A stretch of DNA of 64,000 bases from positions 1-64,000 of the forward strand of contig JASJCL010000004.1 of the NCBI GenBank assembly GCA_030066015.1, in the 5' to 3' direction. This DNA is from Desulfosarcinaceae bacterium. GTDB lineage: Bacteria; Desulfobacterota; Desulfobacteria; Desulfobacterales; Desulfosarcinaceae. How positions within the stretch are numbered: position 1 is the stretch's first letter; every line of letters starts with the position of its first letter. Below are positions 1-64,000 of the stretch, piece by piece. The notes under the pieces are model-generated. The model had not been told where the DNA came from. It saw only the letters and a program-made list of their open reading frames with translations, and ran no database searches. The position numbers and the translations under genes were made by a program.

Positions 1-1
1 C

Positions 2-811
2 AGCGGACTGCCCAAATTCTCCAATTTGGCACAGGCGACCTTCATTACACAGCCCCCGCATCTGGTTTCCATCTTCGACCTGCCAGATCTCTCCAACGAC
101 AATATGCGGGCGGAGGTGGAGAACTATGTCAGCGCCCTCTCTGCTCGTGGATATGATATCTTCTGTGCTGACGCCACCCACCCTGACCTCCTGGTCCCAG
201 CACTCTACACCATCATTCCCGGGGCCCATTTCCGCGAACGTGCCCAGGGGACCAGCGTGGCGCTCTTCACGGCCAAGCTCGTCACGGAGACCCTCCCGAT
301 GCCGTCTGCCCTGCCCTTCCTGGCCGAAATGGACCAAGCTCTCGACGGCAAGTACTATCTGCGCTTTTACCAAGGCCAATGCGAAATCGAGCTGGGCCAT
401 TACGAGACCGCCCTGGCCCACCTGTCCACGGCGCTGGACCTCTCCCCCAAAGCGGAGGATGTGGCCAGCATCTACGCCTACATGGGTATCTGCCATAAAG
501 AGATGGAGCAGTATGAGGCCGCCTTGGCGGTGCTGCAAAAGGGCGCCGCTCACGATGACGAACGGACCGACATCTTCAATTTGATGGGCTTCTGCCATTT
601 CAAGCTCAAGGCCCATGACAAGGCCATCACCTGCTTCGAACGCAACCTCCAGCTAGACCCCAGCTCGGCCATCGATTACGCCAACATCGGCAGCAACTAC
701 CGCGAGATGGGTCAGACCGAAAAGGCCATCGCCTTTTACGAACTGGCCCTGGACCTGGATCCGGGAATCGAATTCGCCAGGGAGAGTCTACAGCGGCTGA
801 AAAACGGATGA
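2..811 (+). CDS. YcaO-domain protein with C-terminal TPR repeats (3' part only)
   Basis: The frame is open from the left edge, so the gene begins outside the window and only the last 269 residues are seen. The first part (SNLAQATFIT, then THPDLLVPALYTIIPGAHF) resembles the end of a YcaO domain, the ATP-using fold that activates peptide amide bonds, including the closing 'P-G' strand typical of the family. From about residue 115 to the end there are three to four TPR-like helix pairs (for example YETALAHLSTALDLSP and EKAIAFYELALDLDPG). YcaO followed by TPRs is a known stand-alone arrangement, often linked to RimO/ribosomal S12 modification. No precursor peptide or other azole-synthesis gene is visible, so a role in a peptide natural product is not supported. 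A perfect hairpin lies 2 nt after the stop. Confidence 0.75.
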   Translation, partial: SGLPKFSNLAQATFITQPPHLVSIFDLPDLSNDNMRAEVENYVSALSARGYDIFCADATHPDLLVPALYTIIPGAHFRERAQGTSVALFTAKLVTETLPMPSALPFLAEMDQALDGKYYLRFYQGQCEIELGHYETALAHLSTALDLSPKAEDVASIYAYMGICHKEMEQYEAALAVLQKGAAHDDERTDIFNLMGFCHFKLKAHDKAITCFERNLQLDPSSAIDYANIGSNYREMGQTEKAIAFYELALDLDPGIEFARESLQRLKNG

Positions 812-812
812 T

Positions 813-834
813 CGGTTCCAATGGTTTGGAACCG
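813..834 (+). terminator. Hairpin directly after the YcaO-TPR gene
   Basis: A perfect 9-bp stem (CGGTTCCAA / TTGGAACCG) with a TGGT loop begins 2 nt after the stop codon at 809-811. There is no T-run behind it, so it is a candidate 3' end or weak terminator rather than a classic intrinsic terminator. The remaining ~170 nt up to copZ hold no recognisable gene, and I could not find a convincing CueR-type operator there. Confidence 0.5.
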
Positions 835-1007
835 TGCGCCGATGTGGGTTGGCCGATCCGTAGATGCGCGACAAGGACTGACGCATTGGGAAGGGCCGTG
901 ATTGCCAGTTGGAGTGCTATGCTTATTTTCCAAAAGGTACAAGCGAATGGCAATGGCGGCTTTCGAGGTCTCTGCCACACCGTCTCAACCCCAACTAGGA
1001 GGAGCCC

Positions 1008-1211
1008 ATGACGACCGAAACCTTTACTATCCCCAACATTAGCTGCGGTCACTGCGTGGCCGCCGTGAAAGATGAACTCGGCGAAATGCCTGGCGTCCAG
1101 AGCGTTGACGGCGATCCAGCCACCAAAGCGGTCACCGTCCAATTCGAGGCGCCGGCTACCATCGATCAGATACGGTCGAAGCTAACCGAAATCAACTACC
1201 CGGCAACCTGA
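1008..1211 (+). CDS. copZ: Copper chaperone, heavy-metal-associated (HMA) domain protein
   Basis: This 67-residue protein is one HMA (ferredoxin-like beta-alpha-beta-beta-alpha-beta) domain. The metal-binding loop is ISCGHC, giving the C-x-x-C pair that holds Cu(I). Such chaperones carry cytosolic copper and hand it to the N-terminal domains of CopA-type ATPases. The length is that of the CopZ family. The ATG has a strong ribosome binding site (AGGAGG) about 6 nt upstream. The gene for the copper ATPase starts 13 nt after its stop, so the two are almost surely co-transcribed and work together in copper export. Confidence 0.93.
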
Positions 1212-1224
1212 TCGGATACAACCC

Positions 1225-3681
1225 ATGTCCCAGCAAAACATTACGATGGCGGTGCAGGGGATGACGTGTGCCAACTGCGCCATGAACATTGAGCGTGTCC
1301 TGGGAAAGGTTGCCGGTGTGGAGGCGGCGGCCGTCAATTTCGCCGCCGAGCAAGCCCAGGTAACCTACGACACCTCGCAGGTGGCAGCCAAAGATCTGCT
1401 GGCGACGGTCAAGAAAGCGGGCTTCAAACCAGCAGTGTCACAGGTGGAACTGCCCATTACGGGCATGACTTGCGCCAACTGCGCCATGAATATCGAACGT
1501 ACCCTCACCAAAAAGTTGCCTGGTGTGATCACAGCCGGCGTCAATTTCGCCAGCGAGCGGGCCTCGGTGACCTATCTGCCCCTGGTGGTATCACCCGGAG
1601 AGATGGTGGCGGCGATCCGCAACGCCGGTTTTGACGCGTTGATCCCAGAAGAGGGCGATGACGCCGCCGACGCGGAGGCCTTGGCGCGCCAGAAGGAGAT
1701 CGCCGACCAGCACCGCAAATTCCTGGTGGGCGTTCTGTTTGCGCTTCCCCTATTCGTTCTCAGCATGGGTCGCGATTTTGGCCTTCTCGGGGCTTGGAGC
1801 CACGCGCCCTGGGTCAACTGGCTGTTTTGGGGACTGGCCACCCCGGTTCAGTTTTACACCGGCTGGGACTATTACGTGGGCGGGCTTAAAAGTCTGCGCA
1901 ACAAGAGCGCCAACATGGATGTTCTGGTGGCACTCGGGTCCAGCGTTGCCTACCTCTACTCCGCGGCGCTGGTCCTCATGCCAAGAGCCGGAGGGCACGT
2001 CTACTTCGAAACGGCGGCCGTCATCATTACGCTGATCAAACTGGGCAAGCTCCTCGAAGCACGCACTAAGGGACGCACGGGGGGCGCCATTCGCAAGCTC
2101 ATGGGGTTGCGGCCCAAAACGGCCACCCGGATCGTTGATGGGGTTGAGGCGGAGATCCCCCTCACCCAAGTGATCAAGGGCGACATTCTGCTGGTACGGC
2201 CGGGCGAACGCATTCCGGTGGATGGCCAGGTGGTGGCCGGCAGTTCGGCGGTGGACGAGTCGATGCTCACCGGAGAGCCCCTCCCGGTGGACAAGGGACC
2301 GGGCGATGCCGTTGTGGGGGGCACCATCAATGGCCAGGGGGCCTTGCGGTTTGTGGCCCAACGGGTGGGCCGGGAGACGGCCCTGGCGCAAATCATCCGC
2401 ATGGTCCAAGAGGCCCAAGGCAGCAAGGCGCCCATCCAGGCGGTGGCCGACCGGGTGGCCGCCGTTTTCGTACCGGCCATCATCCTCATCGCAGTATCAA
2501 CCTTCGGTATTTGGTGGTGGTTTACCGGGGATCTGGTGGCGGCCATGATTCGCATGGTGGCCGTACTGGTGATCGCCTGTCCCTGCGCCCTGGGCTTGGC
2601 CACGCCAACGGCCATCATGGCTGGCACCGGGAAAGGCGCCGAGCGGGGAATCCTATTTAAAAACAGCACGGCGCTGGAGAGCGCCGCCCGACTGGATACC
2701 ATTGTCCTGGATAAGACCGGCACCCTCACAGCGGGAAAACCGGCCCTCACCGATCTGCTGCCGTTGCCCGCGTCCGATCTGGACGAGGAGGGGCTACTCC
2801 AACTGGCCGCTTCGGTGGAGCAGCTCTCCGAGCACCCCGTCGGCAAGGCGGTGGTCTCTGCCGCTCGGGAAAGGGGGGTGGCGCTCCTGGAGGCATCCGA
2901 GTTTCGGGCGGAAGGAGGCCATGGGGTGACCGCCACCGTCGGCGGCGCGGCGATCCGCGTGGGGAAACCCGATTGGCGGCGTGCCGCGGAAGAAACGGCG
3001 GAGGCATACCGGCAGATGGCGGAGATCGCTGTGCTCCAAGGCGAAGGCAAAACCGCCATGCGGGTGTGGCAAAACGGACGCCAGATCGGCGTCATCGCGG
3101 TGGCCGACACCCTCAAGCCGGACTCCGCCGAGGCGGTGGCCCGACTCAAGGCGAGGGGATTGGCCGTCTATATGCTCACCGGCGACAACCGGCATACTGC
3201 CGAGGCCGTTGCCCGTGAAGCCGGCATCGATCATGTGGTGGCCGAAGTCAAACCCGAAGACAAGGCGTCGCAGGTGGCCACCCTGCAGCAAGAGGGTCGC
3301 CGCGTCGGGATGGTGGGCGACGGCATTAACGATGCACCGGCCCTGGCACAAGCAGAGGTGGGACTGGCCATCGGTACGGGTACAGACGTGGCCATCGAGA
3401 CCGCCGACGTGATTCTGGCCAGCGGCAGTCTGCAGGGGATCACCCGAGCCATCACCATCAGCCGAGCCACCTTGGGCACCATCCGTCAGAACTTGTTCTG
3501 GGCCTTTTTCTACAACCTCATCCTCGTCCCCGTGGCGGCTGGTGTGCTGGCGCCGCTGGCCGCCCTGCCCCACTTTTTACGTCAACTCCACCCGATTCTG
3601 GCTGCCTTAGCAATGGCCTTCAGCAGCATCTCGGTGGTTTCCAATAGTTTGCGTCTCTATCGGGCGAAGCTGGAGGAATAA
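1225..3681 (+). CDS. copA: Cu(I)-exporting P1B-type ATPase
   Basis: This 818-residue inner-membrane pump uses ATP to expel Cu(I). Two N-terminal HMA domains carry identical [13 protein letters not shown] metal sites. The transmembrane part includes the P1B-1 signature CPC ([15 protein letters not shown]), followed by the actuator TGEP loop (MLTGEPLP) upstream of it, the phosphorylated Asp in DKTGTLT, the SEHP motif, TGDN and the hinge [11 protein letters not shown]. All catalytic motifs are intact and the length fits CopA with two HMA domains. It lies 13 nt after copZ with only a weak ribosome binding site of its own, which suggests translational coupling. It converges on the ParA-like gene 23 nt away. 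Confidence 0.97.
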
Positions 3682-3704
3682 TACCGAATCCCATCCGGAT
3701 CCCC

Positions 3705-4487
3705 TTACCGGCCCAGCAGCTCGTTCGCCAATTGCACATAGTCCTTGGCGCCATAGCTTCCGCTGCGGAAGAAGACGACCGGTTTGCCGACATCTGCGCT
3801 TTCGGCGACGGTCGTATTCAACCGAATGATGGTGTCGAATACGAGAGGCCGATAACGCTCCTCTGTTTTGAGGCGCTGGAGGATCTCGCGGCTCACTTTG
3901 GTGCGGCCGTCGAAGAGGGTTGGGATAATGCCCGTGATCTTCAGAGCGGGATTGATCTCTGCCTGCACGGCTTCAATGGTATCGAACAGTTCTGCCAGTG
4001 CGCCGAAGGCGTAAGGGTGGGTTTGGCAGGGTACCAGAACCTCCTCGGCAAAGGTGAAAACGTTGACCGTCAGCAAACTGAGACTGGGCGGCGTGTCCAA
4101 TAGGATAAAGTCATAGGTGCCCAGCAGGGGCTCGAGCGCCTCGCTGAGTTTGCGCTCGCGACCGACTTCATCCACCAGTTCTACTTCGGCGCCGGAGAGA
4201 TCCACGTGGGAGGGCAGAAGGTCGAGGCGTTTCCATGCCGTCCCGACAACCGTATCGGATGCGGCCGGTGTGCCATTGCCGCTAATCAGGTCGTAGACGG
4301 ACGGGTGATCCGCCGCGAGGCTGACGCCCATCCCGCGGGTGGTATTGGCCTGAGGATCCATATCCACCAACAGCACCCGATGCCCCACTTTGCTTAGCGC
4401 CGCGCCCAAGTTGATCACGGTGGCGGTTTTCCCCACGCCACCCTTTTCGTTGGCTACCGCAATCGTCCGGGTTCCTGCTCGCACCAT
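3705..4487 (-). CDS. ParA/MinD-family ATPase
   Basis: This 260-residue protein belongs to the deviant Walker A ATPases. NEKGGVGKTAT is the Walker A motif with the signature lysine, VDMDPQANTT is the A' motif and DFILLDTPPSL is Walker B. Plain ParA proteins of this type position DNA, plasmids or protein clusters by ATP-dependent oscillation or gradients. I chose the ATG at 4487 because AGGAGG lies 7 nt upstream; an in-frame start 19 codons earlier has no such site. No ParB-like gene or centromere repeat is visible. The gene follows a dynamin-like GTPase gene on the same strand after 87 nt, so a shared membrane-linked role is possible but only inferred. Confidence 0.85.
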   Translation of the reverse strand: MVRAGTRTIAVANEKGGVGKTATVINLGAALSKVGHRVLLVDMDPQANTTRGMGVSLAADHPSVYDLISGNGTPAASDTVVGTAWKRLDLLPSHVDLSGAEVELVDEVGRERKLSEALEPLLGTYDFILLDTPPSLSLLTVNVFTFAEEVLVPCQTHPYAFGALAELFDTIEAVQAEINPALKITGIIPTLFDGRTKVSREILQRLKTEERYRPLVFDTIIRLNTTVAESADVGKPVVFFRSGSYGAKDYVQLANELLGR

Positions 4488-4574
4488 CTTGGCCTCCTTC
4501 CAGAATAGAATGTCAATCCCAAGTGATCCGCTTCCAATAGACACCGACCGGAGATCGAGGGATCGCCGGCGCTC

Positions 4575-6881
4575 TTATTCCCGGGGCTCATAGGATCGGT
4601 TGAGGGCATCCAATTTAGCCCGCTGGCGACGCAAACGATCGCCCAACGCGTGGACGCTCGCCTCCAATTCAGAGAGTCGATCGGCCAATCCTTTCCGACG
4701 GGGATCTTCCGAGCGCGACCGATCGTTCAGGTCGGCCAGGTCGGCGAGATGAAGGCCGTAGTGGGCTGCCAATTGATCGTAAAGGGCTTCACCGGCGGCA
4801 TCGGCCAATTTTAGCAGGTATTGGTATTTAATATTTTCGCGGTGATTCAACAGATGGGAGCGGATGGAAGTTTCCATCTCCTTTTGCATCCGCTTCAGGG
4901 CGACTTTAAGGGCTCGCAGCCCTCGGATGCCACCGACGCCGGTTTCCCGAACCGAGCGCCTGGAAATGCGCCTCAGTAGCCGGCGGGCCCACTCGGCCAG
5001 ACGGTCGATCCCCAGATGAACAAGGGCCTCGCTTTTCATCTGTAGACTATAATCGAGAGTTGCCTGGGCAGTGGGCAAGGAGAGCGAAAGTTCCCGGCGC
5101 AGCATGTCCAGGTCTACCCGCGTGATGGCGTTGGGCGGTGCCGACGCCGCGTCACTTCCTGTCCCCTCGAGCAGCTCCCGATACTCTTTCACGGTGTGAC
5201 GTGCCAGATCGGCATGGGGTTCGCTGATCTCTTCCAATGACCTCGCCAACCGCGTCTCGACCCCTCGGACGAAGCGCACCAAGGCTGGATTGAGCTCTTC
5301 GGCCATTGCCCGATCCACACTGCGCCGATAGGCCTGGTGCAGACGATAAAGTACATCGGAAAATTTGCGCTCTTTCAACGCGTCGTCATAGGCGCTCAGA
5401 TCCATCTGGGGATCGGTGACCACCGTCATGAGGTTTTTTACGGCTTCGCCCGATTGTGGGTCAAAAAAGCGATCGACGTCGTTGCGCAACTCACTCTTGA
5501 TTTCGGCGACAGCACCGGACAGGGCATTTTTCAGTATCGGCTGACTGCGGCGGAGGCTCGCCTGATGCAGGTCGATTTGCTCCCGCAGCTGTTCTACGGC
5601 GGCGTCATCCTGGCTGAGCAGCCGGTGTCGCAGTTCGAGCCATTGGGCGAACCCGAGCTGAACGGTTTCGAGACGGCTGACATGCGCGGCGGCCTGAACG
5701 CTGAAGCCTTCGACTTCTAAACTGTGCCGGAGGGTCGTATCGAAGGACCCCCGCTGGGCCTCCACAAAGCGGATCATTTCCGAGTCGGACTGCCAAGCGG
5801 TCAGTCGCCCGCTGTCCTTGGCGCTTAGATCGGCATCGGGAAGTGCGAAAAGATGGTAGAGCGCAGAGAGGGCAAACACGGCGGGGGCGGGCGTCAGTGC
5901 CAGTAGCTCTTCTCGGGTACGGTCGATCACGCGCTTCATGTCCGCCAGATGGTCATGCTCGCTCATATCGCAGTTGATGATGAAGAGGATATTGTCCATG
6001 GAGCCCATCTGATGCAGCATGGAGAGAAACTTCATATCCGCCTGCCGCAAACCAGTGCGGCTACTGATCACATACAGCAGCAGGTGGGCACTGATGAGGT
6101 AGTCTTGGATCATGGCCAGATGGTGGGGGTTGGGCGAGTCACTGCCCTGGCAATCGGCGATCTCGATACGATCATCCCAATCGGTCAAAGGGATCTCCAG
6201 TTGGACATCCCGCAGGAACACTGCCAGGGCATCCTCCCCTACATACCCCTGGTGCTCTTTGAAATGCGCAGCTTCGTAGACCTGGTGGCGCTCTTCGTCG
6301 TCGATGAGGGGTGCGGCCTGGGCGTAGCCCTTCAGGTAGGCGGACAGGAGAACACTATTGGGATCGCGAACGTCGGAGCGGATCAATTGCGCGCTGGTCA
6401 GGCCGGCGAGCCCCCGTTCGAGCGCCTTCCGATGGTCCTCTCGGCGCAGATCGAATCCAGCGGTTTCCAGTCCGCCATCGTTACCATCCGGGAAGAGAAC
6501 CAAGGCCTGTTGGATCTCGTTGTTAATGCTGGCCCATGACTTGAAAAGCAGATGGGCCCTCAGCGCCTCCCCTTTGCGGATGCGGGTGACGATACTGGTG
6601 ACGACCCCAGCTCCCCTGCGCAGATAATCTCCCGCCAGCAGCGCATTGATTAGCGTGCTCTTTCCGGATTTAATGGCGCCGATGGCCGCTATACGAATCC
6701 ACCGATCCGATAGGGTCTGCGCGCTGCGATCACAGATCAGCCGCCAATGATCCAAGCGGTCCTGAGCACCGCCTGGCAGATCGGCGGCCGAGCCCAGCAT
6801 TGTTGCCAACTTGTCCGCTGTGACCAACAGCTCTCCGCGGAGATGTTCGGTATTCTTCATAAGGGCAAGGTGAGCCGCCAT
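4575..6881 (-). CDS. Dynamin-like GTPase (bacterial dynamin superfamily)
   Basis: This 768-residue protein has an N-terminal large GTPase domain: G1 is GAIKSGKS (residues 68-75), G2 is Thr95 in VVTSIVT, G3 is DCQG (243-246) and the G4 position reads NCD (303-305) instead of NKxD. The rest is long, charged and alpha-helical, with coiled-coil character (for example residues ~430-480 and the last 60), as expected for a dynamin stalk. Bacterial dynamins bind and remodel membranes and have been linked to membrane repair, vesicles and phage defence. No clear transmembrane helix is seen. The initiator could also be Met8. The ParA-like gene follows downstream. Assignment to the superfamily is firm, the function is not known. 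Confidence 0.8.
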   Translation of the reverse strand: MAAHLALMKNTEHLRGELLVTADKLATMLGSAADLPGGAQDRLDHWRLICDRSAQTLSDRWIRIAAIGAIKSGKSTLINALLAGDYLRRGAGVVTSIVTRIRKGEALRAHLLFKSWASINNEIQQALVLFPDGNDGGLETAGFDLRREDHRKALERGLAGLTSAQLIRSDVRDPNSVLLSAYLKGYAQAAPLIDDEERHQVYEAAHFKEHQGYVGEDALAVFLRDVQLEIPLTDWDDRIEIADCQGSDSPNPHHLAMIQDYLISAHLLLYVISSRTGLRQADMKFLSMLHQMGSMDNILFIINCDMSEHDHLADMKRVIDRTREELLALTPAPAVFALSALYHLFALPDADLSAKDSGRLTAWQSDSEMIRFVEAQRGSFDTTLRHSLEVEGFSVQAAAHVSRLETVQLGFAQWLELRHRLLSQDDAAVEQLREQIDLHQASLRRSQPILKNALSGAVAEIKSELRNDVDRFFDPQSGEAVKNLMTVVTDPQMDLSAYDDALKERKFSDVLYRLHQAYRRSVDRAMAEELNPALVRFVRGVETRLARSLEEISEPHADLARHTVKEYRELLEGTGSDAASAPPNAITRVDLDMLRRELSLSLPTAQATLDYSLQMKSEALVHLGIDRLAEWARRLLRRISRRSVRETGVGGIRGLRALKVALKRMQKEMETSIRSHLLNHRENIKYQYLLKLADAAGEALYDQLAAHYGLHLADLADLNDRSRSEDPRRKGLADRLSELEASVHALGDRLRRQRAKLDALNRSYEPRE

Positions 6882-7166
6882 GGACGGCCGGATAGAGTGG
6901 GCGACCCGCGCGGGTGCTAAATGGGCGTCACCCCACCTGCAGACTGCGGCGTCGGATGGTGGGAGACGGCCTGATTACTTTCCCAAGGTGTTCTTCTTGA
7001 CGCGATGGGGATCGCGTGCAGGCATCGCGAACAAGCGCCTCCCCGGTTGGTGCATCTGGGAGGTGCCGTCTGGCGTGTAGAAGGCCAAATGCCAGCAGTT
7101 TCATACACCGCTGCACAGGCCCTTGTCAAAAGTGCGAGTGGTGTCAGGGGTTGGCGGGTGTACCCA
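6882..7166. other. Intergenic stretch without recognised gene
   Basis: These 285 bases lie between the start of the dynamin-like gene and the end of the next minus-strand gene. Short frames exist on both strands but none has a ribosome binding site or recognisable protein. I see nothing definite here; it may hold the promoter of the dynamin-like gene. Confidence 0.4.
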
Positions 7167-7961
7167 CTATTCGGAAGCGACCGTGCCGGCATCCGGCACA
7201 TCCAGGACAGGGGATTGGGTCGGCACCAACTGGGGCTTGGCTACCGGAGGTGCGGTGGCGCGCTTCAGTGTCGTCTCACCGCCCGCAGCGGATGTGGGCG
7301 TTGACGCAGCCGCAGCCGCCGTTGCGGGAGCCGCCTCGGTAGGTGTCCCATTCGGTGATGCGGGTTCAATTGAAGATACGGGTGTGATTGCCATCTCAGG
7401 GGCGGACGCGGTGTTCACCATCGGGGTAACAGCTTTCGAAGGCGGCGCCTTCTCATTCGACTTGGCGGTGCTACCGGTGGGTGGCAATGTGGTAGCGGTC
7501 GGCGTTCCACCAGTGGCTGCGGCGGGCGCCACGTTAACGCTGCTGGTCGGCGTCGCCGAAGGTTTGGCAGCCGTAGTTGGTGCGGTGTCGTCGGCCCCGG
7601 TAGGCTGTAGGGCCGCCACCTGCTTCTGCAGGGTGGCCAGTCGTTTTCGAATGTTGGCGCTTGTCGTTTGCTCAGCTTTGATCTTCAGTTTCGCCGAAAG
7701 CAGCTCCTTCTCAAGGCTCACCCGTTGCTTGCTCCAATCGGCTTTAGCCGCCTCGAAGCTCTTGGCAAGTGTTTCGTCCGCAAGGGCTTTCTGGGTCGCC
7801 ACAGCGGACTGTTGGGCGTGGACAAGGGTATTGAGGCGTTGACCGAACATTCCGGCCAGAGCGGCCAGAACAAGGGTTATGGCAGCACTGGTACACACCA
7901 GGTACGGCAACCATTCGGACCAAGGTCGGCCATTTCCGGAAGATTGTCTGAAGATGGTCAT
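7167..7961 (-). CDS. Membrane-anchored coiled-coil protein with Ala/Pro/Thr-rich tail
   Basis: I do not recognise this 264-residue protein. It has a short cytoplasmic N-terminus, one transmembrane helix (about residues 15-37, YLVCTSAAITLVLAALAGMF), a coiled coil of about 80 residues rich in Ala, Lys and Glu, and then about 140 residues of low-complexity Ala/Pro/Thr/Ser that is probably unstructured and periplasmic. I chose the ATG at 7961, preceded by GGAAA, because it starts 1 nt after the stop of the gene upstream; frames further upstream run into that gene. The tight spacing shows a two-gene operon whose products share the same layout, so they probably form a complex in the inner membrane. 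No enzyme motif is present. Confidence 0.65.
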   Translation of the reverse strand: MTIFRQSSGNGRPWSEWLPYLVCTSAAITLVLAALAGMFGQRLNTLVHAQQSAVATQKALADETLAKSFEAAKADWSKQRVSLEKELLSAKLKIKAEQTTSANIRKRLATLQKQVAALQPTGADDTAPTTAAKPSATPTSSVNVAPAAATGGTPTATTLPPTGSTAKSNEKAPPSKAVTPMVNTASAPEMAITPVSSIEPASPNGTPTEAAPATAAAAASTPTSAAGGETTLKRATAPPVAKPQLVPTQSPVLDVPDAGTVASE

Positions 7962-7962
7962 T

Positions 7963-8772
7963 CTATTTTCCCTTTCCGCCGCTGCCAAGAGGCCAGTTGG
8001 TTTGGCCCACGACGAGGGTGAGCGACCATTCGCGGTATTTACGGTTGACGGTAGCTGAGACATTGAAACCGATGGTCGTGAAGGTACGCTGCAGGAAAGA
8101 GGCGTATGAGGGCGCCGTGTCGCGACTGTTGACCGCCAGCAATAGACCGTCGGGCAGGTCGCTGAAGGCGCTTTGGATCACGGGTTTGGTGGTCCAACCG
8201 TCTGCTTCAAAAATTTGACGCAACTCCTCAGCCATGAGACCAGAGGCTTCATTGTCCATCACCGCGATGATGTCCAGATCGCCTTTGGGACCCGGCTCAA
8301 GCAGGGCCTTCAAATGGTCGCGCTGGGCTTTGGGAAGCCGCGCACGAACGGCGGCCTGGGCTTTTTGCATGCGCTCGTTCTCTTCATGAACTTGTTCGCG
8401 ACGCTGCTGCTCGGCCAGCAGGTGCTCGGTTGCCTGCTGCTTCTGACGCTCCTCGCTGAGCCGGCGTTTAAGGGCTTCAATCTCGGCATCTTTGGCGCCC
8501 AGTTTCTGGACCAGGGCCTGGGACTGCTCAAGGGCGGCGTGCAGATTGCTGTCGGCCTCCATTCCAGCAGATTCAGGCCGCTGGTTGTCACTGGTCAGCC
8601 GTAGATGCGGTGCGGAACCGTGGTAGGTGGCGGGATCACGACTGGCACGACGCCTGCCCGTCAGCAGCATGAGCAGACTGCCCATCAGGGTCAATATTGC
8701 AAAACCGGCAGTGGCATAGAGGGCCATCTGATTGGCGCTGGCGACGATTTCTATAGTACCCCACCAGTTCAT
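7963..8772 (-). CDS. Inner-membrane coiled-coil protein of unknown function
   Basis: This 269-residue protein has an N-terminal transmembrane helix (about residues 15-40, LYATAGFAILTLMGSLLMLL), a linker, an 80-residue Glu/Gln/Arg-rich coiled coil and a compact C-terminal domain of about 110 residues (from DLDIIAVMDNEASGLMAEEL to the end). That C-terminal part looks like a folded alpha/beta domain but I cannot place it in a family. The start is supported by AAGGA about 9 nt upstream. It heads a two-gene operon with the Ala/Pro/Thr-rich membrane protein 1 nt downstream. No catalytic motif is visible; a scaffold or sensor role is a guess. Confidence 0.65.
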   Translation of the reverse strand: MNWWGTIEIVASANQMALYATAGFAILTLMGSLLMLLTGRRRASRDPATYHGSAPHLRLTSDNQRPESAGMEADSNLHAALEQSQALVQKLGAKDAEIEALKRRLSEERQKQQATEHLLAEQQRREQVHEENERMQKAQAAVRARLPKAQRDHLKALLEPGPKGDLDIIAVMDNEASGLMAEELRQIFEADGWTTKPVIQSAFSDLPDGLLLAVNSRDTAPSYASFLQRTFTTIGFNVSATVNRKYREWSLTLVVGQTNWPLGSGGKGK

Positions 8773-8996
8773 GGTGTCTGTCCTTTGGTTATGCAGGTCA
8801 TTTGATAGGTTGGTACATGTGTGATTCCAACGTCAGCGGCCTCCTTACTGGGCGGGTCGCAGACCGGTGGAGATACGCCAGGAATTGGCATAAACGGTTT
8901 CTGGCGCTGCAATGGTCAGGTTAGACCGTTCTTGAAGTTTTTCGGCCGTCGGCGGTGAGATCTTTAGGGGGTAGGCGCTAAAAACTGGTCGGTGAA

Positions 8997-9446
8997 CTAT
9001 ATGGTGGGCGGCTCGTCGGTGGGAACCGGCGGCTCGGCAATGCGCTCTCGATCCGAAGGTTTGCGATGCAACTCTTCAAGCCGAAGTTCGAGTTTCCGCT
9101 TCACTGCTCGAAGATCCTGTTCCATCAGTTCCAGGTCCTCGATCCGTTCCCGGATATCGCGAAGCTTCTGTTCGCCGAAAGTGAGGGCGGTCTGAATCTG
9201 GCGAATCTCGTCCACATCCAGGTCGGTGTATCCGATGATGTGGCCGATCTCTTCAAGCGTATAGCCGAAACGTTTCCCGCGCAGGATGAGTTTGAGGCGG
9301 GCCCTGTCGCGGCTGCTATAGATGCGCTGATTGCCCTTGCTTCGCTGCGGAGCGATGAGCCCCTTCTCCTCATAGAAACGAATGGTCCGGTGGCTTACAT
9401 CAAACTCCTTGGCAAGGGCCGATATGCTGTAGGTGTTGGCGCCCAT
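8997..9446 (-). CDS. MerR-family transcriptional regulator (LiuR-like, no metal-site cysteines)
   Basis: This 149-residue protein has the MerR winged helix-turn-helix at its N-terminus (YSISALAKEFDVSHRTIRFY, then EEKGLIAP and RIYSSRDRARLKLILRGKR) followed by a long dimerisation helix (residues ~75-135). It has no cysteine, so it is not a metal or redox sensor of the CueR/SoxR kind and is unlikely to control copZ-copA. The 'RARLKLILRGKRFGYTLEEI' stretch resembles the LiuR group, which controls branched-chain amino acid or fatty acid catabolism, but no such genes are nearby. A possible promoter lies about 50 nt upstream. Confidence 0.8.
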   Translation of the reverse strand: MGANTYSISALAKEFDVSHRTIRFYEEKGLIAPQRSKGNQRIYSSRDRARLKLILRGKRFGYTLEEIGHIIGYTDLDVDEIRQIQTALTFGEQKLRDIRERIEDLELMEQDLRAVKRKLELRLEELHRKPSDRERIAEPPVPTDEPPTI

Positions 9447-9496
9447 AGGCTCGAGATTCAGATGGTGCTGAGGTTTATATTAGGCGAATGGTTGGC

Positions 9497-9525
9497 AGGG
9501 TAGTCGACAGGCCTCTGGGTGTCAA
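9497..9525 (-). promoter_or_regulatory. Possible sigma-70 promoter of the MerR-family gene
   Basis: Read on the minus strand, TTGACA (9525-9520) is followed after 17 nt by TACCCT (9502-9497), about 50 nt before the regulator's start codon. The -35 is perfect, the -10 is poor. Confidence 0.35.
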
Positions 9526-9636
9526 GCGGGTGGGTCAGCGCATCCCAATCAACGCTGGCAGACCCTCCGCTGGTGGCGGGAAAACGGCGGCGGACGCAGC
9601 CTCAGTGCCCGTGCTTGACCGCACCACAGTCCGCAT

Positions 9637-10521
9637 TCACCGCATAGCCGCAATGCGGCGTTTGACGCTGTCTTTGATAGATTGGGATTTGCTGTTGAAC
9701 AGAGCGTAACTGTATTTAATATTTTTTTCTATCAGATCCGGATAGTTATTGAGGTTATTGCGCAGTCGAAGGCCGTTGCTCGTGACCCGACGGAACAGAT
9801 CGATCTCCTTGCCGATGACCCGACTCTGGCCGTCGCGAACGGCGTTCAGGAAAGCGCGCCGATTTGGCTGGCAGTCCGCATAGGTGATGGCCTTTCCCAT
9901 GTGGTTGATGGCGTGGCCGTCGCTACCACCCGTGACCGATTTGGCAAGGTTGAATCCAAATACCGCACTTTTAAGGTTCCATTTGGCAATGTTACCGGCA
10001 TTGATGGCCTCGACACCATCCACCACATCGCAGAGGGCCTCCAGGCGTTCCGGTGGAAACTGCAGATTGCAGATGCCGGTGTAGGCCGCGCAAAATGGGT
10101 GGGGGAAAATGATGACGGTTTCATAGTCGCGGGCGCGATGAACCAGCTCCTCCATGGGCAGTGCTAGGCTGCTCATGACACCGCTGCCCATGGCGGGGCG
10201 GATCTCCTGATCGTAGAATTGGCGCAGGCGGTTCACCGCATAGAAATAGACCAGCAGATGGGTGCCCTCCTTGGAGGTCAGCTCGATGCCGGGGATGGTG
10301 AACAGGTCTTCGTAGCGTTCCAGTTCCAAGACCCCGCCGATGGCGTTGTGATCGGTGAGTGCCAAGCCGATACCCAAACGACGGGCACGATCGGCAATCT
10401 TTGGGATGCTGTTGAGACCATCAGAGTAATGACTGTGGAAGTGCATGTCCACGACGGAAAATCGACGGGTCAGCAGGGCCAGGTCAGGCTTTTCGAACTG
10501 GATCCGATGCGTATCGTTCAT
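9637..10521 (-). CDS. PHP-domain metal-dependent phosphoesterase
   Basis: This protein of about 294 residues has the PHP fold with its metal ligands: DMHFHSHYSDG near the N-terminus, then LTDHNAIGG, IPGIELTSKEG, IIFPHPF and the C-terminal GGSDGHAI. These histidines, aspartates and glutamate normally bind three metals for hydrolysis of phosphate esters, as in RNase AM/YciV and related enzymes. The substrate cannot be told from sequence. The start is uncertain: ATG at 10521 has GAGGAA 12 nt upstream, and an in-frame GTG at 10569 sits directly on a GGAGAGG. The gene stands alone between a MerR regulator and a diguanylate cyclase, all on the minus strand. Confidence 0.8.
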   Translation of the reverse strand: MNDTHRIQFEKPDLALLTRRFSVVDMHFHSHYSDGLNSIPKIADRARRLGIGLALTDHNAIGGVLELERYEDLFTIPGIELTSKEGTHLLVYFYAVNRLRQFYDQEIRPAMGSGVMSSLALPMEELVHRARDYETVIIFPHPFCAAYTGICNLQFPPERLEALCDVVDGVEAINAGNIAKWNLKSAVFGFNLAKSVTGGSDGHAINHMGKAITYADCQPNRRAFLNAVRDGQSRVIGKEIDLFRRVTSNGLRLRNNLNNYPDLIEKNIKYSYALFNSKSQSIKDSVKRRIAAMR

Positions 10522-10591
10522 CTTTGGAAATCGTTCCTCATCTGCGCAGAAAACGTAATTGTAAGCCACCTCTCCAATTGACCCACGTTGA

Positions 10592-10620
10592 ACTATATTC
10601 GTTTAAAAGCCGAATGGAAA
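10592..10620 (-). promoter_or_regulatory. Possible promoter of the PHP-domain gene
   Basis: On the minus strand TTTCCA (10620-10615) and TATAGT (10597-10592) are 17 nt apart, 20-70 nt before the candidate start codons. The -10 is good and the -35 matches only partly. Confidence 0.3.
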
Positions 10621-10630
10621 CGCAGCGGCG

Positions 10631-11728
10631 CTAAATCTGTTTTTCAGAAACAACCTTGTTTTTGCCGGTACCTTTGGCGTGGTAGAGGGCACGATCGGCG
10701 CGATCAATCAGTTTGACGGGCGTGTCGCCCTTGCGAAGTGTGCTGACCCCCACACTTACCGTCACGTTAAGATAGTCGCCCGGAGCACCTTCGTCAATTG
10801 CATATCGTGTGCCGGCGATTGCCTCGCAAATCTGACGCCCCTTTTTGACGCTATTGCGCAGGGAGGCCCCGGGCAACAGAATGGCGAACTCCTCTCCGCC
10901 GTATCGAGCGATGATGTCGTCACCACGCAGCATCCCTTTGCACTTTTGGGCAAAGGCGACCAGCACACGATCGCCCGTCAAGTGGCCGTAGGTATCGTTG
11001 ATGCCCTTGAAATTGTCCAGATCCAACAAAAGCAGCGAAAAGCGCTTGCCGGTCACCTCCCGCCGAGAAACCAGATCGGCGAGGACGGCGTCGAATGCCT
11101 GACGATTCAGGACGCCCGTTAGCCCATCGGTTTCACTGCGTTGCCGGACTTTCTGGAGTTCGTTTTTCAACTCGGACACCTGGGAGGACAGCTGATCGAT
11201 CTGGGCCGCATCAGCGGTCTCCTTGGCGCTTACCAGTGATTTCATTTGGTTGACCTCCTCTTGAAGGGCAACCTTGATCTTCTTGATGTCATCCAAGCGC
11301 GAGATCTGCTCGATTTTCTCGCTTTGATCAAACACTCGCCGATAAAAGGTCTTATTGTCCGAGTTGAGGCTCGTCATGGCCATCGTGAGCAGGTCGATGA
11401 TGTCGCGGAGTTCCTGTTCCCGATCGCCGATATAGCGTTTCTGACGTTCAATGAAGGCGCTGACGTCGCGGCAGCCGGCCTGGAAACGGCGGTCGAGATG
11501 AACACTCTTCAATTGTGCGTTGAAATCCGTCTTGAGCTGATCCACTTCCGCTTTGAACCGATCTGCACCGATCTCTTTGATATCGAGGGCAAAGTCCGTG
11601 ATGAACATGAAAAGGGCATTGATGGCGCGCAGATACAATTCACTTAAGTCCGCGAGTTGCGCCGCATCCGGCTTTGGTGTTGCCGGATCGGTGTCGCAGG
11701 GTGTGCGCTTGCGTGAAAAAAGAGCCAT
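10631..11728 (-). CDS. GGDEF-domain diguanylate cyclase
   Basis: This 365-residue cytoplasmic protein makes c-di-GMP from two GTP. The C-terminal GGDEF domain begins near residue 200 with DGLTGVLNR, has the active site RYGGEEF (GGEEF at 277-281) and a complete inhibitory site, Arg268-x-x-Asp271, five residues before GGEEF. This predicts product feedback inhibition. The N-terminal ~195 residues are alpha-helical with a heptad-rich coiled coil just before the cyclase (residues ~135-198), a usual dimerisation and signal-relay element; no known sensor domain is seen. The ATG at 11728 is preceded by GGGGAG. An inverted repeat about 75-100 nt upstream could be an operator. Confidence 0.92.
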   Translation of the reverse strand: MALFSRKRTPCDTDPATPKPDAAQLADLSELYLRAINALFMFITDFALDIKEIGADRFKAEVDQLKTDFNAQLKSVHLDRRFQAGCRDVSAFIERQKRYIGDREQELRDIIDLLTMAMTSLNSDNKTFYRRVFDQSEKIEQISRLDDIKKIKVALQEEVNQMKSLVSAKETADAAQIDQLSSQVSELKNELQKVRQRSETDGLTGVLNRQAFDAVLADLVSRREVTGKRFSLLLLDLDNFKGINDTYGHLTGDRVLVAFAQKCKGMLRGDDIIARYGGEEFAILLPGASLRNSVKKGRQICEAIAGTRYAIDEGAPGDYLNVTVSVGVSTLRKGDTPVKLIDRADRALYHAKGTGKNKVVSEKQI

Positions 11729-11801
11729 GGCAGCAGAGCTCCCCGTATGGTTAAACGATTGGGACCGAGGGCCTCGCTGGTCCATCAATCCCTTAAGAGA
11801 C

Positions 11802-11827
11802 AATATCGCCAATTGTGAGACGATATT
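11802..11827. repeat. Inverted repeat upstream of the diguanylate cyclase gene
   Basis: AATATCG and CGATATT form a perfect 7-bp inverted repeat with a 12-nt gap, 74-99 nt upstream of the cyclase start. The position fits an operator, but no regulator is known. Confidence 0.3.
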
Positions 11828-11885
11828 TAGGGAGGCAAGCTGCGTCCGCCAGTGTTCGTTTGTTGGCCGCACGCGCTGATGCGGA

Positions 11886-12761
11886 TCAGCGGGTCAGCTT
11901 TAACTCCAACCGTCGGGCAAGTAACGAGCAGGTCAGCGTCAAAAGCAGGTAGAGCAAGGTGACCGTAATCCAGATCTCGAAGGTCAAATAGGTCGTGGTC
12001 ATGATGTCCATGGCCTGGAAGGTGAGCTCCTGGATGGAGATTATCGAAACGATGGCTGAATCCTTGATGGTACTGATAAATTGCCCGGCCAAGGGCGGGA
12101 TTATGCGCTGCAAGGCCTGCGGTAGAATCACGTATCGCATGCGCTCACGCCGGGTCATACCGAGCGCCTGCGACGCCTCCCATTGCCCTTGATCGATGGA
12201 CTGGATACCGGCGCGTATGATTTCGGTGATGTAAGCACCTTCAAACACGGCCAGCGAAATGATGGCCGAAACAAAAGCGTTGAGCATCTGGGGCGCCGCA
12301 ACCCATAGGCCCAGCTGATGTTGGGCTGCAGGTGAGAGGGATCTTGCCCATTCCTCCAATCCCAGCCGCGGCATAAGCTGATCGCTGATGAAGAAGTAGA
12401 AGATAAAGACGATGACGAGCGGGGGGAGATTTCGGCACGTCTCCACGTAAGTTTGTCCCAAGAGGCGCTGAAAAGGGCTCCGGCTTACCCGCGCGAAACC
12501 CATTACCGTGCCGATGAGGGCTGCCAGGAGCATGCTCCAGAAGCTCAGACGCAGAGTGGTAAGCAGTCCTTTGAGAATCAGGTTGGGCACCCAGCGGCCG
12601 CTCGCCTCGTCATATCGCAGGATATATTGGGGAATAGCGCCCCAATTCCACTGGTAGTCAAGATCTACTCGAATCTTGTGGAAGACGAAGGCTGCTGCCA
12701 AGACGAGCAAAAACCCGATCAGCAGGTCTAGAGGCGTGATGCGTGCTTTGGTGAGTGCCAC
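11886..12761 (-). CDS. Polar amino-acid ABC transporter permease (second permease)
   Basis: This 291-residue inner-membrane permease belongs to the HisM/GlnP-type family. It has an N-terminal transmembrane helix, a periplasmic stretch, and the 'binding-protein-dependent transport' domain with the EAA loop (EASQALGMTRRERMRYVILP) that contacts the ATPase, followed by the last helices. It begins with GTG, preceded by GGAG. It is the third gene of a minus-strand cluster after another permease and a binding protein, and it is separated from the latter by a strong GC-rich hairpin. The two permeases likely form a heterodimer. No ATPase gene is in the cluster. Confidence 0.9.
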   Translation of the reverse strand: MALTKARITPLDLLIGFLLVLAAAFVFHKIRVDLDYQWNWGAIPQYILRYDEASGRWVPNLILKGLLTTLRLSFWSMLLAALIGTVMGFARVSRSPFQRLLGQTYVETCRNLPPLVIVFIFYFFISDQLMPRLGLEEWARSLSPAAQHQLGLWVAAPQMLNAFVSAIISLAVFEGAYITEIIRAGIQSIDQGQWEASQALGMTRRERMRYVILPQALQRIIPPLAGQFISTIKDSAIVSIISIQELTFQAMDIMTTTYLTFEIWITVTLLYLLLTLTCSLLARRLELKLTR

Positions 12762-12786
12762 TGCAGCTCCACGGTGGGGAAAGGCC

Positions 12787-12820
12787 AGCCCGGCGGGTCC
12801 GCTGGAACCCCGGCCGGGCT
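12787..12820 (-). terminator. GC-rich stem-loop between binding-protein and permease genes
   Basis: AGCCCGGC-GGGT (12787-12798) can pair with ACCC-CGGCCGGGCT (12807-12820) with a two-base bulge. It lies 70-100 nt after the binding-protein stop and has no T-run. Such hairpins often protect upstream mRNA or partly stop transcription, so that more binding protein than permease is made. Confidence 0.5.
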
Positions 12821-12888
12821 GCCCATCTATTTGCGTTAGTCCGGTTTACTCCCGGCGCTGGTGCAGCGCGGTGGGTGAGCGGAGGGAG

Positions 12889-13722
12889 CTATTGCAGCTG
12901 GTCCTCCCAATCCTTGGTTTCGAACCAATAACGCTTGCGCTCTTTCAGCCACCCTTCGGAAGCGACATAGTTGATCCAATTGTTGAAAAAGTTCAGCGTA
13001 TCGGGATCCCCTTTGCGTACCGCAAAGCCGATGGGCTCGCGGGTGAAGTTCTCCGCTAGCGGCATGAACAATTTATCGGCATGCTTGATCGCATGAAAGG
13101 CGGGCGTCGGTGCCGATCCGACAGCGGCGTGGACGCGACCATTGATGAGTTCCTGATAGACTTGGGATTCGGAATCGAATTGCCGTATCTGCGCTTTCGG
13201 CATGTATTTCTTCACTGCCACCACCGATGTCGCGCCCAGCTTGGCGGCAATGATCACATCCGGTCGATTGAAGTCTTCCAGACGGCCGAATCCCTTGGCC
13301 TTATCCTTGTGGGCCACCATCGACATACCCGTGTAGTCGTAGGGCATGGTGAAGTTCACCTTCAGGTTCCGTTTGGGCAATATGCCCATTCCACCGATGA
13401 TGACGTCAAACTTCCCAGTGAGCAATGCGGGAATGATGCCGGACCATTTGGTTGGTACGAATTCGACCTTAACACCCATGTCTTCCGCCAGCCGTCGCGC
13501 TACATCGATCTCGAAACCGATCAGCTCGCCGTTTTTATCTTTCATCGCCCATGGCACAAAGGTATCCATTCCGACGCGTAGCACCCCTTTCTTAAGCACT
13601 TTTTCGACAGTGCTTTCGCTCATCAATTGCTGCTGCACATCACTCGCCAGGGCCATACCGCTGAAAACAAGCAGTACCAATAACGGGAGAAACAACACCT
13701 TGTTTGTACTCGATAGCCTCAT
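12889..13722 (-). CDS. Polar amino-acid ABC transporter substrate-binding protein
   Basis: This 277-residue periplasmic protein (SBP family 3) captures an amino acid and delivers it to the permeases. It has a Sec signal peptide (KVLFLPLLVLLVFSGMALA, cleavage after ALA). Family-3 marks are GVLRVGMDTFVPWAMKDKNG, then GFEIDVARRLAEDMGV, and KFDVIIGGMGILPKRN. The binding residues do not reveal the ligand, but the family carries mostly Gln, Glu, Arg, His or cystine. The ATG at 13722 has AGGAG about 8 nt upstream. It lies between two permease genes on the same strand. Confidence 0.92.
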   Translation of the reverse strand: MRLSSTNKVLFLPLLVLLVFSGMALASDVQQQLMSESTVEKVLKKGVLRVGMDTFVPWAMKDKNGELIGFEIDVARRLAEDMGVKVEFVPTKWSGIIPALLTGKFDVIIGGMGILPKRNLKVNFTMPYDYTGMSMVAHKDKAKGFGRLEDFNRPDVIIAAKLGATSVVAVKKYMPKAQIRQFDSESQVYQELINGRVHAAVGSAPTPAFHAIKHADKLFMPLAENFTREPIGFAVRKGDPDTLNFFNNWINYVASEGWLKERKRYWFETKDWEDQLQ

Positions 13723-13756
13723 CTTGCAATCTCCTCTCATGGGTGGTTGAAACACG

Positions 13757-14548
13757 CTACGTAGACATGCGCTGCATTCGCTTCTCCATCACGGATACGC
13801 CTAGCGACAGCGCGCCTGTTATCATTAGGTAGATGAATGCAACGGTGAACCAAACCTCGAAAACCAGATAGGTGTCCGCTATGATCGCTTGCGCCTGCAT
13901 GGTGAGGTCATACACAGCAACCGTACTGACAAGGGCCGAATCTTTTATCAGCGACACCGACTGACCTGTCAGTGGCGGGAGAACATTCCGTATCGCTTGC
14001 GGCAACACCACATGCCGATAGGCCTGAGCGGTGCTCAGCCCGATGCTGCGGGCCGCCTCCCACTGGCCCTCTGGAATTGTCAGGATACCGGCCCTGAATA
14101 TCTCAGAAGCATAAGCACCCTCAAAAAAGCTCAGCGCGATGACGGCGGCGGCGAAGCGCTCTATGCCCAACACCGGTGCCAGCACGAAATAGACGAAAAA
14201 GAGCTGTACCAACAACGGGGTATTGCGAATGGCTTCCAAGTAGATTCGTGCCACCGTCCGCCCCAGCAAAGAGGGCGACAACCGGAGCAAAGCGGTCACT
14301 AAACCGATGAGCATTGCCAAAACTAGACTCACCGCTGTGATTTGAAGCGTGACGTAAAGACCGTCGAGCAGGACTCCCGGAAGCAAGCGGCCCTCTGTTG
14401 CCTGTACGATATATTGGGGGATCCGATACCATTGCCAATGATAGCCCAAACTTTGAGAGCCCCGCCAGAGCAATCCCAGTGTAAGCAGGACGAGCATCAG
14501 CAGTTTGAGCCAGGCGAACCGATGCGAAGCGTTTGATTGAGCAGACAT
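13757..14548 (-). CDS. Polar amino-acid ABC transporter permease (first permease)
   Basis: This 263-residue integral membrane protein is a HisM/GlnP-type permease with about five transmembrane helices. The ATPase-contacting EAA loop reads EAARSIGLSTAQAYRHVVLP and is followed by QAIRNVLPPLTGQSVSLIKD. It begins the cluster permease, binding protein, permease on the minus strand; the binding-protein gene follows 34 nt later. The ATG at 14548 has GAAG 5 nt upstream; a GTG three codons earlier is an alternative. I found no ATP-binding subunit gene on either side, so the cluster must borrow one from elsewhere. Confidence 0.9.
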   Translation of the reverse strand: MSAQSNASHRFAWLKLLMLVLLTLGLLWRGSQSLGYHWQWYRIPQYIVQATEGRLLPGVLLDGLYVTLQITAVSLVLAMLIGLVTALLRLSPSLLGRTVARIYLEAIRNTPLLVQLFFVYFVLAPVLGIERFAAAVIALSFFEGAYASEIFRAGILTIPEGQWEAARSIGLSTAQAYRHVVLPQAIRNVLPPLTGQSVSLIKDSALVSTVAVYDLTMQAQAIIADTYLVFEVWFTVAFIYLMITGALSLGVSVMEKRMQRMST

Positions 14549-14650
14549 GATCTTCACAGAATAGAGGTCTCTTTCATACGGACATAGGGCTCAAATTGCG
14601 GTGAATAGTTGGGCGCTTTGGAATGGATCACTTCAAAGTCGGTAGGTGAT

Positions 14651-15397
14651 TCACATCTTAATTGACGTTGACATCTCACGGAGGTCATGACAGCCGCCTT
14701 GTTCAAAGCGTCCCTGGCGATCCAGTCGCAGGAGGTGATGCGCAACGGAACGAGGGGTCGCTAGCACACCTTCGGTGTGTAGTCGAACAAATTTCTGCTT
14801 AGCGGGAAAATTCTCTTCCGCAACAGATCGTATCTGGCGTTGCATGCGCGTATTGATAACTCCTGGCGCCACCGTACAAACGAGCGCTGGGTTGGGGTGC
14901 GCTTCTTGTTCCTGTGCAACGCAGCGGGTGAGCATGTTCAGCCCCGATTTGGTACTGCAGTAGGCGGCCCAACCGGCATACGGCCGAGCGGCAGCGCCCG
15001 ATGATATATTGATGATCCTTCGCGGCAGTGTCAACTTTTGGGTACGGAACAGAAAGTGGGCCATCAAGACCGCTGGCGCCACGAGATTGACCGCAACCGC
15101 CTTGGCAATTTGGCCTGGTGCTGCGCGCTGAATGGGCATGATGGGGTCCAATCGACCGGCGTTGTTGATCATCACCAACGCCTCCGAGGCGAGGATCCCA
15201 TCGAGTTCCAAGAGCAGATCGAGTTTAGCAGGGAGGCTGTCCGTATCGGCCAAATCGGATTGCACATTGCAGCGGTCACCGTCGCAATAATCGGGTGCCG
15301 TGGATAGAGACAGGGCCCTGTCGCCAGCCTCCTGAATCACTTGGATCAGGGCTTGACCGAGTCCCCTTGTTGTGCCAGTGACAATGTACGTCAGCAT
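14651..15397 (-). CDS. Short-chain dehydrogenase/reductase (SDR)
   Basis: This 248-residue cytoplasmic enzyme is a classical SDR. The NAD(P)-binding TGTTRGLG is at the N-terminus, NNAG in the middle, and the catalytic Ser and Tyr-x-x-x-Lys are in NISSGAA and YCSTK. The arginine in the glycine loop suggests NADPH. The overall pattern resembles the sepiapterin/benzil reductase branch, but substrate is unknown. I chose the ATG at 15397, where the Rossmann strand LTYIVTG starts at once. It runs toward the amino-acid transporter cluster, 102 nt upstream of it, so co-transcription is possible. Confidence 0.85.
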   Translation of the reverse strand: MLTYIVTGTTRGLGQALIQVIQEAGDRALSLSTAPDYCDGDRCNVQSDLADTDSLPAKLDLLLELDGILASEALVMINNAGRLDPIMPIQRAAPGQIAKAVAVNLVAPAVLMAHFLFRTQKLTLPRRIINISSGAAARPYAGWAAYCSTKSGLNMLTRCVAQEQEAHPNPALVCTVAPGVINTRMQRQIRSVAEENFPAKQKFVRLHTEGVLATPRSVAHHLLRLDRQGRFEQGGCHDLREMSTSIKM

Positions 15398-15632
15398 AGA
15401 CCAGCCCCAGGTCGTCAGAGAAAAGCTGCCCATGTCGCGGCAGCCGTAACACCGGACAAGCTTTTACCATATCGTCAGGAGACCGAATGGGTCAAGCCGG
15501 TATGAAACGAGGCCGTAGAGAGCGGATTCAGCGGGTAGTACTTGCATCACGCTTGGTGGTGGTTATTTTAGTACGCTTTTGTCTCAATGCGCAGATACCC
15601 CCTCTGTCCACCGCCCAAATGAAAGGTTGACG

Positions 15633-16514
15633 ATGACACACCTCTTCTACGAGACGATCCGCCTCGAGCAGCAAAGTGACTACGCCCGTGTGATCGCCGC
15701 CACACCGCAGGTACCATCCGACTATAGCTTTACCAACCTATGGGGTTGGGCGGAGGAGTATGGACTGCAATGGGCGTGGTCAGACGGACTGGTCTGGATT
15801 CGACAAGAACGTCCCCGTCTGACCCATTGGGCCCCGATGGGCGATTGGAATCTCGTCGACTGGCAATCTACGCTCGAAGCGTGGGACGTGGGGTCGCGTT
15901 TTATCCGGGTACCGCAAACGCTTCACGAGATTTGGTCCAACCGCCTCTCGAATGGGGTGACAGTCAAGGAGACGCGCGGCCAGTGGGATTATTTGTATTC
16001 AGCCGCCGACCTCATCCAACTCAGCGGTAATCGCTACCATCGCAAGAAAAATCTGGTCAATCAGTTCAAGCGAAAATACCCCTACACCTATCTGCCGATG
16101 AATGAGGAGATGGTGGCCAAAGCACTCGAGATGCAATCTGACTGGTGCGTTTGGCGGGATTGCGAAGCGCATGAAAGCCTCGCGGCTGAAAACCGGGTCA
16201 TCGAGCGCATCCTCAAGCAGTGGGAAGCCCTGCGCGGCCTCACCGGCGGAGCTGTGGTGGTGGAGGGTCAATTGGCCTGCTACACGATTGCGGAACGCAT
16301 TGCCAGCGACCACTTGATCATCCATTTTGAAAAGGGGGACCCCGATTTCAAGGGCAGTTATCAGGCCATCAATCAGCTGTTCCTGGCGCATCAAGCCGAG
16401 CCCGACACCCACGTCAACCGCGAGCAGGATCTGGAAAACCCCGGCCTGCGCAAAGCCAAGTTATCCTACCATCCCATTGACTACATTCGGAAGAACGAGG
16501 TCATCCTGGACTAA
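15633..16514 (+). CDS. DUF2156 (phosphatidylglycerol lysyltransferase C-terminal-like) protein
   Basis: This 293-residue soluble protein matches the DUF2156 family, a GNAT-like double acyltransferase fold related to the C-terminal domain of MprF/LPG synthase. Marks are DYSFTNLWGW near the N-terminus, LSGNRYHRKKNLVNQF in the middle and FEKGDPDFKGSYQAINQLFL, REQDLENPGLRKAKLSYHP near the end. No membrane helices are present, so this is not a full MprF. The family may move an acyl or aminoacyl group, but its substrate is unknown. The ATG at 15633 has AAAGG upstream. Its stop overlaps the stop of the convergent cyclase gene by 4 nt. Confidence 0.8.
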   Translation: MTHLFYETIRLEQQSDYARVIAATPQVPSDYSFTNLWGWAEEYGLQWAWSDGLVWIRQERPRLTHWAPMGDWNLVDWQSTLEAWDVGSRFIRVPQTLHEIWSNRLSNGVTVKETRGQWDYLYSAADLIQLSGNRYHRKKNLVNQFKRKYPYTYLPMNEEMVAKALEMQSDWCVWRDCEAHESLAAENRVIERILKQWEALRGLTGGAVVVEGQLACYTIAERIASDHLIIHFEKGDPDFKGSYQAINQLFLAHQAEPDTHVNREQDLENPGLRKAKLSYHPIDYIRKNEVILD

Positions 16515-19105
16515 CCCGCCAGGGCCGCCTCTTCCGGTTCGATGCCCAGCAGTTCGAAGATGCGGGTCTCGCCGAGAGGCTCCTCCAGTTCCAAGAGATT
16601 GAGCGGCAGTCGGGCGGCGCGGGAGGTCATTTCGCTGATAAGAATGGCGTTGGGGTAAGGTTTGGTGCGGTCTTGGAGGCGAAACACCTTGTTCACCGAA
16701 TCACCGATGACGGTGTAGTCCATCTTCATGTCGAAGCCGATATTGCCCACCACGACCTCGCCGGTATGGACACTGATCCCGGTCTTGAGGACCACCCCCA
16801 TCTGCGCTCCGATACTGGCATTGATCTCCGCCAGGGAGTGCTTCATTTCAACGGCGGCAGTGATGGCGTTGTCCGCGTCACCAGGGCGTGCGACCGGCGC
16901 ACCAAAGATCGCCAGAAACCCATCTCCCAGGTACTTGTCGACGATGCCGCCATGCTTGAAGACAATGCGGCCCATGACCGAGAAGAAGTGATTGAGTAGG
17001 GCAACCGTCTTTTGCGGGCCCAGTTGGGCAGACAATTTGGAAAAGCCGCGCAGGTCGATGTTCATCAAGGTCAGGGTGCGCAGCTCCTCCACTGTTTCCG
17101 CACCGGAATTGGCCCCGGGAAGGATCTGATCCAGAACTTCCTTGGGGACGAACTTTTGAAACATGCGCCGAACACCGCGCTCATTCTCCGCCATGGCCAC
17201 CGTTTCCTTGTATAGGTTAGCGTTTTCAATGGCAATGCTCACGGAGGCGGAGATGGATTGCAGCAGATCCTGATCGCTCGGGGTAAAATCGCCGTTGTGT
17301 TTATTGATAACCTCGATCACCCCGATCACCTTCCCCTGCGATATCATGGGAACGCACAATGCCGAACTGGGTGCGAGTTCGGCGGATCTTTCCAAATCCG
17401 GCATGAAGAGCGAGGAGTCCCCGCGACCCTCGTTGAGGATGATGGCCTCCCCGCGGGCGGCAACATAGCCGGGCAGACCCTGTCCCAGCTTTAGACGGTC
17501 CGGACGGGTGGCGGCGGGCTCGTTGTTGAATGCGGCCGCAAAAACCAATTCACTCTCTTCACGCAGATATAGGCAGCCGCTGCTCACGCTCATAATCACC
17601 CGGATCATGTCCATGGTGTAGTTCAGCACCTGACTGATATCGAAGGTGGAGGAGGCCAGCGCACTGCCGATCTGTTTCAGCGACCCCAGCTCTTGCTTGC
17701 GTTTGCGGATCGCCTCTTGAAGTCGGCTGCGCTCAATTCCCAGGGCCAGGCCGGTGCCCAACCACTGGAGCAAGTGACGCTGGGCCAAAAAGTCCGCGCC
17801 TTGATCGGCGAACAGCACCAACAGGCCCCTGGGCTTCTGCTGGTAGCGCAGAGGGATAAGGCCGATGGTGACAGGAACGTCCGGCCATGCCAGCAGCGTC
17901 TGATCCGTGTCGTGGTTGAATTCCCAGGGCGGGTGGATGAGAAGCGGACTTTCCGCCTTAAACGCCCGTTCGGTAGTGCTGCCCGGTTCCAGGGAGATAT
18001 GGTTGCCTTTGGTCAATATAATGGGGCTTTTCACCATCACCTCGGTCAAGGAGAGGTGCTCGGGACGCTGATCATCTTCGAACAGGATCAGGGCCTCGCC
18101 GAAGGGAAGCGCCTGCTTTATCTCTGTCAAGAACATGTGCTGGATATCGCTGGCCTGGTTGCTGCTGTTCACCAGATGGAGCACGTTGGCCAGGGCGACA
18201 AGTTCGGCCGTGGTGGTCTTTTGACGCTGGCTGAGGACCAAGTTTTCATAGCTAAAGCCGGTCAGGCTCATCATGGTGACGAGGGCTTCGGCATCGGAAG
18301 ACTTGTAGACGCGGCCCGCCTCGCGGGAGGAGATGGTCATCACTCCGATGATGTCTCGACTCGTCTTTATCGGCATGCAGATGAAGGAGGTGGTGCCGTA
18401 GTGGTCACGATTGCGCCTTGAGATGCGATGATCCCGCTCGATATCCCCCACCACCATGGGCGCCTTGTTGAGCACCGCATATTTGGCCACGCTGCTTTCA
18501 AAGGGGATCCGCTCCCCTGGTGTGATGAACTCCTCCAACCCTAAGCTGGTATGGACGGTGAAGAAGTCGCGGTTCGGTTTATCCAAAAGAAGGATCGATC
18601 CAATGTCGGAGTGGGTCATTTCCAGAGCGCGTTCCAGGGTCACATTCAGCAGCTCATCGGCATCTGCGGTAAGATAGCATAGCTCCGTCAGCGACTTTAG
18701 GGCTGCCAATTCCTGTTGACGATGACGGATCTCCACCTGCATTCCCTGTACCCGTGCGTCGAGCACACCGAAGGAGCGCTCCAAGCGGTCAAGCTCGTCC
18801 CCCTCGACGAGGACCTTGGCATCGGGAAAGGCGGTATCGACACGCGTAGAGATGGTACTGGAAAACCCGCTGATATCATTGAAAACGTTTCGCAGGAGGT
18901 TGAGTCCGAAGAGGGAAACGGCCAAAAAACCGAGAAAAAAAAGCGGTATGGAGCGATCCGTGAGCAGTCGGTATTTGATGCTGAAATAGAGGCATCCCAT
19001 GATGGGAATCATGAAAAACAGAAAAAATATGTAGTTCAGCTTATAGTCTAGGGGCTTTTGGCGTAAAAAGCGCTTTTCGAAATACTCGTACAGATTCATT
19101 ACCAT
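16511..19105 (-). CDS. Membrane class III adenylate/guanylate cyclase with three GAF-like domains
   Basis: This 864-residue protein has two N-terminal transmembrane helices (about residues 24-43 and 53-73), a HAMP-like linker and coiled coil, and three GAF-like sensor modules (roughly residues 120-300, 310-470 and 480-640). The C-terminal class III cyclase domain runs from about residue 660. Its metal-binding aspartates are in MNIDLRGFSKL and DKYLGDGFLAIFG, the purine-selecting Lys and Asp are in VDKYLGD and DYTVIGD, and the transition-state Asn/Arg lie in VNKVFRLQ. All are intact, so it should make cAMP. The start has only a weak ribosome binding site. The double cNMP-binding protein at 53211-55538 is a possible reader. 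Confidence 0.9.
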   Translation of the reverse strand: MVMNLYEYFEKRFLRQKPLDYKLNYIFFLFFMIPIMGCLYFSIKYRLLTDRSIPLFFLGFLAVSLFGLNLLRNVFNDISGFSSTISTRVDTAFPDAKVLVEGDELDRLERSFGVLDARVQGMQVEIRHRQQELAALKSLTELCYLTADADELLNVTLERALEMTHSDIGSILLLDKPNRDFFTVHTSLGLEEFITPGERIPFESSVAKYAVLNKAPMVVGDIERDHRISRRNRDHYGTTSFICMPIKTSRDIIGVMTISSREAGRVYKSSDAEALVTMMSLTGFSYENLVLSQRQKTTTAELVALANVLHLVNSSNQASDIQHMFLTEIKQALPFGEALILFEDDQRPEHLSLTEVMVKSPIILTKGNHISLEPGSTTERAFKAESPLLIHPPWEFNHDTDQTLLAWPDVPVTIGLIPLRYQQKPRGLLVLFADQGADFLAQRHLLQWLGTGLALGIERSRLQEAIRKRKQELGSLKQIGSALASSTFDISQVLNYTMDMIRVIMSVSSGCLYLREESELVFAAAFNNEPAATRPDRLKLGQGLPGYVAARGEAIILNEGRGDSSLFMPDLERSAELAPSSALCVPMISQGKVIGVIEVINKHNGDFTPSDQDLLQSISASVSIAIENANLYKETVAMAENERGVRRMFQKFVPKEVLDQILPGANSGAETVEELRTLTLMNIDLRGFSKLSAQLGPQKTVALLNHFFSVMGRIVFKHGGIVDKYLGDGFLAIFGAPVARPGDADNAITAAVEMKHSLAEINASIGAQMGVVLKTGISVHTGEVVVGNIGFDMKMDYTVIGDSVNKVFRLQDRTKPYPNAILISEMTSRAARLPLNLLELEEPLGETRIFELLGIEPEEAALAG

Positions 19106-19489
19106 ATCCGACGCATGGGGGCGATGTCACCGGACGCCGCAGCCACAGACGATGACCATATGTACCGACACATGCCATCCGTGGAATCTCATTGGTGCCG
19201 CGATTGGCAGCCAATTGGCAGGCGGATGTGCCGCTGGGGCCCACTCCGGGGGCCGGCCCGAACTGTTCAAACCGCTGGGGCAGTCCTCTAACAGCCAGTT
19301 ATCGGCGTTTGGGCGGCCAGCCTTGAGCGATGGGAGGCCGATCGCCACCGGCCAGCAGCGCCGGGAGTTGACAGGTCCGGCGGAGCTGCGTATAGAAGGG
19401 GCCCTTGTCACTGGTCACCGATGCGCATCATCCGGTTAGAATTTGACCATCGCCCCCCAAATGATCACCCAGAGCACAAACGAGGTCGT
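19106..19489. other. Divergent intergenic region between cyclase and tex
   Basis: These 384 bases separate the divergent cyclase and tex genes and should hold both promoters. TTGACC occurs at about 19442 on the plus strand but I see no good -10 at the right distance. Short frames on both strands have no ribosome binding site or recognisable protein. Confidence 0.4.
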
Positions 19490-21787
19490 ATGAACCAGAG
19501 CCATGTTCAGACCATCGCCGCTGAACTGGCGCTGCAGGATGGCCAAGTAGAAGCGGTCGCCGCCTTGCTGTCCGAAGACGCCAGCATCCCCTTTATCAGC
19601 CGCTATCGCAAAGAGGCCACCGGCAGCCTGGACGAGGTCGCCGTGGCCGCAATCCGAGATCGCCTGCATCAGTTGTCCGAATTGGACAAGCGCCGCGAGG
19701 CGATCGTGAAGTCTCTGAAGGAGCACGGCCTTCTCACCGAGACGCTGGCGGCTCAGGTATACGCCGCTGAAACACTGGCAGCGCTGGAGGACATCTACCT
19801 GCCCTACCGTCCCAAACGACGCACACGCGCCACGATTGCCAAGGAGAAGGGGCTGGAACCGCTGGCCTGGGCGCTCCTAAAACAGGACGGCCGTGACCCG
19901 GCGGAGCTGGCCGTGGACTACTTGGACGCGAAGCGCGGGATCGACGCCGTTTCGGATGCCCTGGCCGGTGCCCGCGACATCCTGGCCGAACATGTCAACG
20001 AAGACAATGGCGCGCGCGCCGACATGCGGCGCCTCTTTGCGGAAAAGGCGCTTTTTATCAGCCGTGTGGCCACCGGAAAGGAGGCGCAAGGGGCGAAATA
20101 CAGAGACTATTTCGACTGGCAAGAACCCGCCAAGAGCGCCCCTTCGCACCGTGTGCTGGCCATGCGGCGCGGCGAAAAAGCCGACATCCTCAACCTGACC
20201 GTGGCCCCCCCCGAGGATGCTGCCCTGCATCTATTGGAGGAACGTTTCGTCACCGGTCAGGGGCCCGATGCGGCCCAGGTGCGTCTGGCGGTTCACGACG
20301 GCTACAAACGCCTGCTTTCCCGCGCGATGGAGACGGAACTGCGCCTCACCACCAAATCGGCCGCCGATGCCGAGGCGATCAAGGTTTTCGCCGCTAACCT
20401 GCGGGAACTGCTCATGACCCCGCCTCTGGGGGCCAAGCGGGTGATGGCGATCGACCCTGGGTATCGAACCGGCTGCAAGGTGGTCTGCCTGGATCGCCAG
20501 GGAAAGCTGCTTCACAACGAAACCGTTTATCCGCACAATTCGGCGGCACAGCAAGAAAAAGCTGCGAATCGTCTAAAATCAATGGTTTACGACTACAACA
20601 TCGAAGCGGTGGCCATTGGGAACGGGACGGCCGGCAGGGAGACGGAGGCATTCGTTAAGGCGCTGGATCTCGAAACCGCCATCCCCGTACTGCTGGTTAA
20701 CGAGAGTGGGGCTTCGATCTACTCCGCCTCGGAAGCGGCCCGTGAGGAGTTCCCTGAGCAGGACCTCACCGTTCGCGGTGCCGTGTCCATCGGCAGACGC
20801 CTGATGGATCCGCTATCCGAGTTGGTCAAGATCGACCCGAAATCCATCGGCGTTGGCCAATATCAGCACGACGTGGACCAGACCGAACTCAAGGCGGCGC
20901 TGGACGACGTGGTGGTCAGTTGCGTCAACGCCGTGGGTGTTGATGTGAACCGCGCCAGCGCCCAATTGCTCACCTATGTTTCCGGCCTCGGCCCTCGACT
21001 GGCCAAAAACATCGTGGCCCATCGCGATCAACACGGTGCGTTTGACTCCCGCCAACAGCTGACGGCGGTCACCCGGCTCGGTCCCAAGGCTTTCGAACAA
21101 TGCGCTGGCTTTTTACGGGTCAAAGGTGGGCGCAATCCATTGGACGCCAGCGCCGTTCACCCCGAACGATATGCCCTGGTAGACCGCATGGCGGCCGATC
21201 TCGGTGCCAGTGTGAAGGGGTTGATGCAGGATCGCGATCTGCGCGCCAGAATCGACATCGGCGCCTACGTGGGCGGGGGCATCGGCCTGCCCACATTGGA
21301 AGATATCCTCGCCGAGCTGGCCAAGCCGGGTCTGGATCCGCGGGATACCTTCGAGGCGTTCGCTTTCAGAGAGGGCGTCAACAGCCTCGGCGACCTGGAA
21401 CCCGGTATGCGACTGCCGGGGATCGTCACAAATGTCACCCGGTTTGGAGCGTTTGTCGACGTGGGGGTCCACCAGGATGGTCTGGTCCATATCAGCCAGT
21501 TGGCCGACCGCTTTGTCAAGGACCCTGCCGATGTGGTCAAGGTTCAGCAGAAGGTGACGGTCACCGTATTGGAGGTGGATACGGCGCGCTCGCGAATCAG
21601 TCTCTCCATGAAGGGCAAATTGGACGGGATCCCGACGGACAGGGATGCCGGGCGGCCCACCAGAAGGGGTTCGGCGGAACCGAAGGGATCGCGCAGAAGC
21701 CGCAGTTCACGAACCGGCAACGCCCCTAAGCGGCAGACGCCGGCACCCTTCAACAACCCCTTCGCCGATCTGCTCAAGGGTGGCTAA
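19490..21787 (+). CDS. tex: Tex, RNA-binding transcription accessory protein
   Basis: This 765-residue cytoplasmic protein has the full Tex layout: an N-terminal helical domain (ASIPFISRYRKEATGSLDE), a YqgF/RNase H-like domain (VMAIDPGYRTGCKV, VAIGNGTAGRETE), helix-hairpin-helix repeats (VGVDVNRAS, SGLGPRLAKNIVAHR) and a C-terminal S1 RNA-binding domain (GMRLPGIVTNVTRFGAFVDV, DGLVHISQL). Tex binds RNA and the transcription machinery and affects expression and stress tolerance. The ATG at 19490 follows GAGGT. The last ~40 residues after S1 are basic and Pro/Arg-rich. The gene ends facing the caspase operon, 138 nt away. Confidence 0.96.
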   Translation: MNQSHVQTIAAELALQDGQVEAVAALLSEDASIPFISRYRKEATGSLDEVAVAAIRDRLHQLSELDKRREAIVKSLKEHGLLTETLAAQVYAAETLAALEDIYLPYRPKRRTRATIAKEKGLEPLAWALLKQDGRDPAELAVDYLDAKRGIDAVSDALAGARDILAEHVNEDNGARADMRRLFAEKALFISRVATGKEAQGAKYRDYFDWQEPAKSAPSHRVLAMRRGEKADILNLTVAPPEDAALHLLEERFVTGQGPDAAQVRLAVHDGYKRLLSRAMETELRLTTKSAADAEAIKVFAANLRELLMTPPLGAKRVMAIDPGYRTGCKVVCLDRQGKLLHNETVYPHNSAAQQEKAANRLKSMVYDYNIEAVAIGNGTAGRETEAFVKALDLETAIPVLLVNESGASIYSASEAAREEFPEQDLTVRGAVSIGRRLMDPLSELVKIDPKSIGVGQYQHDVDQTELKAALDDVVVSCVNAVGVDVNRASAQLLTYVSGLGPRLAKNIVAHRDQHGAFDSRQQLTAVTRLGPKAFEQCAGFLRVKGGRNPLDASAVHPERYALVDRMAADLGASVKGLMQDRDLRARIDIGAYVGGGIGLPTLEDILAELAKPGLDPRDTFEAFAFREGVNSLGDLEPGMRLPGIVTNVTRFGAFVDVGVHQDGLVHISQLADRFVKDPADVVKVQQKVTVTVLEVDTARSRISLSMKGKLDGIPTDRDAGRPTRRGSAEPKGSRRSRSSRTGNAPKRQTPAPFNNPFADLLKGG

Positions 21788-21806
21788 CCGACACCCGTGA
21801 CGGCAA

Positions 21807-21830
21807 CCCGCCAATGGCGGCAACGGCGGG
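21807..21830. terminator. Weak hairpin between convergent tex and DUF4384 genes
   Basis: CCCGCC (21807-21812) and GGCGGG (21825-21830) can pair; an overlapping smaller hairpin CCGCC-AAT-GGCGG competes with it. There is no T-run. It could end both convergent transcripts, but this is weak. Confidence 0.3.
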
Positions 21831-21925
21831 CATGGCGCGGTCGGCCGGATCGTACCGGATGCGTATGATTTGGGTTGGCGAAGCGGCCTTGCATCACCGT
21901 TTTCACACGTCGGTGGCGGTGGATT

Positions 21926-22516
21926 TCATGGAGCGGCCGAGGTGTGAAGTTGGAGGCAATACTCCCCGTAGGCGTCTCCGGCCTGTGCTTTGATGCGGCG
22001 TATGATGCTCGGGATATCGGCATGCAGGCGCTTGAGGCCATTTGCCAACAGCTCACCTGAGAAAGCTTCGATGGGCGCCCGCGAGGCGAATACCCACAAT
22101 CGCTCCCGTCCGAAGGGCGGCGCCACCGTAAAACGGAAGGCGGCATCTTGGGTTGGGATGGGACGGAACCATCCCGCGGGGTAGAAACTGCTTTCCTGAT
22201 TGGCGTTCGGAACGATCTGAATCCGTTGTCTGTTGGCATCTTCGTAAATCGCGACGATATGGGCATCTTGGTTGAGGCTGAGGTAGAAGGCGATGGTGTC
22301 GCCGTGGACAAAGCGGTGCCCATCGCCCAGGTGCGTCGTGATCTCTACCTGGATGGGCACCCCCGGCGCCGTCGCCGGGGGCGTCTCTCCCGCCAAAGCG
22401 GCCGGAATTCGCCAGAGGATGACGGCCGCAACGAGGATCACCCAGGCGATTCGCCGACAATGCCGCCGCGACAATCCCATGGAGATGGCGCCAGAAAGGA
22501 TGAAATTCCGTCGCAT
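21926..22516 (-). CDS. Secreted DUF4384-domain protein
   Basis: This 196-residue protein has a signal peptide or N-terminal anchor (RIAWVILVAAVILWRIPAALA) and then a DUF4384 domain (about residues 50-155), seen in HLGDGHRFVHGDTIAFYL, SLNQDAHIVAIYED and QRIQIVPNANQESSFYPAGW. DUF4384 is a beta-rich domain often found next to or fused with caspase or kinase domains and thought to bind or present ligands. The C-terminal ~40 residues are helical. It is the last gene of the M48/sigma/anti-sigma/caspase operon, starting 29 nt after the caspase stop with a GGGGAGG just upstream. It may be a partner or target of the caspase; this is inference. Confidence 0.78.
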   Translation of the reverse strand: MRRNFILSGAISMGLSRRHCRRIAWVILVAAVILWRIPAALAGETPPATAPGVPIQVEITTHLGDGHRFVHGDTIAFYLSLNQDAHIVAIYEDANRQRIQIVPNANQESSFYPAGWFRPIPTQDAAFRFTVAPPFGRERLWVFASRAPIEAFSGELLANGLKRLHADIPSIIRRIKAQAGDAYGEYCLQLHTSAAP

Positions 22517-22545
22517 TCCCTCCCCTTTCCTATCCTTGAAGGCTG

Positions 22546-24183
22546 CTAAAAACGAAACCGATAGGCATAGTCAAAAAAGAGCCCCAGCATCTGATCTTCC
22601 TGCTCGTCCCCGGAATCGAAGTCAAAGTTCCGGGAAGTAAAGCGCAAGCCGAGGCCGAAGCGATGGCGGTCACCGGGGTGATATACAGCGCCGAGTTCCA
22701 CCCCTCCGCCGCTGACGTCGCCGATGGCATTACCGTCCCCCTTGACGCTGGTATGGGGCAGCAGGGTGAGGGTTCCGACGAGATCCCAACTCTCGGTGAT
22801 GGGCCAGCGGCCGGTGATCCCGCCGCCGAGGCCGGCATAGCTCATCTCGTAGTCGTTGGAGTTCCATTGACGGTTCATGACCTGGAGATCAAGGAAAAGG
22901 GCCAAGGGCTTCCAGAAGTAGTAGCCGACGGCAAGGTCCAGTTCGCTGTGGGCGATCTCGACATCCCGCTGGGCCAGCGTCTCGGAAGAGGAGGCCTGTC
23001 CCGGCGCATCATCATCAAAGCGATAGTTGCCGATACGGAGATCTAAGGTGGAATAGAAGCGGTGTTTTAAGATACCCAGGTGCAGGCCGATCTGGCCGCC
23101 GCCGCCATCCCAATCGGTATCGTCCGCATCGCCCTTGCCAGTCCATCTGCCCGCCAGCAATTCGACGCCCAGATCCAGGCTGAGATCGCCCGTCGATGAC
23201 GCCACTGGCGGCCGCTCATCAACGACCTCCACAACGTTGACATTGACTTTCAACTTCTCTGAGGGGATTCCATCGACGACCAGGTCGATATTGATGAAGA
23301 TGAACTCTCCCAACTCATCGCCAGCGCCCTGCACCACACCGCTTTCAGGGACCTGATCGACATTGTTGGCCACGGCCTTTTCCACATTGGTGCTCAACTC
23401 ACTGGCGGTCAGCAAAAGGCGGTCGTTGTTCTTCAATTCATTGAGTAGAAAATAGGTGAACGGCGAGTGGCCGGAGGTCCTGTAATTGTCGTCCACATAC
23501 TCCACCCCCCCCGCTGTGAGGATCTGAATACTCTTCTTGTTGGCGACCTTGCGGTAGTACGCCTCACTGCCCATTTGGGCCGCTATGCCACGGGTGACGC
23601 CGCGCAGCAGGGTGCCACTGAAACAGGAGTCGGAGATCAACAGGGTATGCTTGGCGCGGGCGGCAATCGTACCGAGTTCGTCGCGGATAGTGGAATTCCG
23701 CAGAAAGGTCGTGTGATCTGTATCTTTGGCATCAATGGGCACCCAGTACCCCTTTTGGGTGTCCATTTGGATGAAGCCGTGCCCGGCGTAGTACATGAGG
23801 ACGCTGTCATTGGTCATGACGCGACCGGAAAGCGCCTGCAGCGCGAGCAGCATCTCCCGACGGGTCGCATTTTCGAGCAGCGCAACATCGCTAAAGCCGT
23901 ATTGCTCCAGAAGCACGCGCTTCAATGCGCGGGCACCGGCGACCGCTGTCGTCAGTGGTTTCCAGGGCCCTGCACCGCCTGGGTAAGCGTCGTTGCCGAT
24001 GAGCAGCGCGCGATAGGTACCGCTGGTTGGGGCGATGCCCGAGAGGGCCTTGGTTTCCAGGGAGATGCCCCGGGATTGGGCCCGGGCCGCAAAAGGAGTG
24101 GCCAGCAGTAGCAAGATGCAGATGGTTGAGAGGAGAACGAAATTGCGGCCTGATAAAAAAGAGCGGTCCATTTGAGTCCCCAT
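22546..24183 (-). CDS. Secreted caspase-family (C14) protease fused to a predicted outer-membrane beta-barrel
   Basis: This 545-residue protein has a signal peptide (to about Ala35), a caspase/metacaspase p20-like domain and a long C-terminal region. The catalytic dyad is intact: His135 in MYYAGHGF and Cys187 in LISDSCFSG, with the expected TYRALLIGNDAYPGG strand ahead and the GHSPFTYFLL motif behind. From about residue 334 to the end the sequence alternates polar and hydrophobic residues with aromatic girdles (DLSLDLGVELLAGRW, YSTLDLRIGNYRF, LGLFFDYAYRFRF) and ends with Phe, as outer-membrane barrels do. Known caspase homologues of bacteria are mostly cytoplasmic or secreted without a barrel. 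The start may instead be Met5 (24171, GGGGA upstream). It starts 18 nt after the anti-sigma stop. Confidence 0.85.
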   Translation of the reverse strand: MGTQMDRSFLSGRNFVLLSTICILLLLATPFAARAQSRGISLETKALSGIAPTSGTYRALLIGNDAYPGGAGPWKPLTTAVAGARALKRVLLEQYGFSDVALLENATRREMLLALQALSGRVMTNDSVLMYYAGHGFIQMDTQKGYWVPIDAKDTDHTTFLRNSTIRDELGTIAARAKHTLLISDSCFSGTLLRGVTRGIAAQMGSEAYYRKVANKKSIQILTAGGVEYVDDNYRTSGHSPFTYFLLNELKNNDRLLLTASELSTNVEKAVANNVDQVPESGVVQGAGDELGEFIFINIDLVVDGIPSEKLKVNVNVVEVVDERPPVASSTGDLSLDLGVELLAGRWTGKGDADDTDWDGGGGQIGLHLGILKHRFYSTLDLRIGNYRFDDDAPGQASSSETLAQRDVEIAHSELDLAVGYYFWKPLALFLDLQVMNRQWNSNDYEMSYAGLGGGITGRWPITESWDLVGTLTLLPHTSVKGDGNAIGDVSGGGVELGAVYHPGDRHRFGLGLRFTSRNFDFDSGDEQEDQMLGLFFDYAYRFRF

Positions 24184-24201
24184 CCAGGTTAAGGTGTCGC
24201 G

Positions 24202-25155
24202 CTAAAGGTCCATCCGATGAAAGACGAATCCCCCCTCCGCATGAAAGGCGCTTTTATCGGTGGTACTCCCGGAAAGCATCCAGACATAGCGCTGGCCGGG
24301 AAGGATTTCAAGCCCCTCAAGGTTTACGCGGGTCTCCGTTGTGGTGACCTCCCGGACCTTGATGGGTGCGCCGTTTGCGTACCGGACCACCTGTATCCGG
24401 TAGAATTCCGCCAGCGGGACGTTCGGCCAGGTGATTCGCACTATGCCTTCTCCGTCCAGGGATACGCGTACATCTTGGAATGGCGCCCTGCGTGCCGGGA
24501 TGGTGTGAAAGAATCCAAGGCCGGGCCCCTCGTGGGGAGAGGAGAAACGGATCTCGGGCGAATCCCGATAATGCGCGATCTGGAGATGTTCCACCGGCGA
24601 CGCAAAGAAAATGAAGAGGCATGTGGCCATTCCGCCGGCAACCAAGGCCCCCGCCGGTATGGCGGTCCACAGCGGAATCCGCCGGATCAGCCACGCCTTC
24701 ACCACCGCAAGGGTGGCGGTCAGCCGGCCTGCCTTGCCCTGACGGGAAGCGGCGTCGCCCGCCCTCTCAGTCGCCGTTGGTGCCTTCCGCAGGGCCCGAT
24801 CCATCGCCGTACGGTGGCGGGCGTTATGGAAGGCCGCCTTCAGCGCAGCGGGGCGTTCGGCGAGTTGACGCCGGATCCGGATTTTGTCTTCCCCTGAGAG
24901 TAGCCCCTCCATATAGTCCGCGATGGTTTGGTCCGCCATCATCTTGTCCTCCTCCCATCCAGGGCGCAGTCCGGTGGGGTCCACCGCCTCGCCCGAGGAG
25001 GGGCGAAACCGCTTCATCGCTGCTAACGCGTGCAACCGCGATCGGCAGTTTGTACACCGAACCAAGTGCAGGCTCGCTGTCTTGGATGCCCCTGCATCCG
25101 GATCGGCCAGATAGGCGCTCAGATCGTCCAAGCTAAGATGTTCGACGGCTGTCAT
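24202..25155 (-). CDS. Membrane anti-sigma factor with zinc-finger (H-x3-C-x2-C) domain
   Basis: This 317-residue protein has an N-terminal anti-sigma zinc finger: SLHLVRCTNC gives His30-x3-Cys34-x2-Cys37. A second helical stretch (residues ~75-125, TIADYMEGLLSGEDKIRIRR) looks like a further anti-sigma-like fold without metal ligands. One transmembrane helix lies at about residues 162-185, followed by a ~130-residue periplasmic beta-sandwich-like domain (VRITWPNVPLAEFYRIQVVR, LPGQRYVWMLSG) resembling fibronectin type III. Such proteins hold their sigma factor at the membrane until a periplasmic signal causes release, often by proteolysis. The sigma factor gene lies just upstream and protease genes on both sides. 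The ATG at 25155 follows GGAAGGTGA. Confidence 0.82.
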   Translation of the reverse strand: MTAVEHLSLDDLSAYLADPDAGASKTASLHLVRCTNCRSRLHALAAMKRFRPSSGEAVDPTGLRPGWEEDKMMADQTIADYMEGLLSGEDKIRIRRQLAERPAALKAAFHNARHRTAMDRALRKAPTATERAGDAASRQGKAGRLTATLAVVKAWLIRRIPLWTAIPAGALVAGGMATCLFIFFASPVEHLQIAHYRDSPEIRFSSPHEGPGLGFFHTIPARRAPFQDVRVSLDGEGIVRITWPNVPLAEFYRIQVVRYANGAPIKVREVTTTETRVNLEGLEILPGQRYVWMLSGSTTDKSAFHAEGGFVFHRMDL

Positions 25156-25336
25156 GGTCACCTTCCAAGATTGAGGCGTCGGTCGCTTTTTTTTTGACGC
25201 GCAGCACCTTGATGAGAACAAGACCCCAAGCGTCCGGATATTTGAAAGCTTCGGGGGAACCTCGCCGCTTACGGCCTCTCACCGCGCTTACCGGCTGGGC
25301 GTCATTCCGGTAGGGCGTTCGCAGCGATCGTTTCAT
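25133..25336 (-). CDS. Possible small basic protein between sigma and anti-sigma genes
   Basis: A 67-residue frame starts with an ATG that overlaps the stop of the sigma-factor gene (ATGA), and ends 23 nt inside the anti-sigma gene in another frame. The product is strongly basic (KRSLRTPYRNDAQP, RGRKRRGSPEAF) with a short hydrophobic part. It has no known family. The overlap is typical of coupled genes and would explain the 177-nt space between sigma and anti-sigma, but the frame may be chance. Confidence 0.3.
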   Translation of the reverse strand: MKRSLRTPYRNDAQPVSAVRGRKRRGSPEAFKYPDAWGLVLIKVLRVKKKATDASILEGDHDSRRTS

Positions 25337-26301
25337 CGGGGCGCTTCCGTCGCCATCAAACGACGCAATTTTTCAAAGGCCTTGCGCCGAAAATAGTACA
25401 GCTGCTGCCGATTGGTCGCATTGGGGGCAACCCCCCGTTTGATGGGGAGTTCCAGCACTTTCAGGGCTTGCAGGACGGTATCGGCGTCATCTCCATCGAT
25501 CAGCATCGCTTCCAATACCAGTTGTTCTAACTGGGTGAGGTGCTGCCAGGCCGCCTGCAGCCGCTGTTTGGCGTCCCGCTCCTCAGGCGCCTCGTCGAAG
25601 GAGGGCAGCTCCCTCTCCCAACCGGCGGAGCCTTTCATCTGTGCTGGATCGTTTTCCGGTTCACTGAGAGATATCGTCCTGGGTGGATCCAAAAGGTGGA
25701 GCCGATGTCTGCGGGTCAATCGTGCGACGATGGCATGACACAGGGCTTCGGCCGCCGCCTCATCGAGATGCAGTGTCTGGGCAATTTCACCGGGATCTCG
25801 CTTGGCGCGCAGCTCCAGGAAAACACGTGCCGCCATGGGGTCTAACTCCCGTATGTAGGTGGGGACATAGCCCCTTCGCCCAAACCGCCAATCCTTCCAG
25901 CGTTCGTAGAAGGGCAACGAGTTGGCGATATGAAACAGATAATCGGTTATGCGCGCGCCCCCCCGTCCTTCAAAGCGTTGCAGCCGTTCGGGACGGGTGA
26001 GATCTTCCAGCATCCACGCATAGCTGGCGTTCCCGAATTCGCACAGCAGCGCATCCGCTGGTGCCCGCAAAGGTAACGGCGGTTCCAAGGTACAGACGTA
26101 GCGATACCGGTTGCCGGAGCAGAAGCGGCGGCAGAAGCGGTGGCTCTGGTAGCTGATGATGGGGTGCACCAGGTCGTTAATGGTCCGGCGCGCGGACGGA
26201 TCGCCACCCGCGGCTGAACGGGCAAGGGCTACCTGGCGGCGCTGGATGTCCTGCGCCGCAGTAACGCCGGTTGAATCGGTTGCGCGTGGAGGCCTTTTCA
26301 T
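25333..26301 (-). CDS. Atypical ECF-like RNA polymerase sigma factor
   Basis: This 322-residue protein has a sigma region 2-like part at about residues 90-150 (ASYAWMLEDLTRPERLQRF, then ITDYLFHIANSLPFYERWKD) and a region 4-like helix-turn-helix at about 160-200 (DPGEIAQTLHLDEAAAEALC). It is longer than normal ECF factors (~190 residues): about 80 N-terminal residues with Cys-x3-Cys (FCRRFC) and a ~110-residue C-terminal extension that ends in another helical unit (LEQLVLEAMLIDGDDADTVL, NRQQLYYFRRKAFEKLRR). An ATG at 26301 is preceded in frame by TTG. The anti-sigma gene downstream supports the assignment, but similarity is weak and the protein could be a sigma-like regulator. Confidence 0.62.
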   Translation of the reverse strand: MKRPPRATDSTGVTAAQDIQRRQVALARSAAGGDPSARRTINDLVHPIISYQSHRFCRRFCSGNRYRYVCTLEPPLPLRAPADALLCEFGNASYAWMLEDLTRPERLQRFEGRGGARITDYLFHIANSLPFYERWKDWRFGRRGYVPTYIRELDPMAARVFLELRAKRDPGEIAQTLHLDEAAAEALCHAIVARLTRRHRLHLLDPPRTISLSEPENDPAQMKGSAGWERELPSFDEAPEERDAKQRLQAAWQHLTQLEQLVLEAMLIDGDDADTVLQALKVLELPIKRGVAPNATNRQQLYYFRRKAFEKLRRLMATEAPR

Positions 26302-26341
26302 CAATATCGGTTTATACGGAACTTGCCGTCATCATTATTCA

Positions 26342-28303
26342 TCATTGAGGGTCATAGAGGAACCAGCCAGCAATCTGCTGATGTTCCAGGTGCACGGCCA
26401 CGCCATAGGTATCGTAAGCCCAGTATTCACCGGCCACCAAATGGTAACGACGATCTGGGATGCCGAACGCCTTCAGGGGGCGTGTTGCATCGTCTCCAAT
26501 GGCGATCCGCTCGGCCAGGGCGTCCGTTCCGGCCGCCTGCCACGCGCCGATGATGGTGGCTTCCGGCCCGACAACGATGCGGCTGCCGCCATCCATCCGC
26601 CACAGCCGGTGGGGTTCACCCGCAATCCAGAACTGCTCGGTGGTAAAGGGCTGCGACGATCCGGGGGGCAGCCCAAAGCGGTCACCGATGCGCAGGCCGG
26701 CCACCTTGGGTGCCGTGGCGAGCGGTTCCGATGCGGCCGTGCCAATGCGCAGCTGATTCAGCGCCAAATGAAACAGAACCCCGTTTCCACGGATTTGCGC
26801 ATGTCGGGCCAGGGCCTGCCACAGATCTCGTGCACGACGCGGCTCGCCGCCATGAATGGCCAAGGCGGCGCTGTTGTGAACAGCGCTGTACATCAGCAGA
26901 TCATCTGGGATGCGCCCCGCAACGGCGGTGTTGCGGAGGTTCGGTGGTGTGCGCAGATCATCGATCACGGCCGTGAATGCCCGCTGGGCGGCGACATGCT
27001 CCCCAGCGCGGCTCAGCGTCATGGCCAGTATCAGGTCGGCAGCGGCATCTCTGCCAAACTTGGGAACATATTTCCCCTGGACGATCCCGTTGGCCATGAA
27101 GGTGTTACCGCTAATGAGGTAGCTGCAGGCGAGCATCAGGTAGGTTTTGGGATGATCGGGGGCTAGCCGGATGGCCTTCTCGAAGAGCTGGATCGCGCGT
27201 TCCAGACTTAGTCCCATCCGCTGTCGTTCTCTTTCGACCACTGCTACGTCGGTGGATCGTTTGGGCAGTGGATCTTTGGATTCCGTCATCACGGCTGTCG
27301 GAGCGGCATCCAGCAAGAGCGGGTAGTAAAAATCGGGAAGCGTCCGGTCACCATGACCGCGCAGGCGCTCTAAGCTCTCCAGCGCTTCATATAGATGGGT
27401 CACGCCAAGGGCGTATAGCACCGCGCGATTGGTGTAGCTGTGACCAAACGCCGAAAAGTAGTGTCGTGCGGCCTGCATGCGGCCGGCGACGAGTGCCTGG
27501 ACCCCCATGGTGTAGAGCGTGGTCTGCGTGGCCACCGCTTTCAACTGGGCCGCGGTGCGCAGCGCACGTGCGCGCGCCTGCCCACAGGCCGCCGACAGCG
27601 CTTCCGCTTCTGCGCTCATCGGAGGGATGGTTTGGGTTACGGCGGTATTCACCGCATCATTCGAACAAGGGGCTTGCCAAAGATTCTCGATCCAGGCGGT
27701 AAAAAAGTCCTTCTCGTCCAATATTTGATGGGGATCGTAACCGACGCTGGACATCATTAGCAGCCCGTCGTGGTCAGCCTGGGCCTCCTTCTCCGCCATG
27801 TCTGCCAGCATTTCGGCGTTAAGGTTCAACCCTAAGGCGAGCTGCTGTTGAATGGCTGGGTCCTGATCGCCAATCAGACGAAAAAAACGTTGGTGCCAAA
27901 GATCGTCGGCACTCTGGTGAGCCAATTCGTGGGCCAGAACAAAGGCCAGCAAATGTTCGGCGCGCTGGTCGCCAAATTCAAAAATGGCACCCAGGGCGGA
28001 GCGGGTCAGAAGGATACTCCCGTCGGCCAGAGAGGCCGCCCAAAGACGGGTGGCTGCATCAATCACGTATAGGGTGGGCGCCAGCCGTGTTCGGTCCCAG
28101 GCACGTAGCAGGATCTGAAATACCGCGTGGGCGCGGGCCACGGCAGGATCACTGCCAGGTGTAAGGACATGGGGCTTCCAATAGGTGATCGACTGGGCCG
28201 GATCCACCGTGGGGAGCATGGATTGGGCGCGGGTCCCGCCCGTGCTCAACAAGAGAATCGCCAGGGCGAGGAGCGCGGCGATATGCCGTTTGCAAAATCT
28301 CAT
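26342..28303 (-). CDS. Secreted M48-family zinc metalloprotease with TPR repeats
   Basis: This 653-residue protein has a signal peptide (about 1-26, ending TRA-Q) and a peptidase M48 domain with the zinc motif HELAH (125-129) and the third ligand Glu173 in EKEAQAD. From about residue 250 the protein is helical and contains TPR-like repeats, the clearest at SLERAIQLFEKAIRLAPDHP, as in periplasmic BepA/YfgC, which cares for outer-membrane protein assembly. The last ~150 residues (GLRIGDRFGLPPGSSQPF onward) are beta-rich and not recognised; BepA-like proteins normally end earlier. It is the first gene of the operon with sigma, anti-sigma and caspase-barrel genes, 40 nt before the sigma gene. A promoter is seen ~100 nt upstream. 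Confidence 0.86.
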   Translation of the reverse strand: MRFCKRHIAALLALAILLLSTGGTRAQSMLPTVDPAQSITYWKPHVLTPGSDPAVARAHAVFQILLRAWDRTRLAPTLYVIDAATRLWAASLADGSILLTRSALGAIFEFGDQRAEHLLAFVLAHELAHQSADDLWHQRFFRLIGDQDPAIQQQLALGLNLNAEMLADMAEKEAQADHDGLLMMSSVGYDPHQILDEKDFFTAWIENLWQAPCSNDAVNTAVTQTIPPMSAEAEALSAACGQARARALRTAAQLKAVATQTTLYTMGVQALVAGRMQAARHYFSAFGHSYTNRAVLYALGVTHLYEALESLERLRGHGDRTLPDFYYPLLLDAAPTAVMTESKDPLPKRSTDVAVVERERQRMGLSLERAIQLFEKAIRLAPDHPKTYLMLACSYLISGNTFMANGIVQGKYVPKFGRDAAADLILAMTLSRAGEHVAAQRAFTAVIDDLRTPPNLRNTAVAGRIPDDLLMYSAVHNSAALAIHGGEPRRARDLWQALARHAQIRGNGVLFHLALNQLRIGTAASEPLATAPKVAGLRIGDRFGLPPGSSQPFTTEQFWIAGEPHRLWRMDGGSRIVVGPEATIIGAWQAAGTDALAERIAIGDDATRPLKAFGIPDRRYHLVAGEYWAYDTYGVAVHLEHQQIAGWFLYDPQ

Positions 28304-28405
28304 CTCGGCCTCAGTCAGTTGACGGTGGAGGAGGCAGCTTCCTTAATAAGAAGACGGCCAATTCGTGTTCATTTGAAAAAAAGTGGGCCTGATTTACTGG
28401 TCGTC

Positions 28406-28434
28406 GCTATACGCGATCCAAACCGTAGCGTCAA
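28406..28434 (-). promoter_or_regulatory. Sigma-70-like promoter of the M48/sigma/caspase operon
   Basis: On the minus strand TTGACG (28434-28429) and TATAGC (28411-28406) are 17 nt apart. The start of transcription would be near 28400, about 97 nt before the M48 start codon. This predicts basal expression by the housekeeping sigma factor; a second site used by the operon's own sigma factor was not found because its consensus is unknown. Confidence 0.5.
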
Positions 28435-28487
28435 AATGATCTTAGCGCGGCGTCGCAGGCTTTTTTCAAACACGCGTGTTGTTGTTG

Positions 28488-28608
28488 TCTCCTTTCGGTA
28501 TGCGAAGCCCCAAGCCACGGTGAAGCTGTGAGCGGTGCACGGCATCGCGGGGCCGGCCGAAACTGCACCGCGACCGTAAGAGGTCCGGACACCTCGACCG
28601 AAAGGAGA
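28488..28608 (+). promoter_or_regulatory. Structured leader that can pair the ribosome binding site of the lipoprotein gene
   Basis: TCTCCTTTCGGT (28488-28499) is perfectly complementary to ACCGAAAGGAGA (28597-28608), which contains the AAAGGAG ribosome binding site of the next gene. Between these arms are two more stems: GCGGTGCA/TGCACCGC (28532-28539 with 28564-28571, 8 bp) and GAGGT/ACCTC (28580-28584 with 28591-28595). The layout is a closing stem with two inner hairpins, like a riboswitch or RNA thermometer that blocks translation. It does not match a riboswitch class that I can recall (not TPP, SAM, cobalamin, GEMM or fluoride). Confidence 0.45.
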
Positions 28609-28616
28609 TTGACAAG

Positions 28617-30005
28617 ATGAAAATAGGCAATTCCTTCAGCAATCCCTTAAAATGCCTCATGGGAATCATGATTTTGATGAGCTGTTTCACCCTTCTGATC
28701 GCCTGCGGCGACACTGGAGAAAGTTCAGCTGGCAGCGAACCCGACAGCAGTGCCATCCCCTTGAGCCTCGATCTGGATCTGCCCGACAGTATCACCGGTG
28801 GTAGCCTGCCGGCTAACGGGGATCAACCCCTCTTTCGGGCCGTTGGAGCGGGAACGGGAGGGGCGTGTGCTTTTATGGGGGCGGATGGGGACGATCCATT
28901 TCGCAATGGGTATGAAATGACCAAGTTCATGGTATCGGCCGTGGCGACATGGACCTGTTTCACCGACACGCTGATCGAGCTGGCCGAGACGGTGGTCCAT
29001 GATGATCGAATCCATGCCACCGACAACGATATCCGCCGACCAGACTACGATCCCGACGATCCCACCCACTACTGGATCAGTGACGACTCGGCCACCCAGA
29101 CCACCATCCGCTTCTATTACGGCTACGACCGCGAGGTGCCGCCCCAGCGGGAGGATGCCCCCCAATTTTTCCTCTCATGGCTGAGATCCAATGCGGACGG
29201 CCTTCAGGGGCGCCTTGTCATTGACGGCACCGGTGTCAACGCCGCCGCGCGCAATCCTGACGATCCCATCTGGATGCGCATGGACTTCAACTACGGCACC
29301 ACCGATAAGTTCGTTGACACCTTCATGCGCTTCGATGCCGGCAACCCCTGGGCCGATGGATTCCGTCTGCAGCTGACCAAAGATCTGAGCGCAGGGCCTC
29401 TGGAGCAGGTCTTTACGGCACTCGGGCTGATCGCCATGAAGGCCCAGTTCCTCACGGCGCAAGGCATCGAGGAGGTCCCCGATGTCCACATGTTCACCGT
29501 TTCCGACGACTTCGGCAATGGCGCTGCCCTGGCCGAGTACCGACAGCTGGCGCTGCCCCTTGAGCTGAATGCGGGCACGGACAACCATCTGGGCAATTAT
29601 CTCTTCGACAAGCGTGATATCTATTTTTTCGAAGCGGATATGGATTGGGACTGGGTGTCGAAATCCATTCACACTGCGGTGTACCGCGGCGGTCGAACAA
29701 CACCGGCGGATGGCGGCACGTGGATTCCCTTCGACCCCTCCTTGGATATGATCGCCGCGGAGTTGGACCTCGGGTTTGACTATTTCACTGGTGAATTGTG
29801 CGCTGAAACGGATGACGATTGCCTTGCGCTGCTGACCGCCGTCTTCAGCGACGGTTTTGCCGGTCAGGAGCCCAATCAGGGGTCAGACCCCCTTGACTGG
29901 CGCAGCGACGCACTGGCCAACGCCACTAGCCTCGAATCGGTGTATCCCAACGGAATCGATTGGGAGGGGGCCTTCGAGATGGTCTTTGCGCCAACCGACC
30001 CATGA
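28617..30005 (+). CDS. Secreted lipoprotein of unknown function
   Basis: This 462-residue protein begins with a lipoprotein signal peptide whose lipobox is LLIAC (Cys at about residue 30), so it should be attached to a membrane by a lipid. The mature part is acidic, rich in Asp, Trp and Tyr and free of recognisable domains; it contains several Asp-rich turns (DNDIRRPDYDPDDPTHYW) that could bind calcium. I do not recognise a family. AAAGGAG lies about 10 nt before the ATG and may be hidden in a leader stem. The gene is divergent from the M48/sigma/caspase operon, which makes it a candidate member of that regulon, but this is inference. A hairpin follows the stop. Confidence 0.7.
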   Translation: MKIGNSFSNPLKCLMGIMILMSCFTLLIACGDTGESSAGSEPDSSAIPLSLDLDLPDSITGGSLPANGDQPLFRAVGAGTGGACAFMGADGDDPFRNGYEMTKFMVSAVATWTCFTDTLIELAETVVHDDRIHATDNDIRRPDYDPDDPTHYWISDDSATQTTIRFYYGYDREVPPQREDAPQFFLSWLRSNADGLQGRLVIDGTGVNAAARNPDDPIWMRMDFNYGTTDKFVDTFMRFDAGNPWADGFRLQLTKDLSAGPLEQVFTALGLIAMKAQFLTAQGIEEVPDVHMFTVSDDFGNGAALAEYRQLALPLELNAGTDNHLGNYLFDKRDIYFFEADMDWDWVSKSIHTAVYRGGRTTPADGGTWIPFDPSLDMIAAELDLGFDYFTGELCAETDDDCLALLTAVFSDGFAGQEPNQGSDPLDWRSDALANATSLESVYPNGIDWEGAFEMVFAPTDP

Positions 30006-30061
30006 TCTTTCCCATTGATTACTGACACGCCACACCAGCTGTGATAAGCACCTAGGACCGT

Positions 30062-30095
30062 ATCACGGGCGGACTGCCATGCGGCCGCCCGTGAT
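30062..30095 (+). terminator. Strong hairpin after the lipoprotein gene
   Basis: ATCACGGGCGG (30062-30072) pairs perfectly with CCGCCCGTGAT (30085-30095), an 11-bp GC-rich stem 57 nt after the stop. No T-run follows, so it may act as an mRNA 3' end or factor-aided terminator. Confidence 0.5.
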
Positions 30096-30167
30096 GCGTG
30101 CGAAGCACTCTGCGACGAGGGCCATCCCATCCCTCGGACACCCCTTTTTTAAATTCAGGTGCTGCCA

Positions 30168-30617
30168 TTGAAGGCTGTCGTTCAGAGAGTGGCCCGGAGC
30201 CAGGTAATAGTGGCGGGCGAGATTGTCGGTGCCATCGACGCGGGCCTGATGGTTCTGCTGGGCATCGCCCGCAACGACACCCCGACCCATGTTAACTGGA
30301 TGGCCGAGAAGCTGATCCATCTCAGAATCTTCGAGGATGCGGCGGGTCGCATGAACCACTCCCTGTTGGAGGTGGGTGGCGAGATGCTGGTCGTATCGCA
30401 GTTCACCCTTTTGGGCGACTGCCGCAAGGGACGCCGCCCCTCTTTCGGTGCTGCAGCCCCCCCCGAAATGGCCAACCAACGCTACAAAGAGTTCGTCGCC
30501 CAGGTCGCCCGCAACGGCATCTCCGTCCAAACCGGCCGGTTTGGGGCCGCCATGTCGGTGAGCCTAACGAACGACGGCCCGGTCACGCTCCTTGTGGAAA
30601 CCCCTGACACCCTCTGA
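30168..30617 (+). CDS. dtd: D-aminoacyl-tRNA deacylase
   Basis: This 149-residue enzyme removes D-amino acids (and mischarged glycine) from tRNA. The catalytic and cross-subunit motifs are SQFTLLGDCRKGRRPSF and, at the C-terminus, TNDGPVTLLVETP, both close to the family standard (SQFTLYGDTRKGRRPSF and NxGPVT). I chose a TTG start at 30168, giving the usual N-terminus MKAVVQRV, with AGGTG 6 nt upstream; a GTG three codons earlier lies on that site. It is a single gene with hairpins on both sides. Confidence 0.95.
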   Translation: MKAVVQRVARSQVIVAGEIVGAIDAGLMVLLGIARNDTPTHVNWMAEKLIHLRIFEDAAGRMNHSLLEVGGEMLVVSQFTLLGDCRKGRRPSFGAAAPPEMANQRYKEFVAQVARNGISVQTGRFGAAMSVSLTNDGPVTLLVETPDTL

Positions 30618-30630
30618 ACCTCCCGCAATT

Positions 30631-30660
30631 GGCGCGCACGGATCCAACGGCACGCCTTTT
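30631..30660 (+). terminator. Possible terminator of dtd
   Basis: GGCGcGC and GCaCGCC (30631-30637 with 30650-30656) form a 6-bp stem with one mismatch, followed by TTTT, 14 nt after the dtd stop. Confidence 0.4.
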
Positions 30661-30808
30661 GCTGTATCTCTGTCGTGCCTAACAGCACCACACGCAATAT
30701 GGGCCGGACAGCCGCCATCGACGCGCTGCGAACACCTGCGGCCCTTTGGGCGGCCTCGTAGGGGTATTGGCAGCCTCTTGCGCGGCAACAATTTGACCTG
30801 GTACGTAT

Positions 30809-31876
30809 ATGGGTGTCGACAAAATGATGACAACCGCCCAAGTAGAGACAGTCCCCGCTTCCATGACCACCTTGGCCACCGCCCCGGCGACCGACCGCGG
30901 TGCGGCGGGCGGTGAAGGTGAATCTTCCCAGGCGCACATCATCGCCATAGGCGGCGCCAAGGGGGGTATCGGTAAAAGCCTCTTGGCAGCCAACCTGGGC
31001 GTCTATCTGGCCGCCAATGGCAACCGAACCGTTCTGGTCGATCTCGACCTCGGTGGTGCCAATCTCCACCTTTTCCTGGGGATCTGGAGTCTTGAGCGCA
31101 AAATAGATGACTTCTTGGAGAAGCGATTTGCCCATCTTGAGGAGCTGTTGCTCCCGACGAAATACGGCCCCTTGCTAATCGGCGGCGGCGGCGGTGCTCT
31201 GGGCGCGGCCAATATCCATCACGCCCGCAAGCTCAAACTGCTGCGCGCCCTTCGTAAACTGCGGGCGGATGTCATCATCATCGATCTTGGCGGGGACACC
31301 AGCTTCAATATGCTCGATTTCTATCTGGCCGCCCAGACGGGTGTGGTCATGACCACGATGGATCCGGCCTCCTACCTGGATGCGTATAACTTCATCAAGG
31401 TGGGTCTCATGCGGCGCCTCAATCGCATATTCGGTCCTGAATCGCCGTATCGCCTGCAGAAGGACGAGCGTCTGGCAAGCCTCGTCCGCGACTTCGTCGC
31501 AGAGGTCGGCAGCGGCCGCCGTGTTGCGTCCCTGGTGGATCGAGTGGCCGCCGAACACCCCCAAGGGCTCCAACTGCTCCAACGGGTCATCTCCGCCTAT
31601 CGTCCCCGGACGGTCATCAATATGCCCACTGGCGAGAACGATGTGGCAGCACTCGCCGAGCGTCTCCGCAAGGTATCCGCGCGAATGCTCTCCATCGAGG
31701 TAGATTATTTGGGGGAACTGGCGTACGACGATCTCATCCACCAAAGCACGCAAAAACTGGTGCCCCATGTGGCCCGGCATCCGGAGGGTTCGCTGGCCCG
31801 ATTCTGCGAGCGGATGGTGGCAGGGATCACGCCAGTGACCGCGGCGATCGATTCACCGCTCGCTCTCAGCGCTTGA
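30809..31876 (+). CDS. MinD/FlhG-like P-loop ATPase
   Basis: This 355-residue protein is a deviant Walker A ATPase: AIGGAKGGIGKSLLAANLG is the P-loop, VDLDLGGANLHLFLG the A' region and DVIIIDLGGDTSFNMLDFYL the Walker B region. It resembles the MinD/FlhG group that sets flagellar number or cell polarity. About 45 Ala/Thr-rich residues precede the ATPase domain and the C-terminal ~120 residues are unusual. No flagellar or chemotaxis gene is in the window, so the FlhG function is not proven. No ribosome binding site is seen before the ATG at 30809; Met6 or Met7 could also be used. It converges on the NtrC-type regulator gene. Confidence 0.82.
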   Translation: MGVDKMMTTAQVETVPASMTTLATAPATDRGAAGGEGESSQAHIIAIGGAKGGIGKSLLAANLGVYLAANGNRTVLVDLDLGGANLHLFLGIWSLERKIDDFLEKRFAHLEELLLPTKYGPLLIGGGGGALGAANIHHARKLKLLRALRKLRADVIIIDLGGDTSFNMLDFYLAAQTGVVMTTMDPASYLDAYNFIKVGLMRRLNRIFGPESPYRLQKDERLASLVRDFVAEVGSGRRVASLVDRVAAEHPQGLQLLQRVISAYRPRTVINMPTGENDVAALAERLRKVSARMLSIEVDYLGELAYDDLIHQSTQKLVPHVARHPEGSLARFCERMVAGITPVTAAIDSPLALSA

Positions 31877-31912
31877 GGACGATCGAGCGATATCCGCAAC
31901 CGAATTCCAAAA

Positions 31913-33373
31913 TCAATTCAAATTGTATTTGCTGATCTTTCGGTAGAGGGTGGCTTCACCGATCTCCAAACGGCGGGCCGCTTGCCGTCTGTTGCCGTCG
32001 CTCTTGGCAAGGGCATTCTGGATCGCGGCGATCTCGTACGCCGCCAGGCTGTCGTCGGCCGGGTAGACACCGTCACCGATGGGTTCGGGTGCACCGGCGG
32101 CCAATTTAGGGGGTAGATCGGCCACCGTCAACGTCGCCGTGAGACCAATGGCCACTGCGCGTCGAATGACATTTTCGAGTTCGCGCACATTGCCCGGCCA
32201 ATCGTAGTTCATCAAACAGGCCATTGCTTGGGGATCCACGGCGGGAGCCGATTGGCCGGTTCCGTTGCTGGAAGCCTTGTCTGCAGCGAGGGGCTCCGAT
32301 AGGCCGAGGTCCCCGGCAGGTCCATTCAGCGCCGTTGGATGGGGTTCCGTGCTGAATTTATCGATGAAGTGGCGCACCAGATGCGGGATGTCTTCGCGAC
32401 GCTCCCGAAGCGGTGGCACATGGAGCGTCACAACGTTGAGGCGATAGAAGAGATCCTCGCGAAAGCGGCCCTGCGCCGCTTCCTCTTCGAGGTTACGGTT
32501 GGTGGCCGCAAGGATACGCAGGTTTACGGGGTGGCTCCGATCCGCCCCGACGGGTCGCACCTCCCGCTCCTGGATGGTGCGCAGCAATTTCACCTGCATG
32601 GCCGCGGACAGCTCGCCCACTTCGTCCAGGAAAAGGGTGCCGTTGTCGGCAGCCCGCATGAGGCCTAAATGGTTACCGGCTGCGCCGGTGAAGGCGCCTT
32701 TCACGTGGCCGAAGAGTTCGGACCCCATCACGGATTCGGTCAATGCACCGCAATCCACGGGCACGTAAGCCGCCGTGCTGCGCTTACTGTGCCGATGAAT
32801 GGCCCGGGCGACCAGCTCCTTGCCGGTGCCGGTCTCCCCTTCGATGAGAACGGAGGCGTCCGCCGGCCCGACACGGGCGATCATGCGCTTGAGTTCCTGA
32901 AAAGCGGGGGCGCTTCCCACCAGATCCTCAAAGCCATTGTCGATCTGACTTTCGGCGCGCAGACGTTGATTTTCCGACTCCAACGACCAGATCTTATGCA
33001 GCTGTCCGACGCGGGCGCAAAGGCTCTCCGGCTCCACCGGCTTTTCCAGATAGTCCACCGCACCCAAGCGAATTGCCTCGACAGCGCTTTCGACACCGCC
33101 ATGGCCGGTCAGCATAATGGCCTTCACTTGCGGGTGGCGGTCGCGCACTTCGCGCAACAGCGTGAGGCCGTCCATCCCCGGCATCTTCAAATCGATGAGG
33201 GCCGCATGCACCGAGCGTCTCTCCAGGAGCGCGAGAGCCTCCGCTCCGCTGGTGGCCATGAGAAGCTCGTAAGGTTTGGATCGAAAGAGACGGCGCATGG
33301 CTGAGAGATGCTGGGGCTCGTCATCCACACAGACCATGCGGAAGCCGTCTTGCATTTTAAGGTCGCTTTGCAT
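31913..33373 (-). CDS. Sigma-54-dependent response regulator (NtrC/AtoC type)
   Basis: This 486-residue regulator has an N-terminal receiver domain (acidic pocket VCVDDE, phospho-acceptor Asp61 in LIDLKMPGMDG, then MLTG and the EKPV lysine), a AAA+ domain with Walker A GETGTGKE, the sigma-54 contact loop GAFTGA and Walker B LFLDEVGELS, and a Fis-type helix-turn-helix at the end (RRQAARRLEIGEATLYRKIS). Phosphorylation should drive ATP-dependent opening of sigma-54 promoters. A Ser/Thr/Pro-rich stretch of about 45 residues is inserted before the final part of the AAA+ domain (after FIDKFSTEPHP). I place the start at ATG 33373, just before the receiver fold; no ribosome binding site is obvious. 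No histidine kinase gene is adjacent, so it is an orphan here. Confidence 0.93.
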   Translation of the reverse strand: MQSDLKMQDGFRMVCVDDEPQHLSAMRRLFRSKPYELLMATSGAEALALLERRSVHAALIDLKMPGMDGLTLLREVRDRHPQVKAIMLTGHGGVESAVEAIRLGAVDYLEKPVEPESLCARVGQLHKIWSLESENQRLRAESQIDNGFEDLVGSAPAFQELKRMIARVGPADASVLIEGETGTGKELVARAIHRHSKRSTAAYVPVDCGALTESVMGSELFGHVKGAFTGAAGNHLGLMRAADNGTLFLDEVGELSAAMQVKLLRTIQEREVRPVGADRSHPVNLRILAATNRNLEEEAAQGRFREDLFYRLNVVTLHVPPLRERREDIPHLVRHFIDKFSTEPHPTALNGPAGDLGLSEPLAADKASSNGTGQSAPAVDPQAMACLMNYDWPGNVRELENVIRRAVAIGLTATLTVADLPPKLAAGAPEPIGDGVYPADDSLAAYEIAAIQNALAKSDGNRRQAARRLEIGEATLYRKISKYNLN

Positions 33374-33488
33374 ATGAGTTCTATCTACCGATTGACCATG
33401 GTGAAGGTTGCCATCATTGGATTCCACATACGTTCGCGATCTGCCAACCACCGTCCGAGCGATCGGTCTCGGGCGAAGGACCGTTCCA

Positions 33489-34826
33489 ATGAGATTCCAT
33501 CGCAATGGGTCGCCCGCCAATGTCCGCCGAGCCGGGCGACGATACCTGCTGAGTGTGGCTCTGATATCGGCCACTCTCCTGCTTTGCATAAGTGTCTGGT
33601 CCCGCTGCGAAGCGGGGTCTGGCAAGATCCAACCCCAAGCGTCCGCAGCCCAGACCCCATCGACGGTATCGCCGCCACCGTCCTCAGCCCCCTGCGCGTG
33701 GCCGCCCAAGCTCCAGGCGGAACTCAGGAAACACCTGGGTCCCACGGATGCCGCCCTGCTGGCCGCCCCTGATGGATGCCATTTGGTGGCCATCCATGCC
33801 GGACGCCCCCTCATCCCCGCCTCGACCCTCAAGCTGCTCACCGCGGCCGCGGCGTTGCATCATTTGGGACCCGAATACCGATTTCAGACCGATTTCTTTC
33901 AGGACGCTTCCGGAAATCTGATCATCAAAGGGTATGGAGACCCCTTGCTTATCTCGGAGGTAGTGGCCGATCTCGCGCAGACGCTGGCCCCCTCACTGCG
34001 GCGCTATGGAGACCTGATCATTGATGATGAGTGGTTCAAACAGCCGCTCTTTATTCCCGGTAGGCGTAACAGCCTTCAGCCCTACGATGCACCAAATGGC
34101 GCCCTATGCGTCAACTTCAACACGGTTTTCTTCAAAAGGCGCAATGGCAAACCGGCCAGTGCAGAAGCCCAGACACCCTTGCTGCCCTTCGCGCGCAAAA
34201 AGATCGCCGCTTCAGGTCAAGCCCAGGGCCGCATCGGCCTCAGCGCTGGCGCCGCAGAAAACATCCGCTATAGTGGCGAATTGTTCCGCTATTTCCTGGA
34301 GAAGGCCGGGTCCCGGGGAAGCGGTACAATTCAAAGCGGCCGGGTGACGGGAGGGGTCAACCGCATCCATCGACATCACTCCCCCTACCCGCTGACCGAG
34401 GTGATCCAGAAACTGATGGCCTACTCCAATAATTTCATGGCCAACCAGTTGTTCATCACCACGGGCATCGCCGCTTACGATCCGCCCGGCACACTGGCCA
34501 AGGCGCAAGCCGCGGTGGATCGTTATGCCCGCGAACACTTGGGGCTTCGCCATCTGACCTTGGTGGAGGGCTCCGGCATCTCGCGTGCCAACCGGATGAG
34601 TGCCCTGGACCTGCTGCGGGTGCTGGATGCTTTCGCGCCGCATCATCGTCTCCTGCGCAACGACGCGAATGAGTATTACAAAACGGGTACGCTGGACGGC
34701 ATCCGCACCCGGGCCGGCTATTTGATGGGAGAAGATGGCACGCTTTACCGCTTCGTGGTTCTGCACAATACCCCGGGGAGAACCACCGACGCAGTGCTGG
34801 AGATGTTCAAAGCCCATTTGCCGTGA
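33489..34826 (+). CDS. dacB: D-alanyl-D-alanine carboxypeptidase/endopeptidase (PBP4, S13 family)
   Basis: This 445-residue periplasmic peptidase trims peptidoglycan. An N-terminal signal or anchor (RYLLSVALISATLLLC) is followed by a Pro/Ser-rich linker. Its active-site motifs are S-x-x-K in PASTLKLLTA (Ser112, Lys115), S-x-N in YSNNFMAN and K-T-G in YYKTGTLDG. It is shorter than E. coli PBP4, as in the deltaproteobacterial type. The ATG at 33489 has GAAGGA about 8 nt upstream. The gene is divergent from the NtrC-type regulator, with 115 nt between the two starts that hold both promoters. Confidence 0.9.
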   Translation: MRFHRNGSPANVRRAGRRYLLSVALISATLLLCISVWSRCEAGSGKIQPQASAAQTPSTVSPPPSSAPCAWPPKLQAELRKHLGPTDAALLAAPDGCHLVAIHAGRPLIPASTLKLLTAAAALHHLGPEYRFQTDFFQDASGNLIIKGYGDPLLISEVVADLAQTLAPSLRRYGDLIIDDEWFKQPLFIPGRRNSLQPYDAPNGALCVNFNTVFFKRRNGKPASAEAQTPLLPFARKKIAASGQAQGRIGLSAGAAENIRYSGELFRYFLEKAGSRGSGTIQSGRVTGGVNRIHRHHSPYPLTEVIQKLMAYSNNFMANQLFITTGIAAYDPPGTLAKAQAAVDRYAREHLGLRHLTLVEGSGISRANRMSALDLLRVLDAFAPHHRLLRNDANEYYKTGTLDGIRTRAGYLMGEDGTLYRFVVLHNTPGRTTDAVLEMFKAHLP

Positions 34827-34880
34827 GCAGGGGTTTCGGTGAGCGATCGAGATGTGACGACGGGAGCGGTGCTGTGGCGG

Positions 34881-35660
34881 CTAATTGCCGTTGGTGCTGG
34901 TGATTTGAGCGTAGGCACTGTGGTTGTGGATCGATTCGAAATTTTCGGCGCTGACCGAAAACCAGGTGATGTTGTCATCGCGTTTTAGACGCGCGGCCAC
35001 ATCGCGGACAATGTCTTCGACGAATTTGGGATTGCTGAAGCCTCTCTCCGTGACCTCCTTCTCGTCCACCCGCTTGAGCACGGAATAGACCTCGCAGGAA
35101 GCGCAGCTTTCCACCAATTCGATCATGTCCTCCATCCAGATGAATCGCTTGAAGCGGGTCTGCAGGGTTACCTTCCCGCGCTGATTGTGGGCGCCGTGTT
35201 GGCTGATCTCTTTCGAGCAGGGACAAACCGATGAGATGGGCACGGCCACTTCGGAAACCAGATCGATCTCATCATGGGCATCGCTCGAACCGAGGATGCG
35301 GCAATCGTAATCCATTATGCCCATGGCCCCGCTCCTGGGGGCTTGTTTTTCCATAAAATAGGGAAAGGCGATTTCGATGTGGGCCGAGGCGGCGTTGAGA
35401 TGGGTTTTCATCTCCACCAGGATCTCGGAGATCTTTTTGAGGGAGACATCCGGTTTGAAGAGATGCAGCATCTCCACAAAGCGGCTCATGTGGGTGCCCT
35501 TGTAGTCGTGGGGCAGGTCCACATACATGTTGATGGTGGCAACGGTGGCCTGCCGGCCCTGGCGTCGATCCATCACGGAGATGGGATAGCGCAGATCCTT
35601 TATCCCAACCTTGTCGATGGCAATGTTGCGGTCATCGCGCTGGTTTTGAACGTCCTTCAT
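34881..35660 (-). CDS. folE2: GTP cyclohydrolase FolE2 (type IB)
   Basis: This 259-residue enzyme converts GTP to dihydroneopterin triphosphate, the first step of folate (and queuosine) biosynthesis. It matches the FolE2 family with the metal-site motif PISSVCPCSKEIS followed by GAHNQRG and a C-terminal ASCEVYSVLKR. FolE2 can use metals other than zinc, so organisms with only this enzyme keep making folate under zinc shortage. The ATG at 35660 lies 2 nt after the TGA of ttcA, and the ribosome binding site would lie in the end of ttcA. It is the last gene of the greA-rpoZ-ttcA-folE2 series. Confidence 0.95.
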   Translation of the reverse strand: MKDVQNQRDDRNIAIDKVGIKDLRYPISVMDRRQGRQATVATINMYVDLPHDYKGTHMSRFVEMLHLFKPDVSLKKISEILVEMKTHLNAASAHIEIAFPYFMEKQAPRSGAMGIMDYDCRILGSSDAHDEIDLVSEVAVPISSVCPCSKEISQHGAHNQRGKVTLQTRFKRFIWMEDMIELVESCASCEVYSVLKRVDEKEVTERGFSNPKFVEDIVRDVAARLKRDDNITWFSVSAENFESIHNHSAYAQITSTNGN

Positions 35661-35662
35661 GA

Positions 35663-36388
35663 TCACTTCTTCAGTAGGTAGTCCAGTTTCACGTTGCTCA
35701 TGGAGCGGAAGATGTTGCCGCGAATCTTCGGATTGCGGCGGTATAGCCGCTCCAGCAGATCCTTGATCTCCCTCCGCTTGGACCGCTTCGCGCTTGGGCA
35801 GGGGTTTTCGAACCGGGGCAAATCCCGCTCCTGCACAAAGCGTCGAATCTTGTTCTCCTCCGCGAAGGCCAGCGGGCGAATGATGGTAAATCGGCCATGG
35901 AAGAAAGGTTGCGCCGGCACCATGGTACTGATCTGACCGCTGTAGCAGATGTTCAGAAAGAGGGTCTCGATGAGATCGTCCTTGTTATGCCCAAGGGCGA
36001 TCTTTCGGCATCCCAGCGTATCGGCGATCTCGAAGAGACGTTTACGACGTAAACGGGCACAGAGAAAACAGGGATTCTCCCGATTCTCGGCGCTGTGGGC
36101 CACGATACCATGGTTTGTCGTTTCCCAGTGCAGGTGCCATCCGTTTCGGCTGCAGAAGCGGGCCAGTTCCTCCCCGAAGCCCCCCTCGAATCCGGGATCG
36201 ATGTAAATGGGGAAGACCGCATAGTGGATGGGGGCCCGGCCCAGCCGGTCATGTAGCAGTTGCACCAGGGTGAGGCTATCCTTGCCGCCGGAGAGGCCGA
36301 CGGCGATGCGGTCGCCATCGGCGATCATGTCATAGGCATGGATCGCCTCGCCCATAGCCGCGTTGAGATATCTACCTGTATGGCTCAC
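35663..36388 (-). CDS. ttcA: tRNA 2-thiocytidine (position 32) synthetase TtcA
   Basis: This 241-residue enzyme puts sulfur on C32 of some tRNAs, using an iron-sulfur cluster. The ATP-PPi loop is LSGGKDSLTLV and the cluster cysteines are in PCFLCARLRR and NPCPSAKRS, as expected for TtcA (and not TtuA). The start is uncertain: GTG at 36388 gives the short N-terminus normal for the family; TTG at 36400 is also possible. It stands between rpoZ (20 nt upstream) and folE2 (2 nt downstream), so these genes should be on one transcript. Confidence 0.9.
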   Translation of the reverse strand: MSHTGRYLNAAMGEAIHAYDMIADGDRIAVGLSGGKDSLTLVQLLHDRLGRAPIHYAVFPIYIDPGFEGGFGEELARFCSRNGWHLHWETTNHGIVAHSAENRENPCFLCARLRRKRLFEIADTLGCRKIALGHNKDDLIETLFLNICYSGQISTMVPAQPFFHGRFTIIRPLAFAEENKIRRFVQERDLPRFENPCPSAKRSKRREIKDLLERLYRRNPKIRGNIFRSMSNVKLDYLLKK

Positions 36389-36408
36389 CGGGCGCCGCAA
36401 TTGGCTCG

Positions 36409-36615
36409 CTAGGCCTCACTCTCCGTTTCGGTGGCCTCGGTGACCTTCCCGGCGGCAATCTCGCGCAGGGCGACGACGATATCCTCGTTCTTCGGCGAAC
36501 TGACTAAATATTCAGATCCTTCCCGAATTTGACGCACCCGGCGGGCAGCCATGTGCACCAATCTGAAACGGCTATTGACCCGCTTTAAACAATCCTCGAC
36601 CGTTATTCTTGCCAC
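36409..36615 (-). CDS. rpoZ: DNA-directed RNA polymerase omega subunit
   Basis: This 68-residue protein binds beta-prime and helps RNA polymerase assembly; together with its partner it can form a ppGpp site. The N-terminus MARITVEDCL and VNSRFRLVHMAARRVRQI match the family. It starts with GTG, preceded by AAGGAG 6 nt away. It follows greA by 93 nt and precedes ttcA. Confidence 0.96.
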   Translation of the reverse strand: MARITVEDCLKRVNSRFRLVHMAARRVRQIREGSEYLVSSPKNEDIVVALREIAAGKVTEATETESEA

Positions 36616-36708
36616 GTCCTGCTCCTTTGGTCTCCGCCACGAATCATGCCGGGCGGTGGTCCTTTGCTGGTATGGGTATATTGGTTAATCCCGCTAAACT
36701 CGACAGCT

Positions 36709-37176
36709 TTACAGTATTTCCACCAGGTCGTAAACCCTTTTGCCACCAGGTGCCTGAAGGACCACCTCGTCCCCCGGTTTTTTGCCCAACATGGCCTTGC
36801 CCAGCGGGGAGGTGACGGAAATGAGGCCCGCTGCGATATCCGATTCGTCCGGTCCCACCAACTGGTAGGCCACCTCTTCACCGGAATCCACATTTTCCAG
36901 TACCACCTGGCTGGCAAACACCACCCGGTCCTTGGGCACATCACCGGGATCGATGATGTCGGCATTGCCCAGCTTGTAATCCAATTCACTGACCCGATTC
37001 TCGATGAAGCCCTGGCGCTCCTTGGCGGCTTCGTATTCGGCGTTTTCAGACAGATCTCCATGGGCGCGGGCCTCTTCGATGGCTCTTATGACGGCGGGCC
37101 GCTCGACGCTCTTGAGGTGTTCCAGTTCTGCCTTCAATCGTTGAAAACCGTCTCGAGTGATGGGTACTTTTTCCAC
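36709..37176 (-). CDS. greA: Transcription elongation factor GreA
   Basis: This 155-residue factor enters the RNA polymerase channel and stimulates cleavage of backtracked RNA. The coiled-coil with the tip acidic residues is seen in GDLSENAEYEAAKERQ, followed by the globular FKBP-like domain (ISVTSPLGKAMLGKKPGDEV). It starts with GTG, with GAAGGAG 7 nt upstream. Length is normal. It follows pssA after 235 nt in which an inverted repeat is found. Confidence 0.97.
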   Translation of the reverse strand: MEKVPITRDGFQRLKAELEHLKSVERPAVIRAIEEARAHGDLSENAEYEAAKERQGFIENRVSELDYKLGNADIIDPGDVPKDRVVFASQVVLENVDSGEEVAYQLVGPDESDIAAGLISVTSPLGKAMLGKKPGDEVVLQAPGGKRVYDLVEIL

Positions 37177-37246
37177 AGTCAGACTCCTTCACATGAATCA
37201 TTGCGCGGTCCCACCCCGCCCCTATGGAGGGAAGGCCGCCGGCATG

Positions 37247-37298
37247 GGTCAAAGGAACTGGATGCGGGGCATATGGTCGGCGTGATGCCCCTTTGACC
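37247..37298. repeat. 9-bp inverted repeat between pssA and greA
   Basis: GGTCAAAGG (37247-37255) and CCTTTGACC (37290-37298) are perfect inverted copies, with an inner second pairing GGGCAT/ATGCCC. An A-run (AAAAAAA) follows on the plus strand, so on the minus strand a T-run lies before, not after, the stem; this argues against a terminator of pssA and for an operator or a leader structure of greA. Confidence 0.4.
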
Positions 37299-37411
37299 GA
37301 AAAAAATGGATTGCCGCCTGGCCCGATCCGGCAGGCCAAAGCGGCAGTGGCGATAGCGAAGGGCGGCCGGCGTGTCGGTCCAGCCGCGCCGTACATGTTG
37401 TGTTGTGTAAG

Positions 37412-38200
37412 TTAGATCAGATCTGAGCCATGCTTCTCGTCGTCAGGGGCGTCCGCCTCCTCAACAGACTTGAGATGAAACACCCGTCTGAGCGTACTGA
37501 CGGGACCTGAGAGGGTATACACCAACCCGATGCTGAACAGCGCAATCTGCGGTTGGGCGGCGATGAAGATCAGCACCAGCAGGGCCACAACCAGGCTGTT
37601 GAAGCCCATCTTTTTGAACAATTCGGGCCGTTTGAAGCTATTGTACTTGATGGTGCTGACCATAAGGAATGAGAGGCTATAGAGCATCACCAAGATGATA
37701 AAGGGATTGACCGAGGCGCCCCAGCCCATTTTATGGCAGAAGAGCACCGTCGTCGCGTTCATTCCAGCCGCTGCGGGGATGGGCAGTCCAATGAATTTGT
37801 CGCTGCTGACGGTCCCCACCTGGGTGTTGAAGCGCGCCAGTCGCAGTGCACCACAGGCCATGAATAGAAATCCCGCCAGCCAACCCATGCGACCCATCGG
37901 CCGCAACGCCCACAAGTAGACCATCATTCCGGGCGCCAGGCCAAAGGAGATCAGGTCGGCGAGCGAGTCATACTCTACACCGAATTTGCTGGTGGTGTTG
38001 GTGGCCCGCGCAATTTTGCCGTCCAGATTATCGAAGAGACCGGCGATGACGATGGCGCAGGCCGCCGCCACGAACTTGCCGTCCACGGCGGCCACGATGG
38101 CAAAGAAGCCGCAGAACAGGTTCAGCGAGGTGAAGATATTGGGGAGCAGATAGATCCCCCGCTTGAGGGTCTCTTTTTCAAACCGCTTCTTTCGCTTCAT
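37412..38200 (-). CDS. pssA: CDP-diacylglycerol--serine O-phosphatidyltransferase
   Basis: This 262-residue inner-membrane enzyme joins CDP-diacylglycerol and serine to phosphatidylserine. The CDP-alcohol phosphotransferase motif is complete: DNLDGKIARATNTTSKFG followed by the YDSLADLISF half with its two Asp. About eight hydrophobic segments follow. Its start overlaps the stop of psd by 4 nt (ATGA), so both are translated together and form the phosphatidylethanolamine pathway. Confidence 0.96.
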   Translation of the reverse strand: MKRKKRFEKETLKRGIYLLPNIFTSLNLFCGFFAIVAAVDGKFVAAACAIVIAGLFDNLDGKIARATNTTSKFGVEYDSLADLISFGLAPGMMVYLWALRPMGRMGWLAGFLFMACGALRLARFNTQVGTVSSDKFIGLPIPAAAGMNATTVLFCHKMGWGASVNPFIILVMLYSLSFLMVSTIKYNSFKRPELFKKMGFNSLVVALLVLIFIAAQPQIALFSIGLVYTLSGPVSTLRRVFHLKSVEEADAPDDEKHGSDLI

Positions 38201-38874
38201 GTTGGAAACGCTCCTATGATGGAGGTGCCGGCGCGCAGTTTGTCGCCGACGCGTACCTGAATCCCTGTATCCATTGGTAGGTAGACATCGACCCGCGAGC
38301 CAAAACAGATCAGACCGATGCGTTGACCACGCACCAAGCGGTCACCGGGCTGCACATGGCAGATGATTCGCCGGGCCACCAGGCCGGCGATCTGGACAAA
38401 ACAGATCTCATGTCCGTCATCGGTCTTCAGGGTCAGTGCATTGTGCTCATTGGCGGTGGCGGCCGAATCTCGATCCGCCGGCAGGAAACGCCCCGGCTGA
38501 TAGGCGACCGCGGTTAGCTTCCCCTCGTAGGGGACCCGGTTGACATGAACGTTGAAGATGTTCATGAAAATCCCGACGCGGCGGCATTTGCCCTGATAAT
38601 GAGGGGTTTCCGCAAGGGTATCGATGGCCACCACCTTGCCGTCGGCCGGCGCGACGAGGAGGCCCTCTCCATTGGGTATGGCACGATCGGGATCACGGAA
38701 AAAAGCGCATATGAACAGGGTTACAACCAGTCCCAGCAGGGCCAAGGGCACGATGCCGAGAAGCGCCAGTGTTCCCGTGGTAAGAGCAGCTGCCCAGATG
38801 AAGGGATAGCCCGCTTTGGCGATGGGAAAGGCCGTCTGACTCGGTTTTTCGGCCCAGGAATAGGTCTCGTTCAC
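38197..38874 (-). CDS. psd: Phosphatidylserine decarboxylase proenzyme (archaeal/short type)
   Basis: This 225-residue membrane-associated enzyme makes phosphatidylethanolamine. It has two hydrophobic segments near the N-terminus and the conserved FRDPDRAIP, LLVAPADGKV and NIFNVHVNRVPYEG. Self-cleavage should occur at Gly-Ser in LICFGSRVDV, forming the pyruvoyl cofactor. It belongs to the short Psd class. It begins with GTG. A consensus promoter lies about 125 nt upstream, and pssA overlaps its end. Confidence 0.95.
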   Translation of the reverse strand: MNETYSWAEKPSQTAFPIAKAGYPFIWAAALTTGTLALLGIVPLALLGLVVTLFICAFFRDPDRAIPNGEGLLVAPADGKVVAIDTLAETPHYQGKCRRVGIFMNIFNVHVNRVPYEGKLTAVAYQPGRFLPADRDSAATANEHNALTLKTDDGHEICFVQIAGLVARRIICHVQPGDRLVRGQRIGLICFGSRVDVYLPMDTGIQVRVGDKLRAGTSIIGAFPT

Positions 38875-39002
38875 AACCCCACTCTCTGCAATAGCGTGTC
38901 AGAAGAAACGATCCGCCCAAAATAAAGACGCCCGCTTACGACCGGTGTCATCAGGCCGTAACTCCGGGCATGGGAGCGGTTCTGTGCTGCTATAGCTTTT
39001 CG

Positions 39003-39031
39003 ACTATATCCGATGTTTCTTTAGGTGTCAA
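39003..39031 (-). promoter_or_regulatory. Sigma-70 promoter upstream of psd-pssA
   Basis: On the minus strand TTGACA (39031-39026) and TATAGT (39008-39003) are 17 nt apart, near consensus. It lies between tsaB and psd and would start transcription near 38996, about 122 nt before the psd GTG. Confidence 0.65.
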
Positions 39032-39071
39032 ACATTTAGGTGCCAATCGCAGCCCGTTTCACGGCGGCTGT

Positions 39072-39800
39072 TTAACTGCGCGGATACGGGTGGCGACCCC
39101 TCGCAGTGGCCGCTTGGGAGGCCCTCCCGCGATGAATCTGGGCATCGGATTGGCGCAGGTAAATGGGTCTCACTTCGGCGGCGGATCTTCCATGGGTCTG
39201 CAGACGGCGATCGGTTAACCAGGCCAGAACAGCGGCGTCGGGCTGCTGCTGAAAAGTGGGCGCAAAGCGGGCTCCCTTGCCCTTAGCGGCTTGGATCTCT
39301 CGCCGGTATAGCCGGGCGCCGCTCCCAACATACCAACACGCATCCGGCGCCTGATTGACAGCCACCTTTGGATCAGCAACTCGCTCGGTCATCAGCGGCA
39401 CCAGCTCCATATCGCTTCGGCGATAGACACCAGCGTAAACCTCATTGCGACGGGCGTCGACCAGGGCACACACGGGTGTTTCACTATGCAGCAGTGGCCA
39501 TGCCAGCACTTCCAGAACCGAGATGCTCACGACGGGGCGTGCCACCGCCAGGGCCAGTCCCATGACGGCACTCATGCCAATTCGAATACCTGTGAAACTC
39601 CCTGGACCACGCGTCACCCCAAAGCCGTCCAGGTCGGTCATCTGCCAGCCGGTCGCGGCCATCACCCGATCGATCAGGGGCATGAGGTGACGCGAGTGGG
39701 TCACACCGGTGGCCTCAACCGCGGCGGCGCGCACCATACCGCTCGCGGCGAGTGCCACGCTGCAGCAAGGGGTCGCGGTATCAACAGCCAAAATGCGCAT
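39072..39800 (-). CDS. tsaB: tRNA threonylcarbamoyladenosine biosynthesis protein TsaB
   Basis: This 242-residue protein pairs with TsaD and TsaE to make t6A37 in tRNAs reading ANN codons. The ASKHA-type N-terminus MRILAVDTATPCCSVAL and GPGSFTGIRIGMS are diagnostic, and the DARRNEVYAGVY region follows. The metal-binding residues of TsaD are absent, as usual in TsaB. It starts 14 nt after the lon stop on the same strand. Confidence 0.94.
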   Translation of the reverse strand: MRILAVDTATPCCSVALAASGMVRAAAVEATGVTHSRHLMPLIDRVMAATGWQMTDLDGFGVTRGPGSFTGIRIGMSAVMGLALAVARPVVSISVLEVLAWPLLHSETPVCALVDARRNEVYAGVYRRSDMELVPLMTERVADPKVAVNQAPDACWYVGSGARLYRREIQAAKGKGARFAPTFQQQPDAAVLAWLTDRRLQTHGRSAAEVRPIYLRQSDAQIHRGRASQAATARGRHPYPRS

Positions 39801-39814
39801 CGGTGCTGGTCGCC

Positions 39815-42289
39815 TCAGGCGTTGGCCGGCGAACGTCGGGTGGTCGGACGCCGTTTGCCGGTAGTCGCCTTGTGGGCGCGTTTTCCGGCGGCCTTGGACG
39901 TGCGCTTGCGGGTTGCGGGCTTCTCCAGGGCGATGTCGAGCACCTCGTCCATGCTGGTCACGGGAATGAAGGTAATTTTACGGCGCACGTTGGCCGGTAT
40001 CTCTTTCAGGTCTTTCTTGTTTTTAGCAGGGATGATGACGGACCGAATACCGGCGCGCAGGGCACCCAAGGCTTTCTCCTTCAGACCGCCGATCGGCAGC
40101 ACCCGACCCCTCAGAGTGATTTCGCCCGTCATGGCCACAGCGGAGTCGACGCGGCGTTGGGTAAGTGCCGAGATGAGGGCGGTGGCCATGGCGATGCCGG
40201 CCGACGGGCCGTCTTTTGGAATGGCCCCAGCCGGTACATGGATGTGGAGGTCATTCGTGTCCAGGGCTTTGGCCGATATACCCAATGGTTTTAGGTTGGC
40301 ACGGGTATAGCTGAGAGCCGCCCGGGCCGACTCCTGCATCACCTCCCCCAATTGACCGGTGACGATCAAGTCGCCCTTGCCACTGATCAGCGCCGCTTCC
40401 ACGTAGAGCACCTCTCCGCCCACCTGGGTCCAGGCCAGACCGGTGGAGAGTCCCACCTGGCTGTCCTCCTTATCCATCTCGGGATAATATTTGGGCACGC
40501 CGAGAAACTTCTGCAGGTTGCTGCGGGTGATATGGTGGTGGCCTTTCTCGCCCCCGGCAATGCGGCGGGCCACTTTTCGGCAGAGGCTGCCGATTTCGCG
40601 CTCCAGATTGCGCAGACCGGCTTCGCTGGTGTACTCGCTGATCATGAGATCCAACGCCCCTTTGCTGATGGCCAGTTGCCGCGGCTTGAGACCGTTCTCT
40701 TTTATCTGTCGGGGGATCAGGTAGTTACGGGCGATGACCGTTTTCTCCTCCTCGGTGTAGCCGGAGAGGTGGATCACCTCCATGCGATCCAGCAGGGCCG
40801 TTGGGATGGTGTCGGTGAGGTTGGCCGTGAGGATGAACATCACCTTGGAAAGGTCGAAGGCAAGGTTCAGGTAGTGATCGCTGAATGCGGTGTTCTGCTC
40901 TGGGTCGAGGGCCTCCAGCAGCGCCGAGGAGGGATCGCCGCGGAAATCGGCCCCCAACTTGTCGATCTCGTCCATCATGAAAACCGGATTGTTGGCACCG
41001 GCCTGTTTGAGTCCCTGGAGGATACGCCCCGGCATGGCGCCAATATAGGTGCGCCGGTGACCGCGGATCTCCGCCTCGTCACGAATACCGCCTAAGGAGA
41101 TGCGGACGAATTTGCGTTTCATTGCCTTGGCAATGGCCTGCCCCAGGGAGGTTTTGCCAACACCTGGCGGTCCAACGAAGCAGAGAATGGGCCCTTTGGT
41201 TCTGGGATTGAGTTTGCGCACACTGAGAAACTCCAGGATGCGCTCCTTGATCTTCGTGAGGCCGTAGTGATCCCGGTCGAGGACCCCTTGGGCCTTTTTG
41301 ATGTCCAGCAGATCCTTGGTCCCCTTGCTCCAGGGCATCTCCACGAGCCAGTCGAGATAGGTGCGCACCACAGAAGATTCCGCGCTGTCGGGGTGCATCT
41401 GCTCCAACCGGCGCAGCTGCTTGTCGGCCTCTTTGTTGGCCTCCTGCGGCATGCGGGCCTTTTTGATCTTCTTGCGATAGGCCTCGATCTCCTCGGCCTT
41501 CTCATCCAGTTCGCCCAACTCGCGGTTGATGGCCCGCATCTGCTCACGGAGAAAATAGTCCCGTTGGCTCTTGGAGATTTCATCCTTTACGTCAGACTGG
41601 ATCTTGGCCTGCATGGCGGACAATTCCACCTCGCGGGAAAGCATGTCGTTGACCCGCTTGAGGCGCTCTGTTCCGTCGATAATCTCTATAATTTCCTGAC
41701 TTTCTTCGAGTTTGAGGCGCAGGTTGGATGCCACCAGGTCGGCCAATTTGCCGGGATCGTCAATGCTGTTCAGAATGGAGCCCACCTCGCTGGTCAGTTC
41801 TCCGCGCAGGGCCAAAATCTTCTCCGAATTTTCACGTACGTTGCGCATGAGGGCTTCCATCTCGATGTTGGCAGCCTCAGCCGGCCCCTCCTCGAGAATC
41901 TCCACCTGCACCCGGTAAAGGCTCCGTTTGCGCGTGTACTTGATAATCCGTGCTTTGGTGATCCCTTGCACCAAGGTTTTCACGCGACCATCGGGGAGCT
42001 TTAGCATCCGCAGAATACGGCTGATGGTACCAACGGTGTAGATCTCATCGGGTTGTGGATTCTCGGTGGCGGGATCCTTCTGGGTCACGATGAACAAAAA
42101 GCGGTCCTTGGAGACGGATTCCTCAACCGCGCGCACCGACTTTTCACGCCCCACGAAGAGCGGCAGAAGCATGTCGGTGAAGATCACCACATCCCTCACC
42201 GGCATCATGGGCAGCGTGGTGGGGATGACCGCGTCGTCATCCTCCTCCTCGATAATACTGATCAGATCATCTCTATCGGTTTCAGCCAT
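39815..42289 (-). CDS. lon: ATP-dependent protease Lon
   Basis: This 824-residue cytosolic protease degrades misfolded and regulatory proteins. It has the N-terminal LON domain (PTTLPMMPVRDVVIFTDMLL), the AAA+ module (Walker A GPPGVGKTSLG, ILTANLTDTIPTALLDRME) and the serine protease domain with the Ser-Lys dyad (Ser in PKDGPSAGIA, Lys in LKEKALGALR). The last ~40 residues are a basic Lys/Arg/Thr-rich tail not found in E. coli Lon. AAGGAG precedes the ATG. A sigma-70 promoter with perfect -10 is seen upstream; I see no clear heat-shock consensus. Confidence 0.98.
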   Translation of the reverse strand: MAETDRDDLISIIEEEDDDAVIPTTLPMMPVRDVVIFTDMLLPLFVGREKSVRAVEESVSKDRFLFIVTQKDPATENPQPDEIYTVGTISRILRMLKLPDGRVKTLVQGITKARIIKYTRKRSLYRVQVEILEEGPAEAANIEMEALMRNVRENSEKILALRGELTSEVGSILNSIDDPGKLADLVASNLRLKLEESQEIIEIIDGTERLKRVNDMLSREVELSAMQAKIQSDVKDEISKSQRDYFLREQMRAINRELGELDEKAEEIEAYRKKIKKARMPQEANKEADKQLRRLEQMHPDSAESSVVRTYLDWLVEMPWSKGTKDLLDIKKAQGVLDRDHYGLTKIKERILEFLSVRKLNPRTKGPILCFVGPPGVGKTSLGQAIAKAMKRKFVRISLGGIRDEAEIRGHRRTYIGAMPGRILQGLKQAGANNPVFMMDEIDKLGADFRGDPSSALLEALDPEQNTAFSDHYLNLAFDLSKVMFILTANLTDTIPTALLDRMEVIHLSGYTEEEKTVIARNYLIPRQIKENGLKPRQLAISKGALDLMISEYTSEAGLRNLEREIGSLCRKVARRIAGGEKGHHHITRSNLQKFLGVPKYYPEMDKEDSQVGLSTGLAWTQVGGEVLYVEAALISGKGDLIVTGQLGEVMQESARAALSYTRANLKPLGISAKALDTNDLHIHVPAGAIPKDGPSAGIAMATALISALTQRRVDSAVAMTGEITLRGRVLPIGGLKEKALGALRAGIRSVIIPAKNKKDLKEIPANVRRKITFIPVTSMDEVLDIALEKPATRKRTSKAAGKRAHKATTGKRRPTTRRSPANA

Positions 42290-42396
42290 CTAATCTCCTT
42301 GCATGCAGCGGGGGTGGCCTGGATTTCGTGTCGGGGGTGGATCGGTGTCCGGATGGTTCTGCGAACACCGCATGGGCGCTTTTAGCGAAATTATAC

Positions 42397-42424
42397 ATTA
42401 TAAGACAGCCTCGCGATTTGACAA
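42397..42424 (-). promoter_or_regulatory. lon: Sigma-70 promoter of lon
   Basis: On the minus strand TTGTCA (42424-42419) and the perfect -10 TATAAT (42402-42397) are 16 nt apart, about 108 nt before the lon start. Confidence 0.6.
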
Positions 42425-42521
42425 TACCCCTGCGTCGTTTAAATCCGCCTATCGCCGCAGCGACGCCGACCCGTCATGCCACCGCGCTTGCTTTTTGATA
42501 TCGACATGTCTAAGCTCCCCA

Positions 42522-42537
42522 AGATAATCACTTATCT
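42522..42537. repeat. 16-bp palindrome upstream of pilD
   Basis: AGATAA-TCAC-TTATCT, a perfect 6-bp inverted repeat with a 4-nt centre, lies 110 nt before the pilD start. It could be an operator. Confidence 0.35.
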
Positions 42538-42646
42538 AAAATTAAAGCGTCCCACCAGTAGGTCCGATCTAGTGGGTTCGCGATGACTGCCGGTACCGTA
42601 GGTGCTGGGTGGGGCTCCCCCACTCACTAATAAGGAGACAAACACT

Positions 42647-43432
42647 ATGCCGCTGGAGGGGCTCTGGATCACCCACGCGTGGGTGTTTTTCATCGGAACT
42701 TGCGTGGGTAGTTTTCTCAATGTCGTGATATATCGGCTGCCGGCGGGTCTCTCCCTTGTTCACCCGGGCTCACGCTGTCCGCACTGCGAGACACCGGTTC
42801 GGTTCTACGACAATGTTCCCGTATTCAGTTGGCTCATCTTGCGGGGCCGCTGTCGCGTCTGCAAAGCCCCCATCTCGGTGAGGTACCCACTGGTGGAACT
42901 GCTCACCGGCCTCCTGGCGTGGGGCTGCTTTTTGAAGTTCGGCCTCTCCTGGGCCTGCCTGCTGAGCTTCCTGTTCATCGCCACCCTGGTGGCCATCACC
43001 TTCATCGATCTGGACCATCGGATCATTCCCGACGTCATCAGTTTGCCGGGCATTCCCATCTTTTTTCTGGCCGGACTGCTTCTACCGGTTCCCTCCTTCT
43101 GGGACGCCGTCATCGGAATCGTGGTGGGCGGGGGCAGCCTTCTGAGTGTGGCCTGGGGATACTACCTGCTGACCAAGCGGGAAGGTATGGGTGGCGGGGA
43201 TATCAAGCTACTGGCCATGATGGGCGGTTTCATCGGCTGGCAGGGCGTGCTCTTTACGATCTTCGCCGCTTCGGCAGCCGGCACCCTTGTTGGGGTGGGG
43301 GCCATGCTCAAGGCCGGCAAGGGCATGCGTCTGGCCATCCCCTTCGGCCCATTCCTGGCATTCGGCGCCACCCTCTATCTCTTCTACGGCGAACGGGTCA
43401 TTGACTGGTATCTTCACGGGTTTGCCGCATAA
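42647..43432 (+). CDS. pilD: Prepilin peptidase / N-methyltransferase (type IV leader peptidase)
   Basis: This 261-residue inner-membrane enzyme cuts type IV prepilin leaders and methylates the new N-terminus. The methyltransferase loop has two zinc C-x-x-C pairs, CPHC and CRVCK, around residues 45-80. The aspartate protease motifs are IDLDHRIIPD and GGGDIKLLAM. About eight transmembrane helices are present. The start at 42647 has AAGGAG 9 nt upstream. No pilin or assembly genes are in the window. Its end faces dppF-like gene 9 nt away. Confidence 0.95.
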   Translation: MPLEGLWITHAWVFFIGTCVGSFLNVVIYRLPAGLSLVHPGSRCPHCETPVRFYDNVPVFSWLILRGRCRVCKAPISVRYPLVELLTGLLAWGCFLKFGLSWACLLSFLFIATLVAITFIDLDHRIIPDVISLPGIPIFFLAGLLLPVPSFWDAVIGIVVGGGSLLSVAWGYYLLTKREGMGGGDIKLLAMMGGFIGWQGVLFTIFAASAAGTLVGVGAMLKAGKGMRLAIPFGPFLAFGATLYLFYGERVIDWYLHGFAA

Positions 43433-43441
43433 ACACGGTTT

Positions 43442-44482
43442 TCAGGCCGCCCGTCGCCCGAAGACGTCGGCAACCAACCGGGGCACCTCCGCATAGCGGT
43501 GACAGGCGACCCGGTGACCGCTACTGCCGATCTCTTGCAGCAGTGGTTCCTCCGCGCGACACCGGTCAATGACAAAGGGACAGCGGGTGTGGAAGCGACA
43601 GCCTTCCGGCGGATTGAGAGGGCTGGGTACGTCGCCGCTAAGGACAATGCGATTGGGCTTATCGTCGGTGTCGGGTACCGGGATACCCGACAAAAGGGCA
43701 TGGGTGTACGGGTGGAGTGGTTCCTCGAAGAGGGCCTTGGTAGGCGCCAGTTCGACGATCTTGCCCAGATACATCACCGCCAGCCGATTGCTGATGTATT
43801 TGACCACCAGCAGATGGTGGGTGACGAAGAGGTAGGTCAACTGCAGCTGCTGCTGCAGTTCCAGGAGAAGGTTGAGGATCTGGGCCTGAACCGACACATC
43901 CAGTGCCGAGGTCGGTTCGTCAAGCACCAAAAATTCGGGATTCGTAGCGATGGCCCTGGCCACGGCAATGCGCTGACGCTGGCCGCCGGAGAATTCATGC
44001 GGGTAACGCAGGTAGTGGTCTTTGGTAAGGCCCACCAACTGCAGCAACTCAAGAACACGCGCTTCCAGATCGCGGGCCGTTCGGCGTTCCTGCTCTTTCA
44101 GGGGCTCGGCGATGATATTCTTGATCAGCATGCGTGGATTGAGCGAGGTGGTGGGATCCTGGAACACCATCTGGAGCTTTTCGCGCAAGCCCAATTGTTT
44201 CATGGTGCCACGGGTCATGCGGGCGATATCATGGGTTTGTCCGTCGGGGCTGTCGGCGTGGTAAAGAATTTTTCCACTGGTGGGATCGTGCAATCGGATG
44301 ATGGCCTTGCCCGTGGTGGTCTTGCCACAGCCAGATTCTCCCACCAGACCGAGGCACTCGCCGCGCACGATCTCCAGATCAATCCCGTCTAACGCCTTGA
44401 CCGAGGCAACCTGTCGGCGCAGCACGCCGCCCAGAATGGGGTAGTGTTTCTTCAATCCTTTCAAGCTGAGCAAGGTTTGCAT
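43442..44482 (-). CDS. Dipeptide/oligopeptide ABC transporter ATPase (DppF/OppF type)
   Basis: This 346-residue cytoplasmic subunit has Walker [14 protein letters not shown], signature [12 protein letters not shown], Walker [13 protein letters not shown] and the C-terminal oligo_HPY region with its cysteine pattern ([15 protein letters not shown]), which in this family binds an iron-sulfur cluster. It is the last gene of the minus-strand operon binding protein, permease, permease, DppD-type ATPase, DppF-type ATPase. 171 nt separate it from the DppD-type gene, more than in other joints, but GAGGAG precedes the ATG. Confidence 0.95.
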
Positions 44483-44653
44483 GGGGCTCCTCTTCGTTTG
44501 TCAAACGGCGCGTTCCAATCCGTCGGGTCGGTCAATCGGCCTCACCACGAATCGGGCCGAGGCGGGCGAGCGGCGAACAGCGCCGGCGAACCAGCCGTTG
44601 GGCACGTCAACCGCCACAATCCTGTCCACGATGTTAGCCGTGCCGAAACCCGG

Positions 44654-45835
44654 CTAAGCCCGGGGGCGCGGGTTATCCGTGTATCGATAACAGGCGACCG
44701 TATGGCCATTATCCACCGCAACCGTCTCGGGGAAGCGCTGTCGGCAGATCTCCTTCACGTGCGGGCAGCGGGGGTGGAAGCGGCAACCAGTCGGCGGTGA
44801 AACCAAGTTGGGGACGCTGCCCTCGATGCTTTGCAGGGCCCCCTCCTGGGCCACCCGGGGAACTGAATTGAGGAGGGCGGCCGTATACGGATGCTTGGGA
44901 TTTTCGAATATATCCCCGATAGAGCCCACCTCGCAAAGGTTGCCGGCATACATGACGCCGACGCGATCGCAGGTCTCGGCCACAACGCCGAGATCGTGGG
45001 TAATCAGCAAGATGGAGCTAATCGCTTTGCGTCGGCGCAGGTCACGCAACAGCGCCAGGATCTGGGCTTGGATCGTCACATCGAGATTGGAGGTGGCCTC
45101 ATCGGCGATGAGCAGCATGGGGCTGCAGGCCAGGGCGATGGCGATGACGATCCGCTGCTTCATCCCCCCGGAGAGATTGTGGGGGTAGCGCTTTATGATC
45201 TCGTCGGCGTTTGCAATGCCCAGCCGGGCAATGATCTCCCCTGACCGACGGCGCGCCTCCTCATGGAGCAAGCGGTCCCATTTCTTGAGTATGGGTAAGC
45301 GTCCGAGCAGTTTGAAAAGGAGATGGTGCGGCGATTTGGCTTTGAGCTCGTAAAGGCCTTTCAGAATCCCTGCCAGCGGTCCCACGCCCCGGACACGGCC
45401 GGCAGCCAGATCTTTGTAGATCTTGCGGCACATCTCCGCCTCGCGGTGGAACAGGAAACTCTCGGCCACCTGATCGCCGATGCTCATGATGGGATTCAGG
45501 GCGGCGTTGGGCTCCTGGAAAATCATGCTGATCTGGTCCCCTCGGAGGGACTCCATAAAGTGTTCACTCTGCTGCAGCAGGTCGACGGATTGCGCGGTCG
45601 CCCCTGCCTGCCCGTCGTAGTGCAGGATCACCTCGCCGCCATCGATGCGTCCCGGTTCCTGGATGATGCGCATCAGGGACCGCACCGTTACACTCTTGCC
45701 GCAGCCGGACTCACCGACGAGGCCGAAAATCTCACCGTGCTCGACATCCAGACTGATGCGATTGAGTGCCTTGACCACCCCTTCGTAGGTGTAGAAGTTG
45801 GTCACCAGATTTTTGATCTCGAGCAATTTTGCCAT
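44654..45835 (-). CDS. Dipeptide/oligopeptide ABC transporter ATPase (DppD/OppD type) with a long insertion
   Basis: This 393-residue ATPase has Walker A GESGCGKSVTVRS, signature LSGGMKQRIVIA, Walker B LLIADEATSNLD and the C-terminal oligo_HPY part GCRFHPRCPHVKEIC. Between the Q-loop (ISMIFQEPNAALNPIMSIGD) and the signature it carries about 60 extra residues, rich in Lys, Leu and Arg (from REAEMCRKIY to KKWDRLLHEEA), where ordinary members of about 330 residues have a short helical segment. ATG 45835 has AGGAT upstream. It lies 33 nt after the DppC-type permease gene. Confidence 0.93.
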   Translation of the reverse strand: MAKLLEIKNLVTNFYTYEGVVKALNRISLDVEHGEIFGLVGESGCGKSVTVRSLMRIIQEPGRIDGGEVILHYDGQAGATAQSVDLLQQSEHFMESLRGDQISMIFQEPNAALNPIMSIGDQVAESFLFHREAEMCRKIYKDLAAGRVRGVGPLAGILKGLYELKAKSPHHLLFKLLGRLPILKKWDRLLHEEARRRSGEIIARLGIANADEIIKRYPHNLSGGMKQRIVIAIALACSPMLLIADEATSNLDVTIQAQILALLRDLRRRKAISSILLITHDLGVVAETCDRVGVMYAGNLCEVGSIGDIFENPKHPYTAALLNSVPRVAQEGALQSIEGSVPNLVSPPTGCRFHPRCPHVKEICRQRFPETVAVDNGHTVACYRYTDNPRPRA

Positions 45836-45868
45836 GTCACTATATCCTGTGGGGGTTGCGGTCACCCA

Positions 45869-46774
45869 TCAACGGCGTCGCAGTTTGGGATCAAAGGCAT
45901 CGCGCAGGGCGTCACCGATGAGGTTCCAGGCCAGGACGAATAAGATGATGCAGATGCCCGGATAGAAGATCGTGTACCAGAACCGCAATGGGTCCTCGGG
46001 CGGACCGACGATGTAATTGCGGGCCAAGGCCACCATCTGTCCCCAGTCGGCATATCCCTTGGGGGCGCCCAGGCCGACGAAACTCATGAAGGAGGCCGTG
46101 ATGACCATGGACCCCATATCCATGAAAGCGATCACGAGCACGGGATAGATGGCATTGGGCAGCACGTGGCGCATGAGGATTTTCAGATCGGAAACCCCCA
46201 TGATTTTGGCCGCCTGAACAAACTCCTGATCCCGCAAGGTGAGGATACCCGACCGCATGACGCGCACGTAGTTGCGCCACACCACCAGGGCCAGGGCGAT
46301 CATGATGTTGTCCAGCCCCCGGCCGAAGGCCACCACGATGGCCATGGCCAGCACCAGGGTGGGAATGGCGAAGACCGTATCCACAATGCGCATGATCACT
46401 TCATCCAGCAGGCCACCGTAGTACCCGGCAATGGAGCCCAGGGTGACCCCTACCAGGGAAGCGAAACCCACCACGAAAAAGCCGATCCGAAATGCGGTCC
46501 GGGTGCCCCAGACCACACCATAGAAGATGTCATACTGCCCCGAGGTTCGACCGAAGATAAAGTCCTCGTCGGGTGCCTTGGGCGTCGGCGAATAGCCCTT
46601 GTGGGGTATCATGTAGGCGTTGTGGGGATTTTTGGGGGGCGCTATCTGGGGCGCAAAAACAGCTACGGTGATAAAGAAAAAGAGAAGTCCAAATCCCAGT
46701 ATGGCGGTGGGGTTTCGAAATATCCGATAGAGCGTAAACTTCAACTCGCGAATGCGTGGGTGTGATGATGGCAT
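45869..46774 (-). CDS. Dipeptide/oligopeptide ABC transporter permease (DppC type)
   Basis: This 301-residue inner-membrane permease has an N-terminal helix (ILGFGLLFFFITVAVFAPQI), a periplasmic loop and the transport domain with five helices. The EAA-like loop is VQAAKIMGVSDLKILMRHVLP. It pairs with the DppB-type permease of the previous gene. The ATG at 46774 has GGGA upstream; a GTG 11 codons earlier is an alternative. It is in the middle of the operon. Confidence 0.94.
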   Translation of the reverse strand: MPSSHPRIRELKFTLYRIFRNPTAILGFGLLFFFITVAVFAPQIAPPKNPHNAYMIPHKGYSPTPKAPDEDFIFGRTSGQYDIFYGVVWGTRTAFRIGFFVVGFASLVGVTLGSIAGYYGGLLDEVIMRIVDTVFAIPTLVLAMAIVVAFGRGLDNIMIALALVVWRNYVRVMRSGILTLRDQEFVQAAKIMGVSDLKILMRHVLPNAIYPVLVIAFMDMGSMVITASFMSFVGLGAPKGYADWGQMVALARNYIVGPPEDPLRFWYTIFYPGICIILFVLAWNLIGDALRDAFDPKLRRR

Positions 46775-46844
46775 TTTGGTATCCCGTTGCTTCGGATCTA
46801 TAGGCACACGCTGCTTGCCTGCGCTGGTGCGCTGACCGGTCGCT

Positions 46845-47876
46845 TCAACTCAGACGGATCCGTGGATCGATAAAGGCGTACAGAATATCGATGATCAGGT
46901 TGGTGACAACGAAGACAATTCCCATGAACATACACATGCACATGAGCACGGGCATGTCCAGCTGGGTCGCCGAGGCCGCCAGCCACTGGCCGATTCCCTG
47001 CCGATTGAAGACCACCTCCACGGCGATGCTGCCCTCCATGGAGAACGCCACCAACTGACCAGCGACAGTGACCACCGGGATAAGGGCGTTTTTGCGGGCG
47101 TGACCGAAGTACATGGTGCGCTTGTCGGCACCCTTGGCGCGAGCGGTGATCACGTAATCGCGGGAGAGCTCCTCGATCATCCCCGAGCGCATGACGCGCA
47201 TGAGCAAGGCCACCACCACAATGACCTGGGTGACGACCGGCATCACCAGGTGCAGCAGAGCATCCAGGGTCACGTCCAATCGACCGTTGAGCAATCCATC
47301 CAACGTGTACATACCCGTGTAGCGGGTGAATTTGTCTGGGTTGTCGACGATCCACATGGCGATATCGTCACCGATGAGGCCGGGCGGCAGGATGGAGAAA
47401 TAGCCGTAGAAGATCATCAGGAGCACCAGGGCGAAGAGGAAGGTCGGCAAGGACCACCCAATGATGGCGAAAACCCGCGTGGAGTGGTCGATCCAGGAGT
47501 CTCGATGAATACCCGCCTGTGTCCCCAGCCAAATACCGAAGATGATGATCAGGGGCGAAGCGAAGAGATTCAGTTCAATCGTATAGGGTAGCAAATATAG
47601 AAAAGCGTCCAGCACCGGCCGGGCGGCCACCAGCGACCAGCCCAGATTGCCGGTGGAGATCTCCTTGACCCACCGGAAGTATTGTTGGTGGTACGGATCG
47701 TCGAGTCCATACATCTCAATGATTTTGGGGATGTCTTTGGCCTGTTGGGGCGTCGTCACGTAGGCGGCGGCGCGCCGCTCGGGACTGAAGGTCATGAGGA
47801 TGCCGAAGATGAGAATGGAGACGCCAAAGAGGACAAAGACGAGAAAGATCAGCCGTCGGATGATGAAAGCGGTCAC
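46845..47876 (-). CDS. Dipeptide/oligopeptide ABC transporter permease (DppB type)
   Basis: This 343-residue permease has the family N-terminus (FIIRRLIFLVFVLFGVSILI) and the transport domain with the loop VITARAKGADKRTMYFGHARK and LIPVVTVAGQLVAFSMEGSI. It begins with GTG, with AGGAAGG 7 nt upstream. It lies 99 nt after the binding-protein gene, behind a strong hairpin, and 70 nt before the DppC-type gene. Confidence 0.94.
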   Translation of the reverse strand: MTAFIIRRLIFLVFVLFGVSILIFGILMTFSPERRAAAYVTTPQQAKDIPKIIEMYGLDDPYHQQYFRWVKEISTGNLGWSLVAARPVLDAFLYLLPYTIELNLFASPLIIIFGIWLGTQAGIHRDSWIDHSTRVFAIIGWSLPTFLFALVLLMIFYGYFSILPPGLIGDDIAMWIVDNPDKFTRYTGMYTLDGLLNGRLDVTLDALLHLVMPVVTQVIVVVALLMRVMRSGMIEELSRDYVITARAKGADKRTMYFGHARKNALIPVVTVAGQLVAFSMEGSIAVEVVFNRQGIGQWLAASATQLDMPVLMCMCMFMGIVFVVTNLIIDILYAFIDPRIRLS

Positions 47877-47914
47877 AACAACCTTCCTGAGTCAGAAGCG
47901 TTAAAATGAGGGTC

Positions 47915-47952
47915 GGCGCCGCCGGCGGTGCTCGTAAACCACCGGCGGCGCC
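47915..47952 (-). terminator. Strong GC stem-loop between binding-protein and permease genes
   Basis: GGCGCCGCCGGCGGT (47915-47929) pairs with ACCACCGGCGGCGCC (47938-47952), 15 positions with one mismatch and an 8-nt loop. It lies about 25 nt after the binding-protein stop and has no T-run after it on the minus strand. Its role is likely to stabilise the upstream message or reduce read-through into the permease genes. Confidence 0.6.
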
Positions 47953-47975
47953 CATCATTTACGCCGCCAAGGCGC

Positions 47976-49715
47976 TTACTCCTTGCTCAGGCGCTTGAGT
48001 TCGTCCCACGCGTCGGTGAGCATGGCGTTGGGTACGAAACCTTTGACCCAGTCGCGGTAGGCGCGGACGCTGATCTGCTGGTAGAGCGGGATGCCGATCG
48101 CCTCAGAGTACCACAATTCCTGCAGTTCGCCGTAGATTCTTTCGCGTTCAGCAGGATCCACCTTGGCGATGCCATCTTCACACAGACGGTCGACCGTGTC
48201 GTTTTTATAGGCCATGTACCGGCCGTAGACCCCCTTGGAGTGCATGAAAGTGTAGACGAAGTTGTGTGGGTCGGCGTAGTCCGCGCCCCATCCGATGAGG
48301 AAGATGGGGTATTGAAAGTTGCGGTATTTGACCAAGTAATCTTTCCACTCCACGTTCTGGACCTCGATCTGAAACTTGGGATTGAGGCTCATGATGTTCT
48401 CGGCCAGCATGTGCGCGGCGGCCTCACGCATCTCGTTGCCCGTATTGTGGGTGATCACCATCTTGAAGCCTTTTTCCCACACCTGGCCATCCCAGGCTTT
48501 CTGCAGGTAGGCCTTGGATTTCTCCAGGTCAAATTCGTAGACCGGCACATCCTTGTGGTAGGGCAGGCCCTCGATGTTGGGGCTGGTGGGCATGACCACC
48601 AGATCGTTGAACACGTCGCTCTTGTAGGTCCCGCGGTCGAAGGCGTGCAGGAAGGCTTTGCGGACGTTCGCGTCGGAGAAGAATTCCGGCGGAATACCCT
48701 TGCCGTCGAGTTTGCCGCTGCCGATGTTGGGGTTGGCGGTGGGATCGATCTTCTGGCAGAAGAATGCTGCGGTGACAGACAACTGCGGCACCTCGTACAA
48801 CCGAAGCCCTTTCATGGCACGCACCTCTGGCACGTAGGGATTGTCCACGCGAGCCCGATCGATGTCGCCGTTCTGGAGCATCAGTTTCCGGGTGCTCCAC
48901 TCCTTGACATACTTGACGATGGCGGTCTTGAGCGCCGGTTTGGGACCCCAGTAGCCCTCGAAGCGCTCGAAGACAAACTGATTGGAGGGTTCCCAGGCTT
49001 TCATCTTGTAAGCGCCGGTGCCGTTGGCGACCTTCTGCAGCGGCTCGAGGCCAAAATCGGGATTGTTGTATTTGGCAGCATTTTCCCATTTGCCGTCCCA
49101 GCAGCCATTGGCCATAGCCCACTCTTTATCGATGATCGAGGCAGCCGAGTACGCCAATATGCCCAACAGGGGCGGATAGGGATTGGGCAGGTGCAGCACC
49201 ACCGTGTCACCCTTCACCTCAACGGCTTTGTCGACCTTCTCGAAAATGCCGGGGATGATCTTGCCGTCACCATCGCGGGTACCCCCTTCGCCAGTAAGCG
49301 CTTCCAGCAGCATCCACATGGGGCCGCCATCCTGATCCACCACCATGGCACGCTCGAAGGAGTAGGCCACATCCTCGGCAGTCAGATCGCCCCCCTCATG
49401 AAATTTGACGCCCTTGCGGATCTTGAAGGTGTAGGTTTTTCCGTCGGCCGAGATGCCACCGTTTTCCAGTGAGGGCACCTCAGTGGCCAGGACCGGGATG
49501 AACTGGTCGGTCTTTTGGCCGTCGAAGAAGATGAGGGTTTCATAAATGTTCCAAATCCGCTGGGAACTGGAGGTGTCGTAGGCCACGCTGGGATCCATGG
49601 TGCGCACCGTACCGTAATCGGCGAACACAAAGGTATCCGGGTTCTTGGGGGCGGCGATACCGACCGCTGCCATCAGGAACAGGCCCATACACGTCATCAC
49701 TGCAATCTTTTTCAT
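47976..49715 (-). CDS. Dipeptide/oligopeptide ABC transporter substrate-binding protein (SBP family 5)
   Basis: This 579-residue periplasmic protein has a Sec signal peptide (KKIAVMTCMGLFLMAAVGIA-APK) with no lipobox cysteine, so it is probably soluble in the periplasm. Family 5 marks include MDPSVAYDTSSSQRIWNIYE, KTYTFKIRKGVKFHEG, DVAYSFERAM and the C-terminal FLIGWGADYADPHNF. It is the first gene of the five-gene operon. AGGAG precedes the ATG, and a promoter is proposed about 300 nt upstream. The sequence does not tell dipeptide from oligopeptide or nickel substrates. Confidence 0.94.
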   Translation of the reverse strand: MKKIAVMTCMGLFLMAAVGIAAPKNPDTFVFADYGTVRTMDPSVAYDTSSSQRIWNIYETLIFFDGQKTDQFIPVLATEVPSLENGGISADGKTYTFKIRKGVKFHEGGDLTAEDVAYSFERAMVVDQDGGPMWMLLEALTGEGGTRDGDGKIIPGIFEKVDKAVEVKGDTVVLHLPNPYPPLLGILAYSAASIIDKEWAMANGCWDGKWENAAKYNNPDFGLEPLQKVANGTGAYKMKAWEPSNQFVFERFEGYWGPKPALKTAIVKYVKEWSTRKLMLQNGDIDRARVDNPYVPEVRAMKGLRLYEVPQLSVTAAFFCQKIDPTANPNIGSGKLDGKGIPPEFFSDANVRKAFLHAFDRGTYKSDVFNDLVVMPTSPNIEGLPYHKDVPVYEFDLEKSKAYLQKAWDGQVWEKGFKMVITHNTGNEMREAAAHMLAENIMSLNPKFQIEVQNVEWKDYLVKYRNFQYPIFLIGWGADYADPHNFVYTFMHSKGVYGRYMAYKNDTVDRLCEDGIAKVDPAERERIYGELQELWYSEAIGIPLYQQISVRAYRDWVKGFVPNAMLTDAWDELKRLSKE

Positions 49716-50006
49716 GCCATCTCCTTTTCTCTAAGTGAACGATCAGATCACCCACGATCCTATCTGGTCATCATCCATGCGTCGAAAAATTTCGTCTGAC
49801 CTGTGGCGGGTGGTTGCGGAAAGCCGGCCGCAGTAACGATCTCCGTCGCCACGGCAGCGCTTTCGACCAGAAGGCCACCGCCGTTGACGGAGCGGCGTAA
49901 TGGCCGACCTCAGTAGAACAGCATGCGAAAAATAGTGCGATCAGGGATGAGCAGATACAGGATCAGCCCAATTCGAAGGTAGCTCCTTGATAGACTGATA
50001 GGCGGT

Positions 50007-50036
50007 TATATAGAGAGATCGGCCGGATGCAGTCAA
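50007..50036 (-). promoter_or_regulatory. Sigma-70-like promoter of the peptide transporter operon
   Basis: On the minus strand TTGACT (50036-50031) and TATATA (50012-50007) are 18 nt apart, about 290 nt before the binding-protein gene start. Confidence 0.5.
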
Positions 50037-50119
50037 GACAAATTTAAACTCTATTTTTAAAAAAAATCCAACCGACTGTTTATTGTAACCCGATGCTGTG
50101 GCGCCCATCGATATAGTTT

Positions 50120-50148
50120 TTGACCACCAGGCCGCTTGCGGTTATATA
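50120..50148 (+). promoter_or_regulatory. Sigma-70 promoter of the metallophosphoesterase-kinase genes
   Basis: TTGACC (50120-50125) and TATATA (50143-50148) are 17 nt apart, about 62 nt before the phosphoesterase ATG. Confidence 0.6.
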
Positions 50149-50210
50149 TGGCCAACAGGGAAAGAGCCGCCCCACCTCTCGAGGCCTTCCAATATGGTGG
50201 TAGGATCCTT

Positions 50211-50933
50211 ATGCGCATTGCGGTGATATCGGACATCCACGGCAACATGGACGCCTTTGACCAGGTGACGGCAGAGTTGCGCGATATCGGCGTGGATGAA
50301 ACCATTTGTCTGGGTGATTGTGTGGGCTATGGGGCCGAATCCGAAAAGGTCGTGGCAGCCATCCACGACCTGGAAGTTCCCGTCGTAATGGGCAATCATG
50401 AACTTGCGATGGTTCACCCAAACCAGCTGAAGTGGTTCAACCCACTTGCCCAAACCTCCCTGGCCATGACCCGTTCCGCCCTGTCCCCCGAATCGCTGGC
50501 CATCATCGCCAGTTGGCCGCGCTTCGTGAGCAAGCATGGTGCCCGCTTCGTACACGGCTTCCCACCCGATCGTGCCAAAATGTATCTCTTTCAAGCCCGC
50601 GAGGACCACTTCCGCCGCGCCTTCGCCGCCTGCGAGGAGCGGCTCTGTTTCGTGGGGCACACCCATGAACTTGAGCTGGTGGTCTTCGACGGGGACACCG
50701 TCGAACGGATGCCCCTCGCCGCGCCGGTCAGCCTCAAGCCACACTGCCGGTATATCGTCAATGTGGGCAGCGTGGGGCAACCCCGTGACGGTGGCAAGCG
50801 GGCCAAATACATCCTCTGGGATACGCTGGAAGACAGCCTCATGGTGGGCCGGGTGGCCTATGACAACGAACGCGCCGCCCAGAAGATCCGTCAAGCCGGT
50901 CTGCCGGAGGCCCATGCCCGCAAGTTGCTCTAA
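50211..50933 (+). CDS. Calcineurin-like metallophosphoesterase
   Basis: This 240-residue enzyme has all metal-binding motifs of the family: SDIHGN (DxH), GDCVGYG (GDxxxxG), VMGNHELA (GNHE), VHGFPPD and VGHTHELEL (GHTH). It resembles the YfcE/YvnB-like group of bacterial diesterases, not the Ser/Thr phosphatase PrpE group proper, yet its gene is next to a Ser/Thr kinase gene (61 nt downstream). A phosphatase partner of the kinase is possible but not shown. ATG 50211 has AGGAT upstream. Confidence 0.85.
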   Translation: MRIAVISDIHGNMDAFDQVTAELRDIGVDETICLGDCVGYGAESEKVVAAIHDLEVPVVMGNHELAMVHPNQLKWFNPLAQTSLAMTRSALSPESLAIIASWPRFVSKHGARFVHGFPPDRAKMYLFQAREDHFRRAFAACEERLCFVGHTHELELVVFDGDTVERMPLAAPVSLKPHCRYIVNVGSVGQPRDGGKRAKYILWDTLEDSLMVGRVAYDNERAAQKIRQAGLPEAHARKLL

Positions 50934-50994
50934 GCGGCTAGGATCCATCGCGGCCCCTCCAAGATTCCGCACCAGCACTCAGGATAATATTCGC

Positions 50995-52401
50995 ATGAAA
51001 CTGATCGGCAAATACCGCATCAAGGGGCTGCTGGGCAGCGGCGGCATGGGCCGGGTTTACAAAGCGCAGCTGCCCATAGTGGGCAAAATGGTGGCCCTCA
51101 AGGCGCTGGAGCCAGATCCCCTCCTGACACGCCTCATGGGCAGCGACGCCGTCAGGCGACTGTTCATTCAGGAGGCCATCACCCTGGGGCGTCTGCGTCA
51201 CCCCAACATCGTCGCCCTTCTGGACTGTGAGCCCGAAGGCGACCGGCCCTTCTACACGATGGAGTTCTATGCCCACAACTTGGGCGACATGCTGGGCGAA
51301 ACCTTTCAGGCGGAGAGGCCTTCGCGCCCTTTGGATGCAGATCGGGCCCTGCTCTACGGCGCCCAGATCCTCCAGGGATTGGCCTGCCTGCATCACGCCG
51401 GCATCGTACACCGCGACATCAAACCCTTCAACGTCCTCATCACCGAATACGAACGCATCAAAATCTGCGATTTCGGCCTCTCCAAACTGCACGGGGAACA
51501 CTATCAAGGTCCCAGCAATCTCAATGTGGGATCCCCCTTCTACGCCGCGCCAGAACAGGAGCAGGATCCGGACAGTGTGGGCCCACCCGCCGACCTGTAT
51601 GCCGTGGGCGTGATGTTGTACCGCATGCTCACCGGCCAGCTACCGCCGGAGGCGGGAGAGGATCCGCCGCCGCCGGTGGCCCGCTGCAATCCCGACCTGG
51701 ACGATAGATGGGATCAGGTGATCCACCGCGCGTTGGCGCCCTCCCCGGCGGACCGTTTTCAAACCGCCGCCCAGATGCGGGCCGCCCTGGCGGACCTTAC
51801 CCGCCACTGGCAGGCGCAGAAAGACCGCACCTGCACCCTGCCGCCATCCCCTCCTGCCCTGGCAGCTGGGCCGCCGGCCTCCCCAGCCAGTCCCCACAGC
51901 CATGCCACCCTGCGATCGGCACCGCTCAAAATCCGCTCCGGCGAAGCCAGAGCCCGATTTGGTCTGGACGCCCTTTGGCGCCCCCGCGTTTACGCCACTG
52001 CGCGTTTTGTCACCCATGGGGAGGCATGTGTCGCAGACAGGGCCCATGGGCTGGTGTGGCAACGCAGCGGCGGCCGTTACCCACTCGATTGGCGCTCGGC
52101 GCATGCGGCGATCGAGGCGCTGAACCGACAGCGCGCAAACGGGCGTCAGAACTGGCGCCTGCCCACCATGGCCGAACTCCTGACCCTCGTCCTGCCGCCG
52201 GCTCGCGGCCGTCGCCTCTGCCAGCCGCCCCTCTTCGATCCACGCCAGAAGTGGCTCTGGAGCGCCGATACAAAATCGTTTCAGGCAGCCTGGCAGGTCA
52301 ACATGGAATTGGGGTACGCGGGCTGGACCGACAAATCCAGTCGTCTCTATTTGCGTGCCGTCAGCACCATGGTGCCATCCACCGACCATCACATGGTATA
52401 G
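50995..52401 (+). CDS. Ser/Thr protein kinase fused to a C-terminal DUF1566 (Lcl-type) domain
   Basis: This 468-residue protein starts with a complete Hanks-type kinase domain (residues 1-280): glycine loop GSGGMGRVY (14-22), Lys36, Glu60, catalytic HRDIKPFN (139-146), DFG (159-161) and APE (185-187). A Pro/Ala-rich linker (about 285-330) leads to a DUF1566 domain (about 345-465) with DRAHGLVWQRSGG, NWRLPTMAELLTLV and LWSADTKSFQAAWQVNMELG. DUF1566 is normally extracellular and related to C-type lectin or sulfatase-modifying folds. No transmembrane helix is found, so here it would be in the cytosol as a likely binding or scaffold part. AGGATA precedes the ATG. Confidence 0.9.
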   Translation: MKLIGKYRIKGLLGSGGMGRVYKAQLPIVGKMVALKALEPDPLLTRLMGSDAVRRLFIQEAITLGRLRHPNIVALLDCEPEGDRPFYTMEFYAHNLGDMLGETFQAERPSRPLDADRALLYGAQILQGLACLHHAGIVHRDIKPFNVLITEYERIKICDFGLSKLHGEHYQGPSNLNVGSPFYAAPEQEQDPDSVGPPADLYAVGVMLYRMLTGQLPPEAGEDPPPPVARCNPDLDDRWDQVIHRALAPSPADRFQTAAQMRAALADLTRHWQAQKDRTCTLPPSPPALAAGPPASPASPHSHATLRSAPLKIRSGEARARFGLDALWRPRVYATARFVTHGEACVADRAHGLVWQRSGGRYPLDWRSAHAAIEALNRQRANGRQNWRLPTMAELLTLVLPPARGRRLCQPPLFDPRQKWLWSADTKSFQAAWQVNMELGYAGWTDKSSRLYLRAVSTMVPSTDHHMV

Positions 52402-52549
52402 CGAAGCCCACCGAATAAAGTCCTCCCACCCCGTGGCCGATATGAACCGCAGCGATGGTCCCCATGCCGAAGGATGTTCAGGGCGCCCCCTGGCAGGCTG
52501 CGATGGCCTGAAGCGACCGGCCGGGTGGGCCGGAGAATGAACGCAATGG

Positions 52550-53122
52550 ATGGACGCTGACATGAATTACCGCAACTCCCGTGGCTTTTCGATCGTTCTG
52601 CTGGTCCTGCTGCTATTTATGGTGGTCGTCATCGGCGTTGGCGGCTGGTTCGGCTGGCGGCTTTACCGCAACGCCAGCCAGCCACGCGTGAGTCTCGTTG
52701 GCGTAAAAACCAAAGCGGAGCTGATCGCCTTCACCCATCGCCAACTCCCATCCATTTATGCCCACATCACCGCCTTGGACGATACGATCGGCCTGGTCAC
52801 GGAAGAGATAGACCGCCTGTCCGGCATCGCCAGGCAGTATCCTGCCCAAAAGACCCTCCTCAATAACGAGAGCGCCAAGCTTCAATCGGTGAAAACCGAT
52901 CTGACCGATACCCTGCGGTCCACCCTGATGGCGGCCGAGACGCTGTACGTCACCTATCTGATGGATCCGGGAAAGGGGCTGGGCGTGATCAAGAAGGAGC
53001 GCAACGCGATCCGCAGACGGGCGCAGGAGACGCTCCGGCGTCACACCTCCCTGAGTCGGCGCCTTCGCCAGAACCAGCCCAAAGGTTTAATGGACAAACT
53101 CCTCGCTTTGGTGGGCAAGTAA
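52550..53122 (+). CDS. Small membrane-anchored helical protein downstream of the kinase
   Basis: This 190-residue protein has one N-terminal transmembrane helix (FSIVLLVLLLFMVVVIGVGG) and about 150 residues of predicted helices facing the periplasm, with heptad-like patterns (TALDDTIGLVTEEIDRLSGI) and a very basic end (RRRAQETLRRHTSLSRRLR). No family is recognised. It follows the kinase gene by 148 nt on the same strand, so it may be part of that unit and a substrate, but this is speculation. The start has GGAGA about 13 nt upstream; Met5 is an alternative. Confidence 0.65.
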   Translation: MDADMNYRNSRGFSIVLLVLLLFMVVVIGVGGWFGWRLYRNASQPRVSLVGVKTKAELIAFTHRQLPSIYAHITALDDTIGLVTEEIDRLSGIARQYPAQKTLLNNESAKLQSVKTDLTDTLRSTLMAAETLYVTYLMDPGKGLGVIKKERNAIRRRAQETLRRHTSLSRRLRQNQPKGLMDKLLALVGK

Positions 53123-53123
53123 A

Positions 53124-53151
53124 CCGCTGCCACGGCTCACGGCAGCAGCGG
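53124..53151. terminator. Hairpin in the convergent gap after the small membrane protein gene
   Basis: CCGCTGCC (53124-53131) pairs with GGCAG-CAG-CGG (53141-53151) with a 3-nt bulge. It lies 2 nt after the stop at 53122 and has no T-run. Confidence 0.35.
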
Positions 53152-53210
53152 TCGGGGGTCTGATGCTGTCTTACGGCATCGCAGAAAGGGGACCAACCGC
53201 GTCTCCGGCC

Positions 53211-55538
53211 CTAGGCCATGCCCATAAAGTCGAAGCTCAATTTGGATTGGAATTTTTCCACCCGTTTGAAGATCTCCCGCAGCGTGGTCTGTTCGATACT
53301 GGTGAGCTTTTTCGGGTTGATGTAATTGTCCGGTTGACTGTTCTCGTCGATGGCGGCCGTCACCTGCCGCACGAACCGCAGCTGCATGAGAAAGCTGTAG
53401 GCTTTTTCGAGCTCATCGAACTCCTGATGGGAGAGCACCTTGGTGAGACGCAGTTGGGTGAGCCGTTCGAGGGTGTTCGTCTCTTCGATTTTATGGTGCA
53501 GCGCGTAGATGCGGGCGAAGTCAACGATCGGCATGATGGCCCGTTTGATGTCGAAGGCGTTGCGATGCTCTCCCTTGGACTCCACCACGAAATTGCGAAA
53601 AAAGCCGATGGGCGGTTTGAAATGGAGGGCATTTTCGGTCAGATTGCGAAAAAAACCGCTCCACCCGCCGAGACTGCCGAAAAGGTGGCTGCGCAGAGCG
53701 CTGACCAGCTCTCGATCCCCATAGCCGGTCCGAAAGTCGAAGAAAATGCTGGCCTGGAGAAGATCTTCGGGCTGACCCGCCCGGATCCATGAGGTGAAGT
53801 ACTCTTTCCAAGTCCGGATAGGCTGGCACCAGCGCGGATTCTGGGCCATCACATCCCCTTCGCAGAAGGCATAACCGGCCTCGTCGAGGCGTTTGCAGGC
53901 GATCTTGCCATACTCCAAAAAGTAGGCTTCGGTCGCCGCGGCATCGGCGCTGTCATCGGCATAGACAATGGCGTTGTCCTGGTCGGTTTTGAGGGTCTGT
54001 TCGCTGCGCCCCTCGCTCCCCAAAATCATAAAAGCGAAACGGGTCGGCGCCGGTCCCAGCTGTTCCAGCGTGAAGGCCATGACCTTGTTGAGGATGGCGT
54101 CCGATATAGTGGTGATGAAGCGGGTCACATTCTGGGCATTGGCCCCGTTGGTGATAAGGCCGCGAATCATGCCGGGCACCTGACGTTGTCTGGCGATGAT
54201 GTCGTCCATGGCATCCGCCTCGATGATCTCACGCAGGAGAAACAAGGGGGACTGGCCCTGAGCGGAGATGATCTCCCGGTTGGAGAGCGATCCCACCACC
54301 GCCCCGTCAGCGTCTGTCACAGCGAGGTGGCGGATATCGCTCTTCATCATGTCGAGAATCGCCTCAAATACCATGGCCTGACGGGGTACCGTCTTGAGCG
54401 GCGTCGACATGATGCTGGCCACGGGGAGCTGGGTGTCGGCGCCGACGGCGATCACCTTGCGGGTCAGATCCCGCTCGGTGACGATGCCGATGGGATTGCC
54501 GCTCTTCTCGCGAACCAGCAGAAAACTGCTCTTCTCGCGCCGCATTCGGTCCGCCGCCGCCTGAATGGAGATCTCCGCATCGCAGAAGACCGCCTTGGGC
54601 TTGTAGATATTGGCCACCGTCTGGTTGAACACCTGGAGCTCGTCGTCCTTGGGCGTCAAGGTACGCGCAACGATGGAGGCGTAGGAGCGATCGAGCATGC
54701 GTTTCCCGAAGGTGTCCGTGAAGTATTCGGTGAAACTGGGATACCGGTCGCAGAGCTCCAGGAAGACCTGCTTGGGCAGGGCATAGAAATAGGCGTCTTC
54801 TCTCACCTGCAGCGTTCGCACCGAGATCCCATCATTGAGCAGAATAGAGATGCCGCCGTAGGTGTCGCCCTCGGTCAGCACCCCCCGCATGGTTTTTTGA
54901 TTCTTCTCCTCGAAATACCGCTCTGCAGACCCTTTCTGGATGATGTAAAAAAAGCCGACTCGGCTGCGACCTTGCATAAAGAGGACGGTGTCTTTGGGGT
55001 AGTGCACCATGGACAATTGGGGAGCGACTTTCTCGATCACCTCCTCGGGGAGGAAGGAAAATGGATCGACCTGGGCGAGAAACCGGCGTGCTTGGCCGGT
55101 CTCAATGAGCGCCTCCAGCGAGTCATCGAATACGTTGTGACTGAAGTTCTCGAGGAAGTACTCGTAGAACGCCTTGAAGCGGCGACAAACGTCCAGGAAG
55201 AGGGTGTCCGCGATGGCGTATGCATGGGTTTCACGGTCGACATGCACCGAGCGAAGGGAAATGCCGCCATTCATCAGGATGGTGATGCCGCCAAACACCT
55301 CTCTGAACTTGATGTGCCCGCTGAGAAAGCCCTTGCGTCGCTTTTCGTTGTAGAGCGATAGCTGCCCCTTGGTGATGACGAGGACCTCGGTGAGGCGGCT
55401 TTTGCCTTGCTCCGCCAGCACGGTACCCTCCTTGAAGATCCGCACCTGGGCGGCATCGGCGATTCTGGAGACTTCTGCCTCGGGCAGCATGGCGAAGTGG
55501 GGCAGATTGCGGAGGTACTCAAAGGCATCCTGACTCAT
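53211..55538 (-). CDS. DUF294 putative nucleotidyltransferase with two cNMP-binding and two CBS domains
   Basis: This 775-residue cytoplasmic protein has two consecutive cyclic-nucleotide-binding domains (about 15-125 and 165-280), a pair of CBS domains (about 320-430), the DUF294 nucleotidyltransferase-like domain with GSEGRSEQTLKTDQDNAIVY (G-S-x-x-R...D-x-D) and a C-terminal helical domain. Family members usually have one cNMP domain. The architecture recalls signal-transduction proteins of the GlnD-like fold and suggests that cAMP or AMP/ATP levels control a nucleotidyl transfer. Its own promoter lies 140-170 nt upstream. A class III cyclase at 16511-19105 may supply the ligand. Confidence 0.92.
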   Translation of the reverse strand: MSQDAFEYLRNLPHFAMLPEAEVSRIADAAQVRIFKEGTVLAEQGKSRLTEVLVITKGQLSLYNEKRRKGFLSGHIKFREVFGGITILMNGGISLRSVHVDRETHAYAIADTLFLDVCRRFKAFYEYFLENFSHNVFDDSLEALIETGQARRFLAQVDPFSFLPEEVIEKVAPQLSMVHYPKDTVLFMQGRSRVGFFYIIQKGSAERYFEEKNQKTMRGVLTEGDTYGGISILLNDGISVRTLQVREDAYFYALPKQVFLELCDRYPSFTEYFTDTFGKRMLDRSYASIVARTLTPKDDELQVFNQTVANIYKPKAVFCDAEISIQAAADRMRREKSSFLLVREKSGNPIGIVTERDLTRKVIAVGADTQLPVASIMSTPLKTVPRQAMVFEAILDMMKSDIRHLAVTDADGAVVGSLSNREIISAQGQSPLFLLREIIEADAMDDIIARQRQVPGMIRGLITNGANAQNVTRFITTISDAILNKVMAFTLEQLGPAPTRFAFMILGSEGRSEQTLKTDQDNAIVYADDSADAAATEAYFLEYGKIACKRLDEAGYAFCEGDVMAQNPRWCQPIRTWKEYFTSWIRAGQPEDLLQASIFFDFRTGYGDRELVSALRSHLFGSLGGWSGFFRNLTENALHFKPPIGFFRNFVVESKGEHRNAFDIKRAIMPIVDFARIYALHHKIEETNTLERLTQLRLTKVLSHQEFDELEKAYSFLMQLRFVRQVTAAIDENSQPDNYINPKKLTSIEQTTLREIFKRVEKFQSKLSFDFMGMA

Positions 55539-55680
55539 GGTCTCCTCATAGGGATTGAGGGTTTTCAGATGGGGGCTTCCACTGAGGGCTCGGCGGGGGC
55601 GGCCCGACTGTCGAGATTGCGACCCAGATGGTACGCGAGCGGCCCATCACGGCAGGGAGCGGACTTAAGCCAGTCTTACT

Positions 55681-55709
55681 ATTATGAAAAACCAGTAAGC
55701 CCATGTCAA
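55681..55709 (-). promoter_or_regulatory. Sigma-70 promoter of the DUF294 gene
   Basis: On the minus strand TTGACA (55709-55704) and CATAAT (55686-55681) are 17 nt apart, about 145 nt before the start codon. Both boxes are near consensus. Confidence 0.6.
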
Positions 55710-55752
55710 ACCCTAATCTGTGCTCTTGAAGTCGTCCCCCCCCGATCGCGGC

Positions 55753-55781
55753 TTGACCTTCGGTATGGAAAGACATACCTA
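55753..55781 (+). promoter_or_regulatory. Candidate osmC promoter overlapped by an inverted repeat
   Basis: TTGACC (55753-55758) is followed after 17 nt by TACCTA (55776-55781). Inside the spacer and -10 lies GGTATG-GAAAGA-CATACC (55762-55779), a perfect 6-bp inverted repeat. Its position fits a repressor operator controlling osmC and the thioredoxin gene. Confidence 0.45.
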
Positions 55782-55893
55782 TCCTCACCACACGATGTCC
55801 GATGGGGCCGTCGGCCCGTCACCGGATGTGCGTGGCCGAATCCCGTATCGAACACCCTGCGATCCCCCCAACCCCAATAAGGAGCGTGACTCC

Positions 55894-56289
55894 ATGGAGA
55901 TGAAGATCAGCTTCCCCGGCGGACGGCGCGTCGATGCAGATTTCAACGGCTTCACAGTACCCACCGATCAATCCACTGAGGGCGGTGGCGAGGGCAGCGC
56001 ACCGGAGCCCAACGACCTTTTCATCGCCTCGCTGGGCACCTGTGCCGGAATATACGCCCTCTCATTCTGCCGAGAACGGCAGTTAGCCACCGAGGGGCTG
56101 GGCATCGTGTTGACGGCCGAAAAGAGCCAAAAGAGTGGTCTCTACGTCGATATCCACCTGGAGATTCTGCTGCCACCCCAATTCCCCGGGCAATACCGCA
56201 AGGCGATCTGCCGGGCTGCCAGTCTGTGCACCGTCAAGCGCTCTCTGGCCAAACCGCCCAAGTTCAGCGTCTCGGCGAGCAGGCGCTGA
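55894..56289 (+). CDS. OsmC/Ohr-family protein (YhfA-like)
   Basis: This 131-residue protein is an OsmC-fold thiol peroxidase-like protein. The two family cysteines are present: GTCAGIYALSFC near the central helix and SLCTVKRSL in the C-terminal part. The N-terminus MEMKISFPGGRRVDADFNG and GSAPEPNDLFIASLGTC match. It may reduce organic peroxides, or act as a stress protein; the DUF-like YhfA group has unknown substrate. AAGGAG lies 9 nt before the ATG. The thioredoxin gene follows 166 nt later and could supply electrons. Confidence 0.85.
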   Translation: MEMKISFPGGRRVDADFNGFTVPTDQSTEGGGEGSAPEPNDLFIASLGTCAGIYALSFCRERQLATEGLGIVLTAEKSQKSGLYVDIHLEILLPPQFPGQYRKAICRAASLCTVKRSLAKPPKFSVSASRR

Positions 56290-56455
56290 GTGCACCCCCG
56301 GCGGTGGAGATCGCCCCATGGGTGACGCTTGGTTGTAACCTTTTGGGGCAAAATAGATTCTATGCAAGGAAAACCCGCGTCGGTCACCTGCCGTCCGGAC
56401 GGGTCGACTTGGAGGAATGTGTAACTGCGGGCAGGCGCAGAAAAAGGAGCAACCT

Positions 56456-56818
56456 ATGTCTGAGCAGATCGAAAGGATTGGTGATGCCGACTTCGAGCGC
56501 AAGGCCCTCAGGGCCACGAAACCCGTCGTGGTGGATTTCTGGGCCCCCTGGTGCGGCCCATGCAAGGCGATTGCGCCGATCTTGGATCAGATCGCTGCCG
56601 ATCACGGCGATGGCGTGGAGATCTATAAATGCAACGTCGACACTAATCCGGAGACCGCTGCCCGCTATGGCATCAAGTCCATCCCCTGTCTGCTATTTTT
56701 CAACGGGGGCGCCGTGGTCGATCAGATAGTCGGGATGACCAGCCGCCAGCGCATCGACGAGACCCTGACGAAGCTTCAGCGGGGGGAGTCGGTGGATGCC
56801 CCTTTCCGCATGGTTTAG
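56456..56818 (+). CDS. Thioredoxin
   Basis: This 120-residue protein is a thioredoxin fold with the standard active site WCGPC (in FWAPWCGPCKAIAP), the cis-Pro in IKSIPCLLFF and an extra cysteine just after it (IPC). The start at 56456 has AAGGAG 6 nt upstream; an in-frame ATG 13 codons earlier (MCNCGQAQ) has GGAGG too close to be used, though it would add a Cys-x-Cys. It ends with TAG. After it, in the same frame and without another stop, comes the Cys-rich small gene. Confidence 0.9.
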   Translation: MSEQIERIGDADFERKALRATKPVVVDFWAPWCGPCKAIAPILDQIAADHGDGVEIYKCNVDTNPETAARYGIKSIPCLLFFNGGAVVDQIVGMTSRQRIDETLTKLQRGESVDAPFRMV

Positions 56819-56821
56819 GCA

Positions 56822-57088
56822 GTGGGAAGCGACGACGTGCCGACCTGTGTCCACCATAGCGACCGGGCAACCCGCTATTGCTGCAGCAAGCATGCGATCT
56901 ACCTGTGCGACGCCTGCCTCGTCTGCCGCGACCCGGAATTGTTCTGCAAGCACCGCTCCGCCTGTCCCATCTGGTTCATCACGCGCCAGCAGGAGAAATT
57001 GGGGGATGGCGGAGCGGCAGGCGCGACAAACTGCCGTCCGGCACGCGGTCCCACCGAGCTGGGTCCATCGGCAGATGGGGGCCAGTGA
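56822..57088 (+). CDS. Small Cys/His-rich zinc-finger-like protein (B-box-like)
   Basis: This 88-residue protein begins with GTG 3 nt after the thioredoxin TAG and in the same frame. It has a dense Cys/His pattern: CVHHSDRATRYCCSKHAIYL, then CDACLVCRDPELFCKHRSAC and PIWFI, then a non-conserved tail. The spacing resembles a B-box or cross-brace zinc finger. A similar pattern (CxxC...CRDP.lyCK.R..CpIWF) is familiar to me from deltaproteobacterial small proteins, with no known function. Contact with the thioredoxin is likely because of the linked genes; a read-through fusion is possible. Confidence 0.72.
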   Translation: MGSDDVPTCVHHSDRATRYCCSKHAIYLCDACLVCRDPELFCKHRSACPIWFITRQQEKLGDGGAAGATNCRPARGPTELGPSADGGQ

Positions 57089-57109
57089 GCGTCTGAGCCC
57101 TCAAGCTTC

Positions 57110-57137
57110 GCCGGGGGAGAGCGCCATTCTCTCCGGC
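57110..57137. terminator. Hairpin between convergent genes (Cys-rich protein and mrp)
   Basis: GGAGAG (57116-57121) pairs with CTCTCC (57129-57134), extended by GCC/GGC outside a bulge. No T-run. It may serve both convergent transcripts. Confidence 0.35.
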
Positions 57138-57184
57138 ATCTCGTTGTTGCGGCGTCCCGGGAGGATCTGCAAACGCCCCCTGCC

Positions 57185-58033
57185 CTACCCCGTCAGCAAA
57201 GCGCCCATCTGTGCCGCAATGGCCGTGTAGGCTTTGGTGACAGGCGACTGGGCGTATTGAGATTGAAAGCTCTGCCCGGTATCCCCGCAGTGCACCATAT
57301 TGGGGTCAAATGGGATGCGTCCCAGAAAGGGGATGCCCATCTTTTCGGCCGTGCGCTGCCCGCCGCCGTTACCAAACAGATCGATCGCCTCGCCGCAGTG
57401 CGGGCAGGCAAAGCCGCTCATATTCTCCACGAGTCCGAAGACATCCAGCTTGACGGTCCTGCAAAAATTGATCGATTTGCGCACATCCGCCAGGGACACC
57501 TCCTGAGGGGTGGTGACGATGATGGCCTTGGCGTCGTCGATGGTCTGGGCCACGGTCAGCGGCTCGTCGCCGGTGCCCGGCGGGGCGTCGATGACGAGGA
57601 AGTCAAGATCGCCCCACTCCACATCGCCGATGAATTGTTGAATGGCCGAGTACTTCACCGGTCCGCGCCAAATGATGGCGTCGTCTTTGCTCGGGCTGAG
57701 GCATTCAATGGAGACGGCCGAAAGGTTGTCCGAATAGGGCATAGGATTGAGTTTCTGATTGGTGCTGAGATCGGGTGCCCCCTCGAGTCCCAGCATGCGG
57801 GGAATATCGGGACCGTGAAGGTCCACGTCCATCAGGCCCACTTTGTGGCCCATCTGCGACAGAGCGATGGATAGGTTCACCGAAGTGGAGGTCTTACCAA
57901 CACCGCCTTTACCACTCATCACCAAAAATTTTTGCTGAATCTTCGCCAGTGACGACGTGACCGCAGCTTCTTGCGCCGCCTGGGGATTGTTCTGTTGTTG
58001 GGCCGCATTCATACTGGGTTGAATCTGAACCAT
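57185..58033 (-). CDS. mrp: Mrp/NBP35-family iron-sulfur cluster carrier ATPase
   Basis: This 282-residue P-loop protein has Walker A MSGKGGVGKTSTSVN, the LMDVDLHGPDIPRMLG and LVIDAPPGTGDEPLT motifs, and the C-x-x-C pair in FACPHCGEA that binds a bridging [4Fe-4S] cluster. Mrp proteins carry clusters to target enzymes. The first ~30 residues are Gln/Ala-rich and the N-terminal MIP18 domain of E. coli Mrp is absent, as in deltaproteobacterial Mrp. GAGGAG precedes the ATG. The DUF134 gene lies 141 nt upstream on the same strand, a common pairing in this group. Confidence 0.94.
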   Translation of the reverse strand: MVQIQPSMNAAQQQNNPQAAQEAAVTSSLAKIQQKFLVMSGKGGVGKTSTSVNLSIALSQMGHKVGLMDVDLHGPDIPRMLGLEGAPDLSTNQKLNPMPYSDNLSAVSIECLSPSKDDAIIWRGPVKYSAIQQFIGDVEWGDLDFLVIDAPPGTGDEPLTVAQTIDDAKAIIVTTPQEVSLADVRKSINFCRTVKLDVFGLVENMSGFACPHCGEAIDLFGNGGGQRTAEKMGIPFLGRIPFDPNMVHCGDTGQSFQSQYAQSPVTKAYTAIAAQMGALLTG

Positions 58034-58174
58034 GCTTCTCTCCTCATATCATCGCCGAACCGCGAGGTCAGCGACACGATGATCTTGGTTGTGGGCGCAA
58101 TGCCTAAGGCAGCGCGGCGATCCGACGCTACGGCGCCGCAAGGCCCTTTCCGCTTCGCAGTGCAGTGGCGGGCG

Positions 58175-58618
58175 CTATTGCAGACAGCTGGGGTTGGCTT
58201 TCTGCCGATCAACGAATCGATAGAAATTTTGCCCATTGCACGAGGGGCATTCATGGGGGCGTCCCGATTGGCGGGGCGCTTCCCATTGGGAGTTGCAGTC
58301 CTGGCAGAGGAAGAGCCGACGATCCATCACCAGCCGGTAATTGCCGCCTTCGATATTGATCGCTTTCCCATTGATGAGGGCGTCCGCCACGTGCTGACGG
58401 GCTTTTTGAATGATGCGACCGAAGGTGGCCCGTGACACGCCCATCCGTTCCCCGGCATCCTCGTGAGAATAGCCCAGCAGATCGGCCAATCGGATCGCCT
58501 CGCGCTCATCCACCGTCAACAAGACTTCATCCAGATCGACCATGGGAATCCCCCGCGGCTTGAAATAACTCACCTCGGGGTTGTAAGCCACAATGCGATC
58601 TTTGCGGGGGCGTGCCAT
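58175..58618 (-). CDS. DUF134-family DNA-binding protein with zinc ribbon
   Basis: This 147-residue protein belongs to DUF134. The N-terminus MARPRKDRIV is typical, a helix-turn-helix follows (LGYSHEDAGERMGVSRATFG and RIIQKARQHVADAL), and the C-terminus holds a zinc ribbon with CQDC and CPSC. The sigma-4-like helix-turn-helix suggests a transcription regulator. It starts with ATG 58618 and GGAGG upstream. It is 141 nt upstream of mrp on the same strand and may control it or iron-sulfur and molybdenum related genes, as genome context elsewhere suggests. Confidence 0.88.
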   Translation of the reverse strand: MARPRKDRIVAYNPEVSYFKPRGIPMVDLDEVLLTVDEREAIRLADLLGYSHEDAGERMGVSRATFGRIIQKARQHVADALINGKAINIEGGNYRLVMDRRLFLCQDCNSQWEAPRQSGRPHECPSCNGQNFYRFVDRQKANPSCLQ

Positions 58619-58919
58619 GCATCCTCCATTTCGGGTATATGCCCATAAAATTTGTCGCTGCATCAGCTGCTATCGCCACGGCGCAGGCGCTCATCGGGAT
58701 CGTGTGGACTGTAAACGGCCCACCTGCGCGCAGCAGTGCGGTACCTCAGTGGCCTTCATACCCCAAAGCGAGAGGTGAGACAATGCTCAGATTCTTGACA
58801 TCCCCTCTCCCAGCGATGGAAAGGGTGTTGGACAAGGTAGGCTATCGGGTGGCGGGTCACACCCCCAGAGCGTTGCGGTGGCGCCCGGGGGTGCGGTGGA
58901 CGGCCGGTGGGTCACACCA
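58619..58919. other. Intergenic stretch with a hairpin
   Basis: These 301 bases hold no recognised gene. CACCCCC (58860-58866) and GGGGGTG (58887-58893) can form a 7-bp hairpin about 30-60 nt after the stop of the secreted protein gene (minus strand), a possible 3' end. Confidence 0.4.
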
Positions 58920-59441
58920 TCAAGAGGCGCTCTTCTCCCGCGCCAGCTCTTCCGCGGTCAGGGTCCAGAAAGGTCTGCCGTCGGAGGTGAAGCGCACCTT
59001 TAATTCGAAATAATCCCCCTTTTTAATCTTCGCCGCCATAAAGACATCCTTGTCCTCGATGTAGGCCCAGGATCCCCGGATCTTGATGCGGTCGCCGCGA
59101 CGCAGGCCGATCTGCTTGGGGCCCATGTAAGCAGTGGGGCAGATATGCACCAGAATCGATTCATCGTCGTCCTTTCCCTCCTTCACTTCGAGCGCCACAC
59201 CCGGGGCCATTCCCGCCATGGGGACAACCTCTTTGACGGCGATCACCCATGCCCGAAATTTGTCCAACTCGTTGGGATTGTAATGCTTGTCATAGGGGCC
59301 ACCCGCCTCCCAACCGGTGGGCACATCGACCTCGTCTGCCCGGGTATCCCCTACACCGATCAGCATGGGCGCGAGTAGGGCGAACATGGCACAATAGAGA
59401 CTGAAGCTCCTGGCAACAGCACGCATCCGCTTGCAGTTCAT
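58920..59441 (-). CDS. Secreted protein with predicted small beta-barrel (OB-like) domain
   Basis: This 173-residue protein has a signal peptide (SFSLYCAMFALLAPMLIGVG, cleavage near TRA-DE) and a mature domain rich in beta strands: FRAWVIAVKEVVPMAG, VALEVKEGK, ESILVHICPTAYMG, GDRIKIRGSWAYIEDKDVFM and FELKVRFTSDGRPFW. The strand order and the 'GDRIKIRGSW' turn suggest an OB fold as in periplasmic YgiW/BOF-like proteins. No family is firmly recognised. AGGAGG lies 6 nt before the ATG, and a sigma-70 promoter is 60-90 nt upstream. It stands alone. Confidence 0.7.
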   Translation of the reverse strand: MNCKRMRAVARSFSLYCAMFALLAPMLIGVGDTRADEVDVPTGWEAGGPYDKHYNPNELDKFRAWVIAVKEVVPMAGMAPGVALEVKEGKDDDESILVHICPTAYMGPKQIGLRRGDRIKIRGSWAYIEDKDVFMAAKIKKGDYFELKVRFTSDGRPFWTLTAEELAREKSAS

Positions 59442-59500
59442 TGACGGACCTCCTCGGTTCTGCGGGAATATTGGAATCGGTATTTGTTTCCGGCGCTCTC

Positions 59501-59529
59501 AAAATAGGATCGAATCGGGAAAAGGTCAA
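59501..59529 (-). promoter_or_regulatory. Sigma-70-like promoter of the secreted OB-like protein gene
   Basis: On the minus strand TTGACC (59529-59524) and TATTTT (59506-59501) are 17 nt apart, about 60 nt before the start codon. Confidence 0.5.
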
Positions 59530-59965
59530 TCCAAACGGTTCGATGGAGCGGTGGGCATTTCCCGGATGGGGTTCATCGACAGCCATCATCCGGGTTCGAC
59601 GCCTTGCGCGGACCCTCGGCACTGCAACGGCGGCCGGCTCGGACAAGGACCTTAGGCTGTGACGGGTAAAGGCACCGTTGATGTGCGCGGTTCTTCCTTG
59701 CCGTTGAGATCGGCATGGGCATGGGTGCGTCTGGCGGGAACCTTCGTTACACCGATGTCGATGCGTACCGATTTAAATCAGCTTCCGCCACATCACCAAA
59801 GAGCGCATCACACCGATAGGGCATACCTTGGTATCCATTGGGGAGGGCAACCGCCGACCGGCTGCGTGAGGCCCACGGCACCATCGCTTGACAGGCGCCG
59901 ACAATGACGCCGATGGGCGCGATACCAAGCGGTGGTCCCCGCATCATCGGTGTACTCGCTTCTGA

Positions 59966-59983
59966 GCGCGCCCCTGGGCGCGC
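59966..59983. repeat. GC-rich hairpin before the interrupted endonuclease/phosphatase gene
   Basis: GCGCGCCC (59966-59973) and GGGCGCGC (59976-59983) form a perfect stem of up to 8 bp with a minimal loop, 18 nt before the AAGGAGG of the next gene. It may be a terminator of something upstream or part of that gene's leader. Confidence 0.4.
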
Positions 59984-60012
59984 GTGTCCAACAGGAGTAA
60001 AAGGAGGGGTCT

Positions 60013-61083
60013 ATGGGTCCCATCAAGCTGGTCGTGTGGAACATGGAGTGGCTGAATGATCTGTTTGTCCAGAATTAGGCGGGCGTTTCCTTCAGAGAGG
60101 CCCATGAAAAGACACACCATTCAAACCGGTTCAACCCGTCAACCGTTGCCGAGCGACAGCAAGATCTGTCATCCGTCTTGAATGAATTGGATGCCGATGT
60201 CGTCGTCGTGGTCGAAGGGCCTGACAGAACCGAAGAGTTGCAACTGCTCTTTGACGACCTCGTCGCGGGCGAATGGCAGGCCCATATTCAGAAGACAAAA
60301 GGATCCCAACAGAATATCGGCATCGCCATTCGAACGGACACCCGCAAATTAGGACTGTCTGACATGCAGACGTTTGACGAGTTCACCCTGGATGTAGAAG
60401 ATGACAGTATTCCGGAGATATACACCTTCGAAAGGCGTCCCCTCTATATCGAACTCTCCGACCTTCGTAATTGCAGGTTCCGAATAGTGGGATTGCACCT
60501 GAAAAGCAAGGCGATCTAGGGTGCCTACGAGTGGCGCAAATGGTGGTCTATCACCGATGCCAATCGTAAAAAAAGAGTGGCCCAAGCGACACGCATCCGT
60601 ACCCATTTCATCGATGCATACTTGGCCGACGCAGGCCTGAAGCGCACACCGCTGATTGTCTGCGGCGATATCAATGATGGACCAGGGCTGGATGCCGGTG
60701 AGAAGAAACTCTTCGGAAGTGCGGTGGAGAAATTGATGGGATCTATTTGGCATTCCAGGCGATACCTCGGAAATGCTATTTTTGATGCACTTCCTGAAGA
60801 GAAACAGGCGCAGGAGAAATTCCAGGCGGTGAGCACGACCTCATTTAAAGATCCGCTGTTCAATTACATGCGCCATCATGTTTGGATCGACCATATCCTG
60901 TACAGCCGAACGCACGGCCACCAGTGGGTCACGCGGCCGAAAAATCACGAACAATTGCGCGGTGCTGAAATTGGGGATCTCTACCCGCACGCTTCGGACC
61001 ACTATCCGCTGTCGGTGGCGATCGATCTCAGCGCCCGCCAATCAATAAATAGTGCCGTTCACGAGGTCGGACGCAACCCCTAG
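60013..61083 (+). pseudogene. Endonuclease/exonuclease/phosphatase family gene interrupted by two in-frame TAG codons
   Basis: A strong AAGGAGG precedes ATG 60013 (MGPIKLVVWNMEWLNDLF, the typical N-terminus with catalytic Asn). The frame meets TAG at 60076-60078 and again at 60517-60519, yet continues in the same frame to a last TAG at 61081-61083. After each stop the family sequence goes on: NELDADVVVVVEGPDR holds the catalytic Glu, VCGDINDGPG the Asp-x-Asn and YPHASDHYPLSVAID the final Asp-His, all intact. There is no frameshift and no other stop type. The plain reading is a pseudogene with two nonsense mutations; suppression of TAG is the alternative. A strong terminator follows. Confidence 0.8.
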
Positions 61084-61180
61084 ACTGCCACAGCAGCCAT
61101 CGGGCCCCGCCATCCGCCGCGGTGAGAAGGTATCGCCCAAGCCCCGGCGGATGGCGGGCGGCAGCACGTTTCATGCGGCA

Positions 61181-61220
61181 CGCCTGCCCACCCCCTCGAC
61201 GGGGGGTGGGCAGGCGTTTT
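61181..61220 (+). terminator. Intrinsic terminator
   Basis: CGCCTGCCCACCCCC (61181-61195) pairs perfectly with GGGGGTGGGCAGGCG (61202-61216), followed by TTTT. It ends plus-strand transcripts of the interrupted phosphatase gene and, by its stem, may also stop the convergent DUF4382 gene transcript 5 nt away. Confidence 0.85.
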
Positions 61221-61224
61221 GGAC

Positions 61225-63153
61225 TCAGTTGAGCCGGATGGTCACCAGATCTGCGGTCAGATCCGCGGTGGCATCGTCGAAGCTGCCGGTGGCGACGATG
61301 CTCTGGACGCGGGCTTGGGCAGCCAAGCGGAAGCCCAGTTCATCGCTGAAGGGCGTGAACTCGAGAAACGCCTGCCTTTCGCCATTTTGGATAAGGCTGA
61401 AGAGACCATTGCCGTCGCTGCGGGCCTGGATCTCCACCGTCTCGGATAGGCTGGTCAGGTCGGTGGCCACACCGGACCGCCAGAGGGTGTGAAAAGGGCC
61501 GGTTCCGGCAAAATTCAGGCGGAAACTGTCGCTGTCGAGGTTCTGGACGGCGTTGGCGTTGCTCGGCCACCAATCTGTATAGAGAAGACCCTTCACGGCA
61601 GCGACGTTTACCACTGTCTGGGCACTAAAGTCGGCCACCCCGCTACCGTGGCCGAAGGGGGTCACGAAGCCCTTGACCTTGATGGGCGCATCGCCACTCA
61701 AGGCCGTTAGGGTCAGGCTCCCGCGATCGACCTCGTAGGCCTCGGGGTCGGCATCCGCAACTTGGCCGGTCCCGGTGAAATCGAAATGGCGGACGGCGCG
61801 GCCATCGATACGATCGAGATCCATCTGAAAAGTTTCCGCTTGGGCGGGTGCGAATGCCGCCACCCGTCCGTTGAGAGTGGTCAGGTGGAGGCGTACATGG
61901 CCCGGGGAGGCATCATCGCTGGTGTCCAGAACGGTCGTATCCCCGCTGAGAACGCCAAATGCGGTGACCCGCTGGCCGACCGAGATGTCGTCGATATCGC
62001 CAGTCATTGCGCTCAACTGACGGCTGACGACGGTGCGGGCGCCGAGTTGCACATCCAGGGTATCGTTGAAGATGGCACTGCCATTGGCGCGGATCAGCGT
62101 TGCGCCTTTGACCGTCAACAGATCCCCCACCCGGGCCGCCACGTTGCCGGTAACCACGTCGAGATCTCCTCCGGGAACGCTGCTGCCGGCGTATACGGCG
62201 GTGGCGGTGTAGGTGAAGCGAGGCCGACCGGTGGGCCGGATCACCAGCTCACCGACCGCCGTCGTCGCCGTGAGCGCCGGTTTTGCGTCGAGGACAGTCA
62301 AGCCTTCCGCCCCCGCGTAGGACTCGCCGTCGATCTCGAAAACCGTATCCGCGTCGGTGGTCACCAGCAGGGTTCCGAAGGTCTCTTCTCCACCGGAGAG
62401 GAGATGAATGAAGGGCCGAATGATGATGGTAAAGCGCTGATCTGCGGTATCGACCGATTTTAAGGGGCCGCGCACTCGGTGGGGTTTGGGGGCTTCGGCG
62501 TCCACCTCGGCCAAGAGGACCGGCTGGACGGTCACCACAGGGGTCGCCCCGGTCATGTCCACATCATTGGAGGCCTGCAGATCGAAATCCAGCGTCAAAT
62601 GCGCTGGCACACCGGGCAGAACGGTGAGTTTGGATCGATCTTCCAGGTGGACGGTCACCACCAACTCACCCGCTGGCTGGCCCTCAGCGTCGAGGATATC
62701 GTCACCGCCGACGGCCACGGCATCCCCGTCGGCATCCTCCACCTGGATATCGGCGTCGCTGTAATCTAGCGTCAGCGTTGCCGCGGTGTATGTCCCCAGC
62801 GGGACGCTGGCCGCGGTGAAGAATTCCGTCAGTTCAACATATTGACTGAAGTCAACCGTGGTGGATTCTCCTGTTGGCAAGGTTTCCACGACGGCACCGT
62901 TGGCCCGCTCGAGCTGCAGGCTGACCACTTCGACGGTGTACGTCAGGAAGTCGCCGCTGGCGTCGGTGAGACCGATAATCACCTGGCCATTGTCGGCCGC
63001 TGACGTGGTGGTCTCATCTGCGGGCTCACAGGCGAGCAGCAGCAGGGCCGCGAATAAAACCACCAGCAGCGACCCATATGCCGATGGGATTCGTCGGGGG
63101 GGCAGAGAGCTGGGGGGATCGGCATGGGGGTGCTTTTCTGCGCATCGTACCAT
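61225..63153 (-). CDS. DUF4382-domain lipoprotein with beta-rich repeats
   Basis: This 642-residue protein has a lipoprotein signal (LLVVLFAALLLLAC, Cys near residue 42). The first ~170 residues of the mature part match DUF4382: VIIGLTDASGDFLTYTVEVV, SLQLERANG, VELTEFFTAASVPLGTYTAA. Then come several beta-rich units with repeated 'GRVAA...', 'VGDLLTVKGAT' and 'VGQRVTAFGVL' patterns, which look like OB-like DUF5666 modules. It is acidic, secreted and probably surface-located; function is unknown. I start it at ATG 63153, with GGAGGA upstream. It is convergent with the interrupted phosphatase gene. Confidence 0.8.
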   Translation of the reverse strand: MVRCAEKHPHADPPSSLPPRRIPSAYGSLLVVLFAALLLLACEPADETTTSAADNGQVIIGLTDASGDFLTYTVEVVSLQLERANGAVVETLPTGESTTVDFSQYVELTEFFTAASVPLGTYTAATLTLDYSDADIQVEDADGDAVAVGGDDILDAEGQPAGELVVTVHLEDRSKLTVLPGVPAHLTLDFDLQASNDVDMTGATPVVTVQPVLLAEVDAEAPKPHRVRGPLKSVDTADQRFTIIIRPFIHLLSGGEETFGTLLVTTDADTVFEIDGESYAGAEGLTVLDAKPALTATTAVGELVIRPTGRPRFTYTATAVYAGSSVPGGDLDVVTGNVAARVGDLLTVKGATLIRANGSAIFNDTLDVQLGARTVVSRQLSAMTGDIDDISVGQRVTAFGVLSGDTTVLDTSDDASPGHVRLHLTTLNGRVAAFAPAQAETFQMDLDRIDGRAVRHFDFTGTGQVADADPEAYEVDRGSLTLTALSGDAPIKVKGFVTPFGHGSGVADFSAQTVVNVAAVKGLLYTDWWPSNANAVQNLDSDSFRLNFAGTGPFHTLWRSGVATDLTSLSETVEIQARSDGNGLFSLIQNGERQAFLEFTPFSDELGFRLAAQARVQSIVATGSFDDATADLTADLVTIRLN

Positions 63154-63323
63154 GGTGTTTTCCTCCACTAATCGGGGTCGTTGGGGATTCGGCGGTGGTC
63201 CGTCATGTGGCGGCCCTCTCCGGCCAACCTTGACCCCTAAGACGGGTGAGCGGTAGGGAAAGTTTACAACATGCAGCAGGAGTGACGGCGGTGCTGAGAG
63301 ACGGGGGGCGTCTCGATATGTTG

Positions 63324-63752
63324 TCACTCCGCGCTATCTGATTTCGGATCTTCAGTGGGGAAAGGACCGGGCCCTGGTGGATCCAAGGTTTTATAAAAAT
63401 CCCGTGTGGACTTCACCAGCAGGAAGTAGCTGCTGCCCAGGAACAATATCGTCGTCAGCGCCGAGAAAAAGGCCGCGACGATGTTCGGCGTCGCTTTGGT
63501 GGCAAAGTAGAGCCCATATAAGCTGCAGTTGAAAATCGCCAGTGCGTTGGCGCACAGGCACAGCATGCGGGCCCAGTTTTTTATGCGCAGCAAAAAGAAA
63601 ATAACCAGCGCCCCGGCGATGGCGAAACGCATTAGAAATTCTGGTGCGTAGTATTGGTGCACCGACCAAAGAAAGGTGGCCCAGGCCCCCAGGAGGGAGT
63701 AGATGGCGAATCTAACCGTTTTGGGATAGGACTGGATGGAAAAAAGATCCAT
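63324..63752 (-). CDS. Small integral membrane protein of unknown function
   Basis: This 142-residue protein has about four transmembrane helices (VRFAIYSLLGAWATFLWSVH, FLMRFAIAGALVIFFLL, MLCLCANALAIFNCSLYGLY, NIVAAFFSALTTILFLGSSY) and a Pro/Asp-rich cytoplasmic tail (DPPGPGPFPTEDPKSD). No family is recognised; it resembles small four-helix proteins often annotated as hypothetical. ATG 63752 has AGGAG about 10 nt upstream. It lies 170 nt before the DUF4382 gene on the same strand and may be co-transcribed. Confidence 0.7.
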   Translation of the reverse strand: MDLFSIQSYPKTVRFAIYSLLGAWATFLWSVHQYYAPEFLMRFAIAGALVIFFLLRIKNWARMLCLCANALAIFNCSLYGLYFATKATPNIVAAFFSALTTILFLGSSYFLLVKSTRDFYKTLDPPGPGPFPTEDPKSDSAE

Positions 63753-63841
63753 GGATTGCACTCCTGGTGGTGGGAAGGTGGACCCCATGTAAATGGTATT
63801 GACGAATCGGTGGCTGGATAGGGGTTAGCGGTTTCAGTGGG

Positions 63842-64000
63842 TCATGGTGTCACCCGCAGCCGCTGACCAGGTTTGATGACCGTGTCTGCAGGCAGATTGT
63901 TGATCCGGAGCAGTTCATCCACCTTGAGGCCATATTTGCGCCCGACGCTGTAAAGCGTATCGCCTTTTACGATCGTATGAAAGGTGGCGGGTGTTGCGGC
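63842..64000 (-). CDS. LysM-domain protein (3' end only)
   Basis: The gene enters from the right window edge; only the last 52 residues and the stop (63844-63842) are visible. They form a full LysM motif: HTIVKGDTLYSVGRKYGLKV followed by ELLRINNLPADTVIKPGQRL, ending in RVTP. LysM binds the glycan part of peptidoglycan, so the protein is likely an envelope protein, maybe a hydrolase or a lipoprotein of the NlpD type. What lies before the LysM cannot be told. Confidence 0.85.
   Translation of the reverse strand, partial: AATPATFHTIVKGDTLYSVGRKYGLKVDELLRINNLPADTVIKPGQRLRVTP

Follow-up and report, generated by a model that had tools for sequence, protein, structure and literature searches.

The 64,000-nucleotide stretch of Desulfosarcinaceae DNA analysed here (the window) carries, between tex (19421-21787) and dtd (30159-30617), a gene module that spans 21788..30158. 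Five of its open reading frames lie on the minus strand from 28303 to 21926, separated by gaps of 40, 177, 18 and 29 nt, and these coordinates and spacings agree with the preliminary description of the locus. In order of transcription they encode an exported M48-like metalloprotease with TPR repeats (26342..28303, 653 aa), a predicted divergent sigma-70-family sigma factor (25333..26301, 322 aa), an anti-sigma factor (24202..25155), a caspase (C14)-beta-barrel fusion (22546..24183, 545 aa) and an exported DUF4384 protein (21926..22516, 196 aa). The five genes had been described as an operon and indeed recur together in relatives, but a sixth gene belongs with them: it lies on the plus strand at 28617..30005, divergent from the M48 gene, and encodes a 462-aa lipoprotein (lipobox LLIAC) with homologues in relatives. 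A small frame (25133-25336) previously described as coupled within the 177-nt gap has no domain match and covers one of the promoter sites described below, so it is probably not a gene. The five genes and the divergent lipoprotein gene constitute a real module, and their arrangement recurs beyond chance.

The sigma factor and anti-sigma factor

The product of 25333..26301 has no significant match among Pfam, NCBIfam and PDB sequence profiles, and the Pfam model Sigma70_r2 is reached only at E=0.031, in 2 of 28 sigma sequences. Four cysteines (C57, C61, C70 and C87) are invariant across the 28-sequence alignment, as is the segment FYERWKDWR. An AlphaFold model made with this alignment (pLDDT 83.9) was compared with known structures, and among the whole-chain Foldseek matches listed, all are sigma-70-family chains except for a few generically titled integrative models; probabilities reach 1.00, but E values are borderline, the best being 1.2e-3. 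With a second structural alignment, residues 237-320 superpose on WhiG (Z 9.2, rmsd 1.8 Å, 70 residues) and region 4 on SigW (Z 8.3, rmsd 2.1, 64 residues). The C-terminus also aligns with several ECF region-4 structures, and a region 4 helix-turn-helix fold is found there. The product is thus modelled as a sigma-70-family fold, and its earlier designation as an atypical sigma factor holds by fold but has no counterpart by sequence profile. Helices modelled at residues 148-204, between regions 2 and 4, make the layout appear closer to that of three-domain sigmas than to that of plain ECFs, an assignment that we treat as provisional. Since this sigma family has no significant Pfam or NCBIfam match, the circuit it belongs to would be invisible to domain annotation.

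The following gene encodes a membrane anti-sigma factor of the zinc-finger, single-TM type, as proposed earlier. Among 23 sequences, H30 of the H-x3-C-x2-C motif is invariant and C34 and C37 are present in at least 90%, and the Pfam model zf-HC2 matches 12 of the 23. A single hydrophobic segment precedes a conserved C-terminal domain, placed in the periplasm, that has weak fibronectin matches. This protein would bind and inhibit the adjacent sigma.

The M48, lipoprotein and DUF4384 genes

In the window the M48 protein has a TPR match, and its M48 match is weak, below the Pfam cut-off. The M48 model is nonetheless found in 20 of the 24 family members (at E up to 0.1) and TPR models in most. H125, E126 and H129 of the HExxH motif and the later E173 are invariant in all 24 sequences, that is, the zinc-ligand pattern is intact, and the assignment as an M48 protease is upheld. 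The DUF4384 identification was likewise secure (E=1.8e-16), and this is the conserved final gene of the module.

Homologues of the lipoprotein are 46-60% identical over long alignments and lie beside the M48 gene in loci with enough flanking sequence; in two loci (L024 and L047) the homologue is 2.4-2.5 kb away. A lipobox-like N-terminus is present in all complete homologues; C30, C84, C114, C395 and C402 are invariant. A Pfam search with the lipoprotein matched no family. Its model is beta-rich (mean pLDDT 80), and comparison of the fold with the PDB gave no significant match, only weak similarities to barrels and beta-sheets.

The caspase and its probable outer-membrane barrel partner

The caspase domain of the window protein (~23206-24183) matches peptidase C14 (PF00656) at E=3.1e-21, and H135 and C187, the His-Cys dyad, are invariant in 20 sequences. 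It is followed in the same frame by a predicted outer-membrane beta-barrel (~22546-23205). The preliminary description of a caspase-barrel protein is correct for the window but does not hold generally, as the fusion is seen in the window's genome only. In every relative of sufficient length the caspase is a frame of its own of ~330-370 codons, and a separate next gene encodes the barrel, in any frame and with its own signal peptide-like start. The separate caspases end in a variable linker followed by P-x-P-T-[L/F] in 17 of 19 cases, the two remaining tails being P-V-P-S-L and P-L-P-V-I. In the window protein, the caspase stalk IPSEKLKVNVNVV runs directly into the mature barrel GDLSLDLGVELL, and neither the tail nor the signal peptide of the barrel is left.

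A fusion of this kind is commonly taken as a sign that two proteins act together, and the one in the window, set against the separate genes of the relatives, points to a caspase-barrel partnership. The parts missing from the fusion are exactly this tail and the signal peptide of the barrel, which suggests that the tail serves in docking; the conserved P-x-P-T-L/F tail probably docks the caspase on the barrel in the relatives. As to the barrel itself, the Pfam model OMP_b-brl is reached in one relative (L019, E=0.0018, below cut-off), and the barrel relatives have signal-like N-terminal stretches and C-termini that mostly contain F. One locus has two barrel matches in tandem after the caspase gene (L021:11102-12542), an apparent duplication.

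Relatives and co-inheritance of the module

Relatives were sought by scanning short peptide patterns over ~85,000 genomes, after which the window proteins were mapped by tblastn. The scan returned sigma relatives at 29 loci or contigs with 40-59% identity. The carriers are mostly gammaproteobacterial MAGs, and they also include Reinekea forsetii, an Olavius endosymbiont and two Nitrospirota (a Nitrospira and a Manganitrophaceae MAG). When the five minus-strand window proteins were mapped, the order M48-sigma-anti-sigma-caspase-DUF4384 was found in ~19 of the 29 loci, and most of the others end at contig ends. The module proteins are roughly 40-60% identical across loci in distant hosts. The preliminary description had proposed asking whether the partners keep company with the sigma gene, and they do: M48, anti-sigma, caspase and DUF4384 genes accompany it and are not scattered. 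The loci were retrieved by the sigma protein and many are MAGs, so this co-occurrence is conditional on the sigma and silent on partners that occur alone. Loci that differ more in one of the protein families tend to differ more in the others as well (Mantel r 0.57-0.87 between pairwise identities, p 0.001 for each), as joint inheritance would give.

Several loci depart from this order. No anti-sigma was detected after the sigma in L032 and L039, nor in L047, where a gap and transposase-like sequence follow. In L044 the M48 gene is on the opposite strand and there is no caspase of the window's family. These loci indicate that parts of the module are separable. L039 (L039:6321-8333) has genes for the lipoprotein, the M48 protein and the sigma but lacks those for the anti-sigma, caspase and DUF4384 protein, and a glyQ/glyS-like (glycyl-tRNA synthetase) pair follows the sigma; it would be a reduced module whose sigma is without its usual brake. 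L044 lacks the usual caspase and barrel; a different C14 protein of 406 aa follows DUF4384 there (L044:5344-6564), a possible non-orthologous replacement.

Protein searches of same-family, same-order and same-phylum samples gave no convincing sigma relative, the matches at E 0.001-1 being short or broken. When 389 genomes of the class were searched with a profile, the sigma appeared in the window's own genome and in none of the 388 others, and the lipoprotein was not found in 388 other genomes of the order. Plasmids yielded only other caspases, and viral contigs yielded four weak caspase relatives and no sigma relative.

A shared promoter motif

One promoter-like site had been described for the locus. 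We find three copies of a bipartite motif, TTCAAA-N16-GTCT, two of them on the minus strand and one divergent, against a chance expectation of 0.08 per 64 kb. P1 (28377-28352, minus strand) points towards the M48 and sigma genes, P2 (28465-28490, plus strand) towards the lipoprotein gene, and P3 (25246-25221, minus strand) lies in the gap between the sigma and anti-sigma genes. Among 23 regions upstream of M48 homologues, 20 have the motif in the M48 direction with a spacing of exactly 16 nt (mean in shuffled sequences, 0.03) and 15 have it in the lipoprotein direction, one (L037) with a 17-nt spacer. In the 334 kb of the 29 loci there are 51 exact matches and all 51 fall at the three module positions: 19 precede M48, 16 point to the lipoprotein side and 16 lie between sigma and anti-sigma. 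P3 is absent or weaker in several loci, and GTCC replaces GTCT at its position in three further loci. The analysis supports the view that the module is envelope-directed and under a common promoter type. Given the logic of autoregulated sigmas and the co-occurrence of motif and sigma, the TTCAAA-N16-GTCT sites are very probably read by the module sigma.

The window's own genome has eight exact matches, three of them in the module. A wider regulon, considered on the basis of this whole-genome scan, was set aside as four of the five extra sites fall within likely reading frames. The concentration of matches on the module, together with the position of the extra sites mostly in frames, indicates that the likely regulon is the module itself. 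The ambiguous fifth site may be intergenic, on the upstream side of a transglutaminase-like gene (L048:1501-1526; G000:C13), and could be a further target or a chance match.

Insertion between tex and dtd

In five genomes of the same family tex and dtd are adjacent, separated by tens of bp. The corresponding interval in the window is 8.4 kb and holds exactly the six module genes, and by this comparison the module is an 8.4-kb unit cleanly inserted between tex and dtd. The flanking tex is 62-68% identical to that of family members, which indicates that the contig belongs to the lineage and that the module is foreign. The assembly has no 16S gene; it carries dsrA, which points to a sulfur-metabolising host, perhaps one of the Desulfobacterota. 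The module has probably spread horizontally. Inspection for mobile-element ends or terminal repeats at the insertion showed none that is convincing, and the short repeats seen resemble chance.

A module convergent to tex, as in the window, is also present in the Manganitrophaceae contig (L025:5192-7495), whose host appears unrelated; this may reflect a common insertion neighbourhood or coincidence. A genome with the tex-dtd-minD neighbourhood has another insertion (~3285-9135 of L088, G158:C1:2434000-2446000), between dtd and a MinD-like gene, and the region of the site thus takes up other genes as well.

Discussion

The gene set looks like an undescribed envelope alarm built around a caspase. 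We consider it probable that the genes form an autonomous sigma/anti-sigma circuit that regulates its own expression and governs the machinery of envelope proteolysis. At rest, the sigma would be held by the zinc-finger anti-sigma in the inner membrane, and a periplasmic or outer-membrane signal would destroy or open this anti-sigma. The likely cutters would be the module's M48 protease or caspase, acting with a host intramembrane protease, and release of the sigma may occur by proteolysis or through a cysteine-based signal. The free sigma would direct RNA polymerase to the TTCAAA-N16-GTCT promoters: P1 would give more M48 and sigma (positive feedback), P2 the lipoprotein, and P3 the anti-sigma (negative feedback) together with the caspase, barrel and DUF4384 protein. 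The caspase would act in the periplasm docked on the barrel, to which it is predicted to be covalently joined in the window by the gene fusion. With a regulon that is approximately the module itself, the module would carry its own output. A bolder version seems to us unlikely: the caspase, docked at the outer membrane, would be made under its dedicated sigma and would also activate it, giving a proteolytic positive-feedback switch, with the cysteine cluster of the sigma as a second gate, and the cell would be committed to an all-or-none envelope response or death.

The position of all protease genes behind sigma-type promoters would also be expected if the proteases were purely outputs. The sigma would then be freed by host DegS/RseP-type proteases, or its four cysteines would trigger release on a redox or metal signal. 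The targets of the caspase and M48 would be outer-membrane or foreign proteins, and neither protease would contribute to sensing. The four invariant cysteines could be a direct sensor, and the HxxxCxxC type of finger can be redox-sensitive; a built-in release protease, however, would equally sit beside the sigma and anti-sigma genes under the same control, and we regard a purely output role as possible but somewhat less than even in likelihood. That the genes are a coincidental cluster of unrelated envelope genes is very improbable indeed: parts have been lost or exchanged (L039, L044), but the same order at roughly 40-60% identity in distant hosts, the common promoter type at three positions and the co-divergence of the proteins contradict it.

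The patchy cross-phylum distribution and the clean insertion at a housekeeping site are features that would suit a defence or programmed-death island, one that senses envelope attack by phage adsorption, a predator or a toxin and whose caspase carries out a cleavage that either protects the cell or kills it. Known anti-phage systems include caspases, and the PADLOC caspase model matches here at E=6.8e-9 (a partial match, to the caspase domain). PADLOC gave no other match and called no system, however, no defence genes were noted within the insert and no viral copy of the sigma was found. To our knowledge, known caspase defence effectors act in the cytoplasm, and every protease of the module is predicted to be exported. 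We therefore judge a defence role doubtful and return to a sigma/anti-sigma module of envelope control as the preferred reading.

The combination of a caspase with a sigma factor has precedents. In 2012, metacaspase operons that include sigma-70 genes were noted in Myxococcus xanthus, Anaeromyxobacter, Haliangium, Sorangium, Ralstonia and Fibrobacter (PMC3501461). In the passages of that paper drawn on here, the operons likewise join a sigma-factor gene to one for a caspase homologue, and there is no mention of partners of the M48, barrel, lipoprotein or DUF4384 kinds. ECF54 genes have CHAT, subtilase and carboxypeptidase genes in their context and no anti-sigma (PMC8999054); here too a sigma adjoins a caspase-fold protease gene, but the proteases differ and our module has an anti-sigma. 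Our literature search found no paper on this gene set, so the earlier remark that no system with this set is described holds for the literature searched but needs to be qualified by the metacaspase operons (PMC3501461, as far as drawn on here). Given these sigma-metacaspase and ECF54/CHAT precedents (PMC3501461, to the same extent, and PMC8999054), we file the module under sigma/anti-sigma envelope control.

Among ECF systems with membrane zinc-finger (ZAS) anti-sigmas (RpoE-RseA, SigW-RsiW, SigL-RslA), a sigma gene is likewise followed by that of a single-TM HxxxCxxC anti-sigma, the autoregulated promoter is likewise bipartite with a fixed spacer, and the region 4 fold matches. The module differs from them in its sigma, which matches no family significantly, carries additional helices between regions 2 and 4 and has four invariant cysteines, and in its regulon, which would be the module with its genes for caspase, barrel and M48 protease. 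Group 3 sigmas (FliA, WhiG, SigB) give whole-chain Foldseek matches to the module sigma and share its three-domain-like layout, whereas the module has a membrane zinc-finger anti-sigma and a promoter unlike FliA or SigB sites. CorE-type sigmas (ECF238) have cysteine-rich domains, with cysteines in the C-terminal extension and in the linker between regions 2 and 4 (PMC8999054); both they and the module sigma have conserved cysteines, but those of the latter lie in the N-terminal, region-2 part. The M48 protein resembles BepA-type periplasmic M48-TPR proteases in having an exported M48 domain followed by TPR repeats and differs in its place within a sigma-controlled operon and its extra C-terminal part.

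The role of bacterial caspases is an open question, and in this case a caspase is found with its own regulator, a promoter code and a probable outer-membrane partner. The unit is compact, has mutable catalytic residues and lends itself to transfer into a laboratory strain. From the fused form one can directly predict that caspase and barrel form a complex and that the C-terminal P-x-P-T-L/F tail has a function.

A second caspase gene, encoding a coiled-coil and C14 protein, is present elsewhere in the same genome (L008; G000:C120:52802-56539). It is directly followed by a gene for a serine/threonine-kinase-like protein with a DUF4384-like C-terminus, and the pairing of caspase and DUF4384 thus recurs there in a different setting.
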